Shown here: piece by piece, positions 1 to 64,000 of the stretch
Numbering within the stretch: position 1 is the first letter of the stretch
Layout of the letters: each line of letters starts with the position of its first letter
Assembly: GCF_041521385.1 (NCBI RefSeq)
Contig: NZ_CP168006.1
Coordinates: 868,001-932,000 of the forward strand
Length of the DNA: 64,000 nucleotides
Reading direction: 5' to 3'
Origin: Alcaligenes faecalis
Lineage (GTDB): Bacteria; Pseudomonadota; Gammaproteobacteria; Burkholderiales; Burkholderiaceae_B
Made by a program: the position numbers and the translations under genes
The notes under the pieces: model-generated
The model's database searches: none
What the model saw: the letters and a program-made list of their open reading frames with translations, nothing else
What the model was told of the DNA's origin: nothing

Positions 1-267
1 AAGTATTACCCCGCTAATTTCAAGCAAGATACGCCCAAAGACGTGCTGACCAGCTCGGTACAAGAACGCCTGAAATCCCTGAGCCCGCGAGAGTTTGAAG
101 TCCTGCGCCTGTTTGCCATGGGGGGTTCCATCAGCACCATCGCCGAACAATTGAACCGCAGCATCAAGACCATCAGCGCACAAAAAGCCTCGGCCATGCG
201 CAAGCTCAATGTGCATAATAATCAGGACCTGATTGCCTTCTGCACTCAACACAACCTGTTCACCTAG
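1..267 (+). CDS. Response regulator, RcsB-like (LuxR/NarL family), 3' end only
   Basis: The reading frame is open from the first base and ends at 267, so only the C-terminal part (about 88 residues) of the protein lies in the window. It holds a complete LuxR-type helix-turn-helix: LSPREFEVLRLFAMG, then IAEQLNRSIKTISAQK, then AMRKLNV. The recognition helix LNRSIKTIS is the one typical of RcsB, so the missing N-terminus is probably a phosphoacceptor receiver domain; that is inference. It converges on an EAL-domain gene with a 4-base overlap. Pairs of this kind (RocA/RocR, BvgA/BvgR) link phosphorelay signalling to cyclic-di-GMP. Confidence 0.85.
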   Translation, partial: KYYPANFKQDTPKDVLTSSVQERLKSLSPREFEVLRLFAMGGSISTIAEQLNRSIKTISAQKASAMRKLNVHNNQDLIAFCTQHNLFT

Positions 268-1178
268 GCTGGCCAACGCTGACGCATCCACATGTCCAAC
301 TCGAAAGCTGGGGCAGGCTTGGCAAATAAATAGCCTTGGGCATAATCACACCCCATTTGCTGCAGCAATTGCAGATCAGCCTGGACTTCCACGCCCTCTG
401 CCGTCACTCGCACACCACGCTCCTTGGCGATAGCAATCCAGCCCAAAACCTGCGTAGCTTGCTGGCGATTGGCAGACAGTCCATGCACAAAACGCCGATC
501 CAGTTTCAGCTCTGAAAACGGCGCACCGACCAGCCGCTCCATCGAACTGTACTGCACACCCACATCATCCTGGGCCAGCCCAAAACCCATTGCCACCAAA
601 CGACTAGCCCCCATAAACAAAGCACAGGGCGTCTTGGTATCCGAGTTTTCCAACAACTCGAAAGTGATGTCACAAGCCCGACCTTGCTTGGCTTTTACAC
701 AGGCCATCACGCGATCTGGCAGACTGGCATCATCCAGCAAATGGGTGGGCAAATTCACCGACACGGGCATTACCATGCCTTGGCGCCGCCAGTATGCCTG
801 CAGCCCCAGCACCTCCTGCAAGATGTGCATCAGCAAGGCTTCGTCCAGACCATGCACGCTGAACCAGGGTAAAAACACATGGGGCGACAAGATACCCCAT
901 TGAGGGTGACGCCAGCGCGCCAGGGCTTCCAAAGCCACCAGTTGTTGAGACTGCACCGAAACTTTGGGCTGCAACCACGCCTGGATCTGGTCCTTGTGCA
1001 AGGCATCGAGCAAGACAGAGCGGCTGATGATAATTCCACCGGACGGCTTGATCGCCTGACGCTCCGACACCCACAAAGCCGCATCCGAACGAGTGCGACG
1101 CACCGGATGCGCCAGCTTGCTGACGGGTCGATAAGTCAGGCATCCGGACGGTACTTGAAAAGGAGAAGGTGCAAACAT
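264..1178 (-). CDS. EAL-domain cyclic-di-GMP phosphodiesterase
   Basis: A 304-residue protein with one EAL domain covering nearly all of it and no transmembrane segment. The catalytic set looks complete: the EAL signature in EALARWRHP, the metal-binding N in VSVNLP, E in FELLEN, the DD pair in QDDVG (usual family form DDFG), K and D in KLDRRF, and E in AEGVE. It should therefore hydrolyse c-di-GMP to pGpG. I chose the ATG at 1178; a TTG six codons upstream is possible. Its 3' end overlaps the convergent response-regulator gene, as bvgR lies opposite bvgAS in Bordetella. An N-terminal sensory or receiver domain is absent, so control must be by expression or by a partner. Confidence 0.88.
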   Translation of the reverse strand: MFAPSPFQVPSGCLTYRPVSKLAHPVRRTRSDAALWVSERQAIKPSGGIIISRSVLLDALHKDQIQAWLQPKVSVQSQQLVALEALARWRHPQWGILSPHVFLPWFSVHGLDEALLMHILQEVLGLQAYWRRQGMVMPVSVNLPTHLLDDASLPDRVMACVKAKQGRACDITFELLENSDTKTPCALFMGASRLVAMGFGLAQDDVGVQYSSMERLVGAPFSELKLDRRFVHGLSANRQQATQVLGWIAIAKERGVRVTAEGVEVQADLQLLQQMGCDYAQGYLFAKPAPAFELDMWMRQRWPA

Positions 1179-1269
1179 GAAAAGCCCTGGCAACAAAAGA
1201 TACGCATCACAAACCGCCTTGCGGTTCAGTAGCCATCATCAATGCTTTAAAGCTTAAGATTCCAGCGAC

Positions 1270-1305
1270 TTGACGGGTCTAGGAATAATCCGAAAAACCC
1301 GTCAA
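1270..1305. promoter_or_regulatory. Perfect 9-bp inverted repeat upstream of the EAL gene
   Basis: TTGACGGGT (1270-1278) and ACCCGTCAA (1297-1305) are exact complements separated by 18 bases. The site lies about 90 bp upstream of the EAL start in a gene-free stretch. It may be an operator or a stem in a 5' leader; no T-run follows, so it is not an obvious terminator. The rest of 1179-1440 shows nothing else I can name. Confidence 0.4.
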
Positions 1306-1440
1306 CTCATTTTCAATACAAGGATTACATGGAGACCCCGTCCGTCACCCAAGAGCAGTAAAACCCATGTGCTTGCCCGTCACATCAGGCACAGGAAAAC
1401 CCTAGTATTTTTCAAGCAGCAGATTTTGTAGATTAAATAA

Positions 1441-1513
1441 GCAGACATCCTCGTCTGCCAAAACAGATGCATGCGCTGCCAACGTTGCCAGCGACATGCA
1501 GGCAATAAAGCCT
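1441..1513 (+). promoter_or_regulatory. Leader RNA with ANTAR-like hexaloop hairpin (amidase operon)
   Basis: Three hairpins precede the amidase operon. The first is GCAGAC/GTCTGC (1441-1458) with loop ATCCTC. The second, 1474-1493, is CGCTGCCAACGTTGCCAGCG: a stem with one C.C mismatch and the hexaloop AACGTT, which has A in position 1 and G in position 4, the known preference of ANTAR antiterminator proteins. The third, AGGC/GCCT with loop AATAAA (1500-1513), overlaps the 5' arm of the terminator and would compete with it. The same order and nearly the same second hairpin occur before amiS (46207-46248). An AT-rich possible -10 (TAGATT/TAAATA) lies just upstream. Confidence 0.55.
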
Positions 1514-1545
1514 CACTCCCTGTCATCAGGGGTGGGGCTTTTTTT
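1508..1545 (+). terminator. Leader terminator (attenuator) before the amidase operon
   Basis: AAGCCTCACTCCCT pairs with AGGGGTGGGGCTT (two mismatches) and is followed by a run of T. No gene ends here; it lies between the putative promoter near 1430 and the gene start at 1598, so it should act as an attenuator. Confidence 0.75.
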
Positions 1546-1597
1546 GTGCGCGCGATTGATGCATGCCTGTTTTATGACCACCACAAGGAGAAGACAA

Positions 1598-1780
1598 ATG
1601 ACGGTAAGTGTGAAAGACGCCTTGGCGGCAAAAGGGATACATCCCAGCCCCCAGCATCTGGAAAAGCTGGAGGCCAAATGGCGCGAGATCCAGGCCATGA
1701 AAGGCAATCTGGAAGGCATTGCCATTGACGATGCAGACGTAGCCATCAAACACCTGGCCGGAGGCGACCATCATGAATAA
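1598..1780 (+). CDS. Small amidase-associated protein (AtzG/GatC-like)
   Basis: A 60-residue soluble, charged, helical protein that starts at an ATG with an AAGGAG box seven bases upstream. Its stop overlaps the amidase start by 8 bases, so the two are translationally coupled. Small partners of this kind (GatC, AtzG/DUF4089) stabilise amidase-signature enzymes, and this is the probable role. I infer this from size, position and coupling rather than from a clear motif; the C-terminal segment IDDADVAIKHLAGGDHHE is its most distinctive part. Confidence 0.65.
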   Translation: MTVSVKDALAAKGIHPSPQHLEKLEAKWREIQAMKGNLEGIAIDDADVAIKHLAGGDHHE

Positions 1781-3185
1781 AGACCTGCTTGAACTGAGCG
1801 TTATCGACTTGGCCGACAAGCTGCGCAACAAGGCTGTCTCCCCCGTAGAAGTGACCGACAACCTGCTCGCCTACATCGAGCAATCCAACAAGCAAACCAA
1901 CGCCTACATCTCTGTGACGGCTGAGCAGGCCCGCAAAAGCGCCAAACAAGCGGAACAGGACATCATGGCCGGAAAGTACAAAGGCGTTTTCCACGGTGTT
2001 CCGCTGGCCCTGAAAGACAATATCTACTTTGCAAACGAGGTCACCACCATGGCCTCCAAAATCCACAAGGACTTTGTCTCCAAGGACGACGCCACCGTGG
2101 CTACCAAGCTGCGCGATGCCGGGGTAATCTTCACCGGCAAGCTGAACATGCACGAATACGCCTGGGGCATTGACAACAACAACCCGCACTTTGGTGCCGT
2201 CCATAACCCCTGGAATCCTGACCGTGTCCCCGGTGGTTCCAGCGGTGGCTCGGGTGCTGCCGTAGCCTCCCACAGCTCCTACAACACGCTGGGCACTGAT
2301 ACCGCTGGCTCGATTCGCATCCCCTCGGCTGCCTGCGGCCTTGTGGGTCTGAAACCCACGCATGGTCGCGTCAGCAAATTCGGTGTCTACCCCCTGGCCT
2401 GGACCCTGGACCACGTCGGCCCCATGTCCAAAACCGTCGCTGACGCCGCCGCCATGCTGGAAGTGATTGCTGGCTTTGATGGCCGCGACCCCACGTGCGC
2501 CAACGTTCCCGTCGGCTCCTACCTGAACGCGCTCAATGGGAATGTCAAAGGACTGCGCATTGGCATCATCGAAGACTATTTCTTCAAGAACGTGGACGCC
2601 GGTATCGAAAAAGTGATCCGTGACCGTCTGACCGACCTGGAAAAACAGGGTGCCACCATCATCCCGCTGAACGTCCCCGCCCTACGCCACTCCGAATGGG
2701 CCGAGCTGGCCGTCAGCCTGACTGAAGCGGCCACCATCCACCACCAGGATCTGATCAAACGCCCTGACGATTTCGGCGCCGACATCCGCTTCCTGTTTGA
2801 GCTGGGCGAACTGTTCAGCGGCATCGACTACCTGCAAGCCCAACAAGTGCGCCGTGCGCTGAAACAGCAATTTACCGCCACCTTCAAAGACGTAGACGTC
2901 ATCATCACCCCCACCCTGCCTTGCCAGGTACCCAATATCGGCACCGATACCGTCAACATCAATGGCAAAACCCTGGACTTCATCGACGAAGGCATCCGCT
3001 TTACCGGCCCCAGCAACTTGACCGGCCTACCCGCCATCACCGTACCCGCCGGTATATCTGAGGGCATGCCCGTGGGCCTGCAAGTCATTGGCCCCGCCTT
3101 TGAAGAAGCCCGCATCCTGAACGTTGCCTACGCCGTGGAAAACATGAAACCACTGGCAGGACACCAGCCCGTCCTGAAACCGTAA
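1773..3185 (+). CDS. Amidase-signature family amidohydrolase
   Basis: A 470-residue amidase-signature enzyme of the usual family length. The Ser-cisSer-Lys triad is visible: K in ALKDN (about residue 80), the first serine in GGSSGGSG (about 155) and the nucleophile in DTAGSIRIPS (about 178). It should hydrolyse a carboxamide to acid and ammonia; the substrate cannot be read from sequence. It resembles GatA and AtzF-type enzymes, but no gatB is nearby, so a tRNA amidotransferase role is unlikely. It is coupled to the small upstream protein and probably controlled by the leader at 1441-1545. A strong terminator follows. Confidence 0.88.
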   Translation: MNKDLLELSVIDLADKLRNKAVSPVEVTDNLLAYIEQSNKQTNAYISVTAEQARKSAKQAEQDIMAGKYKGVFHGVPLALKDNIYFANEVTTMASKIHKDFVSKDDATVATKLRDAGVIFTGKLNMHEYAWGIDNNNPHFGAVHNPWNPDRVPGGSSGGSGAAVASHSSYNTLGTDTAGSIRIPSAACGLVGLKPTHGRVSKFGVYPLAWTLDHVGPMSKTVADAAAMLEVIAGFDGRDPTCANVPVGSYLNALNGNVKGLRIGIIEDYFFKNVDAGIEKVIRDRLTDLEKQGATIIPLNVPALRHSEWAELAVSLTEAATIHHQDLIKRPDDFGADIRFLFELGELFSGIDYLQAQQVRRALKQQFTATFKDVDVIITPTLPCQVPNIGTDTVNINGKTLDFIDEGIRFTGPSNLTGLPAITVPAGISEGMPVGLQVIGPAFEEARILNVAYAVENMKPLAGHQPVLKP

Positions 3186-3208
3186 GCTCAACAAAGCACC
3201 ACAGGAAC

Positions 3209-3245
3209 AAGCCCCTGCCTGCTAACAGCAGACAGGGGCTTTCTT
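3209..3245 (+). terminator. Rho-independent terminator of the amidase operon
   Basis: AAGCCCCTG pairs with CAGGGGCTT, with an inner CTGCT/AGCAG extension, followed by TTCTTT. It lies 24 bases after the amidase stop codon. Confidence 0.85.
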
Positions 3246-3490
3246 TAGAAAAGCGGAGAAAAGAAGAAATCTATACAGCTCAGATCCATCTACCAAAAAC
3301 AACCAACATACGACTCTGTTCTATCTTCGCCTTTCATCATCCCAGGCTGGACACCCAACACATCAGGCTCCTCCTTGCATGCTCAGTCACTTAAATGGAC
3401 TCAGACCGTTTGATCCCACCCGAACTGGCCCAATACCCCCCACATCCGACCCAGCCAGGCAAAGACAAAGCATCCACAACCAGCTCAGAG

Positions 3491-3546
3491 CCAAAGCCAA
3501 AGCCAAAGCCAAAGCCAAAGCCAAAGCCAAAGCCAAAGCCAAAGCC
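3491..3546 (+). repeat. Hexanucleotide tandem tract, nine units of CCAAAG
   Basis: Nine uninterrupted copies of CCAAAG plus CC. It lies in the gene-free stretch 3246-3589, which otherwise shows nothing recognisable, and ends about 44 bases before hairpin repeat copy A. Translation of one frame gives an Ala-Lys run, but no credible gene contains it. Being a hexamer, slippage would not shift a frame. Confidence 0.95.
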
Positions 3547-3589
3547 ATCAAAATCGTAAACACAGAGGGGCTCTGTTTTCTTTCAATAA

Positions 3590-3820
3590 GCCATTCACGT
3601 TCGCCCCGTGGCTGAGCGGCGAGTCAGAGTTCTTGCCGCGGGCGATGGCGGGATACGGGGTGCAAGCGCCCTTCTGTTCGCGCCCGACGCTTGTGATGTG
3701 TCCGGGGGACACATCACCGGGCAAGTTAAGGGCGCGCCCGTATCCTGCCATTGCCAAGGGGACCGACGCGCAGCGTCGGCAAGGACTCAGCCGCTCAGCC
3801 ACGGGGCGAACGTGAATGGC
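3590..3820 (+). repeat. Long structured hairpin repeat, copy A
   Basis: A 231-bp element whose 31-bp outer arms (3590-3620 and 3790-3820) are exact inverted repeats. Inside are four further paired segments: CTTGCC/GGCAAG, ATGGCGGGATAC/GTATCCTGCCAT, GCGCCCTT/AAGGGCGC and the apical GATGTGTCC/GGACACATC, plus a side hairpin GACGC-gca-GCGTC. The conserved linkers CGACGCTTGTG, CCGGGGGAC and CCGACGCGCAG-type 3' segment are shared with copies B, C and D, while the arms are not. It lies between the convergent 3' ends of the amidase and MocR genes. Complementarity continues weakly outward to about 3567 and 3845. Confidence 0.9.
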
Positions 3821-3878
3821 GTCTTTCAAAACGAGCCCCCCCTGCTCCAACCCGAAGCACGTCAAACAGCGCAACCTC

Positions 3879-5216
3879 TTACACCCACCCCAAACAAGGC
3901 ATCACCTCCTGCGTCAAATGCGCCACATTCAGGCGTATCCTGTCTTTAAAATCCCTGTCTACAGCAAACGAGGCCCCCGGCATCAGCAAGATCCCCTGCT
4001 GTTCCAGCCTCTCTATATAAGCCGTCAAATCCGGCATATCCGGATGCCCGACCCACAAGAACATCCCGCCCTGCGCCGGCACCTCAAACACCCAGCCATA
4101 TTGCGTCAACGCCTTTTGTGCAATGTGCTGATGCGTCATCAACTGCCGCTGAATGGCCTGCGTATGTTTCGCATAGGTGCCATCGGCCAAAATGGTATTG
4201 ACGAAACGCTCACAAAACCCTGGCACAGCCACGCTGGTCAACAGCTTCAAACGAATCAAAGGATCAAGCAACGACGTCCCGCAGGCGATATAGCCAATTC
4301 GCAAGGACGCGGACAAAGACTTGGAAAAACTGCCTATATAAACCACATGCTCCAAATCCCCCAGCCCTGCAAAAGTCTGCCGCACTCCAGGGAAAAAATC
4401 CCCGTACACATCATCCTCGACAATGAGGAAATCGTGCTCCGCCGCCAACTTGACCACGGCCAACGCCACCTTGGGACTTAAGCCCGCCCCGGTCGGATTA
4501 TGAAAGGAGCTATTGCAAAAAAAGGCTCGCACCTTGCAGGTGTGCAAAATCTGCTCCAAAGCCACCACATCCGGCCCATCCGCCCGGCGCGGCACACCAA
4601 CAGGCACACCCCCACACAAGCGAATCAGCTTGATCAAGTTGCTGCTACAAGGCTCATCGACCAGAACATGATCACCCTGACGAATCACAGTTCGCGCGAT
4701 CAAATCCAACGCCTGGGTCGCGCCTAAGGTCGTCACAATCTGCTGGGGGGACACCTCGATCAAGGTCGATTGCCGCAACAACATGGACAACTGCTTGCGC
4801 AGCGGCAGATAGCCCTGAATATCCCCGTACTCCACCAAGCCGCTGCGCCCCGAGCGCGCCGTCTTGCGTATAGCCTTGGCCAAGGCATCCGTATCCCTCC
4901 ACGGCACAGGCAACCAGCCGCAACCCAACTTGCACTGCTCGGGCTTGGCCTGCAAGATCTTGAGCAGCGGGTCCCTTTCCTCTTCTGCTGGGGAAAGAGG
5001 CAAATGCTCCCCCAAGCCAGACCAACGGGCCACAAAATAACCGCGACCTTGCAAGGCCTCCAACATCCCCTGGCCAACCAAACGCGTATAGGCACTGACT
5101 ACGGTGTGATGACTCAGGTTTTCGGTCGCCATCATCTTGCGAATGGAAGGCAACTGCTGCCCCACCGACCAGTCACCCTGAACAATCGCTTCCTTCAGAC
5201 GCTCGTAGAAATCCAT
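3879..5216 (-). CDS. MocR-family transcriptional regulator (GntR HTH + aminotransferase fold)
   Basis: 445 residues from an ATG with a GGTGAG box; a GTG six codons upstream is less likely. Residues 1-65 form a GntR winged helix (KEAIVQGDWSVGQQLPSIRKMM, HHTVVSAYTRLVGQGML). The rest is a class I PLP-dependent aminotransferase-like domain, with D in IVEDDVYGDF and the PLP lysine in GSFSKSLSASLRIGY. Such proteins are PLP-sensing regulators rather than enzymes. It is divergent from the MFS gene, with 192 bp between start codons, and so probably regulates it. Confidence 0.9.
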   Translation of the reverse strand: MDFYERLKEAIVQGDWSVGQQLPSIRKMMATENLSHHTVVSAYTRLVGQGMLEALQGRGYFVARWSGLGEHLPLSPAEEERDPLLKILQAKPEQCKLGCGWLPVPWRDTDALAKAIRKTARSGRSGLVEYGDIQGYLPLRKQLSMLLRQSTLIEVSPQQIVTTLGATQALDLIARTVIRQGDHVLVDEPCSSNLIKLIRLCGGVPVGVPRRADGPDVVALEQILHTCKVRAFFCNSSFHNPTGAGLSPKVALAVVKLAAEHDFLIVEDDVYGDFFPGVRQTFAGLGDLEHVVYIGSFSKSLSASLRIGYIACGTSLLDPLIRLKLLTSVAVPGFCERFVNTILADGTYAKHTQAIQRQLMTHQHIAQKALTQYGWVFEVPAQGGMFLWVGHPDMPDLTAYIERLEQQGILLMPGASFAVDRDFKDRIRLNVAHLTQEVMPCLGWV

Positions 5217-5408
5217 ACAACTCACCCTAAGCACTGTTAGAAAAAATTAGCTAACAGTTTTCAGGATAGTACACCTACTGTTCGAGACAAGCGCCTCGTG
5301 AACCTACAAAATCATCCTGACTGAGCTCGGCACTGACGCATATCCTCTCTTTGGGGCAAGACTGTAACTAGCGCAGCCTTGCCTCCAGGCCCATCACCAC
5401 GTAACAGT

Positions 5409-6602
5409 ATGGCTAACACTTACCTTCCCTCTCGCACCTACCTCTACTTCCTGGCTCAATCGATCAATCTGACGACCGCCGTCATGTCCGTCACCATGGC
5501 GGCTCTGGTAGGCAGCAGTCTGGCTCCCGAGCCTTGGCTATCGACTGTGCCTTATGGTTTTCAGTTCTTGTTTGTCATGCTGTTTACCTTGCCTGCCTCC
5601 AGACTGATGGCTGCCATAGGTCGAAAGAAATCCTTTTTGCTGGCTACCCTGCCGTTGGCGGCCTCTGGCATGGTGGGTTACTGGGCCATTGAAATGAAAC
5701 AGTTTTCCTGGCTGGTGGCCTCACATGCCCTACTGGGTATCTACATTGCCTTTGCCAACTTCAACCGCTTTGCAGCTAGCGATGGTTTGGACGCCAGCGT
5801 GAAACCGCGCGCTATTTCACTGGTCGTTGCCGGTGGCGTGATTGCCGCCGTGCTAGGTCCCTTATTGATCCGCAGTCTGAAAAGCAGCAGCTTTGCCCCG
5901 GAATTTGCCGCCTGCTATGCCGCCTTCACCGCGCTGGCCGTCGTCTCTCTTATCCTGAACCTGCTGATCAAGGACGTGCCGCCGCCGCCCAACACCAGCA
6001 TCCTGACGTCCAGTCGCGGTCAGACCTGGGGACTGATATTGCGCAATAGGAACGTACTCATCGCGATCAGCATTGCTGCAATTGGCTATGGGATCATGAA
6101 CCTATTGATGATCCAGGCATCCATGCACATGGCCCAGCTCCATGTCCACTTTTCCGACATCAGCGCGGCCATTCAATGGCACGTTCTGGCCATGTTCGCC
6201 CCCTCATTTTTTACCGGCCGCTTGATCCAGAAATTTAGCGTGAAGGCCATTGCACTCAGCGGCATTGCACTACTGCTGATCAGTAGTGGCATTAACCTTG
6301 TGGCCCACGGCTACACGGCCTTGAGCCTGTCTTTGCTGATTCTGGGGCTGGGCTGGAATTTCACCTATGTCGGCGGCAGCGCCCTGCTGACAGACAGTCT
6401 GGACGGCAACCCCTCTTTTCTGGCCGTGCAGGGGGTCAATGACCTGGGAGTATCCATCCTGGCCACCCTAGGGGCTTTCGCCCCTGCCTTTCTGTTCAGC
6501 TTTATGGGTTGGAGTGGCACCAATCTGCTCTCTGGCCTGATCTGCTTGCTCTTGTTACTGGCGTCGGTGCGATATCTGAAATCACCACAAACGACAACAT
6601 AA
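5409..6602 (+). CDS. Major facilitator superfamily transporter
   Basis: 397 residues, almost entirely hydrophobic, with about twelve membrane segments and a charged central loop (about residues 190-215). The loop motif RLMAAIGRKKSF after the second helix fits the MFS A-motif pattern G-x3-D-R-x-G-R-[KR]-[KR] in a degenerate form. I used the ATG at 5409. An inner-membrane drug or metabolite:proton antiport role is likely, but the substrate is unknown. It is divergent from the MocR regulator, its probable controller, and ends at a bidirectional terminator. Confidence 0.85.
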   Translation: MANTYLPSRTYLYFLAQSINLTTAVMSVTMAALVGSSLAPEPWLSTVPYGFQFLFVMLFTLPASRLMAAIGRKKSFLLATLPLAASGMVGYWAIEMKQFSWLVASHALLGIYIAFANFNRFAASDGLDASVKPRAISLVVAGGVIAAVLGPLLIRSLKSSSFAPEFAACYAAFTALAVVSLILNLLIKDVPPPPNTSILTSSRGQTWGLILRNRNVLIAISIAAIGYGIMNLLMIQASMHMAQLHVHFSDISAAIQWHVLAMFAPSFFTGRLIQKFSVKAIALSGIALLLISSGINLVAHGYTALSLSLLILGLGWNFTYVGGSALLTDSLDGNPSFLAVQGVNDLGVSILATLGAFAPAFLFSFMGWSGTNLLSGLICLLLLLASVRYLKSPQTTT

Positions 6603-6631
6603 ATGCCGTAAACAGCCTGTCTACAACGCAA

Positions 6632-6665
6632 AAAGACCGGAGCCACACCAAACGCTCCGGTCTTT
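6632..6665. terminator. Bidirectional terminator between MFS and SDR genes
   Basis: AAAGACCGGAGC and GCTCCGGTCTTT form a perfect 12-bp stem with A-rich and T-rich flanks. It serves the convergent MFS gene and the minus-strand PHA-region operon. Confidence 0.88.
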
Positions 6666-6702
6666 CTTTCAATAGAGAAGTCCTATTTCACGTAACGTAG
6701 CC

Positions 6703-7455
6703 TTAACGAGCGGTATAACCCCCATCGGCCACCATGCACGCGCCTGTCATGAAGCTGGCCCCATCCGAGAGCAGGAAGGCAATCGCATGGGCGATTTCAT
6801 CGGCATGACCCAGGCGACCAATCGGATGCTGATCCACGAGTGCTGCACGGGCGGCATCATCTAAGCCCGACAAAATCGGCGTATCCACATAACCGGGATG
6901 AATCGTATTGATACGTATGCCTTTGGAGGAATACTCCAGCGCAGCAGAACGGCTCAAGCCAATCACCCCATGTTTAGCGGCGTTGTAACCAGGCAAAGTA
7001 GGGTTGGCCACCAGGCCCATGATGGACGACATATTCACAATTGCGCCCCCGCCTGCGGCCAGAATGGCAGGAATCTGATAGCGCAGACCATAGGCCACGC
7101 CGTTCAGGTTGATGTCGATCAGGCGACGCCAGCCGTCCAAATCCATCTCGCCAGCCGGACCAGAATCCCCGGCCACACCGGCGTTATTGACGGCAAAGTG
7201 CAAAGCACCGAAATGCTCAATAGCGGCATCAACAGCGTCTTTCAATTGATCAGGCTGGGTGACATCGGCCACGTTCGCCACCGCCTTGCCACCGGCCTGC
7301 TCAATACTCTTGACCACGGATTGGACCGCGTCGGCCTGTACGTCAGACACCACAACCGACAAGCCATTGGCGGCCAGCAGACGAGCCGTTGCAGCACCGA
7401 TACCCGAAGCAGCGCCCGTCACCAGAACAGCATGGCCGGAAAATGAGTATTTCAT
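6703..7455 (-). CDS. SDR-family NAD(P)-dependent oxidoreductase
   Basis: A 250-residue classical short-chain dehydrogenase/reductase. The ATG at 7455 follows an AAGGAG box. Visible motifs are TGAASGIG (cofactor, residues ~12-19), NNAG (~90), the catalytic S in VNMSSIMG, Y-x3-K in YNAAKHG, and a C-terminal MTGACMVADGG. It lies 38 bases after the DUF3141 gene on the same strand and is the last gene of the phasin-phaB-phaA-DUF3141 run. It may act on hydroxyacyl intermediates, but SDR substrates cannot be told from sequence. Confidence 0.88.
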   Translation of the reverse strand: MKYSFSGHAVLVTGAASGIGAATARLLAANGLSVVVSDVQADAVQSVVKSIEQAGGKAVANVADVTQPDQLKDAVDAAIEHFGALHFAVNNAGVAGDSGPAGEMDLDGWRRLIDINLNGVAYGLRYQIPAILAAGGGAIVNMSSIMGLVANPTLPGYNAAKHGVIGLSRSAALEYSSKGIRINTIHPGYVDTPILSGLDDAARAALVDQHPIGRLGHADEIAHAIAFLLSDGASFMTGACMVADGGYTAR

Positions 7456-7493
7456 ACTGACAACTCCTTCAAAAAATTCACTGGAACCCAGTC

Positions 7494-10319
7494 TCAAGTC
7501 TTGCGCTGACGAGTCCTGGATGCGGCACCCGTGCTAACAGGCTTGGTGGCCGCTGGTTTATTAGCTGCGCCTGTAGCAGGCGTAGGCCGTTTCGATGAGC
7601 TAGGCGTCGCAGATTGAGAGACTGGCGATTTGCTGGTAGCCGGAGCCGCCGAGCTTGCAGCGCCTGATGCTGGAGTCCCAGCCGTATTAGTTGCTTTACC
7701 CGTTTCCTTGCTGGGCTCTGCCAACTTGGCCTGAGGTTTAGCCGTAGCATTACCCTCTGTTTTTGTAGCGGCACCCACCTTGGTATCACCCACGGAGCGA
7801 GAGACAGGTTTGTCAGCGGTGGACTTAGCCGCCGCCTGAGTCAAGGTGCCTGCCGTGGTTTGGGCAAGCGGTTTTGTCGCTGGCTTGGCGGCTGGTTTCA
7901 CTGGTGCTGCTGTTTTAGCGGTCGTACCCGTTGGCGATGCGCCCGCCGATTTCGCTGCCGTTTTCCTTGCTGGCTGGGCCGTCCTTGGTTTGACTGACAC
8001 AGGAGCCGCCGACTTCGTAGCCGCTACCGGCGTGGTTTTAGCAGCGGCTTTCGTGCTTGTCTTACTTACCGTTTTAGCAACAGGCTTGGCGTCCACCCCG
8101 CTCGACTTTCCGCCCTGCTCTTCTTGCTGTTGGGCGGCTGTCTCGAACAAACCCAGCACTTCCTCAGACGCCTTGACCACAGCCTCGGGGGCGGCATCCT
8201 GCTCATCAATCGCACTGATCAGCTTCTTGATCAGGGATGCCACCAAACGGATTTCCTCTGGCGTATGTTTACTCAACAAATGCGGAATCGCTTCTACGGC
8301 TTTATGGCCGTGGTGCGCCAGCACCAAGGCCTGCTCGCGGATCGCAGCACGCATTTTCTCAATATCGAACTTGCCTGTATCGTACTGTTCGCGCAAACGC
8401 ATGGCGGCATGGTGATAACGCTCATCCACGCTGTTGCGCTGTTTGGCGATATGGAACAAACCGCGCAGTGCCGCTTCCAGCAAACCGCCTTCGTTCAACA
8501 AACCGTCCAACCTGTGCATTTGCTCACGCACAAACGCCAGATGTTCAGGCGAGCTGCCAGGATGCGGGCGTGCCGGTGCAGAATCGCCCGGTGCATGCCC
8601 CGCCAGGGCCATCAGCAAGGGCGAACCGTACACCGTGTCAAACCAGATCTGATAGATGCTGTCGCGACGGTCCCGGTAATTATTCAAGACCCGTTCCATG
8701 GCCTGAGAGAAATTCTCCTGCGCTTCCAGGAACAGATTATCTTTGTCGACAGTCTGGCGCTGCTGGCTGATGTTCTCGGCCCATTGATGAACGGTAGCAG
8801 CCCACGGATTGGCACTGGTCCAGGACTCGTAGGACAGGCGCATGGGATGCAAGGCTTCCAGCAGAGCAGCGGTATAAGGTGTGGTCAAGGCTTTGATCCA
8901 AGGCTGCACTGTGCTCTTGTAGAAAGCCAGGTTGATTTCCGATAAACGTGCAGCCGCTGCAAAGCGGCGATCTGATTCGGGGTCAGGCTGCACGATCTCG
9001 GCAATTTCAGCCAGATTACTTTGACGCACCGACATCAAATACGGGTCGTTCAGCAAAGTGTCGTCGTCCGGTGTTTCCTCAACAGTGGCCCGATAAATGC
9101 CAGCAGGCAACAGATCAATCTGATCAATCGTGCTGGCAAATTTGCGGTGCTCTTTGCTGCCCACACTGCCGGACACAAAAATACCCAAATGGCCGATACG
9201 GTCATGGGTCGTAAACACAATGGTCTGGTCGTGACTGCGTACATCATCGTCGTCCAGATACAGATCAGTTATCCAGCCCAGAGCCTGTGCAGGCGGCGTG
9301 ATGTTATCGCCAAAGGAGCTGAACACCACAATGGGCGAACGAATATTGCGCAGGTCGATACGGATACCGTCCGAGGTCAGTAACTGAGCCGTAGACAGTT
9401 TGTTGCCGATGAACAGATTGTCCACGATGTACTGCATTTCCACATCGTTCAGAAAGACATAACCGCCCCAGTACTTCTCGAAGCCAATATAGCGTTCGGC
9501 CTCGGTGTCCGCCTTGGCATACACGTTGTACTGCTTGGTCCACAAGGTATTGGCTGGGTCCAGGTTCTCGAAGTTCTTGACCAGCCACGCACCGTCAAAG
9601 CGACCATTGCCCAGATCACTGGTCATGGCGGTCAACCAACTGCCACCCAGCAAACCTCCGGCATACCGCATGGGATTACGACCGGCCCAGTAGGACACAG
9701 GGGCACCGGCCAGAATCAGCGGGCCAAACAGCTCCGGCCAGACGGCGGCGGCCATCATGACCTGCCAGCCCGCCTGACAATTGCCGATCACCACCGGCTT
9801 GCCCTGACTGTCCGGATGCAGTTCAGCCGCTTTGCTGACAAAGGCAGCATGAGCACGCATCACATCCTCGACCGTCTGGCCGGGAGCGGGGTCCGGTAAA
9901 AAACCGACGAAATAGCAAGGGTGCCCTGCTTGCAGCGCGGCACCGATTTCACTGTCGGATTTGAAGCCACCGATCCCTGGCCCATGCCCTGCCCGGGGGT
10001 CCACCACCAGGAAAGGACGTTTGCTGGGATCGGTAGGCTGATCTTCCGGTGCCAGAATGCGCACCATCAGATAGTTGACGGGTCGGGGAAGAGTCAGACC
10101 CGACATGACCAGTTCAGCCGGAAAGTTCAGCACATTGGGCACCTCAACCTTGCGTTGGGCCTGGTACTGATCCCCGACCTGACGCTCGATATCGGCATAC
10201 AGAATGGCGCGCTGCCAAGCGTCCACAAAGTACGAGGAGACGGTCTGACCCAGGCTCCAGGGATTCATCATCCAGGAGGACCAAGCCGTGCTGTCGTCAC
10301 GAGACGTATCTGTCATCAT
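7494..10319 (-). CDS. DUF3141 protein: PhaC-like alpha/beta-hydrolase with long Lys/Ala/Pro-rich tail
   Basis: 941 residues. The N-terminal ~650 residues match the DUF3141 family: an alpha/beta-hydrolase fold related to PHA synthases, with a PhaC-like nucleophile elbow GNCQAGW (about residue 200), an acid in SSFGDNITPP and a histidine in HDRIGHLG. A helical segment follows. The last ~210 residues are low-complexity, rich in Lys, Ala, Pro, Thr and Ser with repeated KPAA/KTAAK-like units, and end in RTRQRKT. Such basic tails resemble histone H1 and the DNA-binding tail of PhaF. It lies 25 bases after phaA on the same strand, so a role in granule metabolism or granule-nucleoid attachment is likely but inferred. 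Two adjacent ATGs (10319, 10316) both fit the AGGGAG box. Confidence 0.85.
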   Translation of the reverse strand: MMTDTSRDDSTAWSSWMMNPWSLGQTVSSYFVDAWQRAILYADIERQVGDQYQAQRKVEVPNVLNFPAELVMSGLTLPRPVNYLMVRILAPEDQPTDPSKRPFLVVDPRAGHGPGIGGFKSDSEIGAALQAGHPCYFVGFLPDPAPGQTVEDVMRAHAAFVSKAAELHPDSQGKPVVIGNCQAGWQVMMAAAVWPELFGPLILAGAPVSYWAGRNPMRYAGGLLGGSWLTAMTSDLGNGRFDGAWLVKNFENLDPANTLWTKQYNVYAKADTEAERYIGFEKYWGGYVFLNDVEMQYIVDNLFIGNKLSTAQLLTSDGIRIDLRNIRSPIVVFSSFGDNITPPAQALGWITDLYLDDDDVRSHDQTIVFTTHDRIGHLGIFVSGSVGSKEHRKFASTIDQIDLLPAGIYRATVEETPDDDTLLNDPYLMSVRQSNLAEIAEIVQPDPESDRRFAAAARLSEINLAFYKSTVQPWIKALTTPYTAALLEALHPMRLSYESWTSANPWAATVHQWAENISQQRQTVDKDNLFLEAQENFSQAMERVLNNYRDRRDSIYQIWFDTVYGSPLLMALAGHAPGDSAPARPHPGSSPEHLAFVREQMHRLDGLLNEGGLLEAALRGLFHIAKQRNSVDERYHHAAMRLREQYDTGKFDIEKMRAAIREQALVLAHHGHKAVEAIPHLLSKHTPEEIRLVASLIKKLISAIDEQDAAPEAVVKASEEVLGLFETAAQQQEEQGGKSSGVDAKPVAKTVSKTSTKAAAKTTPVAATKSAAPVSVKPRTAQPARKTAAKSAGASPTGTTAKTAAPVKPAAKPATKPLAQTTAGTLTQAAAKSTADKPVSRSVGDTKVGAATKTEGNATAKPQAKLAEPSKETGKATNTAGTPASGAASSAAPATSKSPVSQSATPSSSKRPTPATGAANKPAATKPVSTGAASRTRQRKT

Positions 10320-10344
10320 CTTCTCCCTTCAATCAGCTATCTGT

Positions 10345-11529
10345 TCAAGCGGCCTCAATGGCAATCGCGACGCCTTGACCACCGCCAATGCACAAGGTGG
10401 CCAGACCTTTCTGGGCACCACGGCGACACATTTCATGAACCAGCGTCACCAGCACACGCGCACCGGATGCGCCAATGGGGTGACCCAAGGCAATGGCACC
10501 GCCATTGACGTTGACCTTGTTCATATCCCACTGCAAGTCTTTAGCCACCGCCAGCGACTGGGCGGCAAAGGCTTCATTGGCTTCGATCAAGTCCAACTGA
10601 TCCAGCTCCCAACCTACCTTTTTCAAAACCTTGCGGCTGGCCGATACCGGGCCAATACCCATGATGGCCGGATCTACGCCCGTGCTGGCCCAGCCACGAA
10701 TCCAGGCCAGAACAGGCAGGCCCAGTTCCTTGGCTTTTTCTGCACTGGCCAGCAATAGCACAGCCGCACCATCGTTAATGGTGGACGCATTGCCCGCTGT
10801 GACCGTGCCCTCTTTTTTGAAGGCGGGACGCAGCTTGGCCAGGGACTCCAAGGTGGTTTGGGCACGTGGCTGCTCGTCGGCCTCGACACGGACTGGGTCG
10901 CCCTTGCGCTGCGGAACCTCGATAGGCGTGATTTCATCCTTGAAGCGCCCTGCTTCCATGGCCGCGACCGCTTTACGCTGGGACTCCACCGCAAACGCAT
11001 CCTGCTGTTCACGGGTGATGCCGTAACGTTCAGCCAGATTTTCTGCCGTGATACCCATGTGGTAGTTGTGGAAGGCGTCAGTCAAACCGTCACGCAGCAA
11101 GGTGTCGTCCATCATGGCGTGACCCAGGCCCAGGCCGGTGCGCGCCTTGTGCACGACAAAGGGCGCCAGACTCATGCTTTCCTGACCACCCGCCAACACC
11201 AGATCCGCATCGCCCACGGCAATAGCCTGAGCGGCCAGATGCACCGCCTTCAAGCCCGAACCGCACAGTTTGTTCAGGGACATGGAGGGAACGTCATACG
11301 GCAGGCCGGCGTTGACCGCTGCCTGACGGGCCGGATTCTGCCCTGCACCGGCGGTCAGAATCTGGCCCAAAATGACTTCATCAATCTGCTCGACTGCCAC
11401 GCCTGTGCTCTGGAGCACGGCACGAATCAATTGTGCGCTTAAATCATGAGCGGGCACCGTAGACAGCCCCCCTTGAAAACGGCCGATGGGGCTGCGAGTT
11501 GCAGCAACAATCGCAATATCTGTGTGCAT
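10345..11529 (-). CDS. phaA: Acetyl-CoA C-acetyltransferase (beta-ketothiolase)
   Basis: A 394-residue thiolase of standard length. The acyl-enzyme cysteine is in [13 protein letters not shown] (about residue 89), the histidine in [17 protein letters not shown] and the second cysteine in CIGGGQG. It condenses two acetyl-CoA to acetoacetyl-CoA. I prefer the ATG at 11529, six bases after an AAGGA box, over an ATG two codons earlier. It follows phaB on the same strand by 69 bases, with phasin in front, so it probably feeds PHA synthesis. A fatty-acid degradation thiolase is the alternative. Confidence 0.88.
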
Positions 11530-11598
11530 ATCCATTCCTTTCGTAAGTCGCAGGCCCAACAATCGGGCCCATACAGGCAGCAGCCGAACAGGGTCAGG

Positions 11599-12345
11599 CT
11601 AGTACATATGCTGGCCGCCATTCATGGCGACATTACTACCTGTCATAAATCCGGCTGCCTCGCTGGCAATAAAAGTCACCAGAGCGGCAATCTCCTCGGG
11701 CTGGCCCAAACGGCCTACCGGGATGCCCGCGATAATGCTGTTACGCACATCCTCGGGCACCGCCATGACCATTTTCGTGGCCAAATAGCCGGGCGAAACG
11801 GTATTGACCGTGATGCCCTTGCGCGCCACTTCCTGGGCCAATGCCTTGGTAAAGCCGTGCATCCCTGCCTTGGCGGCCGAGTAGTTGGTTTGGCCAAACT
11901 GCCCCTTGCTGCCATTGATGGAAGAGATATTGATCACCCGGCCCCAAGCACGCTCCAGCATGCCGTCGATAAAGGGCTTGGTCACGTTGTATACCGAGTC
12001 CAGATTGACACGCAGCACATCGTCCCACTTGTCTTTACTGAGCTTGCGGAACGTTCCATCGCGCGTAATACCGGCGTTATTGATCAGGATATCAACCTGC
12101 AGACCATCCTTCTCAATGGCTTGCGCCATTTGCTGGCAGGACTCGAAATCGGCCACATCAACGTGATAGCCCTGAAACACATAGCCGGCATCGGCCTGCT
12201 CTTTAAGCCAGACCTGGGCATCGGCCTCGCTACGCGAATGCGTCACCAAAACGTGATGGCCTGCATCATGCAGGGCACGGGCAATCTCTTGACCCAGACC
12301 GCCCATCCCCCCTGTCACCAAGGCCGTGCGTTTTACCGTAGACAT
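11599..12345 (-). CDS. phaB: Acetoacetyl-CoA reductase
   Basis: A 248-residue SDR whose sequence follows PhaB closely: TGGMGGLG cofactor loop, NNAGITRDGTFRKL, catalytic Y-x3-K in NYSAAKAG, and a C-terminus NGGQHMY like the NGG-x-HM(x) ending of PhaB enzymes. It reduces acetoacetyl-CoA to (R)-3-hydroxybutyryl-CoA with NADPH in the cytoplasm. It starts five bases after the phasin stop codon and is followed by phaA, so phasin-phaB-phaA form one transcription unit. Confidence 0.93.
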   Translation of the reverse strand: MSTVKRTALVTGGMGGLGQEIARALHDAGHHVLVTHSRSEADAQVWLKEQADAGYVFQGYHVDVADFESCQQMAQAIEKDGLQVDILINNAGITRDGTFRKLSKDKWDDVLRVNLDSVYNVTKPFIDGMLERAWGRVINISSINGSKGQFGQTNYSAAKAGMHGFTKALAQEVARKGITVNTVSPGYLATKMVMAVPEDVRNSIIAGIPVGRLGQPEEIAALVTFIASEAAGFMTGSNVAMNGGQHMY

Positions 12346-12350
12346 ACCGC

Positions 12351-12797
12351 TTATGCTCCCTTTTTAGTGTCAGAGGCGCTGGCAACATTTGCCCAAGGTG
12401 CGCCCCACTGCTTGAAAATATCCATCACAGGCAGGGCTGCGCTGCTATCACTGACCACCGCCATCACCGACTTCTGCCAAGCTTCCAACGCTTGCTGCAA
12501 GCCTGACGTAAACTCGGTTTGGTTCTCAATGGCAAGCTGATTGATAGTCTGACTGTCATTGACACCATGCTGAAACAAGCGCCAAAAGGTGTCGGCGGGC
12601 AAGGCGGCCAAGGACTGCCAGTTACCGGTTTGCAGCAAACCCTCGATTTCAGCGGTGGTCTGCTCCATGCTGCGCAAATTGCTTTTCTGTACCGACTCCA
12701 GCCAGCGATGACCACCTTCCTGCAGCAGGCGAGTGATACGCAGTTGCAACTCAACATTGGCCTTGTACAGATCCAGGGGAAGTGTTTCCATGCTCAT
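12351..12797 (-). CDS. Phasin-family protein
   Basis: 148 residues, no signal peptide, mostly amphipathic helix: LYKANVELQLRITRLLQEGG at the start, then WLESVQKSNLRSMEQ and further helices. Length and composition fit granule-coating phasins (PhaP). An AAGGAG box lies six bases before the ATG. It is the first gene of the phasin-phaB-phaA-DUF3141-SDR run. A weak terminator between it and the upstream exporter gene suggests partly separate expression. Confidence 0.8.
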   Translation of the reverse strand: MSMETLPLDLYKANVELQLRITRLLQEGGHRWLESVQKSNLRSMEQTTAEIEGLLQTGNWQSLAALPADTFWRLFQHGVNDSQTINQLAIENQTEFTSGLQQALEAWQKSVMAVVSDSSAALPVMDIFKQWGAPWANVASASDTKKGA

Positions 12798-12812
12798 CGA
12801 AATCTCCTTAAA

Positions 12813-12838
12813 GGAAAAAAATACCCCGTCACGGGGCC
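12813..12838 (-). terminator. Short terminator after the exporter operon
   Basis: On the minus strand the short hairpin CCCCGTGACGGGG is followed by TATTTTTTT. It lies 10-25 bases after the ABC-2 permease stop and just upstream of the phasin ribosome-binding site. The stem is short, so read-through into the PHA genes is likely. Confidence 0.6.
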
Positions 12839-12845
12839 CAGCCCA

Positions 12846-13970
12846 TCAAGCCATCTGAGAGATGGTGTTACGAAAACGCCGCAGCGACAGAACAAACAAG
12901 GCCGTTCCAATCACCAACAGGGCTAAAAAGGGTTGCCACACGGTTTCAAGGCCCGCGCCGCGAAACAAAATGGCCTGCCCCAAGGACACGAAGTGCGTGG
13001 TGGGGGCCAGTTGCATCAGGTTTTGAACAATTTCAGGCATGCTTTCGCGGGGAGTCCGTCCGCCCGAGAGCAAATTCATGGGCAGCAAGGTCAGCATCAG
13101 GAGCAAGCCAAACTGCGGCATGCTACGCGACAAGGTCGCCAGATAGATGCCCATGGAGGTCATGGCAAACAGGCACAGCACAGTGCCGCACAGGAACAAA
13201 GGAATGGAGCCTTCAATCGGTACGCCCAGCAAGCCGCGCACCACGACGTTCAGGGACGCGGCAGTCGCAATCAGTACCACCAGACCCATGGCCGTTACTT
13301 TGGAAGCCATAATCTCACCCGGCGTGACAGGCATGACCAACAAGTGCTCAATGGTGCCGTGCTCGCGCTCACGAATCAGGGCCGCCCCAGTCAGGATGAT
13401 GGACAGCATGGCGACCGAGTTGATGACCTCGGCAATACTGCCGAACCAGGCCTTTTCCAAGGTGGGGTTAAAGCGCACTCGCAAAGCAAGATCCACCGGC
13501 AGGGTGTCAACGCTGCGGTATCGCCGTACGAACTCGTTGACCTCGCCCATGACCACCTGCTGGATGTAGTTATTGCCCGTAAAGGCCTGACTCATACGGG
13601 TGGCGTCAATGTTCAACTGCACCTCGGGGCTGCGTCCGGCCAGCACATCGCGTTGGAAATCAGGTGGGATATTCAGCACAAAAGTAAACTCGCCAGTATC
13701 CATGCCCGAATCCATTTCGCCATACTCGATCATGCGCGGGTAAATGAACTCCGGCGGATAGAAAGCCGACGCAATACGCGCGGATAACGGACTTTGGTCC
13801 TGATCCACAATCGCAATGGGTGCATTGTTCAGGGTCTCGGGCTGAGCCGTTGCCGAGGTGTAGATCGAGACCGAAAACACATACACAATGAGCAACAGCA
13901 TCATGGGGTCGCGGGCCAGACTCCATAGCTCCTTGCGGCCCAACAACAGCACATTCTTGAGTTTTCTCAT
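12846..13970 (-). CDS. ABC-2 type permease, YhhJ-like
   Basis: 374 residues: an N-terminal membrane segment (LLLIVYVFSVSIY), a large periplasmic domain (about residues 45-175, with AIVDQDQSPLSARIASAF), then five or so membrane helices, ending in a basic cytoplasmic tail. This is the ABC-2 permease layout of YhhJ/YbhR. The motif ALIREREHGTIEHLLVMPVTP is typical of the family. It starts one base after the RbbA-like gene and forms the second permease of that exporter. Confidence 0.88.
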   Translation of the reverse strand: MRKLKNVLLLGRKELWSLARDPMMLLLIVYVFSVSIYTSATAQPETLNNAPIAIVDQDQSPLSARIASAFYPPEFIYPRMIEYGEMDSGMDTGEFTFVLNIPPDFQRDVLAGRSPEVQLNIDATRMSQAFTGNNYIQQVVMGEVNEFVRRYRSVDTLPVDLALRVRFNPTLEKAWFGSIAEVINSVAMLSIILTGAALIREREHGTIEHLLVMPVTPGEIMASKVTAMGLVVLIATAASLNVVVRGLLGVPIEGSIPLFLCGTVLCLFAMTSMGIYLATLSRSMPQFGLLLMLTLLPMNLLSGGRTPRESMPEIVQNLMQLAPTTHFVSLGQAILFRGAGLETVWQPFLALLVIGTALFVLSLRRFRNTISQMA

Positions 13971-13971
13971 C

Positions 13972-16713
13972 TCACTTCTCCTGCTTTTTCAGCAGCAAGA
14001 CCGCCGCACCCAGGACCACCGGAATGGCCAGCGCCAAGGCCAGCAAGGCACCCTGCAAGTCCGAGAAAGCCAGGGCCTTGTTAAATACCCCACGGCTGAT
14101 GTTGAACATATGTGTCGCCGGGTAAATTTCGCCTGCCCAGCGACTGATCCCTTCCATGGAAGACACAGGGTTGAGCAAACCCGATATCTGCACGGCGGGC
14201 AGCATGGTGCCGATCATGGCAAAGAACATGGCTGCAATCTGGCTTTGGGTCACCGTGGAAGCCACCAAGCCCATGCCGGTCGAAATCACGCAAAACATCA
14301 AGGTCGCCACACTCAAGGTCAGAAAACTGCCCTTGATAGGGACGTCAAACACCGTGATGGCCAACAGACACATACATAAAAAATTGACCATCGCCAAGCC
14401 AATATAGGGAATCTGCTTGCCCAGCAAGAACTCCACTCGCGTGACCGGGGTCACGTACAGATTGATGATGGAACCCAGTTCTTTTTCGCGCACCACAGAC
14501 AGTGCAGTCAGCATGGCGGGCAACATCAGCAAGAGCACCGGAATCACGGCGGGAACCATGGCCGGCAAACTCTTGACGTCCGGGTTGTATCGGTACCGGT
14601 CCTGAATACTGGCTGGCACCACCAAGGCCCCTGCCCCCAGACGTTCCTTGGCCTGCGTAATCAACCACTGCTGGTGCATGGCTTTCACATAACCTTGAAC
14701 GGTCTCTGCGCGGGTAGGCATGGAGCCGTCCACCCAGGCTGCAACTTCCGGCTTGCTGCCACGCAACACGTCACGCCCAAAACCAGGCGGAATTTCAATA
14801 GCCAGCGCAATCTTGCCACGCCGCATTCTGTCATCCAGGTCCTGATAATCCGTCAGCGGCGGCTGCTCCAGAAAGTAGCGTGAACCGGACAGGTTCAAGG
14901 CGTAGTTCTGGCTGATACTGGTTTGGTCACGGTCCAGCACGGCGTAGCGTAAATCCTCTACGTCCAGCGTAATGCCAAAGCCCATTACAAACAGCAAAAT
15001 CAAGGAGCCGGCCAAGGCCAAGGTGGCGCGCACCGGATCACGACGCAGTTCCAGGGCTTCGCGCCAGGTGTAGCTCAACAGCCGCTGCAAGCTGAAACGG
15101 TCGCTTTTGTCGCTATGCCCTTGCTCGGGCACGACCACGGTCTGTTCAGGATTGGCAACCACTTCCGGCTCGGGGCCACTGGCTTCTAGCAAGTAGCCAA
15201 TAAAGGCTTCTTCCAGATTCATCGCGCCACGTTTTTTCACCAAATTGGCGGGTGTATCACTATCGAGCACCTTGCCGGCGTGCATCATGGACATGCGATC
15301 GCAACGCTCGGCCTCATTCATGAAGTGGGTGGAAATGAAAATCGTAACCTTGTCACGGCGGGACAGCTCGATTAGCAAACGCCAGAAATTGTCGCGCGCG
15401 ACCGGGTCCACCCCCGAGGTCGGTTCGTCCAGAATCAGCAGCTCTGGTTTGTGCACCATGGCCACAGCCAAGGACAGACGCTGGCGCATGCCCAGGGGAA
15501 TCGCATCAGGCAGACGGTCCAAAATCTGACCTAGCTCAAAACGCTTCACCATTTCGGCCACTCGGCTCTCCACCTCGTCCTCGGGGACGTGGAACAACTG
15601 GGCGTGCAGCACCAGGTTCTGGCGAACCGTCAGTTCGCTGTACAGGGAGAAAGCCTGCGACATATAGCCCACTCGACGGCGGGTATCGATATCTTTGGGA
15701 TCAACCTCGTGGCCAAACAGCCAGGCCTGCCCTTCGGACGCGGGCAACAAGCCGGTCAGCATCTTCATGGTGGTGGATTTGCCACAACCATTTGATCCCA
15801 GAAAACCAAAAATCTCGCCGCGCCGAATCCGGAAAGACACCTTGTCTACAGCGGTAAAGTCGCCAAAACGAATCGTCAGCCCTTCGGCTTCAATAGCGAT
15901 ATCATCGGCGTCCACATCCAGCGGCGGAATGTCCACCGCCTTGTGGCCTTGGCGCTTATCCTCGGGCAAAAGGCGGATAAAGGCTTGCTCCAGGCTCTTG
16001 CTTTCCGTGCGTTCCAGTAACTCTTTGGGTGAGCCCGTTGCCAGAATCTGACCGTCATCCATGGCGACCAGCCAGTCAAAACGCTGGGCTTCATCCATAT
16101 AAGCGGTGGCGACAATCACGCTCATGCCAGGGCGTTCGATGCGAATGCGCTCGATCAAATCCCAGAACTGCTTGCGCGCCAAGGGGTCCACCCCGGTAGT
16201 CGGTTCGTCCAGCAGCAGAAAGTCCGGGTCGTGAATCAAGGCGCAACACAGACCCAGCTTTTGTTTCATACCGCCCGAGAGCTTGCCTGCAGGCCGGGTC
16301 AGGAAAGGATGCAGGCCCGTGCTGCGCGTCAGATCGTCAATACGACGCCGCCGCTCGGCGGCATCATGCCCGAACAAACGGCCAAAGAACTGCAGGTTTT
16401 CTTCCACCGACAAGGTGGGGTACAAGTTCTTGCCCAGACCTTGAGGCATATAGGCAATGCGCGGACAAATCTGGTCGCGATGGCTTTTTTCCGCCATATC
16501 GCCACCCAGCACCTCAATACGGCCCTCCTGAATCACGCGGGCACCGGCCAGCAGGGACAACAAGCTGGACTTGCCCACACCGTCAGGACCAATCAGCCCG
16601 ACCATGCAAGCAGCAGGAACATCCAGACTTAAACGATCCAGTGCGAGCGTGTCGCCGTAACGTTGACTGAGTTCAACAACGCGAGCAACGGTCGCCGCTT
16701 GCTGCTTGGGCAT
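13972..16713 (-). CDS. RbbA-like ABC exporter: two ATPase domains fused to an ABC-2 permease
   Basis: 913 residues. The first ATPase domain has Walker [10 protein letters not shown] (about 39-47), signature LSGGMKQ and Walker [12 protein letters not shown]. The second has GSNGCGKST, a degenerate signature LGMRQRL and [12 protein letters not shown]. From about residue 550 follows an ABC-2 permease domain with a periplasmic loop and a cluster of helices near the C-terminus. This fusion is the RbbA/YhiH layout. Together with the adjacent HlyD-like, YhhJ-like and outer-membrane proteins it should form a trans-envelope exporter; the cargo is unknown. Confidence 0.9.
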
Positions 16714-16716
16714 AAT

Positions 16717-17796
16717 TTACTCCGCCAAGGTAGAAGTCAGCGACTCGGGCCAACTGGCATTAGGATCCAGTTTTACCCAGGCCACACCGGGCAAGCCGGT
16801 CTTGACTTGCTCCAGATGCTGTTTCAGCAGCTCGGGGGCAATCTGGGCCTTGACGCGGAACATCAGTTTTTGACGCTCCGAGGCTGTTTCTACACTTTTG
16901 GGGGTGAACTGGGCCGAACTGGCCACGAAGGACACAGTGGCAGGAACCGGAATATCAGGGATGGCATCGAGCACCAGACGAACCTCCGTACCCAGAGCTA
17001 CCCTGCCGGCCACTTCACTGGGCAAGAAGAAAGTCATGTACACATCAGACAAGTCCAGCACGTTCAACACACGGCCACCGGCACCCAGTACTTCACCGGG
17101 TTGAGCAACACGAAATTGCACCCGCCCATCTCGCGGACTGACCAGTTCGCTGTCACGCAGATCAGCCTCAATACGGGCAACAGCCGCAGTAGCCGCCTCT
17201 ACGGCAGACTGTGCACCAATCAACTGCGCTTTTGCGGCGTTAATGGCAGCGTGCGCCGCATTGGCCTGGGCTTTGGTAGCAGCGACAGCCGCCTGGGCAC
17301 CACGCACACGAGCGCGATCATCATCGAGCTCCTGAGCGGAGGCAGCCCCTTCTTTGGCCAGGGTGGTGGAACGGGCCAGACGGCGCTGAGCCGCATCCAG
17401 CTCCGACTCACGTTGACCGATCAAGGCTTTGGCGGCGATGGCATCGCTTTCACGCAAGGCAACTTGTGCCTGAGAGGCCGCCACATTGTTTTCGGCCTGA
17501 CGCAAACCGGCCACTGCTTCGTCACGAGCCGCTTCCAGGCTGTCTTGCTGCATGACGGCCAGCACTTGACCTTCCTTCACGAAGTCGCCCTCATGGGCAG
17601 CAATGCTCTGAATACGTCCAGCAAACTTGGTAGAGATATCAATCTCGGTCGCTTCAATACGACCATTACCACTGACAAAACCTTCTCCGGGACCCGTATT
17701 GGACATTTTCTGCCATGCCCACCAGCCCAGGCCCAGAACCCCGGCAACGATTAGGACAGGAACAAGATTTTTTTTCAACGAAGATTGTTTGCTCAT
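16717..17796 (-). CDS. HlyD-family periplasmic adaptor (YhiI-like)
   Basis: 359 residues with one N-terminal membrane anchor (VLIVAGVLGLGWWAWQKM, about 13-30), a biotinyl-lipoyl-like half (GRIEATEIDISTKFAGRI), a long Ala-rich coiled coil (about 90-205), the second lipoyl half (SPRDGRVQFRVAQPGEVLGA) and a beta-barrel domain. It links the inner-membrane ABC transporter to the outer-membrane channel. It overlaps the upstream outer-membrane gene by four bases and is followed after three bases by the RbbA-like gene. Confidence 0.9.
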   Translation of the reverse strand: MSKQSSLKKNLVPVLIVAGVLGLGWWAWQKMSNTGPGEGFVSGNGRIEATEIDISTKFAGRIQSIAAHEGDFVKEGQVLAVMQQDSLEAARDEAVAGLRQAENNVAASQAQVALRESDAIAAKALIGQRESELDAAQRRLARSTTLAKEGAASAQELDDDRARVRGAQAAVAATKAQANAAHAAINAAKAQLIGAQSAVEAATAAVARIEADLRDSELVSPRDGRVQFRVAQPGEVLGAGGRVLNVLDLSDVYMTFFLPSEVAGRVALGTEVRLVLDAIPDIPVPATVSFVASSAQFTPKSVETASERQKLMFRVKAQIAPELLKQHLEQVKTGLPGVAWVKLDPNASWPESLTSTLAE

Positions 17797-19298
17797 AGCT
17801 GGCTCGAGGATGGATTCGATTGAGAGGAGTTATGGATGTTGGTCAGAGGCTCGGCGGGGTCCAGCCCACCGCCCAAGGCGCTATACATAGCAATCTGGCT
17901 GGCCAAGAGCGCGCGACGTGTTTGCACCACTTGCTGCTCCACATCCAGCAAATCACGCTGCGCATCCAGCACTTCCAGATAGGCGGCTGAACCGTTGTCG
18001 TAACGCATCTGTGCCAGGCGGGCGCGCTCGGTCTGAGCGCGACGGGCCACCAGTTGAACGTCCAGTTGCTGCCTTAACCAATGGCGAGTCGACAAAGCAT
18101 CCGACACTTCCCGGAATGCGGTCTGAATCGCTTGCTCGTACTCGGCGATACGCATGTCACGACGCACGTATGAGACGTCCAGATTGGCGCTGCGACGGCC
18201 ACCGTCAAAGATAGGCAGGGAAATCGTAGGGGCGAACATCCAGGCTTTGCTGCCGGAATCAAACAGACCATCCAGCTCGGCGCTGGCGGTGCCGAAATTG
18301 CCGGTCAAGGCAATACGCGGGAAGAAGGCAGCGCGGGCTGCACCAATATTGGCGTTGGCCGCCCGCAACTTGTGTTCAGCCGCAATAATGTCGGGACGCC
18401 AGACCATCAAGTCCGACGGCAAACCGGGGGCCAGCTCGGCCAGCACAAGGTTTTCAGCTACAGGCTCCCCCGTTAGAGACACTCCCGGATCGGCACCCAA
18501 TAGCTGTTGCAAGGCATGCAGTTGTACCGCGCGCTGCTGCTCCAATTGAGCCAGCATGGACTGAGCCTGCGTCAGCAAGGTTTGCACCTGCGTCACATCC
18601 AGCTTGGACGTTGCACCCACTTCATAGCGGCGGGAGAAAATGCGGTAGGACTCCTGACGCGTCTCCACGCTTTTACGAGCGATCTGCACTCGCTCGTCCA
18701 GCTCGCGTACCACAATATAGTTATTGGCCACTTGCGAAACCAGGGCCACATGCACAGCCTGTCGGCCTGCCTCGGTAGCCAGCCAGCCTTGCAAGGCGGC
18801 ATCTTCCAGGCTACGTACACGGCCCCACAAATCCAGCTCCCAACTCGTCAAACCGACCTGGGCACGATAATCTCCGCCCGTCACGGCCTGGCCGCTCGGG
18901 TTCATATCACCTGGCACGCGCGAACGCGCAGTCTGACCACCCACGGTGAATTCAGGAAAGCGTTCGCTGCGCTGCAAATTCAGCATGGCCCGGGCCTCAT
19001 CCACCCGTAACATGGCGACGCGCATATCGCGGTTGTTTTCCAGTGCCGTCTCAATGAGCTTGCTCAGAACCGGATCTTTAAAATATTGGCGCCAACCCAG
19101 ATCACGCGCCCGCACAGCATTGGCCTGCTCTGCAGACAGGTCCGAATAGACTTGCGGAACGGGGGCGGCGGGCTGCTGGTAATCGGGTGCCATTGAAGCA
19201 CAAGCAGTTAACGTCAGCAGCAAGGCAGCCAACGCAAAATGAGGGCGACGCGCAGCACTTCGGTACGTGATACTCAAATCATAGGTCTGTGGGGCCAT
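17793..19298 (-). CDS. Outer-membrane efflux lipoprotein, NodT family
   Basis: 501 residues with a lipobox in LTLTACASM (Cys about residue 33) and the two repeats of the TolC/NodT outer-membrane factor fold. Helical coiled-coil motifs include RAMLNLQRSERFPEF and IGAARAAFFPRIALTG. It supplies the outer-membrane channel of the exporter. It is the first gene of the four-gene unit. No clear ribosome-binding site is seen before the ATG at 19298, so the exact start is uncertain. Confidence 0.88.
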   Translation of the reverse strand: MAPQTYDLSITYRSAARRPHFALAALLLTLTACASMAPDYQQPAAPVPQVYSDLSAEQANAVRARDLGWRQYFKDPVLSKLIETALENNRDMRVAMLRVDEARAMLNLQRSERFPEFTVGGQTARSRVPGDMNPSGQAVTGGDYRAQVGLTSWELDLWGRVRSLEDAALQGWLATEAGRQAVHVALVSQVANNYIVVRELDERVQIARKSVETRQESYRIFSRRYEVGATSKLDVTQVQTLLTQAQSMLAQLEQQRAVQLHALQQLLGADPGVSLTGEPVAENLVLAELAPGLPSDLMVWRPDIIAAEHKLRAANANIGAARAAFFPRIALTGNFGTASAELDGLFDSGSKAWMFAPTISLPIFDGGRRSANLDVSYVRRDMRIAEYEQAIQTAFREVSDALSTRHWLRQQLDVQLVARRAQTERARLAQMRYDNGSAAYLEVLDAQRDLLDVEQQVVQTRRALLASQIAMYSALGGGLDPAEPLTNIHNSSQSNPSSSQL

Positions 19299-19356
19299 GG
19301 GAAAACATGCCTAAGGAGAAAAAGGAGAACTGCCGTCAAGGCAAAACAGCACGCCA

Positions 19357-19382
19357 GCGATAGGCCGCCTTGTGCCTATCGC
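19357..19382 (-). terminator. Hairpin between phaC and the exporter operon
   Basis: GCGATAGGC and GCCTATCGC form a perfect 9-bp stem with an 8-base loop. On the minus strand it is followed by a GTTTTG stretch rather than a long T-run, so it may be a weak terminator or an RNA-stabilising stem. Confidence 0.4.
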
Positions 19383-19440
19383 CGACATAAAACAGAACAA
19401 CTCGCTCACCTCAACCGTGAGCTTGTATGAACCAGATCGC

Positions 19441-21195
19441 TTACTTCACTAATACATATTGACCGGGTGCCGGGCCGACTGGCGTATAGCCCTGTTTGGC
19501 TGCCCCCATTTGCGGCGGTTTTACGGCCTCGCCCGAACGGGTTTTCAGCCATTCAGTCCAGGCGGGCCACCAGGAGCCCTGATGAGACTCCGCTTGTGCC
19601 TGCCAGTCGTCCACCAGTACAGGCGCGGTGCCTGCTGCGCGGGTATGGATCTGATATTTGCGACGCGGATGACCCGGTTCACTGACAATTCCAGCGTTAT
19701 GCCCACCCGTGGTCAAAACAAAAGTGATCTCAGAAGGGACCAGATAATGCAGCTTGTAAACAGAGCGCCAAGGTGCAACGTGATCGGAAACCGTACCGAC
19801 GCAGAAAATGGGCAAATCAACTTGCGCCAAAGAAACGATACGACCTTGAACCGGATAACGGTTTTGACTTAAATCATTATTCAAATACATGCGCCGCAAA
19901 TACTGCGAATGCATAGTGGCTGGCATACGCGTGGCATCTGCATTCCAGGCCATTAAATCGCTCAAGGGGCGACGTTCGCCCAATAGATACTTATTAACCA
20001 TGGGCGCCCACAATAAATCAGCGGAGCGCAGCATTTGAAAAGCAACTTCCATCTGATTGGCGCGCAAGTACCCCTCATCAGCCATCTGGGCTTCCAGCAG
20101 GCTGACCTGGCTCTCATCAATAAACAGGGACAAATCACCAGGTTCGGAAAAGTCGGTTTGAGCGGCAAAGAACGTCAGGGAAGCGAGCCTGTCGTCACCA
20201 TCGCGTGCCATGGCGGCTGCGGCAATGGCCAGCAAGGTGCCACCCAGACAATAGCCAGTGGCGTGGATTTTCTGGCCGGGGACAATGGCATTCACTGCAT
20301 CCAGACTGGCCTTCCAACCCAAACGAATGTAGTCGTCCATCCCGAAGGCATGATCTTGGGCACCAGGGTTTTTCCAGGACAGGCAAAATACGGTATGGCC
20401 TTGATCCACCAGGTATTTGATCAGGGAGTTTTGCTGGGACAAATCCAGAATGTAGTACTTCATGATCCAGGCCGGCACGATCAGAACAGGCTCTGGATGG
20501 ACCTGCTTGGTAGTAGGCGTGTACTGGATCAGTTCGACCAGCTCGTTACGCAGCACCACCTTGCCCGGTGTAGCGGCGAGATCCTTGCCGACCACAAAAT
20601 CTTCCGTACCTGCGGGGGGTTCACCGGCAAACTGGGCCTGCATATCCTGCTGCCAGTTTGCCAGGCCACGGCTGAAGTTATCCCCCTGTTCCGCAAGGGT
20701 TTTGTCCCACACCAAAGGATTGGTCCAAGCGAAGTTGCTGGGGCTGAGCATGTTCAGCCATTGCTCGGCACCGAAGGCAATCAGCTTTTGATGATGGGGT
20801 TCAACACCGGCCACACCTTCCGTGGCGCTTTGCCACCACTGCTGCTGCGCCTGATAGGTTTGTCGCAGCAAATTAAAAGGCCAGCGGTCCCAGGCGGGAT
20901 CAGAAAAACGGCGATCAGTATAGACAGGCGTGGGGGTTTGTTCAGACCTTGGCGAAGACAACTGGGCCGATGCCGCCAGCTCCTCGCTCCATTCGAGGAA
21001 CAACTGTTCCCACTGGCGTTGGGCCAACTGTCTTAACTGCTCTTGTTTGCCGGGGCTAAGGGCCAGATGACGTATCCAATCCATCCAGGCAAGAAATTGC
21101 GATTCAGGGGAGATGGAGCTCCAGATGCGAGCCCAGGCGGCTCGTGCGGATGCATCTAACTGCTCAGTCTGATCAAGGGACTGCCTGCTAACCAT
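19441..21195 (-). CDS. phaC: Class I poly(3-hydroxyalkanoate) synthase
   Basis: 584 residues, the usual class I length. The catalytic cysteine is in the lipase-like box GYCLGGTL, the aspartate in GTVSDHVAPW and the histidine in TTGGHNAGIVSEPGH. The helical N-terminal region ends near FNLLRQTYQAQQQWW, and the tryptophan-rich C-terminus (GSWWPAWTEWLKTR) is typical. It polymerises (R)-3-hydroxyacyl-CoA on granules. I chose the ATG at 21195 after GCGGAGTGG. It is separated from phaA/phaB by the four-gene exporter, unlike the usual phaCAB order. Confidence 0.95.
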   Translation of the reverse strand: MVSRQSLDQTEQLDASARAAWARIWSSISPESQFLAWMDWIRHLALSPGKQEQLRQLAQRQWEQLFLEWSEELAASAQLSSPRSEQTPTPVYTDRRFSDPAWDRWPFNLLRQTYQAQQQWWQSATEGVAGVEPHHQKLIAFGAEQWLNMLSPSNFAWTNPLVWDKTLAEQGDNFSRGLANWQQDMQAQFAGEPPAGTEDFVVGKDLAATPGKVVLRNELVELIQYTPTTKQVHPEPVLIVPAWIMKYYILDLSQQNSLIKYLVDQGHTVFCLSWKNPGAQDHAFGMDDYIRLGWKASLDAVNAIVPGQKIHATGYCLGGTLLAIAAAAMARDGDDRLASLTFFAAQTDFSEPGDLSLFIDESQVSLLEAQMADEGYLRANQMEVAFQMLRSADLLWAPMVNKYLLGERRPLSDLMAWNADATRMPATMHSQYLRRMYLNNDLSQNRYPVQGRIVSLAQVDLPIFCVGTVSDHVAPWRSVYKLHYLVPSEITFVLTTGGHNAGIVSEPGHPRRKYQIHTRAAGTAPVLVDDWQAQAESHQGSWWPAWTEWLKTRSGEAVKPPQMGAAKQGYTPVGPAPGQYVLVK

Positions 21196-21632
21196 TGCCA
21201 CTCCGCAAAAAGTACACAAAAAACAGATACGACTACTTAGTCTTTTTAATAGTACACCAGTTTACATCTAAACCTTTTGCATGCAGGCCTTTTAATAAAG
21301 AGCGATAAAAAACCTTTGCGTTAGATCAAGTTCATGACAGATAAAAAACCGTCAGCTTGAACCCCATTTTTTGTTATACCGTGACTTTTATGAAATAAGG
21401 AAATGAAAGCCAGTCAAAAACAAATAAATGTTTTAAAAAATTTTAGAAAACAAAACACGGCATTTCAATGAAACCAGTGGCTACCCAAACACAGAACAGA
21501 ACCATTATTTCTGCAACTATGTGACAAAACAAGCAAAGCACCGCCTCTCATTCAACCTGGTTTACCATCCGCCTGGAACAAGCAGCCTGATATACTGCAG
21601 GCCCCATATCTTGCCCATCCACACAGGATGAC
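21196..21632. promoter_or_regulatory. Divergent promoter region of phaC and the tetR-family gene
   Basis: 437 bp, clearly richer in A and T than its surroundings, without a credible coding frame. An extended -10 (TGATATACT, 21588-21596) lies about 37 bp before the regulator's ATG. I found no convincing palindromic operator or terminator in the rest. Confidence 0.5.
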
Positions 21633-22298
21633 ATGACAGTCACGCACCCAAATAAGCCTCATAAAAACGAAAGCACAAACAAGCGACGTTACCTGCCCTC
21701 GGCCGAGCGCAAGCGAGAAATCCTGAAGGCCGCTTTTGACGAGTTTTCCCACCGGGGTTTTTTGGGAACTTCGCTTGAGCGCATCGCCGCCCGCGCTGGA
21801 ATTTCCAAGTCCGGAATTTACGCCCACTACAACAGCAAAGATGACGTATTCGAGGACATGCTCCACTGCACGCTCCTGCCCCCCGAGAACAACACCTTTG
21901 AGCTTCCCGATACCTGCGAGGCAGACACCCTTTCCTGTCTTGTAGACGCATACCTCAAGCAACTCTATGAACGCCTGTCCAGCCCGGACGTGCAAGCCAT
22001 GTTCAGACTGTTGATGACCGAAAGCGGTCGTGTCCCTGATCTGGCCCAGTATTGGGGACAACAACTCTTGGAGCAGAACTACACGGCCAACCAGGCTTTT
22101 TTTCAACTGGGCATCCAACGAGGGCTTATCCGCCCCGATGTGAGCTCCTCGGACTACCTCCAGGCGGCCTCCCCTTCCCTGATGTGGTTAATGGTTTTGC
22201 TGGTTCTAGGCCCGCAACACTCGCCTGTGCCCTTTGAGGAAGTCCGCCTCTTGCACAAACGCTTATTAATAGAGTGTCTGCAACCCGTGTCTGCCTGA
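21633..22298 (+). CDS. TetR-family transcriptional regulator
   Basis: 221 residues. The N-terminal helix-turn-helix is clear: REILKAAFDEFSHRGFLGTS, then LERIAARAGISKSGIYAHY and the FxSKDDVF-like continuation. The C-terminal ligand-binding domain is helical and not assignable. Its gene is divergent from phaC, which may be a target, although the 437-bp spacer allows other arrangements. It does not resemble PhaD closely enough to name it. Confidence 0.88.
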   Translation: MTVTHPNKPHKNESTNKRRYLPSAERKREILKAAFDEFSHRGFLGTSLERIAARAGISKSGIYAHYNSKDDVFEDMLHCTLLPPENNTFELPDTCEADTLSCLVDAYLKQLYERLSSPDVQAMFRLLMTESGRVPDLAQYWGQQLLEQNYTANQAFFQLGIQRGLIRPDVSSSDYLQAASPSLMWLMVLLVLGPQHSPVPFEEVRLLHKRLLIECLQPVSA

Positions 22299-22503
22299 GC
22301 ACGCCCCCCGTGACATCAGGCAATCAGGCTAATGGCATGGGCAAGCAGGCTTGATTGGCATGCAAGGCCTCTTGTGTTGTAGGCCATAAGCCTCATCAAG
22401 CCTGACGTATAAGCACAGCCGAGCGGCGCGCTACACTTGTGGCCACCAATTATTCCCTTGAACCGCAACTACTCGTACAATTGTCGGTTGCAGTCCATTT
22501 TCA

Positions 22504-22534
22504 ATGGGTTCCCTCACCCCATCCACCAAAAAGG
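22504..22534 (+). promoter_or_regulatory. preQ1 class I riboswitch overlapping the yhhQ ribosome-binding site
   Basis: P1 is ATGGG (22504-22508) with CCCAT (22518-22522); the 9-base loop TTCCCTCAC keeps the family's GGTTC start and AC before the 3' strand. An A-rich tail CCACCAAAAAGG follows, whose final GG can pair with the loop C residues to close the pseudoknot. The AAGG is also the Shine-Dalgarno sequence, seven bases before the ATG, so ligand binding should block translation. Layout matches the short translational preQ1-I aptamers, and both downstream genes belong to queuosine supply. Confidence 0.82.
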
Positions 22535-22541
22535 TCCAGAC

Positions 22542-23216
22542 ATGACTCTGCCTACTGTGCCGTCTTCACGGCTGTCGTTCTACGTGCGACTTCTGATTGC
22601 CTTTCACATTTTTATTGTGATTGCCAGCAATTATCTGGTTCAACTTCCTATTGAACTATTCGGCTTTCATAGCACCTGGGGAGCCTTTAGCTTTCCCTTT
22701 GTTTTTCTGGCTACCGATCTGACCGTCCGTTTGATGGGCAAGTCCGAAGCACGCCGCGTGATTACCCGCGCCATGTTTCCAGCCCTGATCGCCTCTTATG
22801 TAGTCTCCGTGCTCTTTCATGAAGGCCAGTTCAATGGTTTGCAGACGCTAGGCGAGTTCAACAGCTTTGTATTTCGTATTGCCGTGGCCAGTTTTGCCGC
22901 CTACGTTTTGGGGCAATTACTGGATGTTCAGGTCTTTGACCGCATCCGTCGCGACTACAAGCAATGGTGGGTTGCTCCAGCCGCCGCCTCCGTCTTTGGC
23001 CAGGCTCTGGATACCTTGGCCTTTTTCGGCATCGCCTTCTGGCGCAGTAGCAATCCCTTCATGGCCGAGCACTGGGGCGAGATTGCCATCGTCGATTACG
23101 TCATCAAGCTGGGCGTCAGCCTGCTGCTGTTTGTACCTATGTATGGTGTGCTGCTCAATTCTCTGATCAATACGATGAAACGCCGCACCCTAAGCACCGC
23201 GCAGGTCAAAGCATGA
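22542..23216 (+). CDS. yhhQ: Queuosine precursor transporter (YhhQ/VUT family)
   Basis: 224 residues with about six membrane segments; the family usually has about 220. Typical family stretches are [17 protein letters not shown], where membrane-embedded charged residues line the path, and [15 protein letters not shown]. It imports queuosine precursors (preQ0, preQ1 or queuine). The ATG at 22542 is the one served by the preQ1 riboswitch; longer upstream starts would place coding sequence over the aptamer. It overlaps queC by four bases. Confidence 0.9.
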
Positions 23217-23926
23217 AACCGCACACTGCTCGCCGCCGGGCACTGGTTTTATTTTCAGGCGGACAAGACTCCGCCACCTGCCTGGCCTGGGCCCTGGACC
23301 GCTTTGCCTTTGTAGAAACCGTGGGCTTTGACTACGGCCAGCGCAACCATGCGGAACTGCAGTGTCGACAGACACTCCGCAACAAGCTCTGCCAGCAGTT
23401 CCCGCACTGGGCAGAGCGCCTGGGGCAAGACCATGTGCTCGATGCCAGCGTCCTGGCTCAGATAGGCGGCAGCGCCATGACCGAATCCATGACAATTGCC
23501 ATGCAGAAAGACGGTCTGCCCAATACCTTTGTGCCCGGTCGCAACCTGCTGTTCTTTACTCTGGCTGGCGCTCTGGCTTACCGCCGTGGCCTGGATACAC
23601 TGGTTGGCGGCATGTCTGAAACCGACTACTCGGGCTACCCAGACTGTCGCGACAACACGCTAAAAACACTGCAAGTGGCATTGAGCCTGGGGATCGAGCG
23701 CCCGCTGACCGTGGAAACACCATTGATGTGGCTGGATAAAGCAGATACCTGGGAACTGGCCCACCAGTTGGGCTCGGATGCTTTAGTGAAACTGATCCAG
23801 GAAGACAGCCATACCTGCTACCAGAATGTGCGAGAAACGCTGCATGACTGGGGATATGGCTGTGGGCAATGCCCGGCTTGTGAGCTGCGGGCTAAAGGGT
23901 ATGGGGATTGGAAGTTGAGGGGCTGA
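23213..23926 (+). CDS. queC: 7-cyano-7-deazaguanine synthase
   Basis: 237 residues. The N-type ATP pyrophosphatase loop is [11 protein letters not shown], and the zinc-binding cysteines lie at the C-terminus in [12 protein letters not shown] with an earlier cysteine in DSHTCYQN. It converts 7-carboxy-7-deazaguanine to preQ0 with ATP and ammonia. The [15 protein letters not shown] segment is characteristic. It is translationally coupled to yhhQ (ATGA overlap) and shares the preQ1 riboswitch. Confidence 0.95.
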
Positions 23927-23936
23927 TATTACGTAG

Positions 23937-24734
23937 TTACTCAATACGATAGGCGGCTGGGACCTCGCGATACAGTGTCACTGCCGCCTGTAAAGACAAT
24001 AACTCCTTAATTACAAGCATGATAAAAAACAAGAAATAAATTAAAAATGGACCCGCAAAATACCTTTGAAGTGTCACCGTCGACTCCAACTGACTAAAAT
24101 AGCCCCCAGACTCAACCGCCTCACAAACGCTTTCCAGATCACTCAAAGAAAGAGGCTTAGTCTCATCAGAAACACCACTTAAACAAAGTGAAACATCAAA
24201 AAACCAACGCTCATCGCCATACTTCAAGAAAGATCTCAAACCCTGCTCCCCTTGCCACACCCAAACATCACTTTCATCAAATTTAATTATTGCCTCAGAA
24301 TTAAAAGTCAAGATAGCGAAGGGTGTAGAAAGGAACAACAAAAAAGCAAACCCTAGAGTGGTGAAAATCACACGATCAGCAGTAGGTTTGCTTACCTTAC
24401 ACTCACCCCACTTTACCCAACGGCCTGCTTTACCCATATTTTTTAATGGGATAGATAAAGAACGTGACCATTTGACTGCTCTATTGGTATCCCTAGGACA
24501 ACTCACACCCTCGATAGAGTACATTGCCTTGAACCTTTCTAAGTCCAAGCAATTTTTTCTTTCAGACTCAAGAAATGAATCATAAAACTCTTCCCTATGA
24601 AAAGAAGACCAAATTTTATTAAAGAAAATAAAGTACGCTCCTTTATATTTAAGATAAGCAACTGAAAAAAAGAACACAACAACAGCAAGCAAAGAAGAAA
24701 AATAAGTTAAAGAAGAAGAAATTAAGTTAACCAT
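23937..24734 (-). CDS. Uncharacterised membrane protein in an AT-rich island
   Basis: 265 residues with an N-terminal membrane segment (SSLLAVVVFFFSVAYL), a second one at about 125-145 (GFAFLLFLSTPFAILTF) and a third near 230-250 (FLIYFLFFIMLVI). Base and codon use are visibly more AT-rich than in all neighbours, which suggests recent acquisition. I do not recognise it; it may belong to the DUF6216-type proteins, but I cannot confirm that. The ATG lies directly in the T-run of the glyA terminator and has no good ribosome-binding site, so expression is doubtful. Confidence 0.65.
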   Translation of the reverse strand: MVNLISSSLTYFSSLLAVVVFFFSVAYLKYKGAYFIFFNKIWSSFHREEFYDSFLESERKNCLDLERFKAMYSIEGVSCPRDTNRAVKWSRSLSIPLKNMGKAGRWVKWGECKVSKPTADRVIFTTLGFAFLLFLSTPFAILTFNSEAIIKFDESDVWVWQGEQGLRSFLKYGDERWFFDVSLCLSGVSDETKPLSLSDLESVCEAVESGGYFSQLESTVTLQRYFAGPFLIYFLFFIMLVIKELLSLQAAVTLYREVPAAYRIE

Positions 24735-24766
24735 AAAAAAAACCCAACCACCAAAGTGGCTGGGCT
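24734..24766 (-). terminator. Terminator after glyA
   Basis: On the minus strand CCCAGCCAC and GTGGTTGGG pair with one mismatch and are followed by eight T. The T-run abuts the start codon of the AT-rich orphan gene. Confidence 0.85.
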
Positions 24767-24787
24767 CCTATAAAAAAATCAATCAAA

Positions 24788-26077
24788 TCACAGCTGCGCT
24801 GGCTCCGTCTGCACTTGATACACCGGATAGCTTCGGCACAAGCTCACAATTTTTTCGCGGATCTCGTGCTTGACCTTATCTAAAGTGCCAGCCTCATAGG
24901 CATCAAGCACATCACACAAGTAATGCGCCAGCTGCTCGCAGTCCTCCACCGTAAAGCCACGTGTTGTTACAGCCGGCGTTCCGATACGGATACCCGAGGT
25001 CACCATGGGTGATCGGGGATCGTTGGGCACGGAGTTCTTGTTCACAGTAATGTAGACATCTGCCAAGGCATCGCTGGCCTCTTGCCCGGTGTAGGGCTTG
25101 GCCGACAAGTTGATCAGCATCATGTGGTTATCCGTCCCGCCTGACACGATGTTGTGACCACGCTGCATCAGTACCGCCGCCATGGCGCGGGCATTACGCA
25201 CCACGTTTTGCTGATAGGTACGGAATTCCGGCTGCAAAGCCTCTTTGAAAGCAATGGCTTTGGCCGCAATCAAGTGCATCAAGGGGCCGCCTTGCACGCC
25301 TGGGAATACAGCGGAATTCAGGCGTTTGTAGAAATCTTCGCTTTGCCCTTTAGCCATGATCACGCCACCACGTGGACCGCGCAGGGTTTTGTGCGTTGTG
25401 CTGGTGACTACATGGGCGTATGGCAAGGGGCTGGGGTATTCGCCCGCCGCCACCAGACCAGCTACGTGCGCCATATCCACCCAGAACCAGGCACCGACCT
25501 TGTCGGCGATCTGTCGCATACGCGCCCAATCCTTCACACGGGAATAGGCCGAGAAACCACCAATCAGCATTTTGGGCTTGGTCTCGATAGCAATGCGCTC
25601 CATTTCGTCGTAATCGATCAGCCCGGTTTGGGTATCCACTCCGTAAGGAACAATGTTGTAAAGACGCCCGGAAATATTGATGGGGTTACCGTGGGTCAGG
25701 TGCCCCCCCTGAGCCAGGTTCATCCCCATCACCGTATCGCCCGGTTTGAGCAAAGCCAGAAATACAGCAGTATTAGCCTGCGCTCCAGCATGAGGCTGTA
25801 CGTTGGCGTAATCACAATCGAACACAGCTTTCAGACGCTCGATAGCCAGACGTTCGGCTACGTCCACAAATTCACAACCGGCGTAGTAACGCTTGTCCGG
25901 ATAACCCTCGGCGTATTTGTTGGTAAACACGGAGTTCTGAACCTGCATAACCAAAGGGCTGGCATAGTTTTCCGAGGCAATCAGTTCTACGTGATCTTCC
26001 TGACGGCTTTCTTCGCCCTGAATGGCCTGAGCCAATTCCTTGTCGAATTCAGCCAGGCTGAGTGTGTTGTCGTACAT
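24788..26077 (-). CDS. glyA: Serine hydroxymethyltransferase
   Basis: 429 residues with an intact active site: [13 protein letters not shown] (Tyr55, Glu57, Tyr64, Tyr65), [21 protein letters not shown] and the PLP lysine Lys230 in [14 protein letters not shown], plus the carboxylate-binding Arg in [14 protein letters not shown]. It interconverts serine and glycine with tetrahydrofolate. It lies 73 bases downstream of the SerC-like dnfT1 on the same strand and may be co-transcribed with it. It is a useful internal comparison for the altered paralogue at 28877-30172. Confidence 0.95.
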
Positions 26078-26150
26078 CGCTTTTCCTTAAAAAAATTTCT
26101 ACCCACGTCGCGGCTACTTGCTTGGCCGCCTTGCAAAGCAGACGCACGCC

Positions 26151-27233
26151 CTAACCGTGCGTGCGCTCGAACTCGCGCATGAACGCTCCCAAGGCCTGCA
26201 CCGCGTCCAAGGTGACGGCGTTGTAGATACTGGCGCGCCAGCCTCCCGTTGATTGATGCCCCTTCAAACCGTGAAAACCATTTTTCTGCGCTTCTTTCGC
26301 AAACAAATCATCCAAAGCCGTTTCAGCAATATGAAACGGCACATTATTGATGGATCGATAGGCAGACCACACGTTATTGATATAAAAACCATTACTTTTA
26401 TCAATAACATCATAGAGATGTTGTGCTTTTTTCTGATTTATTTCGTACAACACGTCTATTCCACCTACCCGTTCAATCCACTCCAGCGTCAAACCCAATA
26501 CATACCAGGAAAAAGTAGACGGCGTATTGAACAAGGATTGCTTTTTTGCCTGCATGGAAAAATCCAACACCTGTGGCGTACCAGCTAAAGGCTTGTCTAA
26601 AATAGCAGGATTCAGCAATACCATTGTCACACCAGCAATACCCATGTTTTTCTGGGCTGAGGCGTAAATCAAATCGTGGGCTGAGATATCAAGCGGTTTT
26701 GACATCAGGCTGGAGCACGCATCACATACCAATGGAATAGGTGAAACAGGTGGTGTTGAAAATTGCAAGCCCTGTGCCGTTTCATTCTCTGTGTAATGCA
26801 AATACGCAGCATCCAGATTAATATTAGATTCATTAATTTCCGGGATACGATCAAATCCAGTTTCATAAGAACTCGCTATGATTCTTACTTGCCCATATTG
26901 CCCGGCAGCATTGGCGGCTTGTTCCGACCATAGCCCTGTATGTATATAGTCCGCTGTGTTTTTTTGATGAAGCAAGTTCATCGGAATTTGAGAAAACTGC
27001 AGATACGACCCTCCTTGCAGGAGCAAGACGTGATAATCCGATGGCACGGCCAGAACACGACGTACAGCGGCCTCAGTACGGTGGGCAAAATCCATGAAAG
27101 GCTGAGAACGATGACTGATTTCCATCACAGAAACCCCTGTGCCGGCGAAATCAAGCAGCTCATCTCGTACTTGCAATAGAACATCCATCGGCAAGGCACT
27201 GGGCCCTGCACTGAAATTAAAGGGTCGGGACAT
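26151..27233 (-). CDS. dnfT1: SerC-like phosphoserine aminotransferase homologue of the dnf cluster
   Basis: 360 residues that align with SerC over their whole length: FNFSAGPSALP start, SHRSQPF (His41, Arg42), PLP lysine Lys195 in ASAQKNMGIAG, GGWRASIYNA near the end. Two sites differ from SerC: the GGG-R-G-QF loop reads GGSYLQF, and the GHR motif reads GHQ (Gln327), so an arginine thought to hold the substrate phosphate or side-chain carboxylate is gone. The substrate may therefore not be phosphohydroxypyruvate. It is divergent from dnfR, and order and orientation fit the reported dnfT1-R-T2-ABCD set. The name rests on that order. Confidence 0.8.
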   Translation of the reverse strand: MSRPFNFSAGPSALPMDVLLQVRDELLDFAGTGVSVMEISHRSQPFMDFAHRTEAAVRRVLAVPSDYHVLLLQGGSYLQFSQIPMNLLHQKNTADYIHTGLWSEQAANAAGQYGQVRIIASSYETGFDRIPEINESNINLDAAYLHYTENETAQGLQFSTPPVSPIPLVCDACSSLMSKPLDISAHDLIYASAQKNMGIAGVTMVLLNPAILDKPLAGTPQVLDFSMQAKKQSLFNTPSTFSWYVLGLTLEWIERVGGIDVLYEINQKKAQHLYDVIDKSNGFYINNVWSAYRSINNVPFHIAETALDDLFAKEAQKNGFHGLKGHQSTGGWRASIYNAVTLDAVQALGAFMREFERTHG

Positions 27234-27262
27234 ACTTGTTGAGATCCTGTACAAACCTGAAC

Positions 27263-27288
27263 GCCGAAACAGGCCCCCCTGTTTCGGC
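27263..27288. promoter_or_regulatory. Perfect 11-bp stem with tetraloop upstream of dnfT1
   Basis: GCCGAAACAGG and CCTGTTTCGGC are separated by four bases. The hairpin lies 30 bases before the dnfT1 ATG and would sit in its 5' leader. No T-run follows on either strand. It could stabilise or attenuate the transcript. Confidence 0.5.
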
Positions 27289-27312
27289 AATGACAATCAA
27301 GTCTACGAGCAC

Positions 27313-27336
27313 AATGGTCTGACTAGTCAGACCATT
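27313..27336. promoter_or_regulatory. DnfR operator: 24-bp perfect palindrome
   Basis: The palindrome has the half AATGGTCTGACT and its exact complement, and so holds two inverted TGGTCTGA sites, one base from the published DnfR motif TGGTCTGT. It lies in the 125-bp space between dnfT1 and dnfR, 22 bases before the dnfR start, a position suited to autoregulation. Confidence 0.7.
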
Positions 27337-27358
27337 AATCTTCCCTGGAGCAGACCGC

Positions 27359-28864
27359 ATGACGCGTTCGTTTGAACTGGACACCTTGAAGATGCGTCTT
27401 AACGATGCCGAACTTCAATCCCTGGATCTTCATCAGCGCATTCAGCGTGCCTTACGGGCATTGATTCTGGATGGTGCTCTAGGTCCCGGGGTCAAGCTAC
27501 CTGCTACACGCTCCCTGGCCAAGTCCCTGGGCATGGCCCGCGACACTGTTGAAAACGCCTATGTTCAGCTGCATCGCGACGGTTTTATTGTGCGACGTGA
27601 AGGCTCAGGCAGCTATGTTTCTGAATCGGTCGGCACCGAGCTGCGCGGCAGTGCCTACCGTCGCATCAAAGCCCAGGATCTGAAACGCAGCGTGATGGAA
27701 CCCGGCACAGGTTTAAGCCGCCGGGGTCGCGCCGTGTTTGAAAGTGGCGGCATTGCCGATCAACAAACCATCAAGGCTTTTGCCACGGGTTTGCCGGAAA
27801 CCCGCAACTTCCCCACCGATGTGTGGGAGCGCCTGCAACGTCAGGCCATGAAAGACTATCGGGCCAACATCCTGCTGCACGGCGATCCGCAAGGCACTGA
27901 ATGCCTGCGCAAAGCCATCGCTGTGTACCTGAATCTGGAGCGTGGCGCCAAAGTCTCTGCCGATCAAATTTTGATTCTGAGCAGCACACGCCAAGCCCTG
28001 TTCCTGTGCGCACAATTGCTGGTCGATGCTGGCAAACCCATTCTGGTGGAAAACCCCGGCTACTTCGGCGCCCGCAAAGCCTTTGAAGCTGCCGAGGCCC
28101 GTGTGGTACCGATTGGTGTAGACGAACAAGGTTTGCGCACCGATTTACTGAATGAAGATCGCAGCGGTGCAAACTGTATTTATGTGACGCCCTCGCACCA
28201 GTATCCCACCGGGGCCACCATGTCCCTGGAGCGTCGTCTGGAACTCATACACTGGGCAGCAGAAAATGGCCGCTGGATTATGGAAGACGACTACGACAGC
28301 GAGTTTCATTACGACGGGCTACCCACGGCATGCGTACAGGGTCTGGATAAATACCAACGCACCATCTACCTGGGCACCTTCAGCAAAACCCTGTATCCAG
28401 GACTGCGCATGGGCTATATGGCCTTGCCGCCCGAGCTGGTCAAACCCTTTACCCAAGCCCGCAGCATCATGGACGGCCACACGCCACAAATCCTGCAGCT
28501 AACCCTGGCGCGCTTTATGGAAGACGGGCATTACAACTCGCATATCCGCGCCATGCGCAAGCTCTATGCCGGGCGGCGGGAGATCATGCTGGAAGCAATC
28601 GAGCAGCACTTGCAAGGCATTGTCCGCGCAGCCCGACCTGAGGGTGGTTTACAAATCCCCTGCTTTCTGGAGCCGGGCTGGTCAGAAGAGCACACCTTGC
28701 GCCGCGCCTTAAGTGCGGGCGTCCAACTACCCGGCTTGAGTCGCCTGTACATGGGTGAAGAGCAACAACAAGGCTGGCTACTGGGCTACGCGTCTCTGAC
28801 CGCTTATGAAATCGAATCAGCCATGTTGCGTCTGGCCAACGCTCTACGCCAGGGGAAAGGCTAG
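27359..28864 (+). CDS. dnfR: MocR-family regulator of the dnf genes
   Basis: 501 residues. Residues ~20-85 are a GntR winged helix (RIQRALRALILDGALGPGVKLPATR..., RDTVENAYVQLHRDGFI). The remainder is an aminotransferase-like domain with D in IMEDDYDSEFHYDG and the PLP lysine in GTFSKTLYPGLRMGY. DnfR of A. faecalis is a reported MocR-type activator of dnfABC binding TGGTCTGT; matching sites are present here before dnfT2 and dnfA, with a palindrome at its own promoter. A GGAG box precedes the ATG at 27359. Confidence 0.9.
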   Translation: MTRSFELDTLKMRLNDAELQSLDLHQRIQRALRALILDGALGPGVKLPATRSLAKSLGMARDTVENAYVQLHRDGFIVRREGSGSYVSESVGTELRGSAYRRIKAQDLKRSVMEPGTGLSRRGRAVFESGGIADQQTIKAFATGLPETRNFPTDVWERLQRQAMKDYRANILLHGDPQGTECLRKAIAVYLNLERGAKVSADQILILSSTRQALFLCAQLLVDAGKPILVENPGYFGARKAFEAAEARVVPIGVDEQGLRTDLLNEDRSGANCIYVTPSHQYPTGATMSLERRLELIHWAAENGRWIMEDDYDSEFHYDGLPTACVQGLDKYQRTIYLGTFSKTLYPGLRMGYMALPPELVKPFTQARSIMDGHTPQILQLTLARFMEDGHYNSHIRAMRKLYAGRREIMLEAIEQHLQGIVRAARPEGGLQIPCFLEPGWSEEHTLRRALSAGVQLPGLSRLYMGEEQQQGWLLGYASLTAYEIESAMLRLANALRQGKG

Positions 28865-28876
28865 AGCTGCTGAGTA

Positions 28877-30172
28877 TCAATACATCAAGGGGTATCGCCG
28901 GTTCAGGTCGGCGACCCCTTCCAGAATGGCATTCTCGGTGCGTGGGTTACGCGAGCCACTGCGCACACCGCCCAGCAAGGCCAGAATCATGTCGCCAATC
29001 TCTTTGAAGTCGTCCTCGCCCAGACCTCGTGTGGTACAGGCTGCACTGCCCACACGCACGCCTGAATACGCCGCATTGTCTTGCTCATAAGGCACCCGGT
29101 GCTTGCTCAAACTAATGCCTAACTGAGCCAGCACCTGCTCCACCAAGGGACCTGACAAATCCCAAGGGCGCAGATCCACCACACCAAAGTGACAGTCTGT
29201 TCCCCCTGACACCACCGTCAACCCCCCCTCGGACAAGCGACGGCACAAGCTGCGGGCATTGTTGATGACGGACTGGGCGTAGGCTTTATAGGATGGGCTC
29301 ATTGCCTCCCCAAAAGCGACTGCCTTAGCAGCCAGAATGTTCAGCAAAGGTCCACCCTGCAAGCCTGGATACACGCCTTGGCTCAAGCGTTCGGCCAACT
29401 TGGGTTCATTGCTCAGAATAATGCCGCCACGCGGGCCACGTAAGGTGCCGTGTGTGGAAAAAGTGGTGACGTGTGCATGTTTGACCGGCGAGTCCATCAG
29501 GCCCGCTGCGACCAGACCTGCGCTATGCGCTAAATCCACCATTAAATAAGCGTTGATCTCGTTGGCGATATGTCTGAATTCGGCAAAATTCGGCGTGCGC
29601 GAATAGGACGACCCTCCGGCAATGATCAGCCGTGGCCGCTCCTTGTGAGCCAGAGCGCGCACTTCATCCATATCCACCCATTGAGTCTGACGATCCACGC
29701 CATACGAGCAAGTCTGAAACCAGCGTCCGGACACATTGAAACGCGAACCGTGACTAAGGTGCCCACCCGCACTTTGATCCAGCGCCAGAATCGTGTCGCC
29801 CGGCGAGAGCAAGGCTAGATATACCGCTAGATTGGCCTGACTGCCCGAGTGTGCCTGCACGTTGGCATAGGCGGCCCCAAAGACTGCTTTAGCCCGCTCG
29901 ATAGCCAGCTCTTCAGTCTGATCGGCTTGTTCACACCCACCGTAAATCCGCTGTCCAGGATAACCCTGCGCCTGCTTGTTGCTAAGCAAGGAACCCTGTA
30001 CATCCAAGACGGCTCGGCTCAAATAATTCTCGGAAGCGATCAACTCGATGGTGTGTTGTTGCCGCCCCCGCTCGGCCTCGATGATGTCCCAAAGATTGCG
30101 ATCACTTTGCTGTAGAAATTGCGAACCCACCAGAGGCAGGTGGGGGGTGTCGCCACCGGCAAGACTCTTCAT
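28877..30172 (-). CDS. dnfT2: SHMT-like protein of the dnf cluster lacking the PLP lysine
   Basis: 431 residues, alignable end to end with GlyA, but several catalytic positions are changed. The motif [11 protein letters not shown] reads [11 protein letters not shown], so the Schiff-base lysine is Gly242 (codon GGC). [13 protein letters not shown] reads NKQAQGYPGQRIY, replacing Tyr55, Glu57 and Tyr64 by Gln, Gln and Ile. The PLP-pyridine Asp (VDLAHSAGLVAAG), the HSGSQAN loop and the carboxylate Arg (SGVRVGSAACTTRG) remain. It probably still binds PLP or an amino acid but cannot be a normal SHMT. It is divergent from dnfA, with paired DnfR-like sites between. The symbol follows cluster order. 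Confidence 0.82.
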   Translation of the reverse strand: MKSLAGGDTPHLPLVGSQFLQQSDRNLWDIIEAERGRQQHTIELIASENYLSRAVLDVQGSLLSNKQAQGYPGQRIYGGCEQADQTEELAIERAKAVFGAAYANVQAHSGSQANLAVYLALLSPGDTILALDQSAGGHLSHGSRFNVSGRWFQTCSYGVDRQTQWVDMDEVRALAHKERPRLIIAGGSSYSRTPNFAEFRHIANEINAYLMVDLAHSAGLVAAGLMDSPVKHAHVTTFSTHGTLRGPRGGIILSNEPKLAERLSQGVYPGLQGGPLLNILAAKAVAFGEAMSPSYKAYAQSVINNARSLCRRLSEGGLTVVSGGTDCHFGVVDLRPWDLSGPLVEQVLAQLGISLSKHRVPYEQDNAAYSGVRVGSAACTTRGLGEDDFKEIGDMILALLGGVRSGSRNPRTENAILEGVADLNRRYPLMY

Positions 30173-30304
30173 GGGAGTTCCTGTTTAAAGATTGGCTACT
30201 TTTGCAATCGTGGCTTTTTTTAGGCACGAGAGAAAACCCCACCCCTGGCACGATAGTTCCAAGGGCGAAAAACACACATCCTAGTCCGTTTTTCCACCTA
30301 TTAA

Positions 30305-30335
30305 ACAGTCCAATAAAAACTTATTCACCAGACCA
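30305..30335 (-). promoter_or_regulatory. Paired DnfR-like half-sites facing dnfT2
   Basis: On the minus strand TGGTCTGG (30335-30328) and TGGACTGT (30312-30305) form a direct repeat with a 23-bp period, the same spacing as the pair facing dnfA. They lie about 133 bp before the dnfT2 start. Confidence 0.55.
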
Positions 30336-30447
30336 CTTTTTATTATTGTTATTTAAATAAAAATTTAAAACATAAACAATCCAAAATCCGCTGAAACACA
30401 GATCAAAAGCCAATTCCGATTACTTTAGTAGGGAATTAGAAAAAATC

Positions 30448-30660
30448 TTAATTTTCAATTTGCAAGTGGTCTGCCATATAACTTTGAAATGGTCTGTCAT
30501 TTATTGTCATAGGATCATTAGAATGCAGCCAACGAATACTCAACAGCCATATTTCTAAACGCTCAAGCAGATTATCACTTTTTAATCCGCACACGTCAGA
30601 ACGACTCCCATTTTCCCACGACCATAGGAAAGGCCATTGCTTTAAAGGCAGTTCAACCAT
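30448..30660 (-). CDS. Doubtful small ORF in the dnfT2-dnfA interval
   Basis: An open frame of 70 codons from an ATG at 30660, rich in Trp and Leu, with no recognisable motif and only a weak GGGGATC upstream. Its 3' end covers the DnfR sites. It may be chance; it is listed because the interval is 660 bp long and nothing else fills it. Confidence 0.2.
   Translation of the reverse strand: MVELPLKQWPFLWSWENGSRSDVCGLKSDNLLERLEIWLLSIRWLHSNDPMTINDRPFQSYMADHLQIEN
30467..30497 (+). promoter_or_regulatory. Paired DnfR sites facing dnfA
   Basis: TGGTCTGC (30467-30474) and TGGTCTGT (30490-30497) form a direct repeat with a 23-bp period, about two helical turns. The second is identical to the motif reported for DnfR. 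They lie 337 bp before the dnfA start, so either the 5' leader is long or the promoter is further away than usual. Confidence 0.75.
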
Positions 30661-30679
30661 GCTGATCCCCAAGACTTGA

Positions 30680-30710
30680 AAGACCCAATAACGGTTTTTT
30701 TTTGGGTCTT
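30680..30710 (+). promoter_or_regulatory. Hairpin in the putative dnfA leader
   Basis: AAGACCCAA (30680-30688) pairs with TTGGGTCTT (30702-30710) around a T-rich loop. No T-run follows the stem. A smaller palindrome, ATTTCCA-TT-TGGAAAT (30747-30762), lies 13 bases before a possible -10 TATACA (30775-30780). Which of these matters for dnfA transcription cannot be decided by eye. Confidence 0.35.
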
Positions 30711-30833
30711 GTTCTTAAGGTCAAGCAAATCCTTTTAAGCCTGCGGATTTCCATTTGGAAATAGAGATAGGCGATATACAGAAACGATCTATTCATTTTG
30801 AACAGATCGCAATCAACAGCAAGGAAGTTTGAA

Positions 30834-31787
30834 ATGACAACCAAAAGCTACGAAACTGATGACGCCGTACGTAATATGCTGCAAAAGCTGTCTGTTCTTT
30901 GGAAAAATCGGGCCGCTGTCAATCAGGAGCTGCCGGATTACAACAATCTGGCGTTCGACCCCAACAAGGCCGATTTCAGCGAATGCCTGTTGCCTTTCCG
31001 TGAGCATCAAGCCTGGTTGGAAGCACCCGAAGAATTGAAATCGCAGTGCTTGTCCTATGCCTGGGGTATTTACAACCTTAAAACCATTTACGTTGAATGC
31101 AACGTGGTTACCCCTTCTTGCGAAGACATCATCAAAACCCCGCCCCCAAGCTCCAACCGCAATCTGCTGCAAGATGTCATGTCCCAGGCCTTGCTGGACG
31201 AGGCTCTGCACACACGCATGTCGATTATGGCGTGCAACTACATCTATTCCATGCGCGGCCTGCAGCCGCTGGATTTCACCAACTTCAACCTGGTGCAATG
31301 GCGCAATGACATCCTGAGCCAGTGCAGCTCCGAATCCGAACGCCGCCTGACCCGCTTTGCCATTGCCTGCGCGTCCGAGACCCTGATTACCGACTATTTG
31401 AAAACCATGGCCGAGGACAAGAGTATCCAGACCGTGTGCCATGAGGTCACTCGCACCCATGCCATGGACGAGTGGAGCCACTCCAGCGTGTTCAGCTTTG
31501 TCGCCTCCGACATCATTCACGGCCTGAGCCAGAAAGAACGTGAACACATGCGTGCCACCATTTTGCGCACTGTGGAAATGTTCGCCAACAATGAAATGGG
31601 GGCCTGGGAAAAAGTCTTTTCGATGGTGAACTTCCCCAACGCTCGTGACATCCTGCACGATACGGGCGACTCCAACGAAATTGGCGTGTACACCGGTTCA
31701 GTTGAAAGCCTGATCGAGCGCATTGGCTTGAACAGCAAATCTGGTAAAGCCCAGCCCGAAGCAGAGCAACAGGAGGCGCTGCAATGA
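30834..31787 (+). CDS. dnfA: Diiron hydroxylamine oxidase (AurF-type N-oxygenase fold)
   Basis: 317 residues of the AurF diiron oxygenase fold. All seven expected iron ligands are visible with AurF-like spacing: Glu88 (YVEC), Glu123 and His126 (LLDEALHTRM), Glu182 (ASETL), His209, Glu213 and His216 (THAMDEWSH). DnfA of Alcaligenes is reported to oxidise hydroxylamine to N2 with O2 and reducing power, the key step of direct ammonia oxidation. AAGGAAG precedes the ATG at 30834. The stop overlaps the reductase start by four bases, so dnfA and dnfB are coupled. Confidence 0.92.
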   Translation: MTTKSYETDDAVRNMLQKLSVLWKNRAAVNQELPDYNNLAFDPNKADFSECLLPFREHQAWLEAPEELKSQCLSYAWGIYNLKTIYVECNVVTPSCEDIIKTPPPSSNRNLLQDVMSQALLDEALHTRMSIMACNYIYSMRGLQPLDFTNFNLVQWRNDILSQCSSESERRLTRFAIACASETLITDYLKTMAEDKSIQTVCHEVTRTHAMDEWSHSSVFSFVASDIIHGLSQKEREHMRATILRTVEMFANNEMGAWEKVFSMVNFPNARDILHDTGDSNEIGVYTGSVESLIERIGLNSKSGKAQPEAEQQEALQ

Positions 31788-32836
31788 CAGCCATGATTCA
31801 GGCGCGCTGCGAGACTGTTCGCCCCGAGGCCGGGAATGTCAAAGTCTTCACGCTGCGGGTGCAAAGTGGTCACTTTGATTTTCTAAGCGCCTTGCAGGCG
31901 GGCAAGCATGTCGCCCTGAGCTACCCTGATACCGGCGGCACCATTCAACAGCGTATGTACTCGATCACCCGTATGGCTGATCCAGACCTGATTGAAATTG
32001 CCGTGAAAGGTTCAGGCCGCAATAGTGTCTCCGATCATTTGCACGCCACCTTGCGCGAGGGCATGAGTGTGCCTTTGCAATATGTAGCGGGTGATATTTC
32101 GGTGAACTCTATTGTGGGTTATGAGCGTATCGCCATGATCGCAGGCGGCATTGGCATTACCCTGCCCATTGCCTTGCTGCGTGAATTGGCGGCGCGAGCC
32201 CAGGATGGCTTGCCAGTACCACAAGTACATTTGCTGCTCAGTATTGCTCGTATTGCCGACATTCCCTTCTTGCACGAACTGCTGCAACTGGATCTGAGCA
32301 CCAGTTGGTTCACACTGACGGTATTTGTCACGCAAGAAAAAATCCGTGAAAGCGCGCATTTCAAAGTGGGACGCCCTTCTTTTGAAAATATGGAACAGTT
32401 GAAAGACCCGCAGGCCGTGGTGATTTGCGGCAGCCATGGCTTTGCCCAGGCTTTGCGCGAATACACCATTCAGGCGCACCCCATCTCGCATATGTTGATT
32501 GAGGCCTTTTCCCCTCCGGCCAAAACAGGTGTGGAAATCCTGCCTGAAGCAGGCAGCGCCCCCTTGCAACTCAATGTACGCAGCACAGGGCAAACGCTCT
32601 CGCCCGAGCCGGGCAGTAGTTTGCTGGAAATGCTGGAAGCCGCCGATGTACCTATTCGCAGTCAATGCCGTTCAGGCATATGTGGCGCTTGCCGAGTACA
32701 GATATCGGAGGGCGAGTACCGCTCTGAGCCGGACTTTTGCCTGAGCGATCAGGACAAGGCACAGGGCCATGCACTGGCATGTTGCACCTTTCCCCTATCG
32801 GGTGCCATGAATGTAGACATTGGCACCACGAGCTGA
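31784..32836 (+). CDS. dnfB: Ferredoxin-NAD(P)H reductase type electron-transfer protein
   Basis: 350 residues with three domains in the phthalate dioxygenase reductase order: flavin-binding beta-barrel (QRMYSITRMAD, about 50), NAD-binding domain (MIAGGIGITLPIALLREL, about 115) and a C-terminal plant-type [2Fe-2S] ferredoxin with cysteines in SQCRSGICGACRV and CC in ALACCTF. It should pass electrons from NAD(P)H to the DnfA diiron centre. The gene is coupled to dnfA by an ATGA overlap. Confidence 0.9.
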   Translation: MTAMIQARCETVRPEAGNVKVFTLRVQSGHFDFLSALQAGKHVALSYPDTGGTIQQRMYSITRMADPDLIEIAVKGSGRNSVSDHLHATLREGMSVPLQYVAGDISVNSIVGYERIAMIAGGIGITLPIALLRELAARAQDGLPVPQVHLLLSIARIADIPFLHELLQLDLSTSWFTLTVFVTQEKIRESAHFKVGRPSFENMEQLKDPQAVVICGSHGFAQALREYTIQAHPISHMLIEAFSPPAKTGVEILPEAGSAPLQLNVRSTGQTLSPEPGSSLLEMLEAADVPIRSQCRSGICGACRVQISEGEYRSEPDFCLSDQDKAQGHALACCTFPLSGAMNVDIGTTS

Positions 32837-32868
32837 CATCCTTACCACCTGGATTAAAAGACCCCCTT

Positions 32869-33591
32869 ATGAAGAAAGTCATCGCACTGCGTCATATCCA
32901 TTTTGAAGACTTGGGCACACTGGAACCTGTTCTGATCGAACAGGGCTACCAAGTTCAATACATTGACCCTTCCGTCGAGTCACTGCGTCACGTGGGTGAA
33001 CAGGACGCTGACCTGCTGGTTGTATTGGGCGGGCCAATTGGCGCCTACGACGAAAAGATTTACCCATTCCTCTCCGAAGAGCTGGAGCTGATCAACAAAT
33101 TCTTGCTGGCTGGCAAACCCCTGCTGGGCATTTGTCTGGGCGCACAACTGATTGCACGTACCCTGGGAGCCAATGTATACCCACTGGGTGTGAAAGAAAT
33201 CGGTTTCTCCCCCTTGAAGCTGACGGAAGCGGGCAAAGAATCGCCCCTGGCCGCTATTAATGGTATTCCTGTCTTGCACTGGCACGGGGATCAGTTCGAC
33301 ATTCCTGATGGCGCCATTCACCTGGCCAGCACGGATGTGGGCCCCAACCAGGCCTTCTCCTTTGGAACCCAGGTCTTGGGCCTGCAGTTTCACCTGGAAG
33401 CCGACACCAGCAAACTAGAGCGTTGGCTGGTTGGTCATGCCAACGAACTGGGACAAGCTGATATCGACCCACAAATGCTGCGTCTGGAAGCCATGGCGGT
33501 ACAAAAACGCCTGCACGCCGCTGCGGGTACAGTCCTGACCAACTGGCTCAGCCAACTTAAACAAGCCAGTTCCGCTGATTGTGCGGCATGA
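32869..33591 (+). CDS. dnfC: Class I glutamine amidotransferase domain protein
   Basis: 240 residues, a free-standing class I glutaminase like the GuaA N-terminal domain. The triad is visible: Cys in LGICLGAQLIA (about 92), His and Glu in LQFHLEAD (about 176-178); LGGPIGAYDE is the oxyanion strand region. DnfC is known to be needed with DnfA and DnfB for ammonia oxidation. It may release an N-oxygenated amide nitrogen, such as hydroxylamine from a glutamyl hydroxamate; that is a hypothesis. It begins 32 bases after dnfB and overlaps the next gene. Confidence 0.88.
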   Translation: MKKVIALRHIHFEDLGTLEPVLIEQGYQVQYIDPSVESLRHVGEQDADLLVVLGGPIGAYDEKIYPFLSEELELINKFLLAGKPLLGICLGAQLIARTLGANVYPLGVKEIGFSPLKLTEAGKESPLAAINGIPVLHWHGDQFDIPDGAIHLASTDVGPNQAFSFGTQVLGLQFHLEADTSKLERWLVGHANELGQADIDPQMLRLEAMAVQKRLHAAAGTVLTNWLSQLKQASSADCAA

Positions 33592-34454
33592 ACCCTGCTG
33601 TAACGTTTGTTGATCGTGAACGACATCCCTACCATGTGGATGTCGTTTCGATTCAGTCCCAAGTCGTCTACGGTCGGGTAGGCAACAACGTTGCCGGCCC
33701 GACTTTACGTAGACACGGCTTTAAAGTAGCTACCGTTCCCACCGTGTTGCTTAGCAACAACCCGCAATACCCCACGGTACACGGTGGTGCCGTACCCGAT
33801 GAATGGCTACAGGGTTTTCTGGACGATCTGGTTTTGCGTGGCGCACTCGACAAGGTACGCGCTGTCCTGATTGGTTACCTGGGCAGCGCCAATCAAGCTG
33901 TCATCATTGCGCGCTGGTTAAAAGCGTTGCTGCACGAGCACCCGGACATTCTGGTCATTGTGGACCCGGTCATTGGCGATCTGGACGTAGGCGTCTATGT
34001 AGACCCCGCCTTGATTCCCGCCTATCACGAAACATTACTACCGCTGGCCACGGGCTTGACGCCCAATAACTACGAGTTGTCCTTGCTGTCTCAACAGTCA
34101 TGCGACACGATTCAGGCCAGTTCAAGCGCAGCTCACGCCTTGTTAAGCGGCCGTACCGAATGGGTCATTGCCACCAGTGCCGCCCCCCAATCCTGGCAAG
34201 ATGGCCAAATCAAATTATTACTATCTCGCAAAGAGCCGCGTGCCGATACGCTGCTTAGTCACCCGCGCGTCGGCTGTGCCGCCAAAGGCACCGGCGACCT
34301 GTTTGCCGCCACCTTGCTGGCTCATCTGATATTGGGTGCAGACCTGCACTCTGCTGTGCATACAGCCAGTGCCAGTGTGCTGCACCAATTGGAGCTGACA
34401 CGACAGGCCGGACACCAGGAATTAATTTTGCCAATAGATCCTTTCCGAGCCTGA
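33588..34454 (+). CDS. dnfD: Pyridoxal kinase-like protein (PdxY/PdxK family)
   Basis: 288 residues of the pyridoxal kinase branch of the ribokinase fold: VVSIQSQVVYGRVGNNVAGPTL at the start, LSNNPQYPTVHGG, VDPVIGD and the catalytic GTGDLFAATLLAHL near the end. It phosphorylates pyridoxal with ATP. The start ATG overlaps the dnfC stop. A PLP-supplying kinase fits a cluster with a MocR regulator and two PLP-fold enzymes. The symbol is given from its place in the reported dnfABCD order. Confidence 0.82.
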   Translation: MNPAVTFVDRERHPYHVDVVSIQSQVVYGRVGNNVAGPTLRRHGFKVATVPTVLLSNNPQYPTVHGGAVPDEWLQGFLDDLVLRGALDKVRAVLIGYLGSANQAVIIARWLKALLHEHPDILVIVDPVIGDLDVGVYVDPALIPAYHETLLPLATGLTPNNYELSLLSQQSCDTIQASSSAAHALLSGRTEWVIATSAAPQSWQDGQIKLLLSRKEPRADTLLSHPRVGCAAKGTGDLFAATLLAHLILGADLHSAVHTASASVLHQLELTRQAGHQELILPIDPFRA

Positions 34455-34539
34455 GCAAATATTTCTTAATCTAACAAGGCTTTCAACTGTCAGCCGTTCT
34501 CGTTAAGCTGTGCCCTCTTAGTTACAAACGGAGCATGAC

Positions 34540-36531
34540 ATGGGGCTGCCTTTTAGAAGCACGCTACATCCACGGGTGTTCTGGGGATCTACCTTTATCG
34601 TCCTGATTTTCCTACTGATCGGGATCATTTTCCCTAAAGACGCCGCACTTATTTTTGAACAGTTACAAGACTGGGTCATCAAAAGCTTCGGCTGGTTCTA
34701 CATCCTTGCCGTCGCTTTATTTTTCTTTGCGGTGGTGTATCTGGCCTTAAGCCGCTATGGCAATTTGAAGTTAGGGCCGGATGACTCTGAGCCTGACTAC
34801 CCTTACCTGACCTGGATGGCCATGCTGTTTGCCGCCGGAATGGGTATTGGCTTGATGTTTTTTGCCGTGGCCGAACCGCTACAGCACTTCTCGGCCCCGC
34901 CATCAGGGCTGGCCAGCACAACCACATCAGCCCATCAGGCACAGATCATCACCTTCTTTCACTGGGGGGTACATGCCTGGGCCGTCTATGCCGTGGTCGG
35001 GCTGTCGCTGGCCTATTTTTGTTTTCGTTACAACCTACCGCTGACGATTCGCTCGGGCCTTTACCCACTGTTTGGCAAGCGCATCGAGGGCTGGATTGGT
35101 GACAGCGTTGATATTTTTGCTGTCTGCGGCACCTTGTTTGGTATCGCAACCTCCATGGGTCTCGGTGTTTTACAGATCAACGCAGGGCTTGAATACCTGT
35201 TTGGCTGGCCGCAAGCGACTTGGCTACAGATCTCACTCATTATCGGTGTCACCGCCCTGGCGACCTTATCCGTGATCAGCGGCCTGGATGTGGGCATTCG
35301 GCGCCTTTCCGAGCTGAATCTGCTGGTTGCCGTGTGTCTGATGCTGTTTGTGCTGACTGTTGGCCCCACCTCCTTTTTAATGAATGCTTTTGTACAGAAT
35401 ATTGGCGGATATCTGGATAACTTTTTCGCACGTTCATTCAGTACACAAGCATTCCGAGAGCAGAGCTGGATGAAAGCCTGGACCCTGTTTTACTGGGCCT
35501 GGTGGATTGCGTGGTCGCCCTTTGTCGGCATGTTCATCGCCCGCATCTCGCGCGGTCGTACTGTGCGTGAATTCGTCCTGGGTGTCTTGCTGGTTCCCAC
35601 CGTGTTCACCTTTTTCTGGATGACCGTGTTTGGTAACACAGCCATTTTTCTGGATATGGGAGTTGCGGCTGGCCAACTGGCCCAAGAAGCAGCCAATAAC
35701 GCCTCGGTCGCCTTGTTCGAGTTTTTTGAGTACCTACCCTGGCCTGGCGTCACCTCGGCTCTGGCTGTACTGCTGGTTACCATTTTCTTTATCACCTCAG
35801 CAGACTCTGGCTCCCTGGTGATCGACACACTGGCAGCCGGTGGCGTAGAAGACGCCCCCGTATGGCAACGGATCTACTGGTGCACGCTGGAGGGTGTCGC
35901 CGCCGCCTTGCTGTTGTTGGCCGGTGGTCTGACCGCACTGCAAACCGTCACGCTGGTCAGCGCCCTACCTTTTGCAGTGATCGTCTTTTTGCTGATACTG
36001 GGACTGTTCAAGGGTATGAAAGCAGATATGTCACGTCTGCGTCGCCAAAGCCCCATGTCCGGCCCGGCACCCGGTTCGGAAGTGTCCTGGCGTCGTCGCC
36101 TCTCGACCATCTTGCATACGCCTAACCAGCGTGATGCCCGTCGCTTTATGGGCGAGACCGTCATTCCCGCATTACAGGCAGTGGCCGACGAGCTGGGTAA
36201 ACGCAATCTGAATGTCAGCCTTGAAACCAGCGATCCCGATACCGCTCAACTGACGATTCAAGCGGATAACCAGCGCAACTTCGTCTATGGCGTGGAATTG
36301 CGTGCCCGTCGGGTTGCCAGCTTTACGGCAGCCGCTGCCCGCAACGAGCAGGCTCGCCCTCAGGAATGGCAGGTGCGCACGGTTTTTGCCGACGGCAGCC
36401 GGGGTTATGACCTGATGGGTTTGTCCTCCAGCCAGGTCATTAACGATATCCTGAACCACTTTGAACGCTATCAGGCATTAGTCACCTCCGAGGCGACAGC
36501 CCTGTACGCGCAATCGCCCGACCCGACCTAA
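34540..36531 (+). CDS. betT: BCCT-family choline/betaine transporter, BetT-like
   Basis: 663 residues with twelve expected membrane helices, the family segment [18 protein letters not shown], a tryptophan-rich helix ([21 protein letters not shown]) and a C-terminal cytoplasmic domain of about 160 residues as in BetT. It imports choline or a related quaternary amine with protons or sodium. GGAG precedes the ATG. It follows dnfD after 85 bases without an evident terminator, so some co-transcription is possible. The phosphocholine-specific phospholipase at 60352 could supply choline. Confidence 0.85.
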
Positions 36532-37004
36532 ACCTCTGATCCGGCCTCCAGCTTTCTTTCCAGAATCTGGGGGCCGGGCCCTTGCTGGCCCAGGATATCG
36601 GCCGGATTACGCAAGGGACATTCACTCATGGACAAGCACCCACAGCCAATGCAGTGGGTCAGCTCATCACGCAGTCGCGTCAACTGCTCAATACGATCAT
36701 TCAAACTGGCTTGCCAGCGGCTGGACATGGCCCGCCATTGTTGGCTGGACGGTCTGCTACCCGGTGGCAAGCCCCGCAAGACCTCGTGGATTTCTTCCAA
36801 AGGAATTCCCGTACGCTGCGCCACTTTGATGATCGCAATGTAGCGTAAAACCACCGAGTCGAAACGACGCTGGTTACCACTGTTGCGGGTACTGGCAATC
36901 AAACCTTTCGCTTCATAAAAATGCACGGTAGAGACAGGTACGCCACTGCGTTTAGCCACCTCTCCCACCGTCAATGCACGCGTGAAATCCACTGTTTTTG
37001 CCAC
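36528..37004 (-). CDS. soxR: Redox-sensitive transcriptional activator SoxR
   Basis: 158 residues from a GTG seven bases after AAGGAG. The MerR-type helix-turn-helix is [20 protein letters not shown], then a dimerisation helix, then the four cysteines of the [2Fe-2S] centre in [12 protein letters not shown]. It activates promoters with a 19-bp spacer when the cluster is oxidised by redox-cycling compounds. It is divergent from an RND pump whose promoter holds a perfect SoxR box. Its 3' end overlaps betT by four bases. Confidence 0.95.
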
Positions 37005-37015
37005 TCCCGCACTCC

Positions 37016-37046
37016 TTGACCTCAAGTTAACTTGAGGTTTTATAGT
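37016..37046 (+). promoter_or_regulatory. SoxR-dependent promoter with canonical SoxR box
   Basis: -35 TTGACC (37016-37021) and -10 TATAGT (37041-37046) are 19 bp apart, the long spacer of MerR-type promoters. The 18-bp palindrome CCTCAAGTTAACTTGAGG (37020-37037) fills the spacer and is the consensus SoxR box. It drives the 37071-42953 operon. Confidence 0.92.
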
Positions 37047-37070
37047 CCAGGTACCTAATTAAGGCAAGCC

Positions 37071-37340
37071 ATGTCGGCTGCCTCTTTGTTGTCACAGGAA
37101 CCTGCCATGCCTTCCCTCATTTGGATTACGTTTGCCAGACCTCTGTCATGGTTGCAGCAGTCCTTGCTTGGTCTGAGCGCAATCACCGCTGCCCTGGAAA
37201 CACAAGCCCGCAAACCGCTTGTCGCGGCCATCCATTTCAAACCCGAAGACTGGACGCAAAGCGATCAACGATTCGGCTGGACGCTTCCGAACAGACAGCC
37301 CCTGTGGCCCTCTTGCCCCACAGGAGGTCAAGCAGCATGA
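37071..37340 (+). CDS. Small uncharacterised protein, first gene of the SoxR-controlled pump operon
   Basis: 89 residues, starting about 19 bases after the expected transcription start, with AAGG seven bases before the ATG. An internal ATG at 37107 is possible. The N-terminal half is mildly hydrophobic (PSLIWITFARPLSWLQQSLL) and the C-terminal half is polar; I do not recognise it. Its stop overlaps the adaptor start, so at least it couples translation. Pseudomonas mexGHI-opmD also begins with a small protein, MexG, but this one is not evidently related. Confidence 0.55.
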   Translation: MSAASLLSQEPAMPSLIWITFARPLSWLQQSLLGLSAITAALETQARKPLVAAIHFKPEDWTQSDQRFGWTLPNRQPLWPSCPTGGQAA

Positions 37341-38410
37341 GTTCGCGCCGTACTTGGATCATGATTCCCGTTCTGGCCGGTGTATTGGCCATAGGCTGGC
37401 GCTTGTTGCCAGCTTCACAAGAAGCTCAAGCAGGGGGAGCCTACCCACCTGCCGTCGTCGAGCTATCCAGCGTCGAGTCCCAAATCGCCCCTCGCCTTTT
37501 ACATGCCGTCGGTGTACTGGAAGCCTGGCAACAAGTGCTGCTCAGTGCAGAGACCAGCGGCCGCATTCGCAAGATTGATTTCACTTCCGGACAGCCAGTC
37601 AGAGCCGGTCAGCCTCTGGTCTTGCTGAATGACGAACTGGAACAAGCCAGCGTGCGCCGCGAACAGGCGCAAGTCAAACAGACGGCTATTCAACTGACGC
37701 GCGTACGCAAGCTGAAAGAGCAGCAAGCCGCCACTCAGGAGCAACTGGATCAAGCCCAGGCTGATCACGCGGTGGCCCAGGCCCAACTGCAGTACCAGCG
37801 CGCTGAACTGGCCTTGAAACAGATTGCCGCTCCCTTCTCGGGCCGCATCGGTATCACCAGCCTGCACCGGGGCCACTACCTGCAACCCGGTCAAGCGATT
37901 GCCAGCCTGGTTGATGACAGCCAACTGCGTGTGAACCTGACCGTCCCCGAGCAAAGCCTGCCTGACTTGAACGTGGGCCAAACGCTGCAAGTACAGGTCG
38001 ACGCCTGGCCGGACGAGAACTTTCAGGCAAGCATCAGCGCCATCGACCCTTTGATCGGTGATTCGCGCACGGTGCGCCTGCAAGCCCTGCTGCCCAACCC
38101 GGACAATCGCCTGAAAGCAGGAATGTATGCGCGAGCTCAGTTGAAGCGCCCCGCCGAAGCACCCGTACTGACCGTACCCGAAACCGCATTGACCTACACC
38201 GCCTATGGCCAGACTGTTTTTGTGGCCTCCCCCACGGATCAGGGTCTGTGGCAGGTCAAACGCGTGGCGGTACAAACCGGCGAGCAATGGGATGAGCGTG
38301 TCGAGATCATTGATGGCCTGCAAGAAGGCGACAAGGTGGTCAGCGCCGGCCAGATCAAGATTCAGGACGGCTCCACGGTACAGACCGCCAAGGACAAGGA
38401 GTCCGTATGA
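37337..38410 (+). CDS. RND efflux periplasmic adaptor (MexH-like)
   Basis: 357 residues. A signal-anchor (WIMIPVLAGVLAIGWRLL) is followed by lipoyl half LLSAETSGRIRKIDFTSGQPVRAGQPLVLL, a coiled coil (about 95-160), the second lipoyl half IAAPFSGRIGITSLHRGHYLQPG and beta-barrel/membrane-proximal domains. AGGAGG precedes the ATG at 37337. It overlaps the RND pump gene by four bases. The SoxR control and gene order point to a MexGHI-OpmD-type system exporting redox-active or aromatic compounds. Confidence 0.92.
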   Translation: MSSRRTWIMIPVLAGVLAIGWRLLPASQEAQAGGAYPPAVVELSSVESQIAPRLLHAVGVLEAWQQVLLSAETSGRIRKIDFTSGQPVRAGQPLVLLNDELEQASVRREQAQVKQTAIQLTRVRKLKEQQAATQEQLDQAQADHAVAQAQLQYQRAELALKQIAAPFSGRIGITSLHRGHYLQPGQAIASLVDDSQLRVNLTVPEQSLPDLNVGQTLQVQVDAWPDENFQASISAIDPLIGDSRTVRLQALLPNPDNRLKAGMYARAQLKRPAEAPVLTVPETALTYTAYGQTVFVASPTDQGLWQVKRVAVQTGEQWDERVEIIDGLQEGDKVVSAGQIKIQDGSTVQTAKDKESV

Positions 38411-41400
38411 ACACCACCTCCCGTCCCGGCTTTACCGACTTGTTCGTACGTCGGCCGGTCCTTGCTCTGGTGGTCAGTGCTTTGCTCCTGATGTTGGGGC
38501 TGTTCTCTCTGGACAAGCTGCCCATCCGGCAGTATCCCCTGCTGGAGAATTCCACCATCACGATTACCACCGAGTATCCCGGCGCCTCTGCACAACTGAT
38601 GCAAGGCTTTGTCACTCAACCCATTGCTCAGGCACTGGCCTCGGTGGAAGGGGTGGATTATCTGTCCTCCCACTCCGTACAAAGCCGCAGTGTCGTGACC
38701 TTGCGCATGGAACTGAACCGCGACTCCACCCAGGCCCTGACCGAAGTCATGAGCAAGGTCAGCCAGGTGCGCTATCGCCTGCCGGAAGGTGCGTATGACC
38801 CGGTTGTGGAACGCTCTTCCGGGGACTCCACCGCCGTGGCCTATGTGGGCTTTTCCACGACGTCGATTTCCATCCCGGAACTGAACGATTATTTGTCCCG
38901 CGTGGTGGAACCCATGTTCTCCACCATTGATGGTGTAGCAAAGATCCAAACCTTTGGCGGTCAAAAACTGGCCATGAGGCTGTGGCTGGATTCGGACCGC
39001 ATGGCTGGCTATGGTCTGACAGCGGCCGATATTGCCCAGGCTGTACGCGCCAACAACTATCAGGCCGCTCCCGGCATGGTCAAAGGCCAGCATGTCTTGA
39101 GCAATATTCAGCTCAACTCGGACCTGACCAGCGTAGCTGAATTTCAGGACCTGATCGTGCGAGAGGACGGCACCTCGTTGGTACGACTGCGAGACATAGG
39201 CAAGGTGGAGCTGGGGGCAGCGGCAACAGAAACCAGCGCCTTGATGGATGGTCTGCCTGCCATTCACCTGGGTTTGTTCCCCACTCCCGGCGGCAATCCC
39301 TTGCGCATTGTGGAAGGCATTCGAGATCGCCTGCCCGCTATTGAGGCGACCTTGCCACCCGGCGTAGAAGTGGCCCTGGCTTTTGAAACCGCCCGCTTCA
39401 TTCAAGCCTCAATTGATGAAGTACTGAAGGCCCTGACCGAAGCCATGATTATCGTGGTACTGGTGATTTACCTGTGCCTGGGTTCCTTCCGCAGTGTGCT
39501 GATTCCCCTGGCCACCATTCCCTTGTCCATGTTGGGAGCCGCCGCCTTGATGCTGGCCTTTGGTTTCAGCATCAACTTGCTGACCTTGCTGGCCATGGTG
39601 CTGGCTATCGGATTGGTGGTGGACGATGCGATTGTGGTGGTTGAAAACGTACACCGTCATATTGCTGCCGGGCGTTCGCCCGTGGTGGCCGCCTTGCTAG
39701 GTGCCCGAGAAGTGGCCGGCCCAGTAATCGCCATGACCCTGACGCTGGCTGCAGTTTATGCCCCAATTGGTCTGATGGGTGGCCTGACTGGAGCACTGTT
39801 CAAAGAGTTTGCCCTGACCCTGGCCGGTGCTGTACTGGTATCCGGTGTGGTGGCCCTGACCTTGTCCCCAGTGATGAGTTCCTTGCTACTGCCCTCACAG
39901 CAAGAAGAGGGCCGCATGGCCCATCTGGCAGAGCGATTCTTTGGTGGCCTGTCTGCCCGCTACGGTCGATTGCTGGCCCGCTCCCTGCGCCATCGCTGGA
40001 TTACGGGTGCTATGGCCTTGCTGGTCTTTATCAGCCTGCCCGTGCTCTATCAAATGACGCACAGCGAACTGGCTCCCATTGAAGATCAGGCCAGCGTGCT
40101 GACCGCCGTGAAAGCTCCGCAAAATGCCAACCTGGCCTATGCCGAGCGCGACGGCAAGCTGCTGGATGACACGTATCGTGAAGTGGCCGAAACCGAAAGC
40201 ACCTGGTTGATTGTGGGGACAGACGGCCCGGCCGCCAGCTTTGGCGGGATCAACCTGAAGGACTGGAGCAAGCGCGACCGCGATGCCAGCGCCGTACAAG
40301 GTGAACTGCAAGGACGCGTCAGCGCGATTCCCGGCAGCAGTATCTTCGCCTTCCAGCTTGCCCCCTTGCCCGGTTCCAGCGGCGGTCTGCCGGTTCAACT
40401 GGTACTGCGCAGCCCCGGCGACTACCGCACGGTGTACGACACGATGGAGTGGGTCAAACAGCAAGCCCGTGAAAGCGGATTGTTTGTGGTGGTGGACAGC
40501 GACCTGGACTACAACAAGCCCGTTTCCCGCGTGGAAATTGACCGCAGCAAAGCGGCCAGCATGGGTATTAGTCTGCGTGATATTGCCGACTCTTTGGCTG
40601 TACTGGTGGGCGAGAACTACCTGAACCGCTTCTCGCTGGATGGCCGCTCGTACGACGTCATTCCGCAAAGCCAGCGTGAACTGCGCCTGACGGCTCAAGC
40701 CCTGACACGCCAGTTTGTACGCAGTGCCAATGGCGAGCTGGTGCCCTTGTCGACCATGGTTCAAATCCACAGCGAAGTGGAGCCGAACAGCCTGCGCCAA
40801 TTCAACCAGCAAAACTCGGCCACGCTGCAAGCCATTCCCGCTCCGGGCGTCACGCTGGGGCAAGCAGTGGGCTATCTGGACGACATCGCACGTCAATTGC
40901 CCGCAGGCTTTACGCATGACTGGCAATCCGAGTCGCGCCAATTCACCCAGGAAAGTCAGTCTCTGGTGTGGGCCTTCCTGGCCGCGCTGGTGGTGATTTA
41001 TCTGGTACTGGCCGCGCAGTACGAAAGCCTGGTGGACCCCATCATCATTCTGGTGACGGTGCCCTTGTCCCTGTGCGGCGCCCTGCTGCCTTTGGCCCTG
41101 GGGTTTGGCACGCTCAACATCTACACCCAGATAGGTCTGTTAACGCTGGTCGGCCTGATCAGCAAGCACGGCATTCTGATGGTGGAGTTTGCCAATGAGC
41201 TGCAATTCAAAGAGGGTCTGAAAAAAACCGAAGCCATCTTGCAGGCCGCCCGCATTCGTTTGCGCCCTGTGCTGATGACAACCGGAGCCATGGTCTTTGG
41301 TCTGGTGCCTCTGCTGTTTGCCTCCGGTGCGGGTGCTAACAGCCGCTTTGGCCTGGGTGTGGTGCTGGTCTCGGGCATGTTGATCGGCACAGTATTCACC

Positions 41401-41523
41401 CTGTTTATCTTGCCGACTTTGTATACCTTGCTGGCGCGCGATCACGCCCATCAAGCAGACACCCCGCGGGCGCGCGATTTGGCGCAAGCCCTGCGCCCTT
41501 CGACTGGAGAACACGCATCATGA
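38407..41523 (+). CDS. RND efflux transporter permease (MexI-like)
   Basis: 1038 residues, normal for a hydrophobe/amphiphile RND pump. It has the N-terminal helix, two periplasmic loops (about 40-330 and 560-870) and two blocks of membrane helices. The proton-relay acidic pair is visible in GLVVDDAIVVVENVHRH (about 405). The LPIRQYPLLENSTITITTEY start is characteristic. It is coupled by four-base overlaps to both neighbours and is driven by proton motive force. Confidence 0.95.
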   Translation: MNTTSRPGFTDLFVRRPVLALVVSALLLMLGLFSLDKLPIRQYPLLENSTITITTEYPGASAQLMQGFVTQPIAQALASVEGVDYLSSHSVQSRSVVTLRMELNRDSTQALTEVMSKVSQVRYRLPEGAYDPVVERSSGDSTAVAYVGFSTTSISIPELNDYLSRVVEPMFSTIDGVAKIQTFGGQKLAMRLWLDSDRMAGYGLTAADIAQAVRANNYQAAPGMVKGQHVLSNIQLNSDLTSVAEFQDLIVREDGTSLVRLRDIGKVELGAAATETSALMDGLPAIHLGLFPTPGGNPLRIVEGIRDRLPAIEATLPPGVEVALAFETARFIQASIDEVLKALTEAMIIVVLVIYLCLGSFRSVLIPLATIPLSMLGAAALMLAFGFSINLLTLLAMVLAIGLVVDDAIVVVENVHRHIAAGRSPVVAALLGAREVAGPVIAMTLTLAAVYAPIGLMGGLTGALFKEFALTLAGAVLVSGVVALTLSPVMSSLLLPSQQEEGRMAHLAERFFGGLSARYGRLLARSLRHRWITGAMALLVFISLPVLYQMTHSELAPIEDQASVLTAVKAPQNANLAYAERDGKLLDDTYREVAETESTWLIVGTDGPAASFGGINLKDWSKRDRDASAVQGELQGRVSAIPGSSIFAFQLAPLPGSSGGLPVQLVLRSPGDYRTVYDTMEWVKQQARESGLFVVVDSDLDYNKPVSRVEIDRSKAASMGISLRDIADSLAVLVGENYLNRFSLDGRSYDVIPQSQRELRLTAQALTRQFVRSANGELVPLSTMVQIHSEVEPNSLRQFNQQNSATLQAIPAPGVTLGQAVGYLDDIARQLPAGFTHDWQSESRQFTQESQSLVWAFLAALVVIYLVLAAQYESLVDPIIILVTVPLSLCGALLPLALGFGTLNIYTQIGLLTLVGLISKHGILMVEFANELQFKEGLKKTEAILQAARIRLRPVLMTTGAMVFGLVPLLFASGAGANSRFGLGVVLVSGMLIGTVFTLFILPTLYTLLARDHAHQADTPRARDLAQALRPSTGEHAS

Positions 41524-42953
41524 CGCCACAACTATCAAACAGGCTAGCGCCTGTGGCGCGTGCTCTGCGACTGATGATCCCCTGCCTGATCCTGAGCGCT
41601 TGCGCCGTGGGGCTGGACACCTCCATTCCCACCGCCCCAAGCTTGGCCGACACCAACTGGAACAGTCAGTTCGCTCAAGCCACCGAGCAACGCGAAAACT
41701 GGTGGACCTTGCTGCAAGACCCGCAACTGGACACCCTGATTGCCAAGGCCCTGGATCACAACCTGGATATTGCCCAGGCACAGGCCCGCTGGCGGGCCTC
41801 CCGCGCCCTGATCGACGAGCGCCAGCACGACCGCCTGCCGGCTGTCACGGCCCACGCCAGCTACAACCGTAGCGGTTCACAGTTTGCCGCGCCCGATGGC
41901 TCCATTGACCACGGCATTAGCGAAAACTGGCGCCTGGGCATGCAGGCCACGTGGGAGATTGATCTGTTTGGTCGTCTGGAACAGTTGGCTCGTTCTGCCC
42001 AGGCTCGCAGCGAGGCCAGTGCAGACCAACTGGATCTGACTCGCCAGGCTATCGCGGCTGAACTGGCACGTCAGTACGTACAAGCCCAAGGTTTGCAACG
42101 GCGACTGGCGCTGGCTGAGGACGACGTACGCAGTTGGGAACATACGATCAGGCTGGTGCAGGCGGGTGTGTCGCTGGGCCGGGAACTGCCGGAGAATCTG
42201 GACAATGCCCAGGCTGGTCTGGAACGAGCCAACACCCTGGTACCTCAACTGCGCAGCGATCTGGAACTGGCTCGTTTGCGCATTCAGGTACTCAGCGGCG
42301 GACAAGCCAAGAGCATTGATACACCGCTGCCTAGCGCCAAAGCACCTTTAGCTGCATCCCTGCCTTTGGGGGACGTCAACGCCATGCTGTTCAACCGGCC
42401 GGACGTACGCGCCGCCCGGCAGGAAATCCTGGCCAGTTCGCACGAAGTGGCCGCCGCCACCGCCGAGCTGTACCCCCGCCTGGATCTGGCTGGCTTTATC
42501 GGCTTCTTTGCTTTGCGAGGTAGCGACCTGGGCCATGCTGCCCGCACCTTCGATGTCTCACCCGCCATGCAATGGCCTGCCCTGCGCCTGGGTCATGCCA
42601 GAGCGCGCTTACGTGGCATGGAAGCCGTGGCTGATGAATCACGCCTGCACTATCAACAAGTGCTGTTGCAAGCTCAGGAAGAAATTCAGGGCTCTTTGCA
42701 AAGGCTGACTCAACATCAGGAAAGCCTGCTTAGCCTGACTCGAGCGGCGTCACATCTGGAAAATGCCCATGAGCGTGCCTTGACGCGTTATGAAATGGGA
42801 GCCGGAGCCTACCAGCAAGTGCTGGAAAATCAGCGCAGCCTGAACCAGACCCGGCAAGAGCTGGCGATTGCCGAAACCGGCTCGTACCTGAATGTGATTG
42901 CCTTGTATCAGGCTTTGGGTTGGGGAGTGGCGGCACCGAGTCCGACGGAGTAG
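41520..42953 (+). CDS. Outer-membrane efflux channel lipoprotein (OpmD/OprM-like)
   Basis: 477 residues with a lipobox in LILSACAVG (Cys about 29) and the repeated outer-membrane factor fold (WWTLLQDPQLDTLIAKAL, LFNRPDVRAARQEILASSHEVAAATAELYPRL). It completes the tripartite pump with the two upstream genes and overlaps the permease gene by four bases. It is the last gene of the SoxR-controlled operon; the next gene is convergent, two bases away. Confidence 0.93.
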   Translation: MTPQLSNRLAPVARALRLMIPCLILSACAVGLDTSIPTAPSLADTNWNSQFAQATEQRENWWTLLQDPQLDTLIAKALDHNLDIAQAQARWRASRALIDERQHDRLPAVTAHASYNRSGSQFAAPDGSIDHGISENWRLGMQATWEIDLFGRLEQLARSAQARSEASADQLDLTRQAIAAELARQYVQAQGLQRRLALAEDDVRSWEHTIRLVQAGVSLGRELPENLDNAQAGLERANTLVPQLRSDLELARLRIQVLSGGQAKSIDTPLPSAKAPLAASLPLGDVNAMLFNRPDVRAARQEILASSHEVAAATAELYPRLDLAGFIGFFALRGSDLGHAARTFDVSPAMQWPALRLGHARARLRGMEAVADESRLHYQQVLLQAQEEIQGSLQRLTQHQESLLSLTRAASHLENAHERALTRYEMGAGAYQQVLENQRSLNQTRQELAIAETGSYLNVIALYQALGWGVAAPSPTE

Positions 42954-42955
42954 TT

Positions 42956-43378
42956 TCAGCGTTGATTGGCTTGGGGGTGGTCTGTCTCGAAGATAGGCCG
43001 CCCTTTTTCTATTTGTGCATCCGTCTGTTGCAGAAACTCGGATAGATTCGCAAGCTTGCTTTGCATCAGCCGCTCCAGCAGCTTTCCGCCAAACCACAAC
43101 AAGGCGCAGCAGAAAAATGTAATCGGCAATACATACCAACGCAGCCAGACCGATGCATCCAGCAGCCAGCCAAGCGCGGTAAATATCACCACTAAAGTGC
43201 AGGCAATCCAATTATTGCGCTTGGCCTTGAGCAAGAATTTCCTCAAGTCCAGGTGACCACGTTCCAGAGTTTCTAATTGCTCGTAAAGCTGATCGCGGTC
43301 TTTTTGCAATTGCGCCCAGGCGGCGCGCTGCTCCTGTGTCACCGGCCTGCCTGGTTCATGTGCCTGATTGCTCATCAT
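42956..43378 (-). CDS. Uncharacterised two-helix membrane protein
   Basis: 140 residues: an N-terminal charged coiled-coil stretch (AWAQLQKDRDQLYEQLETLE), two adjacent membrane helices (WIACTLVVIFTALGWLL and WYVLPITFFCCALLWFG), and a second charged helix (RLMQSKLANLSEFLQQTDAQIE). I do not recognise a family or function. It stands alone, convergent with the efflux operon. Two in-frame ATGs one codon apart could start it. Confidence 0.7.
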   Translation of the reverse strand: MMSNQAHEPGRPVTQEQRAAWAQLQKDRDQLYEQLETLERGHLDLRKFLLKAKRNNWIACTLVVIFTALGWLLDASVWLRWYVLPITFFCCALLWFGGKLLERLMQSKLANLSEFLQQTDAQIEKGRPIFETDHPQANQR

Positions 43379-43545
43379 CTCTACGCCTGACAGCGGAGTA
43401 CTCTAGAAAAACGCTATTGTAGGAGGAAAAGAAACAGGGAGTGTTTCTGTCTTTTTCTTTACCAAGCTAGCCTGTTCCTACTACTTCACGTACGCCACGC
43501 CTGCTCTCGCTGCCCACCGCCCATCAGAATAGCCAGAAAACGTGG

Positions 43546-44235
43546 CTAGTTCCCCAGCAAGGACGAACCTTTCTGCCCTAGGGACAGCACCTCACTGGCA
43601 TTCACAATGGCAATCGAAATATCTTCAATCGTGCTGCGTTTGTTCATGGCCTGTTCGCGGATCAGATCGTAGGCCTGGTCCTCGGACACCTGATGGGTAC
43701 GCATCAAGATCGTCTTGGCCTGCGCCACATGCCGCTGCCCCATCAGTTTGGTTTGCAGCTTGCTGATTAGCCGACGTTGCTGGCGCAGTTCCTTATGGTA
43801 CTTGCGCGCCAGCACCACCGTGGACAACAAGCCAAAAGAACGAATCGGTGCAGGCAGGATCGCCTGAATATTCAAATCCAGCACAGCGGAAACTATCGTG
43901 GGGTTCTCATAGTTGACCACGGCAATAATCGTGGGGGCCTCTTCCTCGCAGACCCAGTCCAGGCGCAGGTGCAAAAGATCAGGTTGCACGGCCAGAAAGA
44001 CCAGATCCGTTCCTGAAGGCAGGTTTTGCGTGGGAGGCCAGATCGTCTGGACCGAACACCCAATACGCTGTAGTTGTTGGGTCAGCAAGCGTCCATCGCT
44101 ATCGTCCGGATGCATGACCACCATCGTCAATTGCCGCAGTTCCTTGAGCTGCGGCGAGGTGGCATGCGGAAAACGATGCCGCGTTCGCATGGGCTTGTTT
44201 GCCGGCTCATCACCGTAGGAAGAGGAGTTGGCCAC
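43546..44235 (-). CDS. amiR: AmiR-like antiterminator with C-terminal ANTAR domain
   Basis: 229 residues: a pseudo-receiver domain (TMVVMHPDDSDGRLLTQQLQ, TDLVFLAVQPD), a coiled-coil linker (KYHKELRQQRRLISKLQTKL) and an ANTAR RNA-binding domain (QAKTILMRTHQVSEDQAYDLI, NKRSTIEDISIAIV). AmiR binds leader RNA and prevents termination unless held by AmiC. It starts three bases after amiC, the standard regulatory pairing. Its likely RNA targets are the leaders at 46171-46248 and 1441-1545. A later ATG (44190) is possible. Confidence 0.88.
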   Translation of the reverse strand: MANSSSYGDEPANKPMRTRHRFPHATSPQLKELRQLTMVVMHPDDSDGRLLTQQLQRIGCSVQTIWPPTQNLPSGTDLVFLAVQPDLLHLRLDWVCEEEAPTIIAVVNYENPTIVSAVLDLNIQAILPAPIRSFGLLSTVVLARKYHKELRQQRRLISKLQTKLMGQRHVAQAKTILMRTHQVSEDQAYDLIREQAMNKRSTIEDISIAIVNASEVLSLGQKGSSLLGN

Positions 44236-44238
44236 GCT

Positions 44239-45393
44239 TTATGTCTCCAAAGTATCCAGCTTGGCAGTCCAGTCACCCAAGGAGTGGGTGACCAGATACG
44301 GGTCGGGCGAGACCGGGCGCGTTGCCTGGCGCACAATCACAAACTCGCCGTCGGCATTGATGCGTCCAATCCGTGGGTAAAGCCACGTATGGTGATTATT
44401 GGGATCGATCTTGATCCGCCCCTGAGGCGCATCCAGTTCACTGCCCAGCAAATAGGGCAGCAAATCCCCGATCGCATCACTGGCGGATTGCCGATACGCA
44501 TTGGCGAACAAATGCATCTGTGAATAGGCCGCTTCCCAGCACAGATTCGGGTGGCAGTCGGCCCCAAAACGCTTGCGCAAACTGGCCAGGCAACGCGCAT
44601 TGACCTCCGACTCGATGGATTGAAAATACGGTGCAGCGGTGAAATGCCCACAGGCAATATCGGCCCCCATCTGCGCGATCTCGGCCTCGGAGGTCGTCAG
44701 GCTGGCAATGGGCATGGTCTGCGGATTAAAGCCCGCATTGGCATAGGCTCGATACAGATTGGCGGTGGAGTCCCCCACCACGGTGGAGAAAATAAAGTCC
44801 GGCTGCTTCTGGCGTATGTCGTCCATGATCCGACTGTAATCGCCTTCGCTGGCGTCCAGAGGCAGATAGTGCTCGCCCAGCACTTGGCTATCAGGATGCT
44901 GCATGACCAGCTCGCGCATGATGCGGTTGGACTCGTAAGGATAGATATAGTCCGATCCAATCATGTAGACTCGCGCACCGAAATTGCTGGTCATGAAATG
45001 CGCCAGTTGCACACTGTTCTGATTCGGGGCGGCGCCGGTGTAAATCACATTGCCCGAAAACTCGAAGCCCTCGTACAAGGTGGGGTAAAACAGCAGCTTG
45101 TTCCACTTCTCCACAATCGGGATCACGGCCTTGCGGCTGCTGGACATATAGCAACCAAAGATCACATTGACGCGGTCCTGCACAATCAGCCGTTCGGCCT
45201 GTTGAGCATAGAGAGCGGGCCTGGACGCCGGGTCGTAGCACACCGCCACCAGCTCGCGCCCCAGCAGGCCACCGGCCTCGTTGATTTCCTCAATCGCCAG
45301 CTTGGTGCCCTGCCATTGCGACTGACCAATGGTAGAGGTCATGCCGGTTGCAGAATACAGAACGCCGACGCGTACGGGTTCGTTGTGAGCCAA
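44239..45393 (-). CDS. amiC: AmiC-like amide-binding negative regulator
   Basis: 384 residues from a TTG (45393) that follows CAGGAG and matches the start and length of Pseudomonas AmiC (385). It has the type I periplasmic-binding fold but no signal peptide, so it is cytoplasmic. Shared AmiC stretches are GCYMSSSRKAVIPIVEK, YPTLYEGFEFSGNVIYTGAAPNQNS, GSDYIYPYESN, STVVGDSTA and IASLTTSEAE. It senses a short amide and releases AmiR. No aliphatic amidase (amiE) is in this operon; the only amidase in the window is the one at 1773. Confidence 0.88.
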   Translation of the reverse strand: MAHNEPVRVGVLYSATGMTSTIGQSQWQGTKLAIEEINEAGGLLGRELVAVCYDPASRPALYAQQAERLIVQDRVNVIFGCYMSSSRKAVIPIVEKWNKLLFYPTLYEGFEFSGNVIYTGAAPNQNSVQLAHFMTSNFGARVYMIGSDYIYPYESNRIMRELVMQHPDSQVLGEHYLPLDASEGDYSRIMDDIRQKQPDFIFSTVVGDSTANLYRAYANAGFNPQTMPIASLTTSEAEIAQMGADIACGHFTAAPYFQSIESEVNARCLASLRKRFGADCHPNLCWEAAYSQMHLFANAYRQSASDAIGDLLPYLLGSELDAPQGRIKIDPNNHHTWLYPRIGRINADGEFVIVRQATRPVSPDPYLVTHSLGDWTAKLDTLET

Positions 45394-45526
45394 AGTCCAT
45401 CTCCTGTCTAGCATGGTAGGGGCGCAGGTCGACAAACCTGCCGGTAAACACGACGAGCGAGCATCAGCTTACTCCAAAAAGACAGGGTTACTCTGGCTCC
45501 CCACTACGCTTGCACGCCTATGAAAA

Positions 45527-46009
45527 CTACCAGGCATCCATCATGATCAGGGTGCCGGGCAACCAGCAGGTCAAGGCCCCGATCACGACGGTATACGCAG
45601 GCAAGATACGCAAGGACCGCCCCAGTCCCAAAGCCAGAAAAAACAGGAACCACAGGCTGGACCACAAAAGCCACATGGCGATCAAACGCGAATCGCTGGC
45701 AGACCCCGCAAAGGCCAGCGCACTGATGGCAACAAACAGGCAATACCAGCCAAAGCCCACTCCTTTCAAGCCATACCACTGCACCACGGCCAGATACAGA
45801 TAGGTGAAGGCAAACAGCAGCCCACCAGCAACGGCAAAGTAATCCGCCATTTGCTCACCGCGCTGCAGACCCAACAAATTGATGAACAGGGCCAACAGCC
45901 CCACCAGCAAGTTAAAGGGGGCCAGGTCCCGACTTTCGATACGTCCAGTCAAACCCACACCATTCACAATCAGCACAGCCCCAATAAAGAAAAGCGCAAC
46001 ACCCAACAT
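45527..46009 (-). CDS. amiS: AmiS/UreI-family amide or urea channel
   Basis: 160 residues with six predicted membrane helices and little else, the size of AmiS/UreI channels. Family stretches include PFNLLVGLLALFINLLGL and FTYLYLAVVQWYGLKGVGFGWYCLF. The ATG at 46009 follows GGAGG by eight bases. It is the first gene of amiS-amiC-amiR, preceded by an attenuator-type leader. It probably admits short amides or urea through the inner membrane. Confidence 0.88.
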   Translation of the reverse strand: MLGVALFFIGAVLIVNGVGLTGRIESRDLAPFNLLVGLLALFINLLGLQRGEQMADYFAVAGGLLFAFTYLYLAVVQWYGLKGVGFGWYCLFVAISALAFAGSASDSRLIAMWLLWSSLWFLFFLALGLGRSLRILPAYTVVIGALTCWLPGTLIMMDAW

Positions 46010-46170
46010 GGCATAAGCCTCCAAAACAAGGTGACGATCCCGGCCTGGCTGGCACCCGAAACATCTGGTGCTGCGTGAGCTCTGTATTTTTGCGATAGCG
46101 TATTGCTGCCAAGCATGGCCCCGAATAGTTTGTGACCTAATTACGAGGTCGGATTTCTTTCAGACAAACG

Positions 46171-46215
46171 AAAAGGCCCAGACCGGTTCAAGCACTGAAC
46201 CGGTCTGGGCCTTTT
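46171..46215 (-). terminator. Leader terminator (attenuator) before amiS
   Basis: Arms 46171-46190 and 46196-46215 form a perfect 20-bp stem with a five-base loop and T-runs on both sides. On the minus strand it lies about 160 bases before the amiS start, with no gene ending there. In Pseudomonas the amidase operon leader holds such a terminator, overcome by AmiR. Confidence 0.9.
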
Positions 46216-46248
46216 TGCCCGGCATCGGCGCTGGCAGCATTGGCAGCG
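46207..46248 (-). promoter_or_regulatory. ANTAR-like leader hairpins before amiS
   Basis: On the minus strand CGCTGCCAATGCTGCCAGCG (46248-46229) forms a stem with one C.C mismatch and hexaloop AATGCT, with A in position 1 and G in position 4. Eight bases later GGGC/GCCC with loop AAAAAG (46220-46207) overlaps the 5' arm of the terminator. The first hairpin differs in only two bases from that at 1474-1493, and the arrangement is the same. Confidence 0.6.
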
Positions 46249-46421
46249 GATGTCGTGTCTATTCGGAAATGTCGCAGCGATCTGAAATCGCGATCGGTGC
46301 AATTCTTACATAGCCAGGTCTGTCGTCTGTACTAGCGATTACCCTAGCGGCTGACGATTGACGTCCCAAATACATTTCATGCTAAAGTGCTCCATCGATT
46401 TAACGATCTGATTCTTATTTC

Positions 46422-46601
46422 ATGAACCGCCCCGCATCTTCTTTGCCAAGCACTCTGCCCCTGTCGCGGGCCGCGTCGCTGCGGGCGGGCTCTCCTCCAT
46501 CTGTCTTGCTGTTGACTGTCGTCGCCCCGGGCGTCGGCAATCAAGCCGCAGTCGTGTCCGGCGTCGTCGTCGACACACGCGTCTACAGCGTCTGCTCCTA
46601 A
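46422..46601 (+). CDS. Possible leader peptide rich in Val and Leu
   Basis: An open frame of 59 codons ending 80 bases before the DMT transporter. Its middle and end are unusually rich in branched-chain residues (SVLLLTVVAPGV, VVSGVVVDTRV). Most valine codons are GTC. It has no good ribosome-binding site and I see no terminator between it and the transporter, so control by attenuation is only a suggestion. Confidence 0.3.
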   Translation: MNRPASSLPSTLPLSRAASLRAGSPPSVLLLTVVAPGVGNQAAVVSGVVVDTRVYSVCS

Positions 46602-46681
46602 GACCTCTTTTCCTGCGCCATTGATGCGCTTGGAATGTCTTTGCAGACAAACCTAATTTATTTAGACAGATAAAGAACATC

Positions 46682-47542
46682 ATGACTTCTTCTTCTCGCG
46701 CCCAAGGGGGTGCTATTGCCCTGTTCGTGCTGCTTTGGGGCAGCGCGGGTATTTTCACGCGTATCGGTTTGGACCATGGCTCGGTGATGGCCATGCTGAT
46801 TCTGCGTTTTGCCATCGCCCTGCCTATGGTGATTATGCTGGGGCACTTCAATGGCGGCTGGCTACCGCCCAAAGGGCAACGTCTGTTACCGGCTATCAGC
46901 GGTTTGCTGATGATTGGGTTGTATTCCTTTTTCTATTTTGAAACCCTGGCTCAAGGAATCACTCCGGGTCTGCTGGCGACGATCCTGGGGGTACAGCCGA
47001 TTCTGACCTTGGCTTTGACCGAGCGGCGTTTTTCTTTGAGCCGTATAGCCGGTTTGGCACTGTCGTTGACCGGGCTGATTCTGGTGGTGTATCAAAGCCT
47101 GATTGTCAGCCGCTTGTCCGTAATGGGTCTGGTGTTTGCGATTGCTGCTTTGTTGAGCATCACCATCGGGACAATTGTTCAAAAGCGTCAACCTGTGGGG
47201 GCGTTGCAGGGGATGCCCTTGCAATACTCCTTGTCTCTGGGCTTGTTTACTCTGGTGTCCCTGGGGTTAGGACAGGAAATCCGCTGGGAGAACACGCTGG
47301 GCTTTTGGGGGCCTGTTATTTGGCTTGGCCTGGTGATTTCCGTGCTGGCCCAGTTATTGCTGTATCGCATGATTCGCAGCGGGAATCTGGTCAATGTCAC
47401 TAGCCTGTTTTATCTGGTTCCTGTGGTGACAGCCGGATTGGATTTCCTGGTTCTGGGGAATACCTTGGCGGCTCGCGCGGGGTTGGGACTGGTAGCTATC
47501 TTGGCTGGTCTGTGGCTGACATTACGGAAGAAAGCGGCGTAA
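46682..47542 (+). CDS. EamA/DMT-family transporter
   Basis: 286 residues with ten membrane helices in two EamA repeats (about 5-135 and 150-280); the second repeat includes WLGLVISVLAQLLLYRMI and SLFYLVPVVTAGLDF. Such exporters move amino acids or metabolites out of the cell. The start ATG has only weak Shine-Dalgarno pairing. A Val/Leu-rich short frame lies upstream. The gene ends in the region that holds repeat copies B and C. Confidence 0.88.
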   Translation: MTSSSRAQGGAIALFVLLWGSAGIFTRIGLDHGSVMAMLILRFAIALPMVIMLGHFNGGWLPPKGQRLLPAISGLLMIGLYSFFYFETLAQGITPGLLATILGVQPILTLALTERRFSLSRIAGLALSLTGLILVVYQSLIVSRLSVMGLVFAIAALLSITIGTIVQKRQPVGALQGMPLQYSLSLGLFTLVSLGLGQEIRWENTLGFWGPVIWLGLVISVLAQLLLYRMIRSGNLVNVTSLFYLVPVVTAGLDFLVLGNTLAARAGLGLVAILAGLWLTLRKKAA

Positions 47543-47618
47543 GTCTGCTTTTTGTAAGTGGGGTTTCATAGAGAGTGAAATCAGTCTTTGAATGATGAGA
47601 TCGGTCTCAGTGAAACCA

Positions 47619-47845
47619 CCACTTGGGGCCCTCTACAGGGATTGGGCTGAGCACTTGCCGGTGCTTCGCACCGGTGCCCTTGTCAGGAGATAGCTACGGG
47701 CGCATCCTGAACTCCCGGGGTGGTTCGTCCCCCGGACGAACCACAAGCGCCCCGGTCAAACAACAGGGTGCTTGCATCCCTACGCTATCTCCTGACCGCG
47801 GCAAGTACTCTGATCCGCCCAATCCCTGCAGAGGGCCCCAAGTGG
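47619..47845 (-). repeat. Long structured hairpin repeat, copy B
   Basis: A 227-bp copy, opposite in orientation to A, C and D. The 29-bp arms (47619-47647, 47817-47845) are inverted repeats with one mismatch. Read on the minus strand, the inner helices are AGGAGATAGC/GCTATCTCCT, GCACCCTG/CAGGATGC, CCGGGG/CCCCGG, apical GGTTCGTCC/GGACGAACC, and a side hairpin GGTGC-gaa-GCACC. These differ from the other copies in both strands of each helix. Linkers such as CGCTTGTGG and GACAAGGGCACC are unchanged. Confidence 0.9.
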
Positions 47846-48245
47846 TTCACAGTGATGCATATCCACGACTCAAGCCGGTTTGCTTCCAAGATCCAGGTGC
47901 TGCATAGACAGATCCAATGCCTGGATCTCCATTTTTAAGCAGCAACCCTCAAAGCCCCCTCTAAAAGCCCCTGGTTTACAAGTTCTCGCTACAGATTGAT
48001 GCCAATCATCAGTGTGTGAGTACTGCGAGCACGTTGATCATCAGTAATGTTTACTTTTGGGCTTTTTCAACTAGCCTCACTGCGCTCAACCGCAGTGCCT
48101 CTTCAATCCATCTCAACAACTTGGCCGACAACAAGCCGTAAGCCCACCAAGCGCCAAGCCAAGGAACACTAAAAAGCCCCCTGTCTCCTATACAACCAGC
48201 ACTTTCTCCCGCCACAAATCGGTTTTTTATATTTCTCCGTTGTGA
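47846..48245. other. Gene-free spacer between repeat copies B and C
   Basis: 400 bp without a credible gene. Short frames exist on the minus strand near 48050-48170, but they have no start signals and no motif I recognise. A degenerate gene remnant is possible but unsupported. Confidence 0.4.
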
Positions 48246-48478
48246 GCCGCTTGGGGGCCGGGTCCAGGGGGGTGGACGATTCAGACTGCTTGCCGCAGGC
48301 GATGTCTTGATACGGGAGGCAAGCACTCTGCTGTTTGAGCCCGACGCTTGTGGTTTGTCCGGGGGACAAACCACCGGGCGAGTTCAGAGTGCGCCCGTAT
48401 CAAGACATCGACAAGGGCACCGATGCGCAGCATCGGCAAGTAGTCAAGCCCACCCCCTGGACCCGGCCCCCAAGCGGC
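48246..48478 (+). repeat. Long structured hairpin repeat, copy C
   Basis: A 233-bp copy. The arms (48246-48275 and 48450-48478) pair over 29 bp with one bulged G. Inner helices are GACTGCTTGCC/GGCAAGTAGTC (one mismatch), ATGTCTTGATAC/GTATCAAGACAT, GCACTCTG/CAGAGTGC, GCCCG/CGGGC and the apical GGTTTGTCC/GGACAAACC, with side hairpin GATGC-gca-GCATC. It lies in the convergent region between the DMT and cytochrome genes, 400 bp from copy B and facing it. Confidence 0.92.
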
Positions 48479-48501
48479 GTCCCCACACCGAGACACCAAA
48501 C

Positions 48502-48548
48502 AAAAAAAACCGACATCTCCAACCCTGGGGTCGGGCGAGATATCGGTT
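48502..48548 (-). terminator. Terminator of the cbb3-type oxidase operon
   Basis: On the minus strand AACCGATATCTC and GAGATGTCGGTT pair with one mismatch and are followed by eight T-rich bases. It lies about 90 bases after the last cytochrome gene. Confidence 0.85.
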
Positions 48549-48634
48549 CAAAAGCCGGGGGCCTGTTCCCGGCGTACTACCGTTTCAACACGTGCTTCTA
48601 ATTATTAATTCCAGAAGAACCAGTCCCAACCGCC

Positions 48635-49225
48635 TCACTGCGCCGCAATCCAGTCCTGCAATTCCTTCTCCCCTTGCCAGGGTTGGCTTCGATCAGCACT
48701 AGCCGCCCGCGCCTCGGCCACAAACTCAGGAGTGACGGCATCCACCTCATTTCCCCACTCATGGCGAATAAAGCTCAACACAGCCGCCAGCTCCGCATCA
48801 CTGAACTGCTCCGCAAAAGCAGGCATCGCACCCTGATACTGCTGTCCTTTCACCGTGATAGGCCCGTTAATGCCATGCAGCACCAACTGAGCTAACACTT
48901 TGGGTTGGCCCTTCACCCATTCAGAGTCAGCCAAAGGCGGAAACACCCCCGGCAAACCTTGCCCGCTTGCCTGGTGGCACGCCACACAGGCATTGGCATA
49001 TAGCTGCTTGCCATCCGCAGACGCACTGCCAGGAGCGGGAGCCAACACAGCCAACGGTCGTTGATCCCCCAGGCGGGGAGAGCTATTCGGCTGAGCTGAC
49101 ACGATGTAATACACCGCCCAGGCCAACAAAGCCAAAATCACCAAAATCACTACGCGCGGAACCGGGTTGTACTGCTCGTGAGGATCGGCATTCTCGCTTT
49201 GACGACTTTGCACAGGGCGACTCAT
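48635..49225 (-). CDS. Membrane-anchored single-haem cytochrome c
   Basis: 196 residues: one N-terminal membrane anchor (VVILVILALLAWAVYYIV, about 24-41) and one class I cytochrome c domain with CVACH (about 80) and a distal Met in YQGAMPAF. It takes the place of CcoP but has only one haem site where CcoP has two. It overlaps the CcoO-like gene by four bases. It probably hands electrons to the oxidase. Confidence 0.88.
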   Translation of the reverse strand: MSRPVQSRQSENADPHEQYNPVPRVVILVILALLAWAVYYIVSAQPNSSPRLGDQRPLAVLAPAPGSASADGKQLYANACVACHQASGQGLPGVFPPLADSEWVKGQPKVLAQLVLHGINGPITVKGQQYQGAMPAFAEQFSDAELAAVLSFIRHEWGNEVDAVTPEFVAEARAASADRSQPWQGEKELQDWIAAQ

Positions 49226-49830
49226 TCCTCACCTCCCACTGCATCCGCACTCAAGATCGGATACACATGCTTGAGTGACTGCAAATACACCACCAGATCC
49301 AAAGCCTCCGGACGAGCCACCACCACTTTGCCTTCCGGTGCCACACCCGGTGGCAGACTCACGACGCGCTCATCAGGCTGCACCTGCTCCGGATTCTTGG
49401 CCTCAAACAAGAAGCGATAGGCAGGCATATTGCTGCCCGGCGAGTAAGCGCGCGGATCGTACAAGTGCCCCAAATGCCAATCCTGACTAGGCTGACGCAC
49501 ACCAATATTGAACAGATCCGGCCCGGTACGCATGGTGCCCAGCAAAGGTGGATCGTCGTAGTGATAATCCCCGGCGACCGAAGCACGCCCCCAGCCACGG
49601 CTGGCATCCGCCACACCCGCACCCGTGGTACTGGGCTGCTGCGTGTGGCAAGTAATGCAACCATTGCCTCGATACACCGCCCGCCCCCGTATTTCCTGGC
49701 TGGTATAGGGCGACAAGCCTTCCGGGGCAGGCTCGTCTTTCAACTGCAAAAAGGGCACCACAATCATGGCCGCCGTTGCCAAAGACAAGGTCACCATGGA
49801 CCCGATAATCAACTTCAGTTCGTTTTCCAT
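49222..49830 (-). CDS. CcoO-like cytochrome c oxidase subunit II
   Basis: 202 residues with an N-terminal membrane anchor (MVTLSLATAAMIVVPFLQL) and a single haem site CITCH (about 58). The family stretches YTSQEIRGRAVYRGNGCITCHTQ, GPDLFNIGVRQPSQDWHLGHLYDPR and SNMPAYRFLFE match CcoO of cbb3 oxidases. It starts four bases after the subunit I gene. It carries electrons to the haem-copper subunit. Confidence 0.9.
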   Translation of the reverse strand: MENELKLIIGSMVTLSLATAAMIVVPFLQLKDEPAPEGLSPYTSQEIRGRAVYRGNGCITCHTQQPSTTGAGVADASRGWGRASVAGDYHYDDPPLLGTMRTGPDLFNIGVRQPSQDWHLGHLYDPRAYSPGSNMPAYRFLFEAKNPEQVQPDERVVSLPPGVAPEGKVVVARPEALDLVVYLQSLKHVYPILSADAVGGEE

Positions 49831-49834
49831 GTCC

Positions 49835-51487
49835 TTAAACCTCCAGCCCAGCGGTACGGTGCATAGGAGCCGAGCGGGACTCAGTCACGGCAAACGCCCC
49901 CGACTTCACAATCATCAGCAACACGTGCAGGGCAAAGACCAGATGACCCAAAGTCATCATGGCACCACCAATGGAACGACCCTGCAGCCACGGCATGGTG
50001 ACCGCCACCGATTCCATAAAACCACGAGCCGGATCCAGCAAGGCCAAGCCTTGCAGCACACCACCAATGCTGAGCGTAATGATGTAGATGGCAAAACCAG
50101 CCACCACCAGCCAGAAGTGCCAGGAAATCAAGGCAGGACGGGGCCAGGCGGTGTTCAGAATGCGGGGCAAGGCAAAGTACACTCCGCCAAAGATCACCAT
50201 GGTCACAAAGCCGTACATCCCCAGATGAGCATGGGCCACCGTGAAGTGCGTAAAGTGAGTGATGGCGTTCAGCGAACGCAAGGCTTCAGCCGAACCTTGC
50301 AGGGACGCGACGGTGTACATCATGGCGCCAAAGACAATGAAACGCAGAACCGGCGAGTGACGCAACGCACTGAAATGGCCCTTCAGCGTCAAGTGCTGGT
50401 TAGCCGAGAAAGCCAGTACCGGAATCACCATCATCATGCTTTGAACGATGGACAAGGTAATCAGCCATTCAGGAATAGGGCCACCAATCAAGTGATGCGC
50501 GCCCACCTGCCCATAGAAAAACGCCAGCGTCCAGAACCCCAGCAGCGACAAGTTATAGGAGCGCACGGGCCGACCGATGACTTTGGGCAGGAAGTAGTAA
50601 ATGGCGGCAATCGACATGGGGGTATAGAACAAGCCCAATACGTTATGCCCGAACCACCAGTTCATGGTGGCTTGCTCCACCCCGAAGTGCACACCCGGAA
50701 CCTTAGCCACCAGATACAGAATGGGAAACCAAAACAGCGCCGCACCGATATACCAAACCGACACGTACAAGTGCTTGACCTTGCGTTGCGAGAGCATCAA
50801 GGCCAGCGGCATACCGATCATCATGCCGCCAAAGGCGAACAGCACCCCAATTTGCCAAGGGATTTCCAGCCACTCCAGGCCCGCGTTCAAGCCAATGGCC
50901 AAGGCCCCAATGCCGGCGACCAAAGCCGCGTTCCAGACCAGGCCACCCACCATCACCAAACGGCCTCCCAACAAGGGGGTTTGCAGCAAACGCGGCAACA
51001 TCCAGATGGTCAGGCCCAGCAAACCCATCGGGGCCCAACCATAGGCCACACCGTTCAGGTGAATCGTGCGCAGACGGCCAAAGCTCAACCAGGAAACGTC
51101 ACCCAGAAACTCGGGCCAGTGCAGTTTCAAGGAGCTGATCAGCCCCGCAAACGAGGCCACCACCAGCCAGACCACCGCACAGACAATCAACAAAAAAGCA
51201 GGCATGGAGCTGGAGCGGTCAGCCTGCTCACGCGCCGCCATTTCAAGCGCGCTGGTTTGCTGACCATGGTTCTCTGCAATATGGTCGGCCGCCGCCAGGC
51301 TGAGCGCCTGCCGTTGGGCATCACCAGCAGAAGGTTCTTCGGGCTGGCCGATTTCGCCCTTGTGAAAAATAGTGCGCGCACCACTGACGTCAGCGTCGAA
51401 CAGGCCCTTGCGCAAGGACCAGATAAAGGCAAAAAGCCCGGCAATCGACAGGATGAATGCGGCAAGCAAAAGCGCCGTCGGGTTCAT
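49835..51487 (-). CDS. cbb3-type oxidase subunit I with N-terminal CcoS-like segment
   Basis: 550 residues from an ATG after AGAGGAA. The first ~55 residues (one membrane helix, then WSLRKGLFDADVSGARTIF) look like the small assembly protein CcoS. From about residue 95 the CcoN-like core follows: haem ligand in TIHLNGVAYGW, copper site in WWFGHNVLG and GAHHLIGGPIPEW, and haem ligands in HFTHFTVAHAHLGMYGF. It reduces O2 at the inner membrane. Subunits CcoP and CcoQ are absent. Divergent from a MocR gene. Confidence 0.87.
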   Translation of the reverse strand: MNPTALLLAAFILSIAGLFAFIWSLRKGLFDADVSGARTIFHKGEIGQPEEPSAGDAQRQALSLAAADHIAENHGQQTSALEMAAREQADRSSSMPAFLLIVCAVVWLVVASFAGLISSLKLHWPEFLGDVSWLSFGRLRTIHLNGVAYGWAPMGLLGLTIWMLPRLLQTPLLGGRLVMVGGLVWNAALVAGIGALAIGLNAGLEWLEIPWQIGVLFAFGGMMIGMPLALMLSQRKVKHLYVSVWYIGAALFWFPILYLVAKVPGVHFGVEQATMNWWFGHNVLGLFYTPMSIAAIYYFLPKVIGRPVRSYNLSLLGFWTLAFFYGQVGAHHLIGGPIPEWLITLSIVQSMMMVIPVLAFSANQHLTLKGHFSALRHSPVLRFIVFGAMMYTVASLQGSAEALRSLNAITHFTHFTVAHAHLGMYGFVTMVIFGGVYFALPRILNTAWPRPALISWHFWLVVAGFAIYIITLSIGGVLQGLALLDPARGFMESVAVTMPWLQGRSIGGAMMTLGHLVFALHVLLMIVKSGAFAVTESRSAPMHRTAGLEV

Positions 51488-51720
51488 GGTATTCCTCTGA
51501 TTAGATAGGCCCGCCGCCCACAGGGGCACGGACAAAAACACCCGGCAAGGCTACCTGTCGGTACAGAGCATTCCAAGAATCAGTTAAGGCTTAAAAAACC
51601 CTATCAGTTGGCTGGAAAGCCGCGTCAACTGCGGCCTACTTGTGCCTGCCACCACACCCATCAGATAATAAAAAAACCACATTTATCAAAACTACCGTAT
51701 CAGATGGAGCACTGAGCAGC

Positions 51721-53148
51721 ATGAAACTGTACGAGACCCTGGCCAAGGAGCTGGCCCAGGCCATTCTGGACGGCACCGTAGCGGCAGGCGAGCGCATGCC
51801 TTCCGTGCGCCAATTGATGGATAAGCACAAGATCAGTGCCTCGACGATTTTCCAGGCCTATTACCGACTGGAAGCACAAGGCTTGATCAAGGCGCGCCCT
51901 CGTTCGGGCTACTACGTCTGCCCCAGCCTGGCGCCTCATACCTTGGAGGCAGACACCGCCTCCCAGCCACCTCTGCAAGCCACCAGCGTCAACAATAGCG
52001 ACCTGATCATGGCAATCTTGCAATCCAGTTCCGAGCGATCCGTAGCCCCCTTGGGATCCGCCTTCCCCAGCCCCCTGCTCTTTCCTCTGGAGCGACTGGG
52101 CCGCTTTTTATCAGCCAGCCTGAAACAACAAGACCCTTGGGCCAGCGTGGATGACCTGACCCAGGGCCACGCCCCCTTGCGCCGCCAGATTGCCTTGCGT
52201 TACCTGGCTCAAGGCATGGCGATCAATGCCAACGATATTGTGATTACCAACGGGGCTCTGGAAGCACTGAACCTCTGTCTGGCTGCAGTGACTCAACCGG
52301 GTGACATTGTGCTGGTAGAGTCACCCACCTTTTATGCGGCTTTGCAGTCGCTGGAACGCATGAAGCTACAGGCCCTGGAAGTGCCCACACACCCGCGTGA
52401 AGGCATTGATCTGGACGCGCTGGAGCACGCCATCAAGCAACATGCCCCCAAAGCCTGCTGGCTGATGACCAACTTCCAGAACCCGCTGGGCAGCCTGATG
52501 CCCGATGCGAAAAAAGCCCAATTGGTCGAACTGCTGGCCCGTTATGACATCCCCCTGATCGAGGACGATGTTTACGGCGAGCTGTACTTCGACACAGAAC
52601 GCCCCCGCCCCGCCAAAGCCTTCGACCGCCAGGGCCTGGTGATGCACTGCTCTTCTTTCTCCAAAACCCTGGCACCCGGTTATCGCATCGGCTGGGCTGT
52701 GCCGGGACGCTATCTGCGTGAAGTCGCCCAGGCCAAACTGACCACCACCCTGACTTCCCCCGTCCCTACCCAGCTAGCCCTGGCCAGCTACCTGGAAAAA
52801 GGCGCGTATGACCAGCACCTGCGCCGTTTGCGTACCCAGTTAAAAAACCAGTATGGACAATTCGCCAAAGCCTTGGGGCGCCACTTCCCCTCAGGCACAC
52901 GGGCAACCCGCCCCGAAGGTGGCTACTTCTTGTGGATAGAGCTGGAAAAAAGCGTACAAACCCTGGAATTGCATCGCCAGGCCCTGTCACAAGGCATCAG
53001 TCTGGCGCCGGGTTCTATCTTTTCAACCACCCAGAATTACAGCCATTGCCTGCGCCTTAACTTTGGTCACCCCTGGACCGAACACAGTGACCAGGCTCTG
53101 GAAATTCTGGGTAATTCCTGCCGATCATTGCCACTTAAAAAGTCATGA
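51721..53148 (+). CDS. MocR-family transcriptional regulator
   Basis: 475 residues from the ATG at 51721, since the extra upstream codons do not match the family. Residues 1-70 are a GntR winged helix (LAQAILDGTVAAGERMPSVRQ, ASTIFQAYYRLEAQGLI). The aminotransferase-like domain keeps D in LIEDDVYGELYFD and the PLP lysine in SSFSKTLAPGYRIGW. It differs from the other two MocR proteins in the window and is of the YdcR-like type. The target is unknown; it is divergent from the oxidase genes and precedes a lipocalin-like gene. Confidence 0.87.
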   Translation: MKLYETLAKELAQAILDGTVAAGERMPSVRQLMDKHKISASTIFQAYYRLEAQGLIKARPRSGYYVCPSLAPHTLEADTASQPPLQATSVNNSDLIMAILQSSSERSVAPLGSAFPSPLLFPLERLGRFLSASLKQQDPWASVDDLTQGHAPLRRQIALRYLAQGMAINANDIVITNGALEALNLCLAAVTQPGDIVLVESPTFYAALQSLERMKLQALEVPTHPREGIDLDALEHAIKQHAPKACWLMTNFQNPLGSLMPDAKKAQLVELLARYDIPLIEDDVYGELYFDTERPRPAKAFDRQGLVMHCSSFSKTLAPGYRIGWAVPGRYLREVAQAKLTTTLTSPVPTQLALASYLEKGAYDQHLRRLRTQLKNQYGQFAKALGRHFPSGTRATRPEGGYFLWIELEKSVQTLELHRQALSQGISLAPGSIFSTTQNYSHCLRLNFGHPWTEHSDQALEILGNSCRSLPLKKS

Positions 53149-53264
53149 AGCGTAGGGCCTGGCGATAGAAAATAAGAATAGGCAAGTCATTGAATAACAA
53201 ATAAAAAGACAGCATGATGGCGCCGTTACATAACGCAACAACACTGTCTATTCAGGAGTTTTTG

Positions 53265-53690
53265 ATGGCCCATACCTTACGTAGCAAGCTGATCGGTGTC
53301 TGGCAATTGGAGTCCTTTGAATTTGTCCCGGAAGATGGCTCGCCCAGCTATCCAGGACTGGGACCTAACCCTATCGGTCAACTGATCTATACAGAAACAG
53401 GTTATGTAGGGGCGCAACTGGGCAGCAGCACCCGAACGGTACAGGACAACTGTCAATCGCTACTGGATACGTATCTGGCCTACGCCGGTACGTTTGAAGT
53501 GGATGAAGCCACCCAGTGCGTCACCCACTTTGTTGATATGTCTCTGTACCCTGATTGGGTAGGGGTTCCCCAGCTACGCCTGGCACGTTTTACTCAAGAC
53601 GCGCTGGAACTGAGTACCCGTGAACCCGTGACGGTAGCAGGCAAACTGGGAGTGGGCACCTTGCTGTGGCACCGCGCCGGGCCAGCCTAA
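53265..53690 (+). CDS. Lipocalin-like domain protein
   Basis: 141 residues, start at an ATG behind CAGGAG. It has no signal peptide. The pattern LIGVWQLESFEF, GQLIYTETGYVGAQL and DWVGVPQLRLARF fits the lipocalin-like (Lipocalin_5) beta-barrel family found in polyketide clusters and elsewhere. Ligand and function are unknown. It follows the MocR gene after 116 bases and may be regulated by it. Confidence 0.72.
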   Translation: MAHTLRSKLIGVWQLESFEFVPEDGSPSYPGLGPNPIGQLIYTETGYVGAQLGSSTRTVQDNCQSLLDTYLAYAGTFEVDEATQCVTHFVDMSLYPDWVGVPQLRLARFTQDALELSTREPVTVAGKLGVGTLLWHRAGPA

Positions 53691-53731
53691 GCAGATACGC
53701 CATAACTAGCGGCCAGCCTTTGTTGGCCGTT

Positions 53732-54655
53732 TCAGTTTTGAACCTCACCATCGAGCAGGCCCAGAAAATAATCCACAATCGCGTGTGCACGCCTGTCCTT
53801 GCGCATGGCCAAGGACAAGGGAATCGTGAACTGACGCTGCTGCGGGTCCACCGCCATCATCTGGCCCTTCTCTACCCAGCGAGCCGCCACGTGCTCGGGC
53901 AAAAAGCCGATGTACTCCCCCGTCAAAATCAAAAAGGCGATCCCTTCCCGATCACTGGCGGTAGCAACGCAATTCAAATCCTGGTGCTGGCCAATCGCCT
54001 CCGGGCTCATACGATAAGCAGGCGCAATGGCCGCAGCCCCACACAAGGCGTCCCGAGACACCGAGCCTGTTTGCACCGCTTCAAACAAAGGATGCTCCCA
54101 GGAGCAATACAGAAAATAAGGCTCTGCATAAAGCGTGCGATACTCCAGCCCACTCAAGGCATTGGTTTCGGGCAGCACACCCATGTGCAAGCGACCATCC
54201 AATAAACCACGCTCAATCTCACCCGGCGTACTCATGCTGATATGGACACGCACCGCCTCGCTTTTTTGCCGTAAGGCACGCAAGGCCGAGGTGATGTGCA
54301 TATGGGGCTGCGAGATCAGGCTATTCATCAAGCCTATATTCAGATCCCCTCGCAAGCTGGAATGCAGCTGATTCACTTCACTGCGAAAATTCTCCACTGC
54401 GGCCATCAAGGTTTCACTAGCCCGTAACACCTGCCGCCCTTCCTCGGTCAAGGCAAAGCCAGCCCGGCCACGCTGGCACAGCCGGATTCCACCCAGGCGC
54501 TTTTCCAAGTCGCTCATATGCAGGCTGATGGCCGAGCGCGTAATGCCCAGCACGCCTTCCGCCGCCGAAAAGCTGCCCACTTGCGCCACTGTTCTGAACA
54601 CACGCAGCAGACGCAAATCAAAATCAGAAACCTGCAAGAGTCCCTTGAATTGCAT
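53732..54655 (-). CDS. LysR-family transcriptional regulator
   Basis: 307 residues from the ATG at 54655, which gives the usual LysR length; longer starts would cover the operator-like repeat. The N-terminal helix-turn-helix is FDLRLLRVFRTVAQVGSFSAAEGVLGITRSAISLHMSDLEKRLG. The effector domain follows (SSLRGDLNIGLMNSLIS). It is divergent from the aminotransferase gene, the expected target. Confidence 0.9.
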   Translation of the reverse strand: MQFKGLLQVSDFDLRLLRVFRTVAQVGSFSAAEGVLGITRSAISLHMSDLEKRLGGIRLCQRGRAGFALTEEGRQVLRASETLMAAVENFRSEVNQLHSSLRGDLNIGLMNSLISQPHMHITSALRALRQKSEAVRVHISMSTPGEIERGLLDGRLHMGVLPETNALSGLEYRTLYAEPYFLYCSWEHPLFEAVQTGSVSRDALCGAAAIAPAYRMSPEAIGQHQDLNCVATASDREGIAFLILTGEYIGFLPEHVAARWVEKGQMMAVDPQQRQFTIPLSLAMRKDRRAHAIVDYFLGLLDGEVQN

Positions 54656-54680
54656 ATAGGTGAGTAAAACAATAAGTAAA

Positions 54681-54707
54681 GTTGAATAAAAACGTATTTT
54701 ACTCAAC
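54681..54707. promoter_or_regulatory. 27-bp imperfect palindrome between LysR and aminotransferase genes
   Basis: GTTGAATAAAA and TTTTACTCAAC are inverted repeats with one mismatch around AACG(T)A. The site lies centrally in the 100-bp divergent promoter region and is a good candidate for the LysR-type operator. Confidence 0.6.
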
Positions 54708-54755
54708 AACTTAGCGGCCTACACTGGGGGTATTCACCGCCTTGAGGAGACCGAT

Positions 54756-56102
54756 GTGAACTCACCCTACTTTGCGCCACAGCAGATTGCCAGTGAACTC
54801 AATCTCCAGTCCCACTGGATGCCCTTTACCGCGAACCGGCACTTCCAGCAGGACCCGCGTCTGGTCGTCAAAGCCGAAGGCAACTGGCTGTACGACCAGG
54901 ATGGCCGCCAGATTCTTGACAGCCTGTCCGGGCTTTGGACATGCGGTGCCGGACACGCTCGCCATGAAATCCAGGCCGCCGTGCATCGTCAACTCGGACA
55001 ACTGGACTACTCTCCCGCCTTTCAGTTTGGGCATCCCGCCGCGTTTCAACTGGCTGACAAGCTGACGCAATACACCCCCGAGGGTCTGGATCACGTTTTC
55101 TTCACCAACTCCGGTTCTGAATGTACCGACACTGTCGTGAAGATGGTGCGAGCCTACTGGCGCATCAAAGGCCAGGCGACCAAAACCCGTTTGATTGGCC
55201 GGGCGCGTGGCTATCACGGCGTGAACGTGGCCGGCACCAGCCTGGGCGGCATAGGCGGCAACCGCAAAATGTTCGGCCAGTTGATGGATGCCGATCACCT
55301 GCCCCATGTACTGCAAGCAGACTGCGCCTTCACGCGCGGCCAGCCCGCGACAGGGGGCCTGACCCTGGCCGACGAACTGCTGAAACTGATCGAACTGCAC
55401 GACGCCAGCACCATCGCGGCCGTTTTTGTCGAGCCCGTTTCGGGCTCGGCAGGCGTGCTGGTGCCCCCTACCGGCTACCTGCAACGCCTGCGCCAGATTT
55501 GCGATCAGCACAACATTCTGCTGGTCTTTGATGAGGTCATCACCGGCCTGGGCCGCTTGGGCACTTATACCGGAGCCGAGTACTTTGGCGTCACCCCCGA
55601 CATCATGACCATGGCCAAGCAACTGACCAACGGTGCCATTCCCATGGGAGCGGTCATTGCCAGCCAAGAAATCTACCAAACCTTCATGGGTCAGGACCTG
55701 CCACTGCACGCTGTGGAATTCAGCCACGGTCACACCTACTCTGCCCACCCCGTCGCCTGCGCCGCTGGACTGGCTGCCCTGGAGTTGCTGGAACAAGACA
55801 ATCTGCTGCAACGCTCCGCCGAACTGGCCCCGCATTTTGAGCAGGCTCTGCACCAACTGCGCGACAGCCCAAATGTCATCGACATCCGCAACTGCGGCCT
55901 GGCAGGTGCCATCCAACTGGCTCCGCGTAATGGCGACCCTGCCATCCGCCCTTTTGAAGCCGGTCTGCAACTGTGGAAACAGGGCTTTTACGTGCGCTTT
56001 GGTGGCGACACCCTGCAATTTGGCCCCACCTTCACCAGCACACACGCACAGCTTGACTCACTATTCGATGCCGTTGGTAGTGTCCTGAAGAACCTGAGCT
56101 GA
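54756..56102 (+). CDS. Omega-amino acid--pyruvate aminotransferase
   Basis: 448 residues of the class III aminotransferase family, close to beta-alanine--pyruvate transaminases. It starts at a GTG six bases after GAGGAG. Visible are SLSGLWTCGAGHARHEI, the PLP-phosphate loop NSGSECTDTVVKM, D in LLVFDEVITGLGRLG and the PLP lysine in TMAKQLTNGAIPMGAV. It moves an amino group from omega-amino acids (beta-alanine, possibly taurine) to pyruvate. Regulation is probably by the divergent LysR protein. Confidence 0.9.
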   Translation: MNSPYFAPQQIASELNLQSHWMPFTANRHFQQDPRLVVKAEGNWLYDQDGRQILDSLSGLWTCGAGHARHEIQAAVHRQLGQLDYSPAFQFGHPAAFQLADKLTQYTPEGLDHVFFTNSGSECTDTVVKMVRAYWRIKGQATKTRLIGRARGYHGVNVAGTSLGGIGGNRKMFGQLMDADHLPHVLQADCAFTRGQPATGGLTLADELLKLIELHDASTIAAVFVEPVSGSAGVLVPPTGYLQRLRQICDQHNILLVFDEVITGLGRLGTYTGAEYFGVTPDIMTMAKQLTNGAIPMGAVIASQEIYQTFMGQDLPLHAVEFSHGHTYSAHPVACAAGLAALELLEQDNLLQRSAELAPHFEQALHQLRDSPNVIDIRNCGLAGAIQLAPRNGDPAIRPFEAGLQLWKQGFYVRFGGDTLQFGPTFTSTHAQLDSLFDAVGSVLKNLS

Positions 56103-56288
56103 ACGTAGCGACCGGGCGGTCAAGAAAAGGCCGCTCTACTGTCGCTAACAAAACCGCCTCACACCGAAGCCAAGACCTTGAACAGGGGCTAAAGGAGACA
56201 GTCTGTGCAATCCAGGCGGTAGCCCCTGCTCCAAACACAACAAAAGCGCCATAATAGAATTTTTGCCCCACAAGAATCGTTCAGCGCC

Positions 56289-57125
56289 ATGAGTCCATCC
56301 CACCCCCCCGTTTTTGCACAGGCCCCTATTGGCGTGTTTGACTCGGGCGTGGGTGGTTTGTCCATCTGGCGTGCCCTGCGCCAATCCCTGCCCAACGAGC
56401 ATCTTCTCTACCTGGCCGATTCCCAGTACGCTCCCTACGGTGACCGATCCCCCGAGTGGATTGTGGAGCGTACCCTGCAAATGACTCAATTGCTGATAGA
56501 TCAAGGCTGCAAAGCACTGGTTATCGCCTGCAACACCGCCACCCTGGTAGCGGCCCAGGCCCTGCGCGCCACACTGAGCATTCCCATCATCGCCATCGAA
56601 CCGGCCATCAAACCCGCCGCTGCACTGAGCCGCAACCGTAGTGTCGCCCTGATGGCCACCAGCCGCACCCTGGATAGCAGCGGCCTGCAAAGCCTGATCG
56701 ACCGCTATGCCAGCGACGTAGAAATCATCCGCATCCCCTGCCCCGGCCTGGCCGACCGCGTCGAAGCCCTGCAACTGAGCGGCCCGGAAATCGAAGCAGA
56801 ACTACGCCACCGCCTGGCTCCGGCCCTGCAAAGCCAGGCCGACACACTCGTACTGGGCTGTACCCACTACCCCTTCCTGCGCGCCACCATCGAAGCCATC
56901 AGCGGCTCGCGCTTCCATATCCTGGAACCCTCCTTCGCCGTGGCCGCCCAAGTCCACCGCCGCCTGGACCAAGCCAACTGCCTGAACACCCAAACCCAGG
57001 CAGGCAACAGCGCCTTCATCAGCAGCGCCCCCATGGACCAAGCCCAAAAAGTCATCCAAGCACTGACAGGACTTACAGAACCCACCATGCTGACATTCCC
57101 GACACAGACGCTGAACACGCTGTAA
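56289..57125 (+). CDS. murI: Glutamate racemase
   Basis: 278 residues with both catalytic cysteines, in IACNTATLVA and VLGCTHYPFL, and the N-terminal GVFDSGVGGLSI. It makes D-glutamate for peptidoglycan. It stands alone; the aminotransferase gene upstream ends 186 bases earlier. Downstream lies a gene-free stretch with repeat copy D. Confidence 0.94.
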   Translation: MSPSHPPVFAQAPIGVFDSGVGGLSIWRALRQSLPNEHLLYLADSQYAPYGDRSPEWIVERTLQMTQLLIDQGCKALVIACNTATLVAAQALRATLSIPIIAIEPAIKPAAALSRNRSVALMATSRTLDSSGLQSLIDRYASDVEIIRIPCPGLADRVEALQLSGPEIEAELRHRLAPALQSQADTLVLGCTHYPFLRATIEAISGSRFHILEPSFAVAAQVHRRLDQANCLNTQTQAGNSAFISSAPMDQAQKVIQALTGLTEPTMLTFPTQTLNTL

Positions 57126-57399
57126 AACCGGCCGTCCTTAATTCCCCGATGTGTCCAATAAGAGCAGCTTGAATCGGCTGCTCTATCTGGCTGATCTCTA
57201 CCTCCTGCTGTCCAGTTTCGGCCCCCTCTTTCGCCACCTTCGATCAAACCCGCGTCCGTAGTGACGTGATGACTTTAAAAACCCTCCTTCCGGACGGTTG
57301 TAAAGTCAGCCCGAGCAACAAGCCCCGAGCCCCACGACTCGAACAACAATCCGCAGGAACAAAGATCCCAGGCATGCCTCCTCAAACCGTTGAGAGCTG
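57126..57399. other. Gene-free stretch between murI and repeat copy D
   Basis: 274 bp. I see no gene, terminator with a T-run, or promoter that I can support. Confidence 0.4.
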
Positions 57400-57628
57400 C
57401 TCGGGGTGCTGGGACAAGGGGTGCGGGGCGAGTCAGACGACTTGCCGCAGGCGGAGTGGCGATCGGGGGTACAAGCGGCCTGCTGTGTGAGCCCGACGCT
57501 TGTGGTTTGTCCGGGGGACAAACCACCAGGCGAGTTCAGGCTGCGCCCCGATTGCCACTCTGACAAGGGCACCGACGCGCAGCGTCGGCAAGTGGTCCGC
57601 CCCGCACCCCTTGTCCCAGCACCCCGAG
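57400..57628 (+). repeat. Long structured hairpin repeat, copy D
   Basis: A 229-bp copy with perfect 31-bp arms (57400-57430, 57598-57628). Inner helices: ACTTGCC/GGCAAGT, GAGTGGCGATCGGGG/CCCCGATTGCCACTC with one G-U, GCGGCCTG/CAGGCTGC with one mismatch, and the apical GGTTTGTCC/GGACAAACC; side hairpin GACGC-gca-GCGTC. The arms share nothing with those of A, B or C. It is the only copy in this window that lies between two genes of the same direction. Confidence 0.92.
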
Positions 57629-58032
57629 TAGCGACCTACGAAGAATGCCCCAGGCGATCCTCTCCTCTGTTTCCCCATCCAGCCCCCGACCCTACGCCCC
57701 ACCTTCAACCCAAATCCAACAACAATTTTGAACCTAAAACATAAAAAACCGCTCAAAACCCACCGCCCTCCTCCCCCCGTAACAAACCAGACATCCACCC
57801 GCCACATCCCCGCCAAGCCGCAGCCCGCCGCCACTCTCCCCCCACCCCATCCCCCCGGAACCAGCCCTTCACATAAAACACAATCCAATCATCGGCGGAT
57901 TTGCTGATCCGTTCACAGGGCAGTCACACGCCCTTCCTACACTGCCCGCAGTCCTGATCCGATGCCGACTGAGCCGCCCACCCCCACGCACAGTCTGGCC
58001 TCTCTTTTTACCTTCTCTCCACGAGTGGCTGT
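57629..58032. other. Cytosine-rich gene-free stretch before the lipoprotein operon
   Basis: 404 bp with marked C over G excess on the plus strand. It probably contains the promoter of the 58033 gene, but I cannot place it. Open frames on the minus strand have no supporting signals. Confidence 0.4.
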
Positions 58033-60111
58033 ATGACCTTCACCTCCCGCCCCCAAAAATCTCACACCGTGCAGCGCCTGCAACAAGCCGGACTCTCCCT
58101 GTCCCTGGCCCTGCTCTTGACCGCCTGCGGCAGCGGTTCCAATGGCAGCGATGGTCCGGCTAACCCCGGCACCCATCCCGAACCTCCTACCGTAGAACCT
58201 GGCGACAAACCCCAGGCGCTGGGCGGCAAAAAAGCCCTGATCGTCACCATCGACGGCCTGAGCTACGAAGCCCTGCTGCAAGCCCGCCAGGCTGGCAAGC
58301 ACCCTGCCCTGAAAGACCTGACCATCGCCCCCGCCCAAACCGGCGGCTATACCGGCACCCCCAGCGAACAACGCACCCTGCCACTGCCTGGCTGGGCCTC
58401 GCTAATTACCGGCGTCTGGGCAGACCAGCACGGGCTGCGCGGTGTCGGCCAGGAAGACGCCAAACTCACTAGCCCCACCTTGGTCGCTCAGACCGCCGAG
58501 CCAACCCAGGCCGCCCTGTCCTTGAGCACCGCCGACTACCGCACACTGTGGAGCCAGGACCTGCAAGAAGGCCGCATCATCGAAGCGGCCAACTGTACCG
58601 ACTCCGACAGTTGTGTCAGCGAGCAAACACAACAGTACCTGCAAGAAGGCAAGTCCCTGATCCTGGCCCAAATCCAGGCCCCTGCTCGTGCCGCAACCCA
58701 AGGTGGTCTGGGCAGCCCCGCCTACCAAGAAGCAGTTAACGATTCCCTGGCATCACTAGACAAACTGTTCGCCCTGATTGACAAACGCCAACAGGCTGAC
58801 GCCTCGGAAGACTGGTTGGTCATTCTGACCACCAGCTATGGTCTGGACGAGTTTGGTGGCACAACAGGCTCGCAATTTAACCGCAACAAAACCAGTTTTA
58901 TTGCTACCAATAAACCCCTGGCCTCCTTACCCGCCGCCGACAGCCAAGTCTCCAGCACCACCAACATGAACACCCTGGCGGCTGTCATCGACATTGCCCC
59001 CACCGTGCTGTCCCACCTGGGCGTCCAAAGCGAACAATACCGCTTCCGTGGCTCGCCACTGCAAGCTGACACTCGCGTGCGCAACGTCTCCTTCAGCAAG
59101 CCAGACGACAAAAACATAGTGGACCTGAAATGGGTGCTGGATGGTGACGCCTCGCAGGAAATCCAGGTCATGCGCGACGGCAAGCTGATCGCTACCCTGC
59201 CTGCAGGCACAACACAATACTCCGACCCCTTGCCCTCGTCGGACACCGAGCAAATCTACTCGCTCTACTACTCGATCCAAACAGGCAAGGCAGCATCCAC
59301 CCTGAAAGCAGAAGTGGGTTACAAGCCCCCACCGAAACTGGCTGACACCCTGAAAAATGGCCTGCAAAGCTACTACACCTTCAGCGCCCAACCGTTTACC
59401 GACAGCAAAGGTGGCAGCACGCTGCAAACCTCGACCCCTGCGGTACCCGCCGGTCAGTTGATTGCCGCCGACTTCCTGGATCCCAGCACAGACAAGGGTG
59501 GTCTGCGCATCATGGGCAGCAATGTCGATGGCAACGGCAACCGTGGCTACCGCCTGTCCATGAGCCGCAACCTGTTCACGCTGAGCAGCGTGCAGCAAAT
59601 GACGATTGGCTTTTGGCTGCGCACGCCCAACAACTGCCACGGCTACGGCGCCTCCATCATGGCGAACAAAAACTACGACTCCGGCAACAACCCCGGTTTT
59701 GCATTGGGTCTGTTCAATGCCAACGGTTGCGACATCCGCTTTAACACGGGCTATGGTGGCGGCCGCAACGAGAGCAGAGGCTACAACATCACCCCCGACG
59801 AATGGGCCTATGTGGCTGTCGTCATCGACAAAGCCCAAGGCAAGATGCTGGGCCACGTATTTGACCCCAAAAAAGGGGCGCAGTTTGGCTCGGTGGCTCT
59901 GGAAGCCCGTGCCCTTCAAGCTCTGGGTGGCACCGGCACGAGCGAACTGGGCCTGAACGAAGACGTTACCGGCCAGTACTACAAACGCTGGGGACGCAGC
60001 GACATCAATATGGACTTTGGTGAGCTGGCCATGTGGGACCGCGCCCTGAGCACGGACGAGCTGACCAGTATTTACGAATCGCGCCAACCTCTGTCCAGCC
60101 TCCAACCCTGA
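58033..60111 (+). CDS. Lipoprotein with alkaline-phosphatase-like and LamG-like domains
   Basis: 692 residues. The signal peptide ends in a lipobox, LLLTACGSG (Cys about 34). Residues ~65-340 resemble the alkaline phosphatase/phosphodiesterase superfamily: LIVTIDGLSYEAL and the nucleophile region LPGWASLITGVWADQHGLRG. However, the second metal site, normally TSDHG, reads TTSYGLDEFGG, so activity is doubtful. Residues ~450-690 form a LamG/concanavalin-like domain (MTIGFWLRTPNN, GELAMWDRALSTDEL). It heads a set of three exported proteins ending with phospholipase C. Confidence 0.8.
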   Translation: MTFTSRPQKSHTVQRLQQAGLSLSLALLLTACGSGSNGSDGPANPGTHPEPPTVEPGDKPQALGGKKALIVTIDGLSYEALLQARQAGKHPALKDLTIAPAQTGGYTGTPSEQRTLPLPGWASLITGVWADQHGLRGVGQEDAKLTSPTLVAQTAEPTQAALSLSTADYRTLWSQDLQEGRIIEAANCTDSDSCVSEQTQQYLQEGKSLILAQIQAPARAATQGGLGSPAYQEAVNDSLASLDKLFALIDKRQQADASEDWLVILTTSYGLDEFGGTTGSQFNRNKTSFIATNKPLASLPAADSQVSSTTNMNTLAAVIDIAPTVLSHLGVQSEQYRFRGSPLQADTRVRNVSFSKPDDKNIVDLKWVLDGDASQEIQVMRDGKLIATLPAGTTQYSDPLPSSDTEQIYSLYYSIQTGKAASTLKAEVGYKPPPKLADTLKNGLQSYYTFSAQPFTDSKGGSTLQTSTPAVPAGQLIAADFLDPSTDKGGLRIMGSNVDGNGNRGYRLSMSRNLFTLSSVQQMTIGFWLRTPNNCHGYGASIMANKNYDSGNNPGFALGLFNANGCDIRFNTGYGGGRNESRGYNITPDEWAYVAVVIDKAQGKMLGHVFDPKKGAQFGSVALEARALQALGGTGTSELGLNEDVTGQYYKRWGRSDINMDFGELAMWDRALSTDELTSIYESRQPLSSLQP

Positions 60112-60132
60112 TCGCCAAGCAAGGACTTTTTT

Positions 60133-60330
60133 ATGACTTCCAAGAACGCTTCACCCACCTTTGAGCGCCTAAAACGCGCATCCGTCTTGTTGATGTTCTG
60201 CGGCCTGCTGGCGGCTTGCAGTAGCGGTAGCGACAACGGCAGCTCCGGCAGCCCCGGCTCGCCAGAAGAGCCGACTGAACCCGGCAAGCCCACTCCAGAA
60301 CCCGCGCCACAACTCAAATGCGCCCCTTGA
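60133..60330 (+). CDS. Small lipoprotein
   Basis: 65 residues: a signal peptide with lipobox GLLAACSSG (Cys about 31), then a short Gly/Ser/Pro/Glu-rich tail (SPGSPEEPTEPGKPTPEPAP) and a final cysteine. It resembles the first 60 residues of the upstream lipoprotein without the catalytic part, so it may be a remnant of a duplicate or a true short lipoprotein. It sits 21 bases after that gene and 21 before the phospholipase. Confidence 0.65.
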   Translation: MTSKNASPTFERLKRASVLLMFCGLLAACSSGSDNGSSGSPGSPEEPTEPGKPTPEPAPQLKCAP

Positions 60331-60351
60331 TTGACTAAGAGATTAAGCACA

Positions 60352-62526
60352 ATGACTTCACGCCGCAATTTCCTACGCAATATGACCGGTGCCAGCCTGG
60401 CTGCCGGTTCCCTGGCCGCGTTCCCTCCCAGCATCCGCAAGGCGCTGGCCATTCCGGCCAACAACAAGACAGGCACCATCAAGGATGTGGAACACATCGT
60501 CGTCCTGATGCAGGAGAACCGCTCATTCGACAATTACTTTGGCACGATGAAAGGGGTACGTGGTTTCGGGGATCGCTTCACCATCCCGCTCCCGAATGGC
60601 CGCAACGTCTGGCAGCAAAACCTCAGTTCCACCGAAACCATCATGCCCTACCACTTGGACAGCACCAAGGGCAATGCTCAGCGGGTCAACGGCACCCCCC
60701 ACGCCTGGGTAGATGGACAACAAGCCTGGGATCATGGCCGCATGGCTTTCTGGCCCAAGTACAAGCGCCCCCACTCCATGGGCTACTACCGCGAAGCCGA
60801 GGTGCCGTTCCAGTTCGCCATGGCCAACGCCTTTACCCTGTGCGATGCCTACCACTGCTCCATGCACACCGGTACAAACTCCAACCGCATGTTTATGTGG
60901 ACCGGGACTAACGGCCCAACCGGAACAGGTGAATGTACCGTCAACAACGCCTGGGACAGCCTGGGTTCCTCGCTGTTGGGCTACGAGTGGAAGACGTACC
61001 CTGAGCGCCTGGAAGAAGCCGGTATCAGTTGGAAGGTCTACCAGAATCTGCCCGACAACTTTACCGACAACTCACTGGCAGGCTTCAAACAATATCGTCG
61101 TGCCAACGAACAATCGGGCAAACCAAACAATACCCCCTACGAGCCGTCGGATGACATTGGCAATCCGCTGTACAAGGGCGTGGCCAACACCATGCCCGAC
61201 GGTGGCTTCTTCGGCCAACTGCGCAAGGATGTCGAAGAAGGGAACTTGCCCCAGATTTCCTGGGTCGTGGCACCGGCCGCCTACTCCGAACACCCTGGCC
61301 CATCCAGCCCCGTACAAGGTGCCTGGTACACGCAGGAACTGCTCGATGCGCTGACCGCCAACCCCGAGGTCTGGAGCAAGACGGTTCTGCTGGTCAATTT
61401 TGATGAAAACGACGGTTTTTTTGACCACGTACCGTCCCCGTCGGCCCCCTCCATTGATCCGGACACGGGCAAGGCTATGGGCAAAACCACCTTGACCGAT
61501 GAGCAGATTGCTTTTGAATACTACAACTACCCCAGCCCTAAAGGCTTGCTGGGCCAACCTCCACGCGACGGCAAGGTGTTTGGCCCCGGTGTACGCGTGC
61601 CGATGTACGTTATTTCCCCTTGGAGCCGTGGTGGCTGGGTGAACTCACAGGTCTTCGACCACACCTCCGTGATCCGCTTCATGGAAGAGCGTTTTGGCGT
61701 GATGGAACCAAATATCAGCCCGTACCGCCGTGCAGTATGTGGCGATTTGACCAGTGCCTTTAACTTCGCCAGCCCGAACACCGAACCCCTGCCTACCTTG
61801 AATGGCCGTCGTAGCCGCGACGAAGCCGACGCCATCCGCCGTGCCCAGGAACGCCTGGCTCAAGTTCCTCAGCCCCTGGACAATCAGCGTATTCCTGTTC
61901 AGCAAACCGGTGTGCGTCCATCGCGCGCCCTGCCCTACGAACTACATGTCAGCGCCCGCTGCGATAGCGAAAAAGGCGTGCAACTGTTGTTCTCCAACAC
62001 GGGCAAAGCGGCGGCTGTTTTCCATGTCTACGACAAACTGAACCTGGACCGCATTCCCCGCCGCTACATGGTCGAGCCCGACCAGATGCTGGACGATGTC
62101 TGGGATGTTCAGGCCGATAACCTGGGTCACTACGACCTGTGGGTACTGGGCCCGAACGGCTTTCACCGTCACTTCCGTGGCGATGTCAGCGTACTGAGCC
62201 AGTCCGAGGCCGCCCGCCCCGAAATTCGCGTCTGCTACGAAGTCACCAAGGGTGACGTCTATCTGGAAATGATGAACGGCGGTCAGTCTGCCTGCACCTT
62301 CACCATCCAGTCCATGGCCTACCGCGAAGACGGCCCCTGGGACGTGACCGTTGAGCCAGGTCAGCAATCCAAACAGTCCTGGGCATTGAAGTCCAGCGGC
62401 CACTGGTACGACTTTGTGGTCCGCAGCAGCAACGACCCCAGCTACTACCGTCGCTTTGCAGGCCGAGTCGAGTTTGGTGAGCATGGCGTCAGCGACCCAG
62501 CCCTGGGGATCCCCGCCTACCTGTAA
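60352..62526 (+). CDS. plcN: Tat-exported phosphocholine-specific phospholipase C
   Basis: 724 residues from the ATG at 60352. The twin-arginine signal is SRRNFLRNMTGASLAAGSLA. The catalytic domain shows the family start EHIVVLMQENRSFDNYFGTMKGVRGFGD, H in PHAWVDGQQAWDHGRM, and FDENDGFFDHVPSPSAP. Two C-terminal repeats of the bacterial phospholipase C family follow (about 545-720). It cleaves phosphatidylcholine or sphingomyelin, releasing phosphocholine. The symbol is by resemblance to PlcN/PlcH; haemolytic or not cannot be decided. A strong terminator follows. Confidence 0.88.
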   Translation: MTSRRNFLRNMTGASLAAGSLAAFPPSIRKALAIPANNKTGTIKDVEHIVVLMQENRSFDNYFGTMKGVRGFGDRFTIPLPNGRNVWQQNLSSTETIMPYHLDSTKGNAQRVNGTPHAWVDGQQAWDHGRMAFWPKYKRPHSMGYYREAEVPFQFAMANAFTLCDAYHCSMHTGTNSNRMFMWTGTNGPTGTGECTVNNAWDSLGSSLLGYEWKTYPERLEEAGISWKVYQNLPDNFTDNSLAGFKQYRRANEQSGKPNNTPYEPSDDIGNPLYKGVANTMPDGGFFGQLRKDVEEGNLPQISWVVAPAAYSEHPGPSSPVQGAWYTQELLDALTANPEVWSKTVLLVNFDENDGFFDHVPSPSAPSIDPDTGKAMGKTTLTDEQIAFEYYNYPSPKGLLGQPPRDGKVFGPGVRVPMYVISPWSRGGWVNSQVFDHTSVIRFMEERFGVMEPNISPYRRAVCGDLTSAFNFASPNTEPLPTLNGRRSRDEADAIRRAQERLAQVPQPLDNQRIPVQQTGVRPSRALPYELHVSARCDSEKGVQLLFSNTGKAAAVFHVYDKLNLDRIPRRYMVEPDQMLDDVWDVQADNLGHYDLWVLGPNGFHRHFRGDVSVLSQSEAARPEIRVCYEVTKGDVYLEMMNGGQSACTFTIQSMAYREDGPWDVTVEPGQQSKQSWALKSSGHWYDFVVRSSNDPSYYRRFAGRVEFGEHGVSDPALGIPAYL

Positions 62527-62597
62527 AACGTAAATACTCTGAATCCAACGTTCCACTGTCTGACTATGTGTGCGTGCGCACCACGCACACTTTTTAC

Positions 62598-62630
62598 CCC
62601 GATGCCTATCCTTGGCATCGGGTTTTTTTT
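62598..62630 (+). terminator. Terminator of the phospholipase operon
   Basis: CCCGATGCC and GGCATCGGG form a perfect 9-bp stem with a seven-base loop followed by eight T. Confidence 0.92.
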
Positions 62631-62681
62631 GATACTTATCGGTGTGAGATAGAGGGCAAGGCCCAACGGCTTCCAGCAGGC

Positions 62682-63158
62682 TTAGCGGGAATAACGTGAC
62701 CGAAAATTCAGGCCCATGTAATGCCGTCTACGTTGCCTCTTTCTTTTTACCGCCACTCTTTCATCATGGATGGGGGCCGGTTTCCGGGCACTGGCCAGTT
62801 CCACAACCGCACGTAAAACAGCAGCGTAAGCAGTACGAGCAGGCAGACAAACGTCAGCCCCTGCATACAAGGCGCGCTCACAGGACAAGGGGGACTCATC
62901 GGCCAGAAACAGAATGCTGACATTATCCAGTTGCCGCATCGCAGAGATAACGGCATACACATCAAACGCGCTCTCGCCCTCCCCGTCAATAATCAGAATG
63001 CGCAGACGCTTTCCGAACATGGCAAGGTCTGTAGGGCTGGTTGCTACCGTCGTGCACATCCCGGAGCCGGCCAAATGATCATGCAGGGCCAACATATCGC
63101 CCACACGCGATGATGCAGGCTGTGCAATCAGGAGAAAAACCACATCAAAATCGTACAT
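62682..63158 (-). CDS. Receiver-like protein without output domain
   Basis: 158 residues. The fold pattern is that of a response-regulator receiver domain (VVFLLIAQPAS, RILIIDGEGESAFDVYAVISAMR, VSILFLADESP, ALYAGADVCLPARTAYAAVLRAVV), but the acidic pocket and the switch residues are degenerate (a Lys at the end of strand five is missing). A basic tail KRKRQRRRHY follows. It may be an atypical receiver like the N-terminal part of TadZ/CpaE, or a truncated regulator. Same strand as the two next genes. Confidence 0.6.
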   Translation of the reverse strand: MYDFDVVFLLIAQPASSRVGDMLALHDHLAGSGMCTTVATSPTDLAMFGKRLRILIIDGEGESAFDVYAVISAMRQLDNVSILFLADESPLSCERALYAGADVCLPARTAYAAVLRAVVELASARKPAPIHDERVAVKRKRQRRRHYMGLNFRSRYSR

Positions 63159-63182
63159 AGGGCGCGATACGCAGTCCTGTTA

Positions 63183-63731
63183 TCACTGACCACCCTGCAT
63201 CAATTTAATAATGGCCTGTGTATGCTGGGCATTCTGGGTTCCGATCAGCAAACGCCCATCGGAAATCGTTTCACTGATACGCGCCACACTCACCAGTTGC
63301 CCTTGCACACTTAGCAGCAGATAGTGGCCTTGCGCCTGAGCCGTGACACTACGCAGTTTAGTAATCCCGTTCTGGTTCATTTCCAGTAACAGAAAGGTTC
63401 CTTGATCTTGTGTCGTCACGGGAGTGACTCGGTGCAGATCGGCTTGCGTCAGAACAGGCTGCGGCAGCGCATAAAGAGAGGTTCCGCCCACGTCCACCGC
63501 CACCAAGGGCGCTTCCGCTTTCTCCTGCGCCAAATGCAGGGTGATGACCGTGTTGGATTGATTGCGAGAGGCTGTTGCTGCCACCGCAGGGGCCTTGGCC
63601 GACGAGGCAGAACCTTGCATGACAGGCGGTGCCGGATCTACAGGATCAGGAGCCTGGCGAGGCATCGTTTGCTGACAAGCAGCCAGGCCGCCCGCCAGAA
63701 TCAGTAACGCTAATTTGTGCAGAATATTCAT
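63183..63731 (-). CDS. Lipoprotein with SecD P1-head-like domain
   Basis: 182 residues from the ATG at 63731. The lipobox is LAGGLAACQQ (Cys about 19), then a Pro/Ala/Ser-rich linker. The C-terminal ~85 residues (TFLLLEMNQNGITKLRSVT, LVSVARISETISDGRLLIG) follow the pattern of the SecDF P1 head subdomain, found as free-standing domains in some envelope lipoproteins. It lies between an OmpA-family gene and the receiver-like gene; function is unknown. Confidence 0.68.
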   Translation of the reverse strand: MNILHKLALLILAGGLAACQQTMPRQAPDPVDPAPPVMQGSASSAKAPAVAATASRNQSNTVITLHLAQEKAEAPLVAVDVGGTSLYALPQPVLTQADLHRVTPVTTQDQGTFLLLEMNQNGITKLRSVTAQAQGHYLLLSVQGQLVSVARISETISDGRLLIGTQNAQHTQAIIKLMQGGQ

Positions 63732-63794
63732 TATTTTCTCAATCACGGCACGCAGCCCGACAAGCCGGGTGCGTGCCGGGTTGCGGTATCCAAC

Positions 63795-64000
63795 TTAACG
63801 TTGGCCTTGAACCTCGATATCGACCCGACGATTCGGCGCCAGGCAAGCGATCAACTCAGTACGATTGGGTTGATCACACTGCACAAGGGGACGATCCGAA
63901 CCAAAGCCTTGCGTCACAAGTGCAGCGGCTGCAATACCCTGGGCCGACAAGGCCTGTCGCACTGCCTGGGCTCGTTGCTGCGACAAATGCTGATTCGATG
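63795..64000 (-). CDS. OmpA-family protein, 3' end only
   Basis: The frame is open to the right edge, so only the last ~68 residues are seen: NQHLSQQRAQAVRQAL, VTQGFGSDRPLVQCDQPNRTE and the ending NRRVDIEVQGQR. These are the peptidoglycan-binding OmpA C-terminal motifs, with the conserved Asp and Arg of NRRVDIE. The N-terminus lies outside the window. The two downstream genes probably belong to the same operon. Confidence 0.88.
   Translation of the reverse strand, partial: SNQHLSQQRAQAVRQALSAQGIAAAALVTQGFGSDRPLVQCDQPNRTELIACLAPNRRVDIEVQGQR

Follow-up and report, generated by a model that had tools for sequence, protein, structure and literature searches.

Most interspersed palindromic repeats are short or lack internal features. 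REP/REPIN repeats are mobilised by RAYT (Y1) transposases, and the interior of a MITE is usually featureless. The GTAG/CGTC-tagged REP/REPIN repeats are described, in the accessible part of the source, as gene-less and intergenic, located between unidirectional or convergent genes and occurring mostly as head-to-head dimers (PMC3733652). BRE (Beta-proteobacterial repeat element), a Bordetella repeat described in 2011, is 75-91 bp long with 69% G+C according to the accessible part of its description, is represented by 8-22 copies in four Bordetella genomes and by up to 29 elsewhere, is usually intergenic and occurs in the Alcaligenaceae and Comamonadaceae, the copies being often in tandem with few bases between them (PMC3110155). 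The same part of the paper reports two transcripts, bprJ1 and bprJ2, that overlap BRE (PMC3110155). A candidate RNA termed 'Burkholderiales-1' is listed as undeposited and rated as ambiguous as an RNA in the table entry available for it (PMC2864571).

The window analysed here, the whole stretch of 64,000 nucleotides of Alcaligenes faecalis DNA, holds a repeat family of four interspersed copies (A-D) of about 235 bases each. The repeat is best read as an unusual variant of an already known kind of repeat. We consider it, with a probability of about 0.5, to be a REPIN/MITE-like, non-autonomous structured selfish repeat whose folded strand, either RNA or single-stranded DNA, is under selection. 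Such a repeat would be of the mobile type and yet carry, on one strand and regardless of the neighbouring genes, a fold as elaborate as that of a non-coding RNA in 74 of 399 genomes sampled from the order. The dozens of copies present in some genomes make testable the old question of whether the fold serves the repeat or the host.

Copies in the window, their fold and covariation

An earlier note on this DNA had claimed four copies in given orientations, and all four are present; the ends given there for C are right, while those of A, B and D are a few bases off. The copies are listed below, together with the matches obtained with R2, the broader of two models used in the searches.

3585-3825, + strand: copy A, single element with arms at about 3585-3620 and 3790-3825; R2 match 3619-3793, 141.6 bits
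47618-47846, - strand: copy B, left member of the head-to-head pair, arms at about 47618-47653 and 47811-47846; R2 match 47644-47818, 145.2 bits
47847-48245, no strand assigned: spacer between B and C, faced by the 5' ends of both
48246-48478, + strand: copy C, right member of the pair with B; R2 match 48276-48450, 156.5 bits
57396-57632, + strand: copy D, single element with arms at about 57396-57430 and 57598-57632; R2 match 57428-57602, 143.6 bits

Each copy is predicted to fold into a rod with an energy of -160 to -178 kcal/mol, and the folding z-scores are -14.8 (A), -13.2 (B), -13.5 (C) and -13.4 (D), none of the 200 shuffles of any copy being as stable. Outermost in the rod are arms of about 30 bp or more, followed by an asymmetric loop and a basal helix; the middle consists of a three-way junction with a 7-bp hairpin, a long inner helix, an AUGCAAG-like bulge and an 8-bp helix; and the tip is made of an internal loop (CTGTTTGAG opposite GCGAGTT), a short helix, the bulge GACGCTTG and an apical helix with a short closing loop. 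The core comprises 177 positions and seven helices, and the unpaired loops rank among the best-conserved parts of the element. The parts of copy C, all on the + strand, are as follows.

48246-48273, +: 5' outer arm, a copy-specific sequence that pairs with 48451-48478 in the fold
48300-48316, +: long inner helix (helix 3), 5' side, pairing with 48394-48410; double changes in 13 of 16 pairs
48323-48330, +: helix 4, 5' side, pairing with 48385-48392
48331-48339, +: internal-loop strand CTGTTTGAG, conserved in the alignments
48350-48360, +: apical helix, 5' side, pairing with 48364-48374
48364-48374, +: apical helix, 3' side, from the covariation alignment
48378-48384, +: opposite loop strand GCGAGTT, conserved in the alignments
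48385-48392, +: helix 4, 3' side, from the covariation alignment
48394-48410, +: long inner helix, 3' side, from the covariation alignment
48420-48436, +: side hairpin CCGATGC-GCA-GCATCGG, from the covariation alignment
48451-48478, +: 3' outer arm, followed by GTC, from the fold

The helix variants named in the earlier note are all found: the apical helix is GATGTGTCC/GGACACATC in A, GGTTTGTCC/GGACAAACC in C and D and GGTTCGTCC/GGACGAACC in B, the side hairpin occurs in three versions, and the inner helix GCGCCCTT/AAGGGCGC of A stands against GCACTCTG/CAGAGTGC in C. The linkers said to be common to the copies are so with the exception of GACAAGGGCACC, which is found in B, C and D, whereas A has GCCAAGGGGACC. 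The outer arms are wholly different between the copies; self-complementarity amounts to 92-97% in the arms of A, B and D, and those of C pair with each other in the predicted fold. Outer-arm stems were aligned for a non-redundant set of 125 arms (94 from the genus and 31 distant) drawn from 167 distinct cores, 42 of which were left out as the stem alignment was too far out or too short or the arm was a duplicate. The aligned stems have a mean of 45 pairs with 89% identity in the genus arms and 34 pairs with 91% identity in the distant arms. Visual inspection shows the arm ends to be conserved in many copies, with GAGC at the 5' side and GGCGTCTT at the 3' side. An origin of the outer arms as an inverted copy of the insertion site was rejected on account of these conserved arm-end bases and because the arms stay with the element in orthologs. 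A pseudoknot between the CAAGC and GCUUG bulges was likewise rejected, the two being complementary in Alcaligenes and uncompensated in several distant copies (by eye).

The compensatory change that had been noticed among the four copies persists in the genus alignment A2 (MAFFT, 32 cores), where 97.1% of 1888 cells pair, double changes occur at 41 of 59 pairs and 351 cells are doubly changed (compensatory) against 97 in shuffles, with none of 500 shuffles reaching 351. These figures are not probabilities, as the alignment itself supplied the structure and contains related sequences. With slid structures, the paired cells fall to 34-42%. At locus C, the genomes G000, G007 and G008 carry one set of inner helices and G002, G003 and G006 another; the two sets differ in three helices at once, both arms together, with the loops unchanged. 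Judging from the sequences, this looks like an exchange of the helix block with another copy, so that the copies are not independent witnesses and the counts of compensatory changes overstate the number of events. Single compensatory changes were also found within each locus-C group and in the outer arms of locus D. A caution follows for similar studies, as large covariation counts among paralogous repeats can arise partly from block exchange.

Corresponding places in related genomes were also compared. Visual inspection reveals no copy A at the corresponding place in A. pakistanensis, and an element with very different arms at that place in A. faecalis AU14, which may be a replacement or a new insertion. 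An apparently empty B/C site in G009 was rejected as such, B and C being fused there by a deletion at the side hairpins; the pair has collapsed into a fusion of the two 3' ends. The best named matches of the protein encoded next to copy A are in Alcaligenes. Copy D adjoins a 692-aa ORF with a LamG-like domain (PF13385) at 58033-60111 of the window. Short tandem repeats adjoin several elements, for example the CAAAGC units at 3486-3551 of the window and those in the flanks of L006, L014, L015, L051, L053 and L054, and AAGAACC after the 3' arm recurs in tandem in some other genera; both observations were made by eye and may reflect chance.

Distribution, pairing and mobility

Further copies, for which the earlier note had proposed a search of related genomes, are numerous. 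The own genome has 35 matching stretches by BLAST, a count in which some interrupted copies appear as two halves and one stretch is the self-match on the opposite strand, and at least 27 model matches among the 150 of 1461 candidates that were scored. Within the genus, nine of ten genomes carry copies, with 14 to 81 matches each (81 in G004), and G005 has none. In the family, 70 of 268 genomes and 23 of 43 genera are represented, with at most ten candidates scored per genome. The genus model R1 matched 4 of 399 genomes of the order at E 0.001. The broader model R2, built from 33 copies of which 28 are of other genera, matched 74 of the 399 sampled genomes, in 39 of 159 genera and about two dozen families, with E up to 0.01 and six candidates scored per genome, about 4 of the 399 being expected to match by chance at E 0.01. 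In a control of 500,588 bases (55 of 68 control loci, mostly Pseudomonas), R2 gave one match, of 21.5 bits, which is below the listed order-level matches. Plasmids and phages searched with copy C gave no match.

Among the 50 matches found in 29 loci at the order level, 37 have both loop motifs, as have 79 of 5000 shuffled sequences; this enrichment is partly by construction because R2 itself contains the motifs. TGTYTGAG and GCGAGTT are the best-conserved columns in an alignment of 28 of the 50 matches, which were picked mainly for these motifs. The 13 matches that do not carry both motifs include many from one subfamily (L343, L346, L349 and L359, for example), which may be a different repeat. 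Five same-orientation copies of the subfamily without the usual loop motifs stand in tandem in L349 (302-2397), with start spacings of 363-776 bases. A second hairpin, like GTTACTTTCTTTGGCGAAGCAAAGAAAGTAAC, was seen by eye downstream of many copies outside the family (such as those in L337, L344 and L352); none was noticed in the Alcaligenes copies.

Two peculiarities of individual copies were observed in G000. A divergent pair is present three times, each exactly 45,250 bp from the next (G000:C1 3023230, 3068480 and 3113730, loci L021-L023 with the partners L016, L018 and L019), which suggests a 45-kb segment in three tandem copies. The copies in L025, L028, L029 and L030 are interrupted in their apical part (by eye). 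The L030 insert (about 1.4 kb) codes for a transposase of the IS110 family (PF02371, PF01548), and an IS110 element thus seems to use the loop of the element as a target.

B and C form a head-to-head pair, and this arrangement is common. G004, with its 81 matches, has 26 neighbours that start within 1 kb of each other, 25 of them (-,+), one (+,+) and none (+,-). The 29 order-level loci, three of them of the same family, have 19 close neighbours, of which 12 are (-,+), five (+,+), one (+,-) and one (-,-); four of the five (+,+) cases sit in the tandem array of L349.

The pair in G004 looks like a jumping element. The unit measures about 733 bp, contains no gene and is delimited by GGTTCTTCGARRAATTYCGGGGA-like sequences that occur in both orientations, and the pattern of these terminal inverted repeats, with up to 3 mismatches, occurs at 38 sites against 0 in a reversed control. 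The mean target-duplication score over 41 loci, whose ends were set by an automatic end finder with several loci mis-bounded or deleted, is 2.46 against 0.93 for permuted (mismatched) flanks, and none of 1000 permutations scored as high; seven loci score 7 or more, where 1.5 are expected and no permutation has more than five. The unit length is 732-736 bp in 8 of the 41 loci, the rest differing through deletions or false ends, and a run of four A or T is present at the junction in 34 of the 41, a raw count. Target duplications are clear at L166, L168, L175 and L179. In G004, two convergent ORFs flank the L179 site, which is free of the element in all eight congeners where the two flanks could be located next to each other, R1 giving no match in those loci. 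The orthologous gap in these eight measures 86-297 bases and contains a terminator-like hairpin (by eye), and the exact empty junction is unalignable; the right flank of L179 was searched for in G005 and was not found. The evidence from terminal inverted repeats and target duplications covers G004 only, that is, one Alcaligenes species and the paired form. The earlier note had named a match to a mobile element as evidence against its reading; the inverted ends and target duplications supply such a match for the paired form in G004, from which, and not from copies A-D, this evidence comes.

Candidates for the mobilising machinery were also considered. An ISL3 transposase, guessed from the G004 ends, was rejected since it is absent from G004, G008 and G003 and has one copy in G000. 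The seven core-less sites with terminal inverted repeats in G004 were rejected as autonomous copies, being partial matches to the unit only that look like deletion remnants, and ten of the ORFs beside these sites have no transposase domain. In G220, which belongs to another genus, ten cores are instead bordered on at least one side by GTAG-tagged hairpins like RAYT-linked REPs (by eye), because of which no single transposition route fits all carriers.

Strand asymmetry, genomic location and possible explanations

Wherever one strand has a G.U wobble, the opposite strand has an A.C clash, and the two strands can therefore be told apart. In the cores, G.U exceeds A.C by 108 to 15 in the genus (A2), or by 82 to 15 when one U.G pair occurring in 26 of 32 rows is excluded, by 72 to 6 in the distant set (A5) and by 136 to 39 at the order level (A7, all 50 matches including those without the loop motifs). 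The 125 non-redundant outer arms, aligned by match and mismatch only with no preference for G.U, provide the cleanest strand test because A5 and A7 were model-aligned and the model favours G.U; they contain 162 G.U against 93 A.C in the genus and 35 against 17 outside it, in total 197 against 110 (p about 8e-7). That G.U prevails in the genus, in other genera and across the order thus indicates that one strand is the folded one, although a strand-biased mutation tied to the orientation of the element could mimic it. Selection on a folded RNA or single-stranded DNA, as proposed earlier, is partly supported by the fold, the covariation and the G.U excess, with the qualification that the copies are not independent witnesses. 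RNA and single-stranded DNA fit the data equally.

The genomic location was resolved for 91 of the 167 copies (45 that lack a resolved neighbour to one side and 31 separated from a neighbour by more than 700 bases were excluded). Of these 91, 54 have convergent, 34 codirectional and 3 divergent genes around them, the genes being long ORFs called by a script and the orthologous copies being included, so that the counts are not independent. A bias of this kind towards 3' ends would be expected if the element inserted close to terminators or were purged from promoters. Relative to codirectional neighbours, the element is in sense orientation in 15 cases and antisense in 19, a near-even orientation that speaks against a plain role in 3' untranslated regions and suggests that the selected strand belongs to the element and not to a host gene. 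A common neighbour gene was rejected, as none occurs in 20 distant loci or in the 29 order-level loci. In the largest neighbour cluster of the former (9 loci), the members tested are ABC-transporter ATPases, which lie at differing distances; in the latter, the larger clusters are made up of ORFs that overlap the element itself, with one further pair of loci.

The preferred reading would account for these observations as follows. A selfish unit, often a head-to-head pair, would use borrowed transposition machinery to spread into stretches without genes, close to where genes end (3'). One strand of each unit would fold into the rod, with its outer arm, three-way junction with the short hairpin, inner and apical helices and conserved loops, and selection would act on this folded strand, which could be a transcript or else single-stranded DNA encountered by a transposase or host protein. 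The fold, being tied to the orientation of the element and not to that of its neighbours, would therefore serve the spread or retention of the element rather than a neighbouring gene, possibly by taking part in transposition, by shielding a strand during replication or transcription, or by binding a host factor. A more general and doubtful extension would make the repeat one of an order-level class of structured selfish elements that share a conserved folded strand (UGUYUGAG opposite GCGAGUU, plus the side hairpin), are commonly head-to-head and ride different transposition systems in different genera, with inverted-repeat ends and target duplications in one Alcaligenes and REP-like hairpins in another genus, the fold as RNA being constant and the transposition ends exchangeable.

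A host function is also compatible with the retention of orthologous copies, C for example being present at the same locus in six genomes. The element could then be a putative transcript, alone or in the 3' ends of mRNAs, that stabilises, terminates or binds a protein, its copies having spread once and then been kept. The strand-specific fold with conserved loops and the 54 of 91 copies between convergent genes against 3 between divergent ones agree with such a role, as do, in the accessible part of the BRE paper, the bprJ1 and bprJ2 transcripts overlapping a possible relative (PMC3110155). It is nevertheless rather unlikely in view of the nearly even orientation to codirectional genes (15 against 19), a copy number that ranges from 0 (G005) to 81 (G004) inside one genus, and the want of a common neighbour gene. 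We regard as improbable a long-palindrome artefact of DNA, in which template switching and gene conversion would keep the arms complementary without selection on the fold. The outer arms, which differ between copies and are yet nearly perfect, the replacement of the inner helices as a block at locus C and the B/C fusion deletion in G009, a case of palindrome instability, are consistent with it; but such a process is blind to the strand, whereas G.U exceeds A.C weakly in the arms and strongly in the cores, and template switching would erase the unpaired loops, which are among the best-conserved parts.

Compatible with the selfish repeat and with the other readings is the possibility, held tentatively and doubted more than believed, that the apical part of about 85 bp is BRE, in which case the element would be the reported family at full length. 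The length of 75-91 bp given for BRE in the accessible part of its description is similar to that of the apical part (PMC3110155), and the order-level search reaches many families. Against the identity, BRE copies are described there as often in tandem with few bases between them (PMC3110155), and the surroundings of lexA (1.5 kb in 22 genomes, perhaps of species other than those of the paper) contain no repeat of the BRE period and no R1 match above 14 bits.

Comparison with known repeats and RNAs

Rfam 15, the comparison proposed in the earlier note, has 0 matches over the window. In searches of L001, L188, L087 and L163 down to E 5, nothing over the element came near the cut-off (RT-15 with 19.9 bits against 82 in L163), and the 3 matches in 18 order-level loci are all outside the elements. 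One sRNA-Xcc1 (RF02221, 59.7 bits) lies in L338 at 2756-2849, about 200 bases from the element and not over it; its proximity may be a coincidence or reflect a shared hot spot. In the accessible literature searched, no paired element of 235 nt of such a build was found. The earlier remark that no named family with this layout was known agrees with the Rfam searches and is otherwise uncertain, BRE (PMC3110155) and Burkholderiales-1 (PMC2864571) being candidates by the partial descriptions available. Burkholderiales-1, compared by its table entry alone, shares with the element the order in which it occurs.

BRE, compared by the accessible description only, resembles the element in taxa, copy number, G+C content and the length of the apical part, and differs in being described as a repeat of about 90 bp, often in tandem, with no paired fold of 235 nt. 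The unit of G004, and of that genome only, shares with MITEs the terminal inverted repeats, the target duplications, about 25 close pairs and the remnants of internal deletions, whereas its interior is filled by two conserved structured units. With REP/REPIN repeats, the element shares an intergenic position, a convergent or codirectional setting, a prevalence of head-to-head dimers and the lack of a gene of its own. GCGTC follows the 3' arm in many Alcaligenes copies (by eye), its first bases lying in the stem. REPs are 20-40 bp long and form one hairpin, while the element described here has about 235 nt, a junction, several helices and conserved loops.
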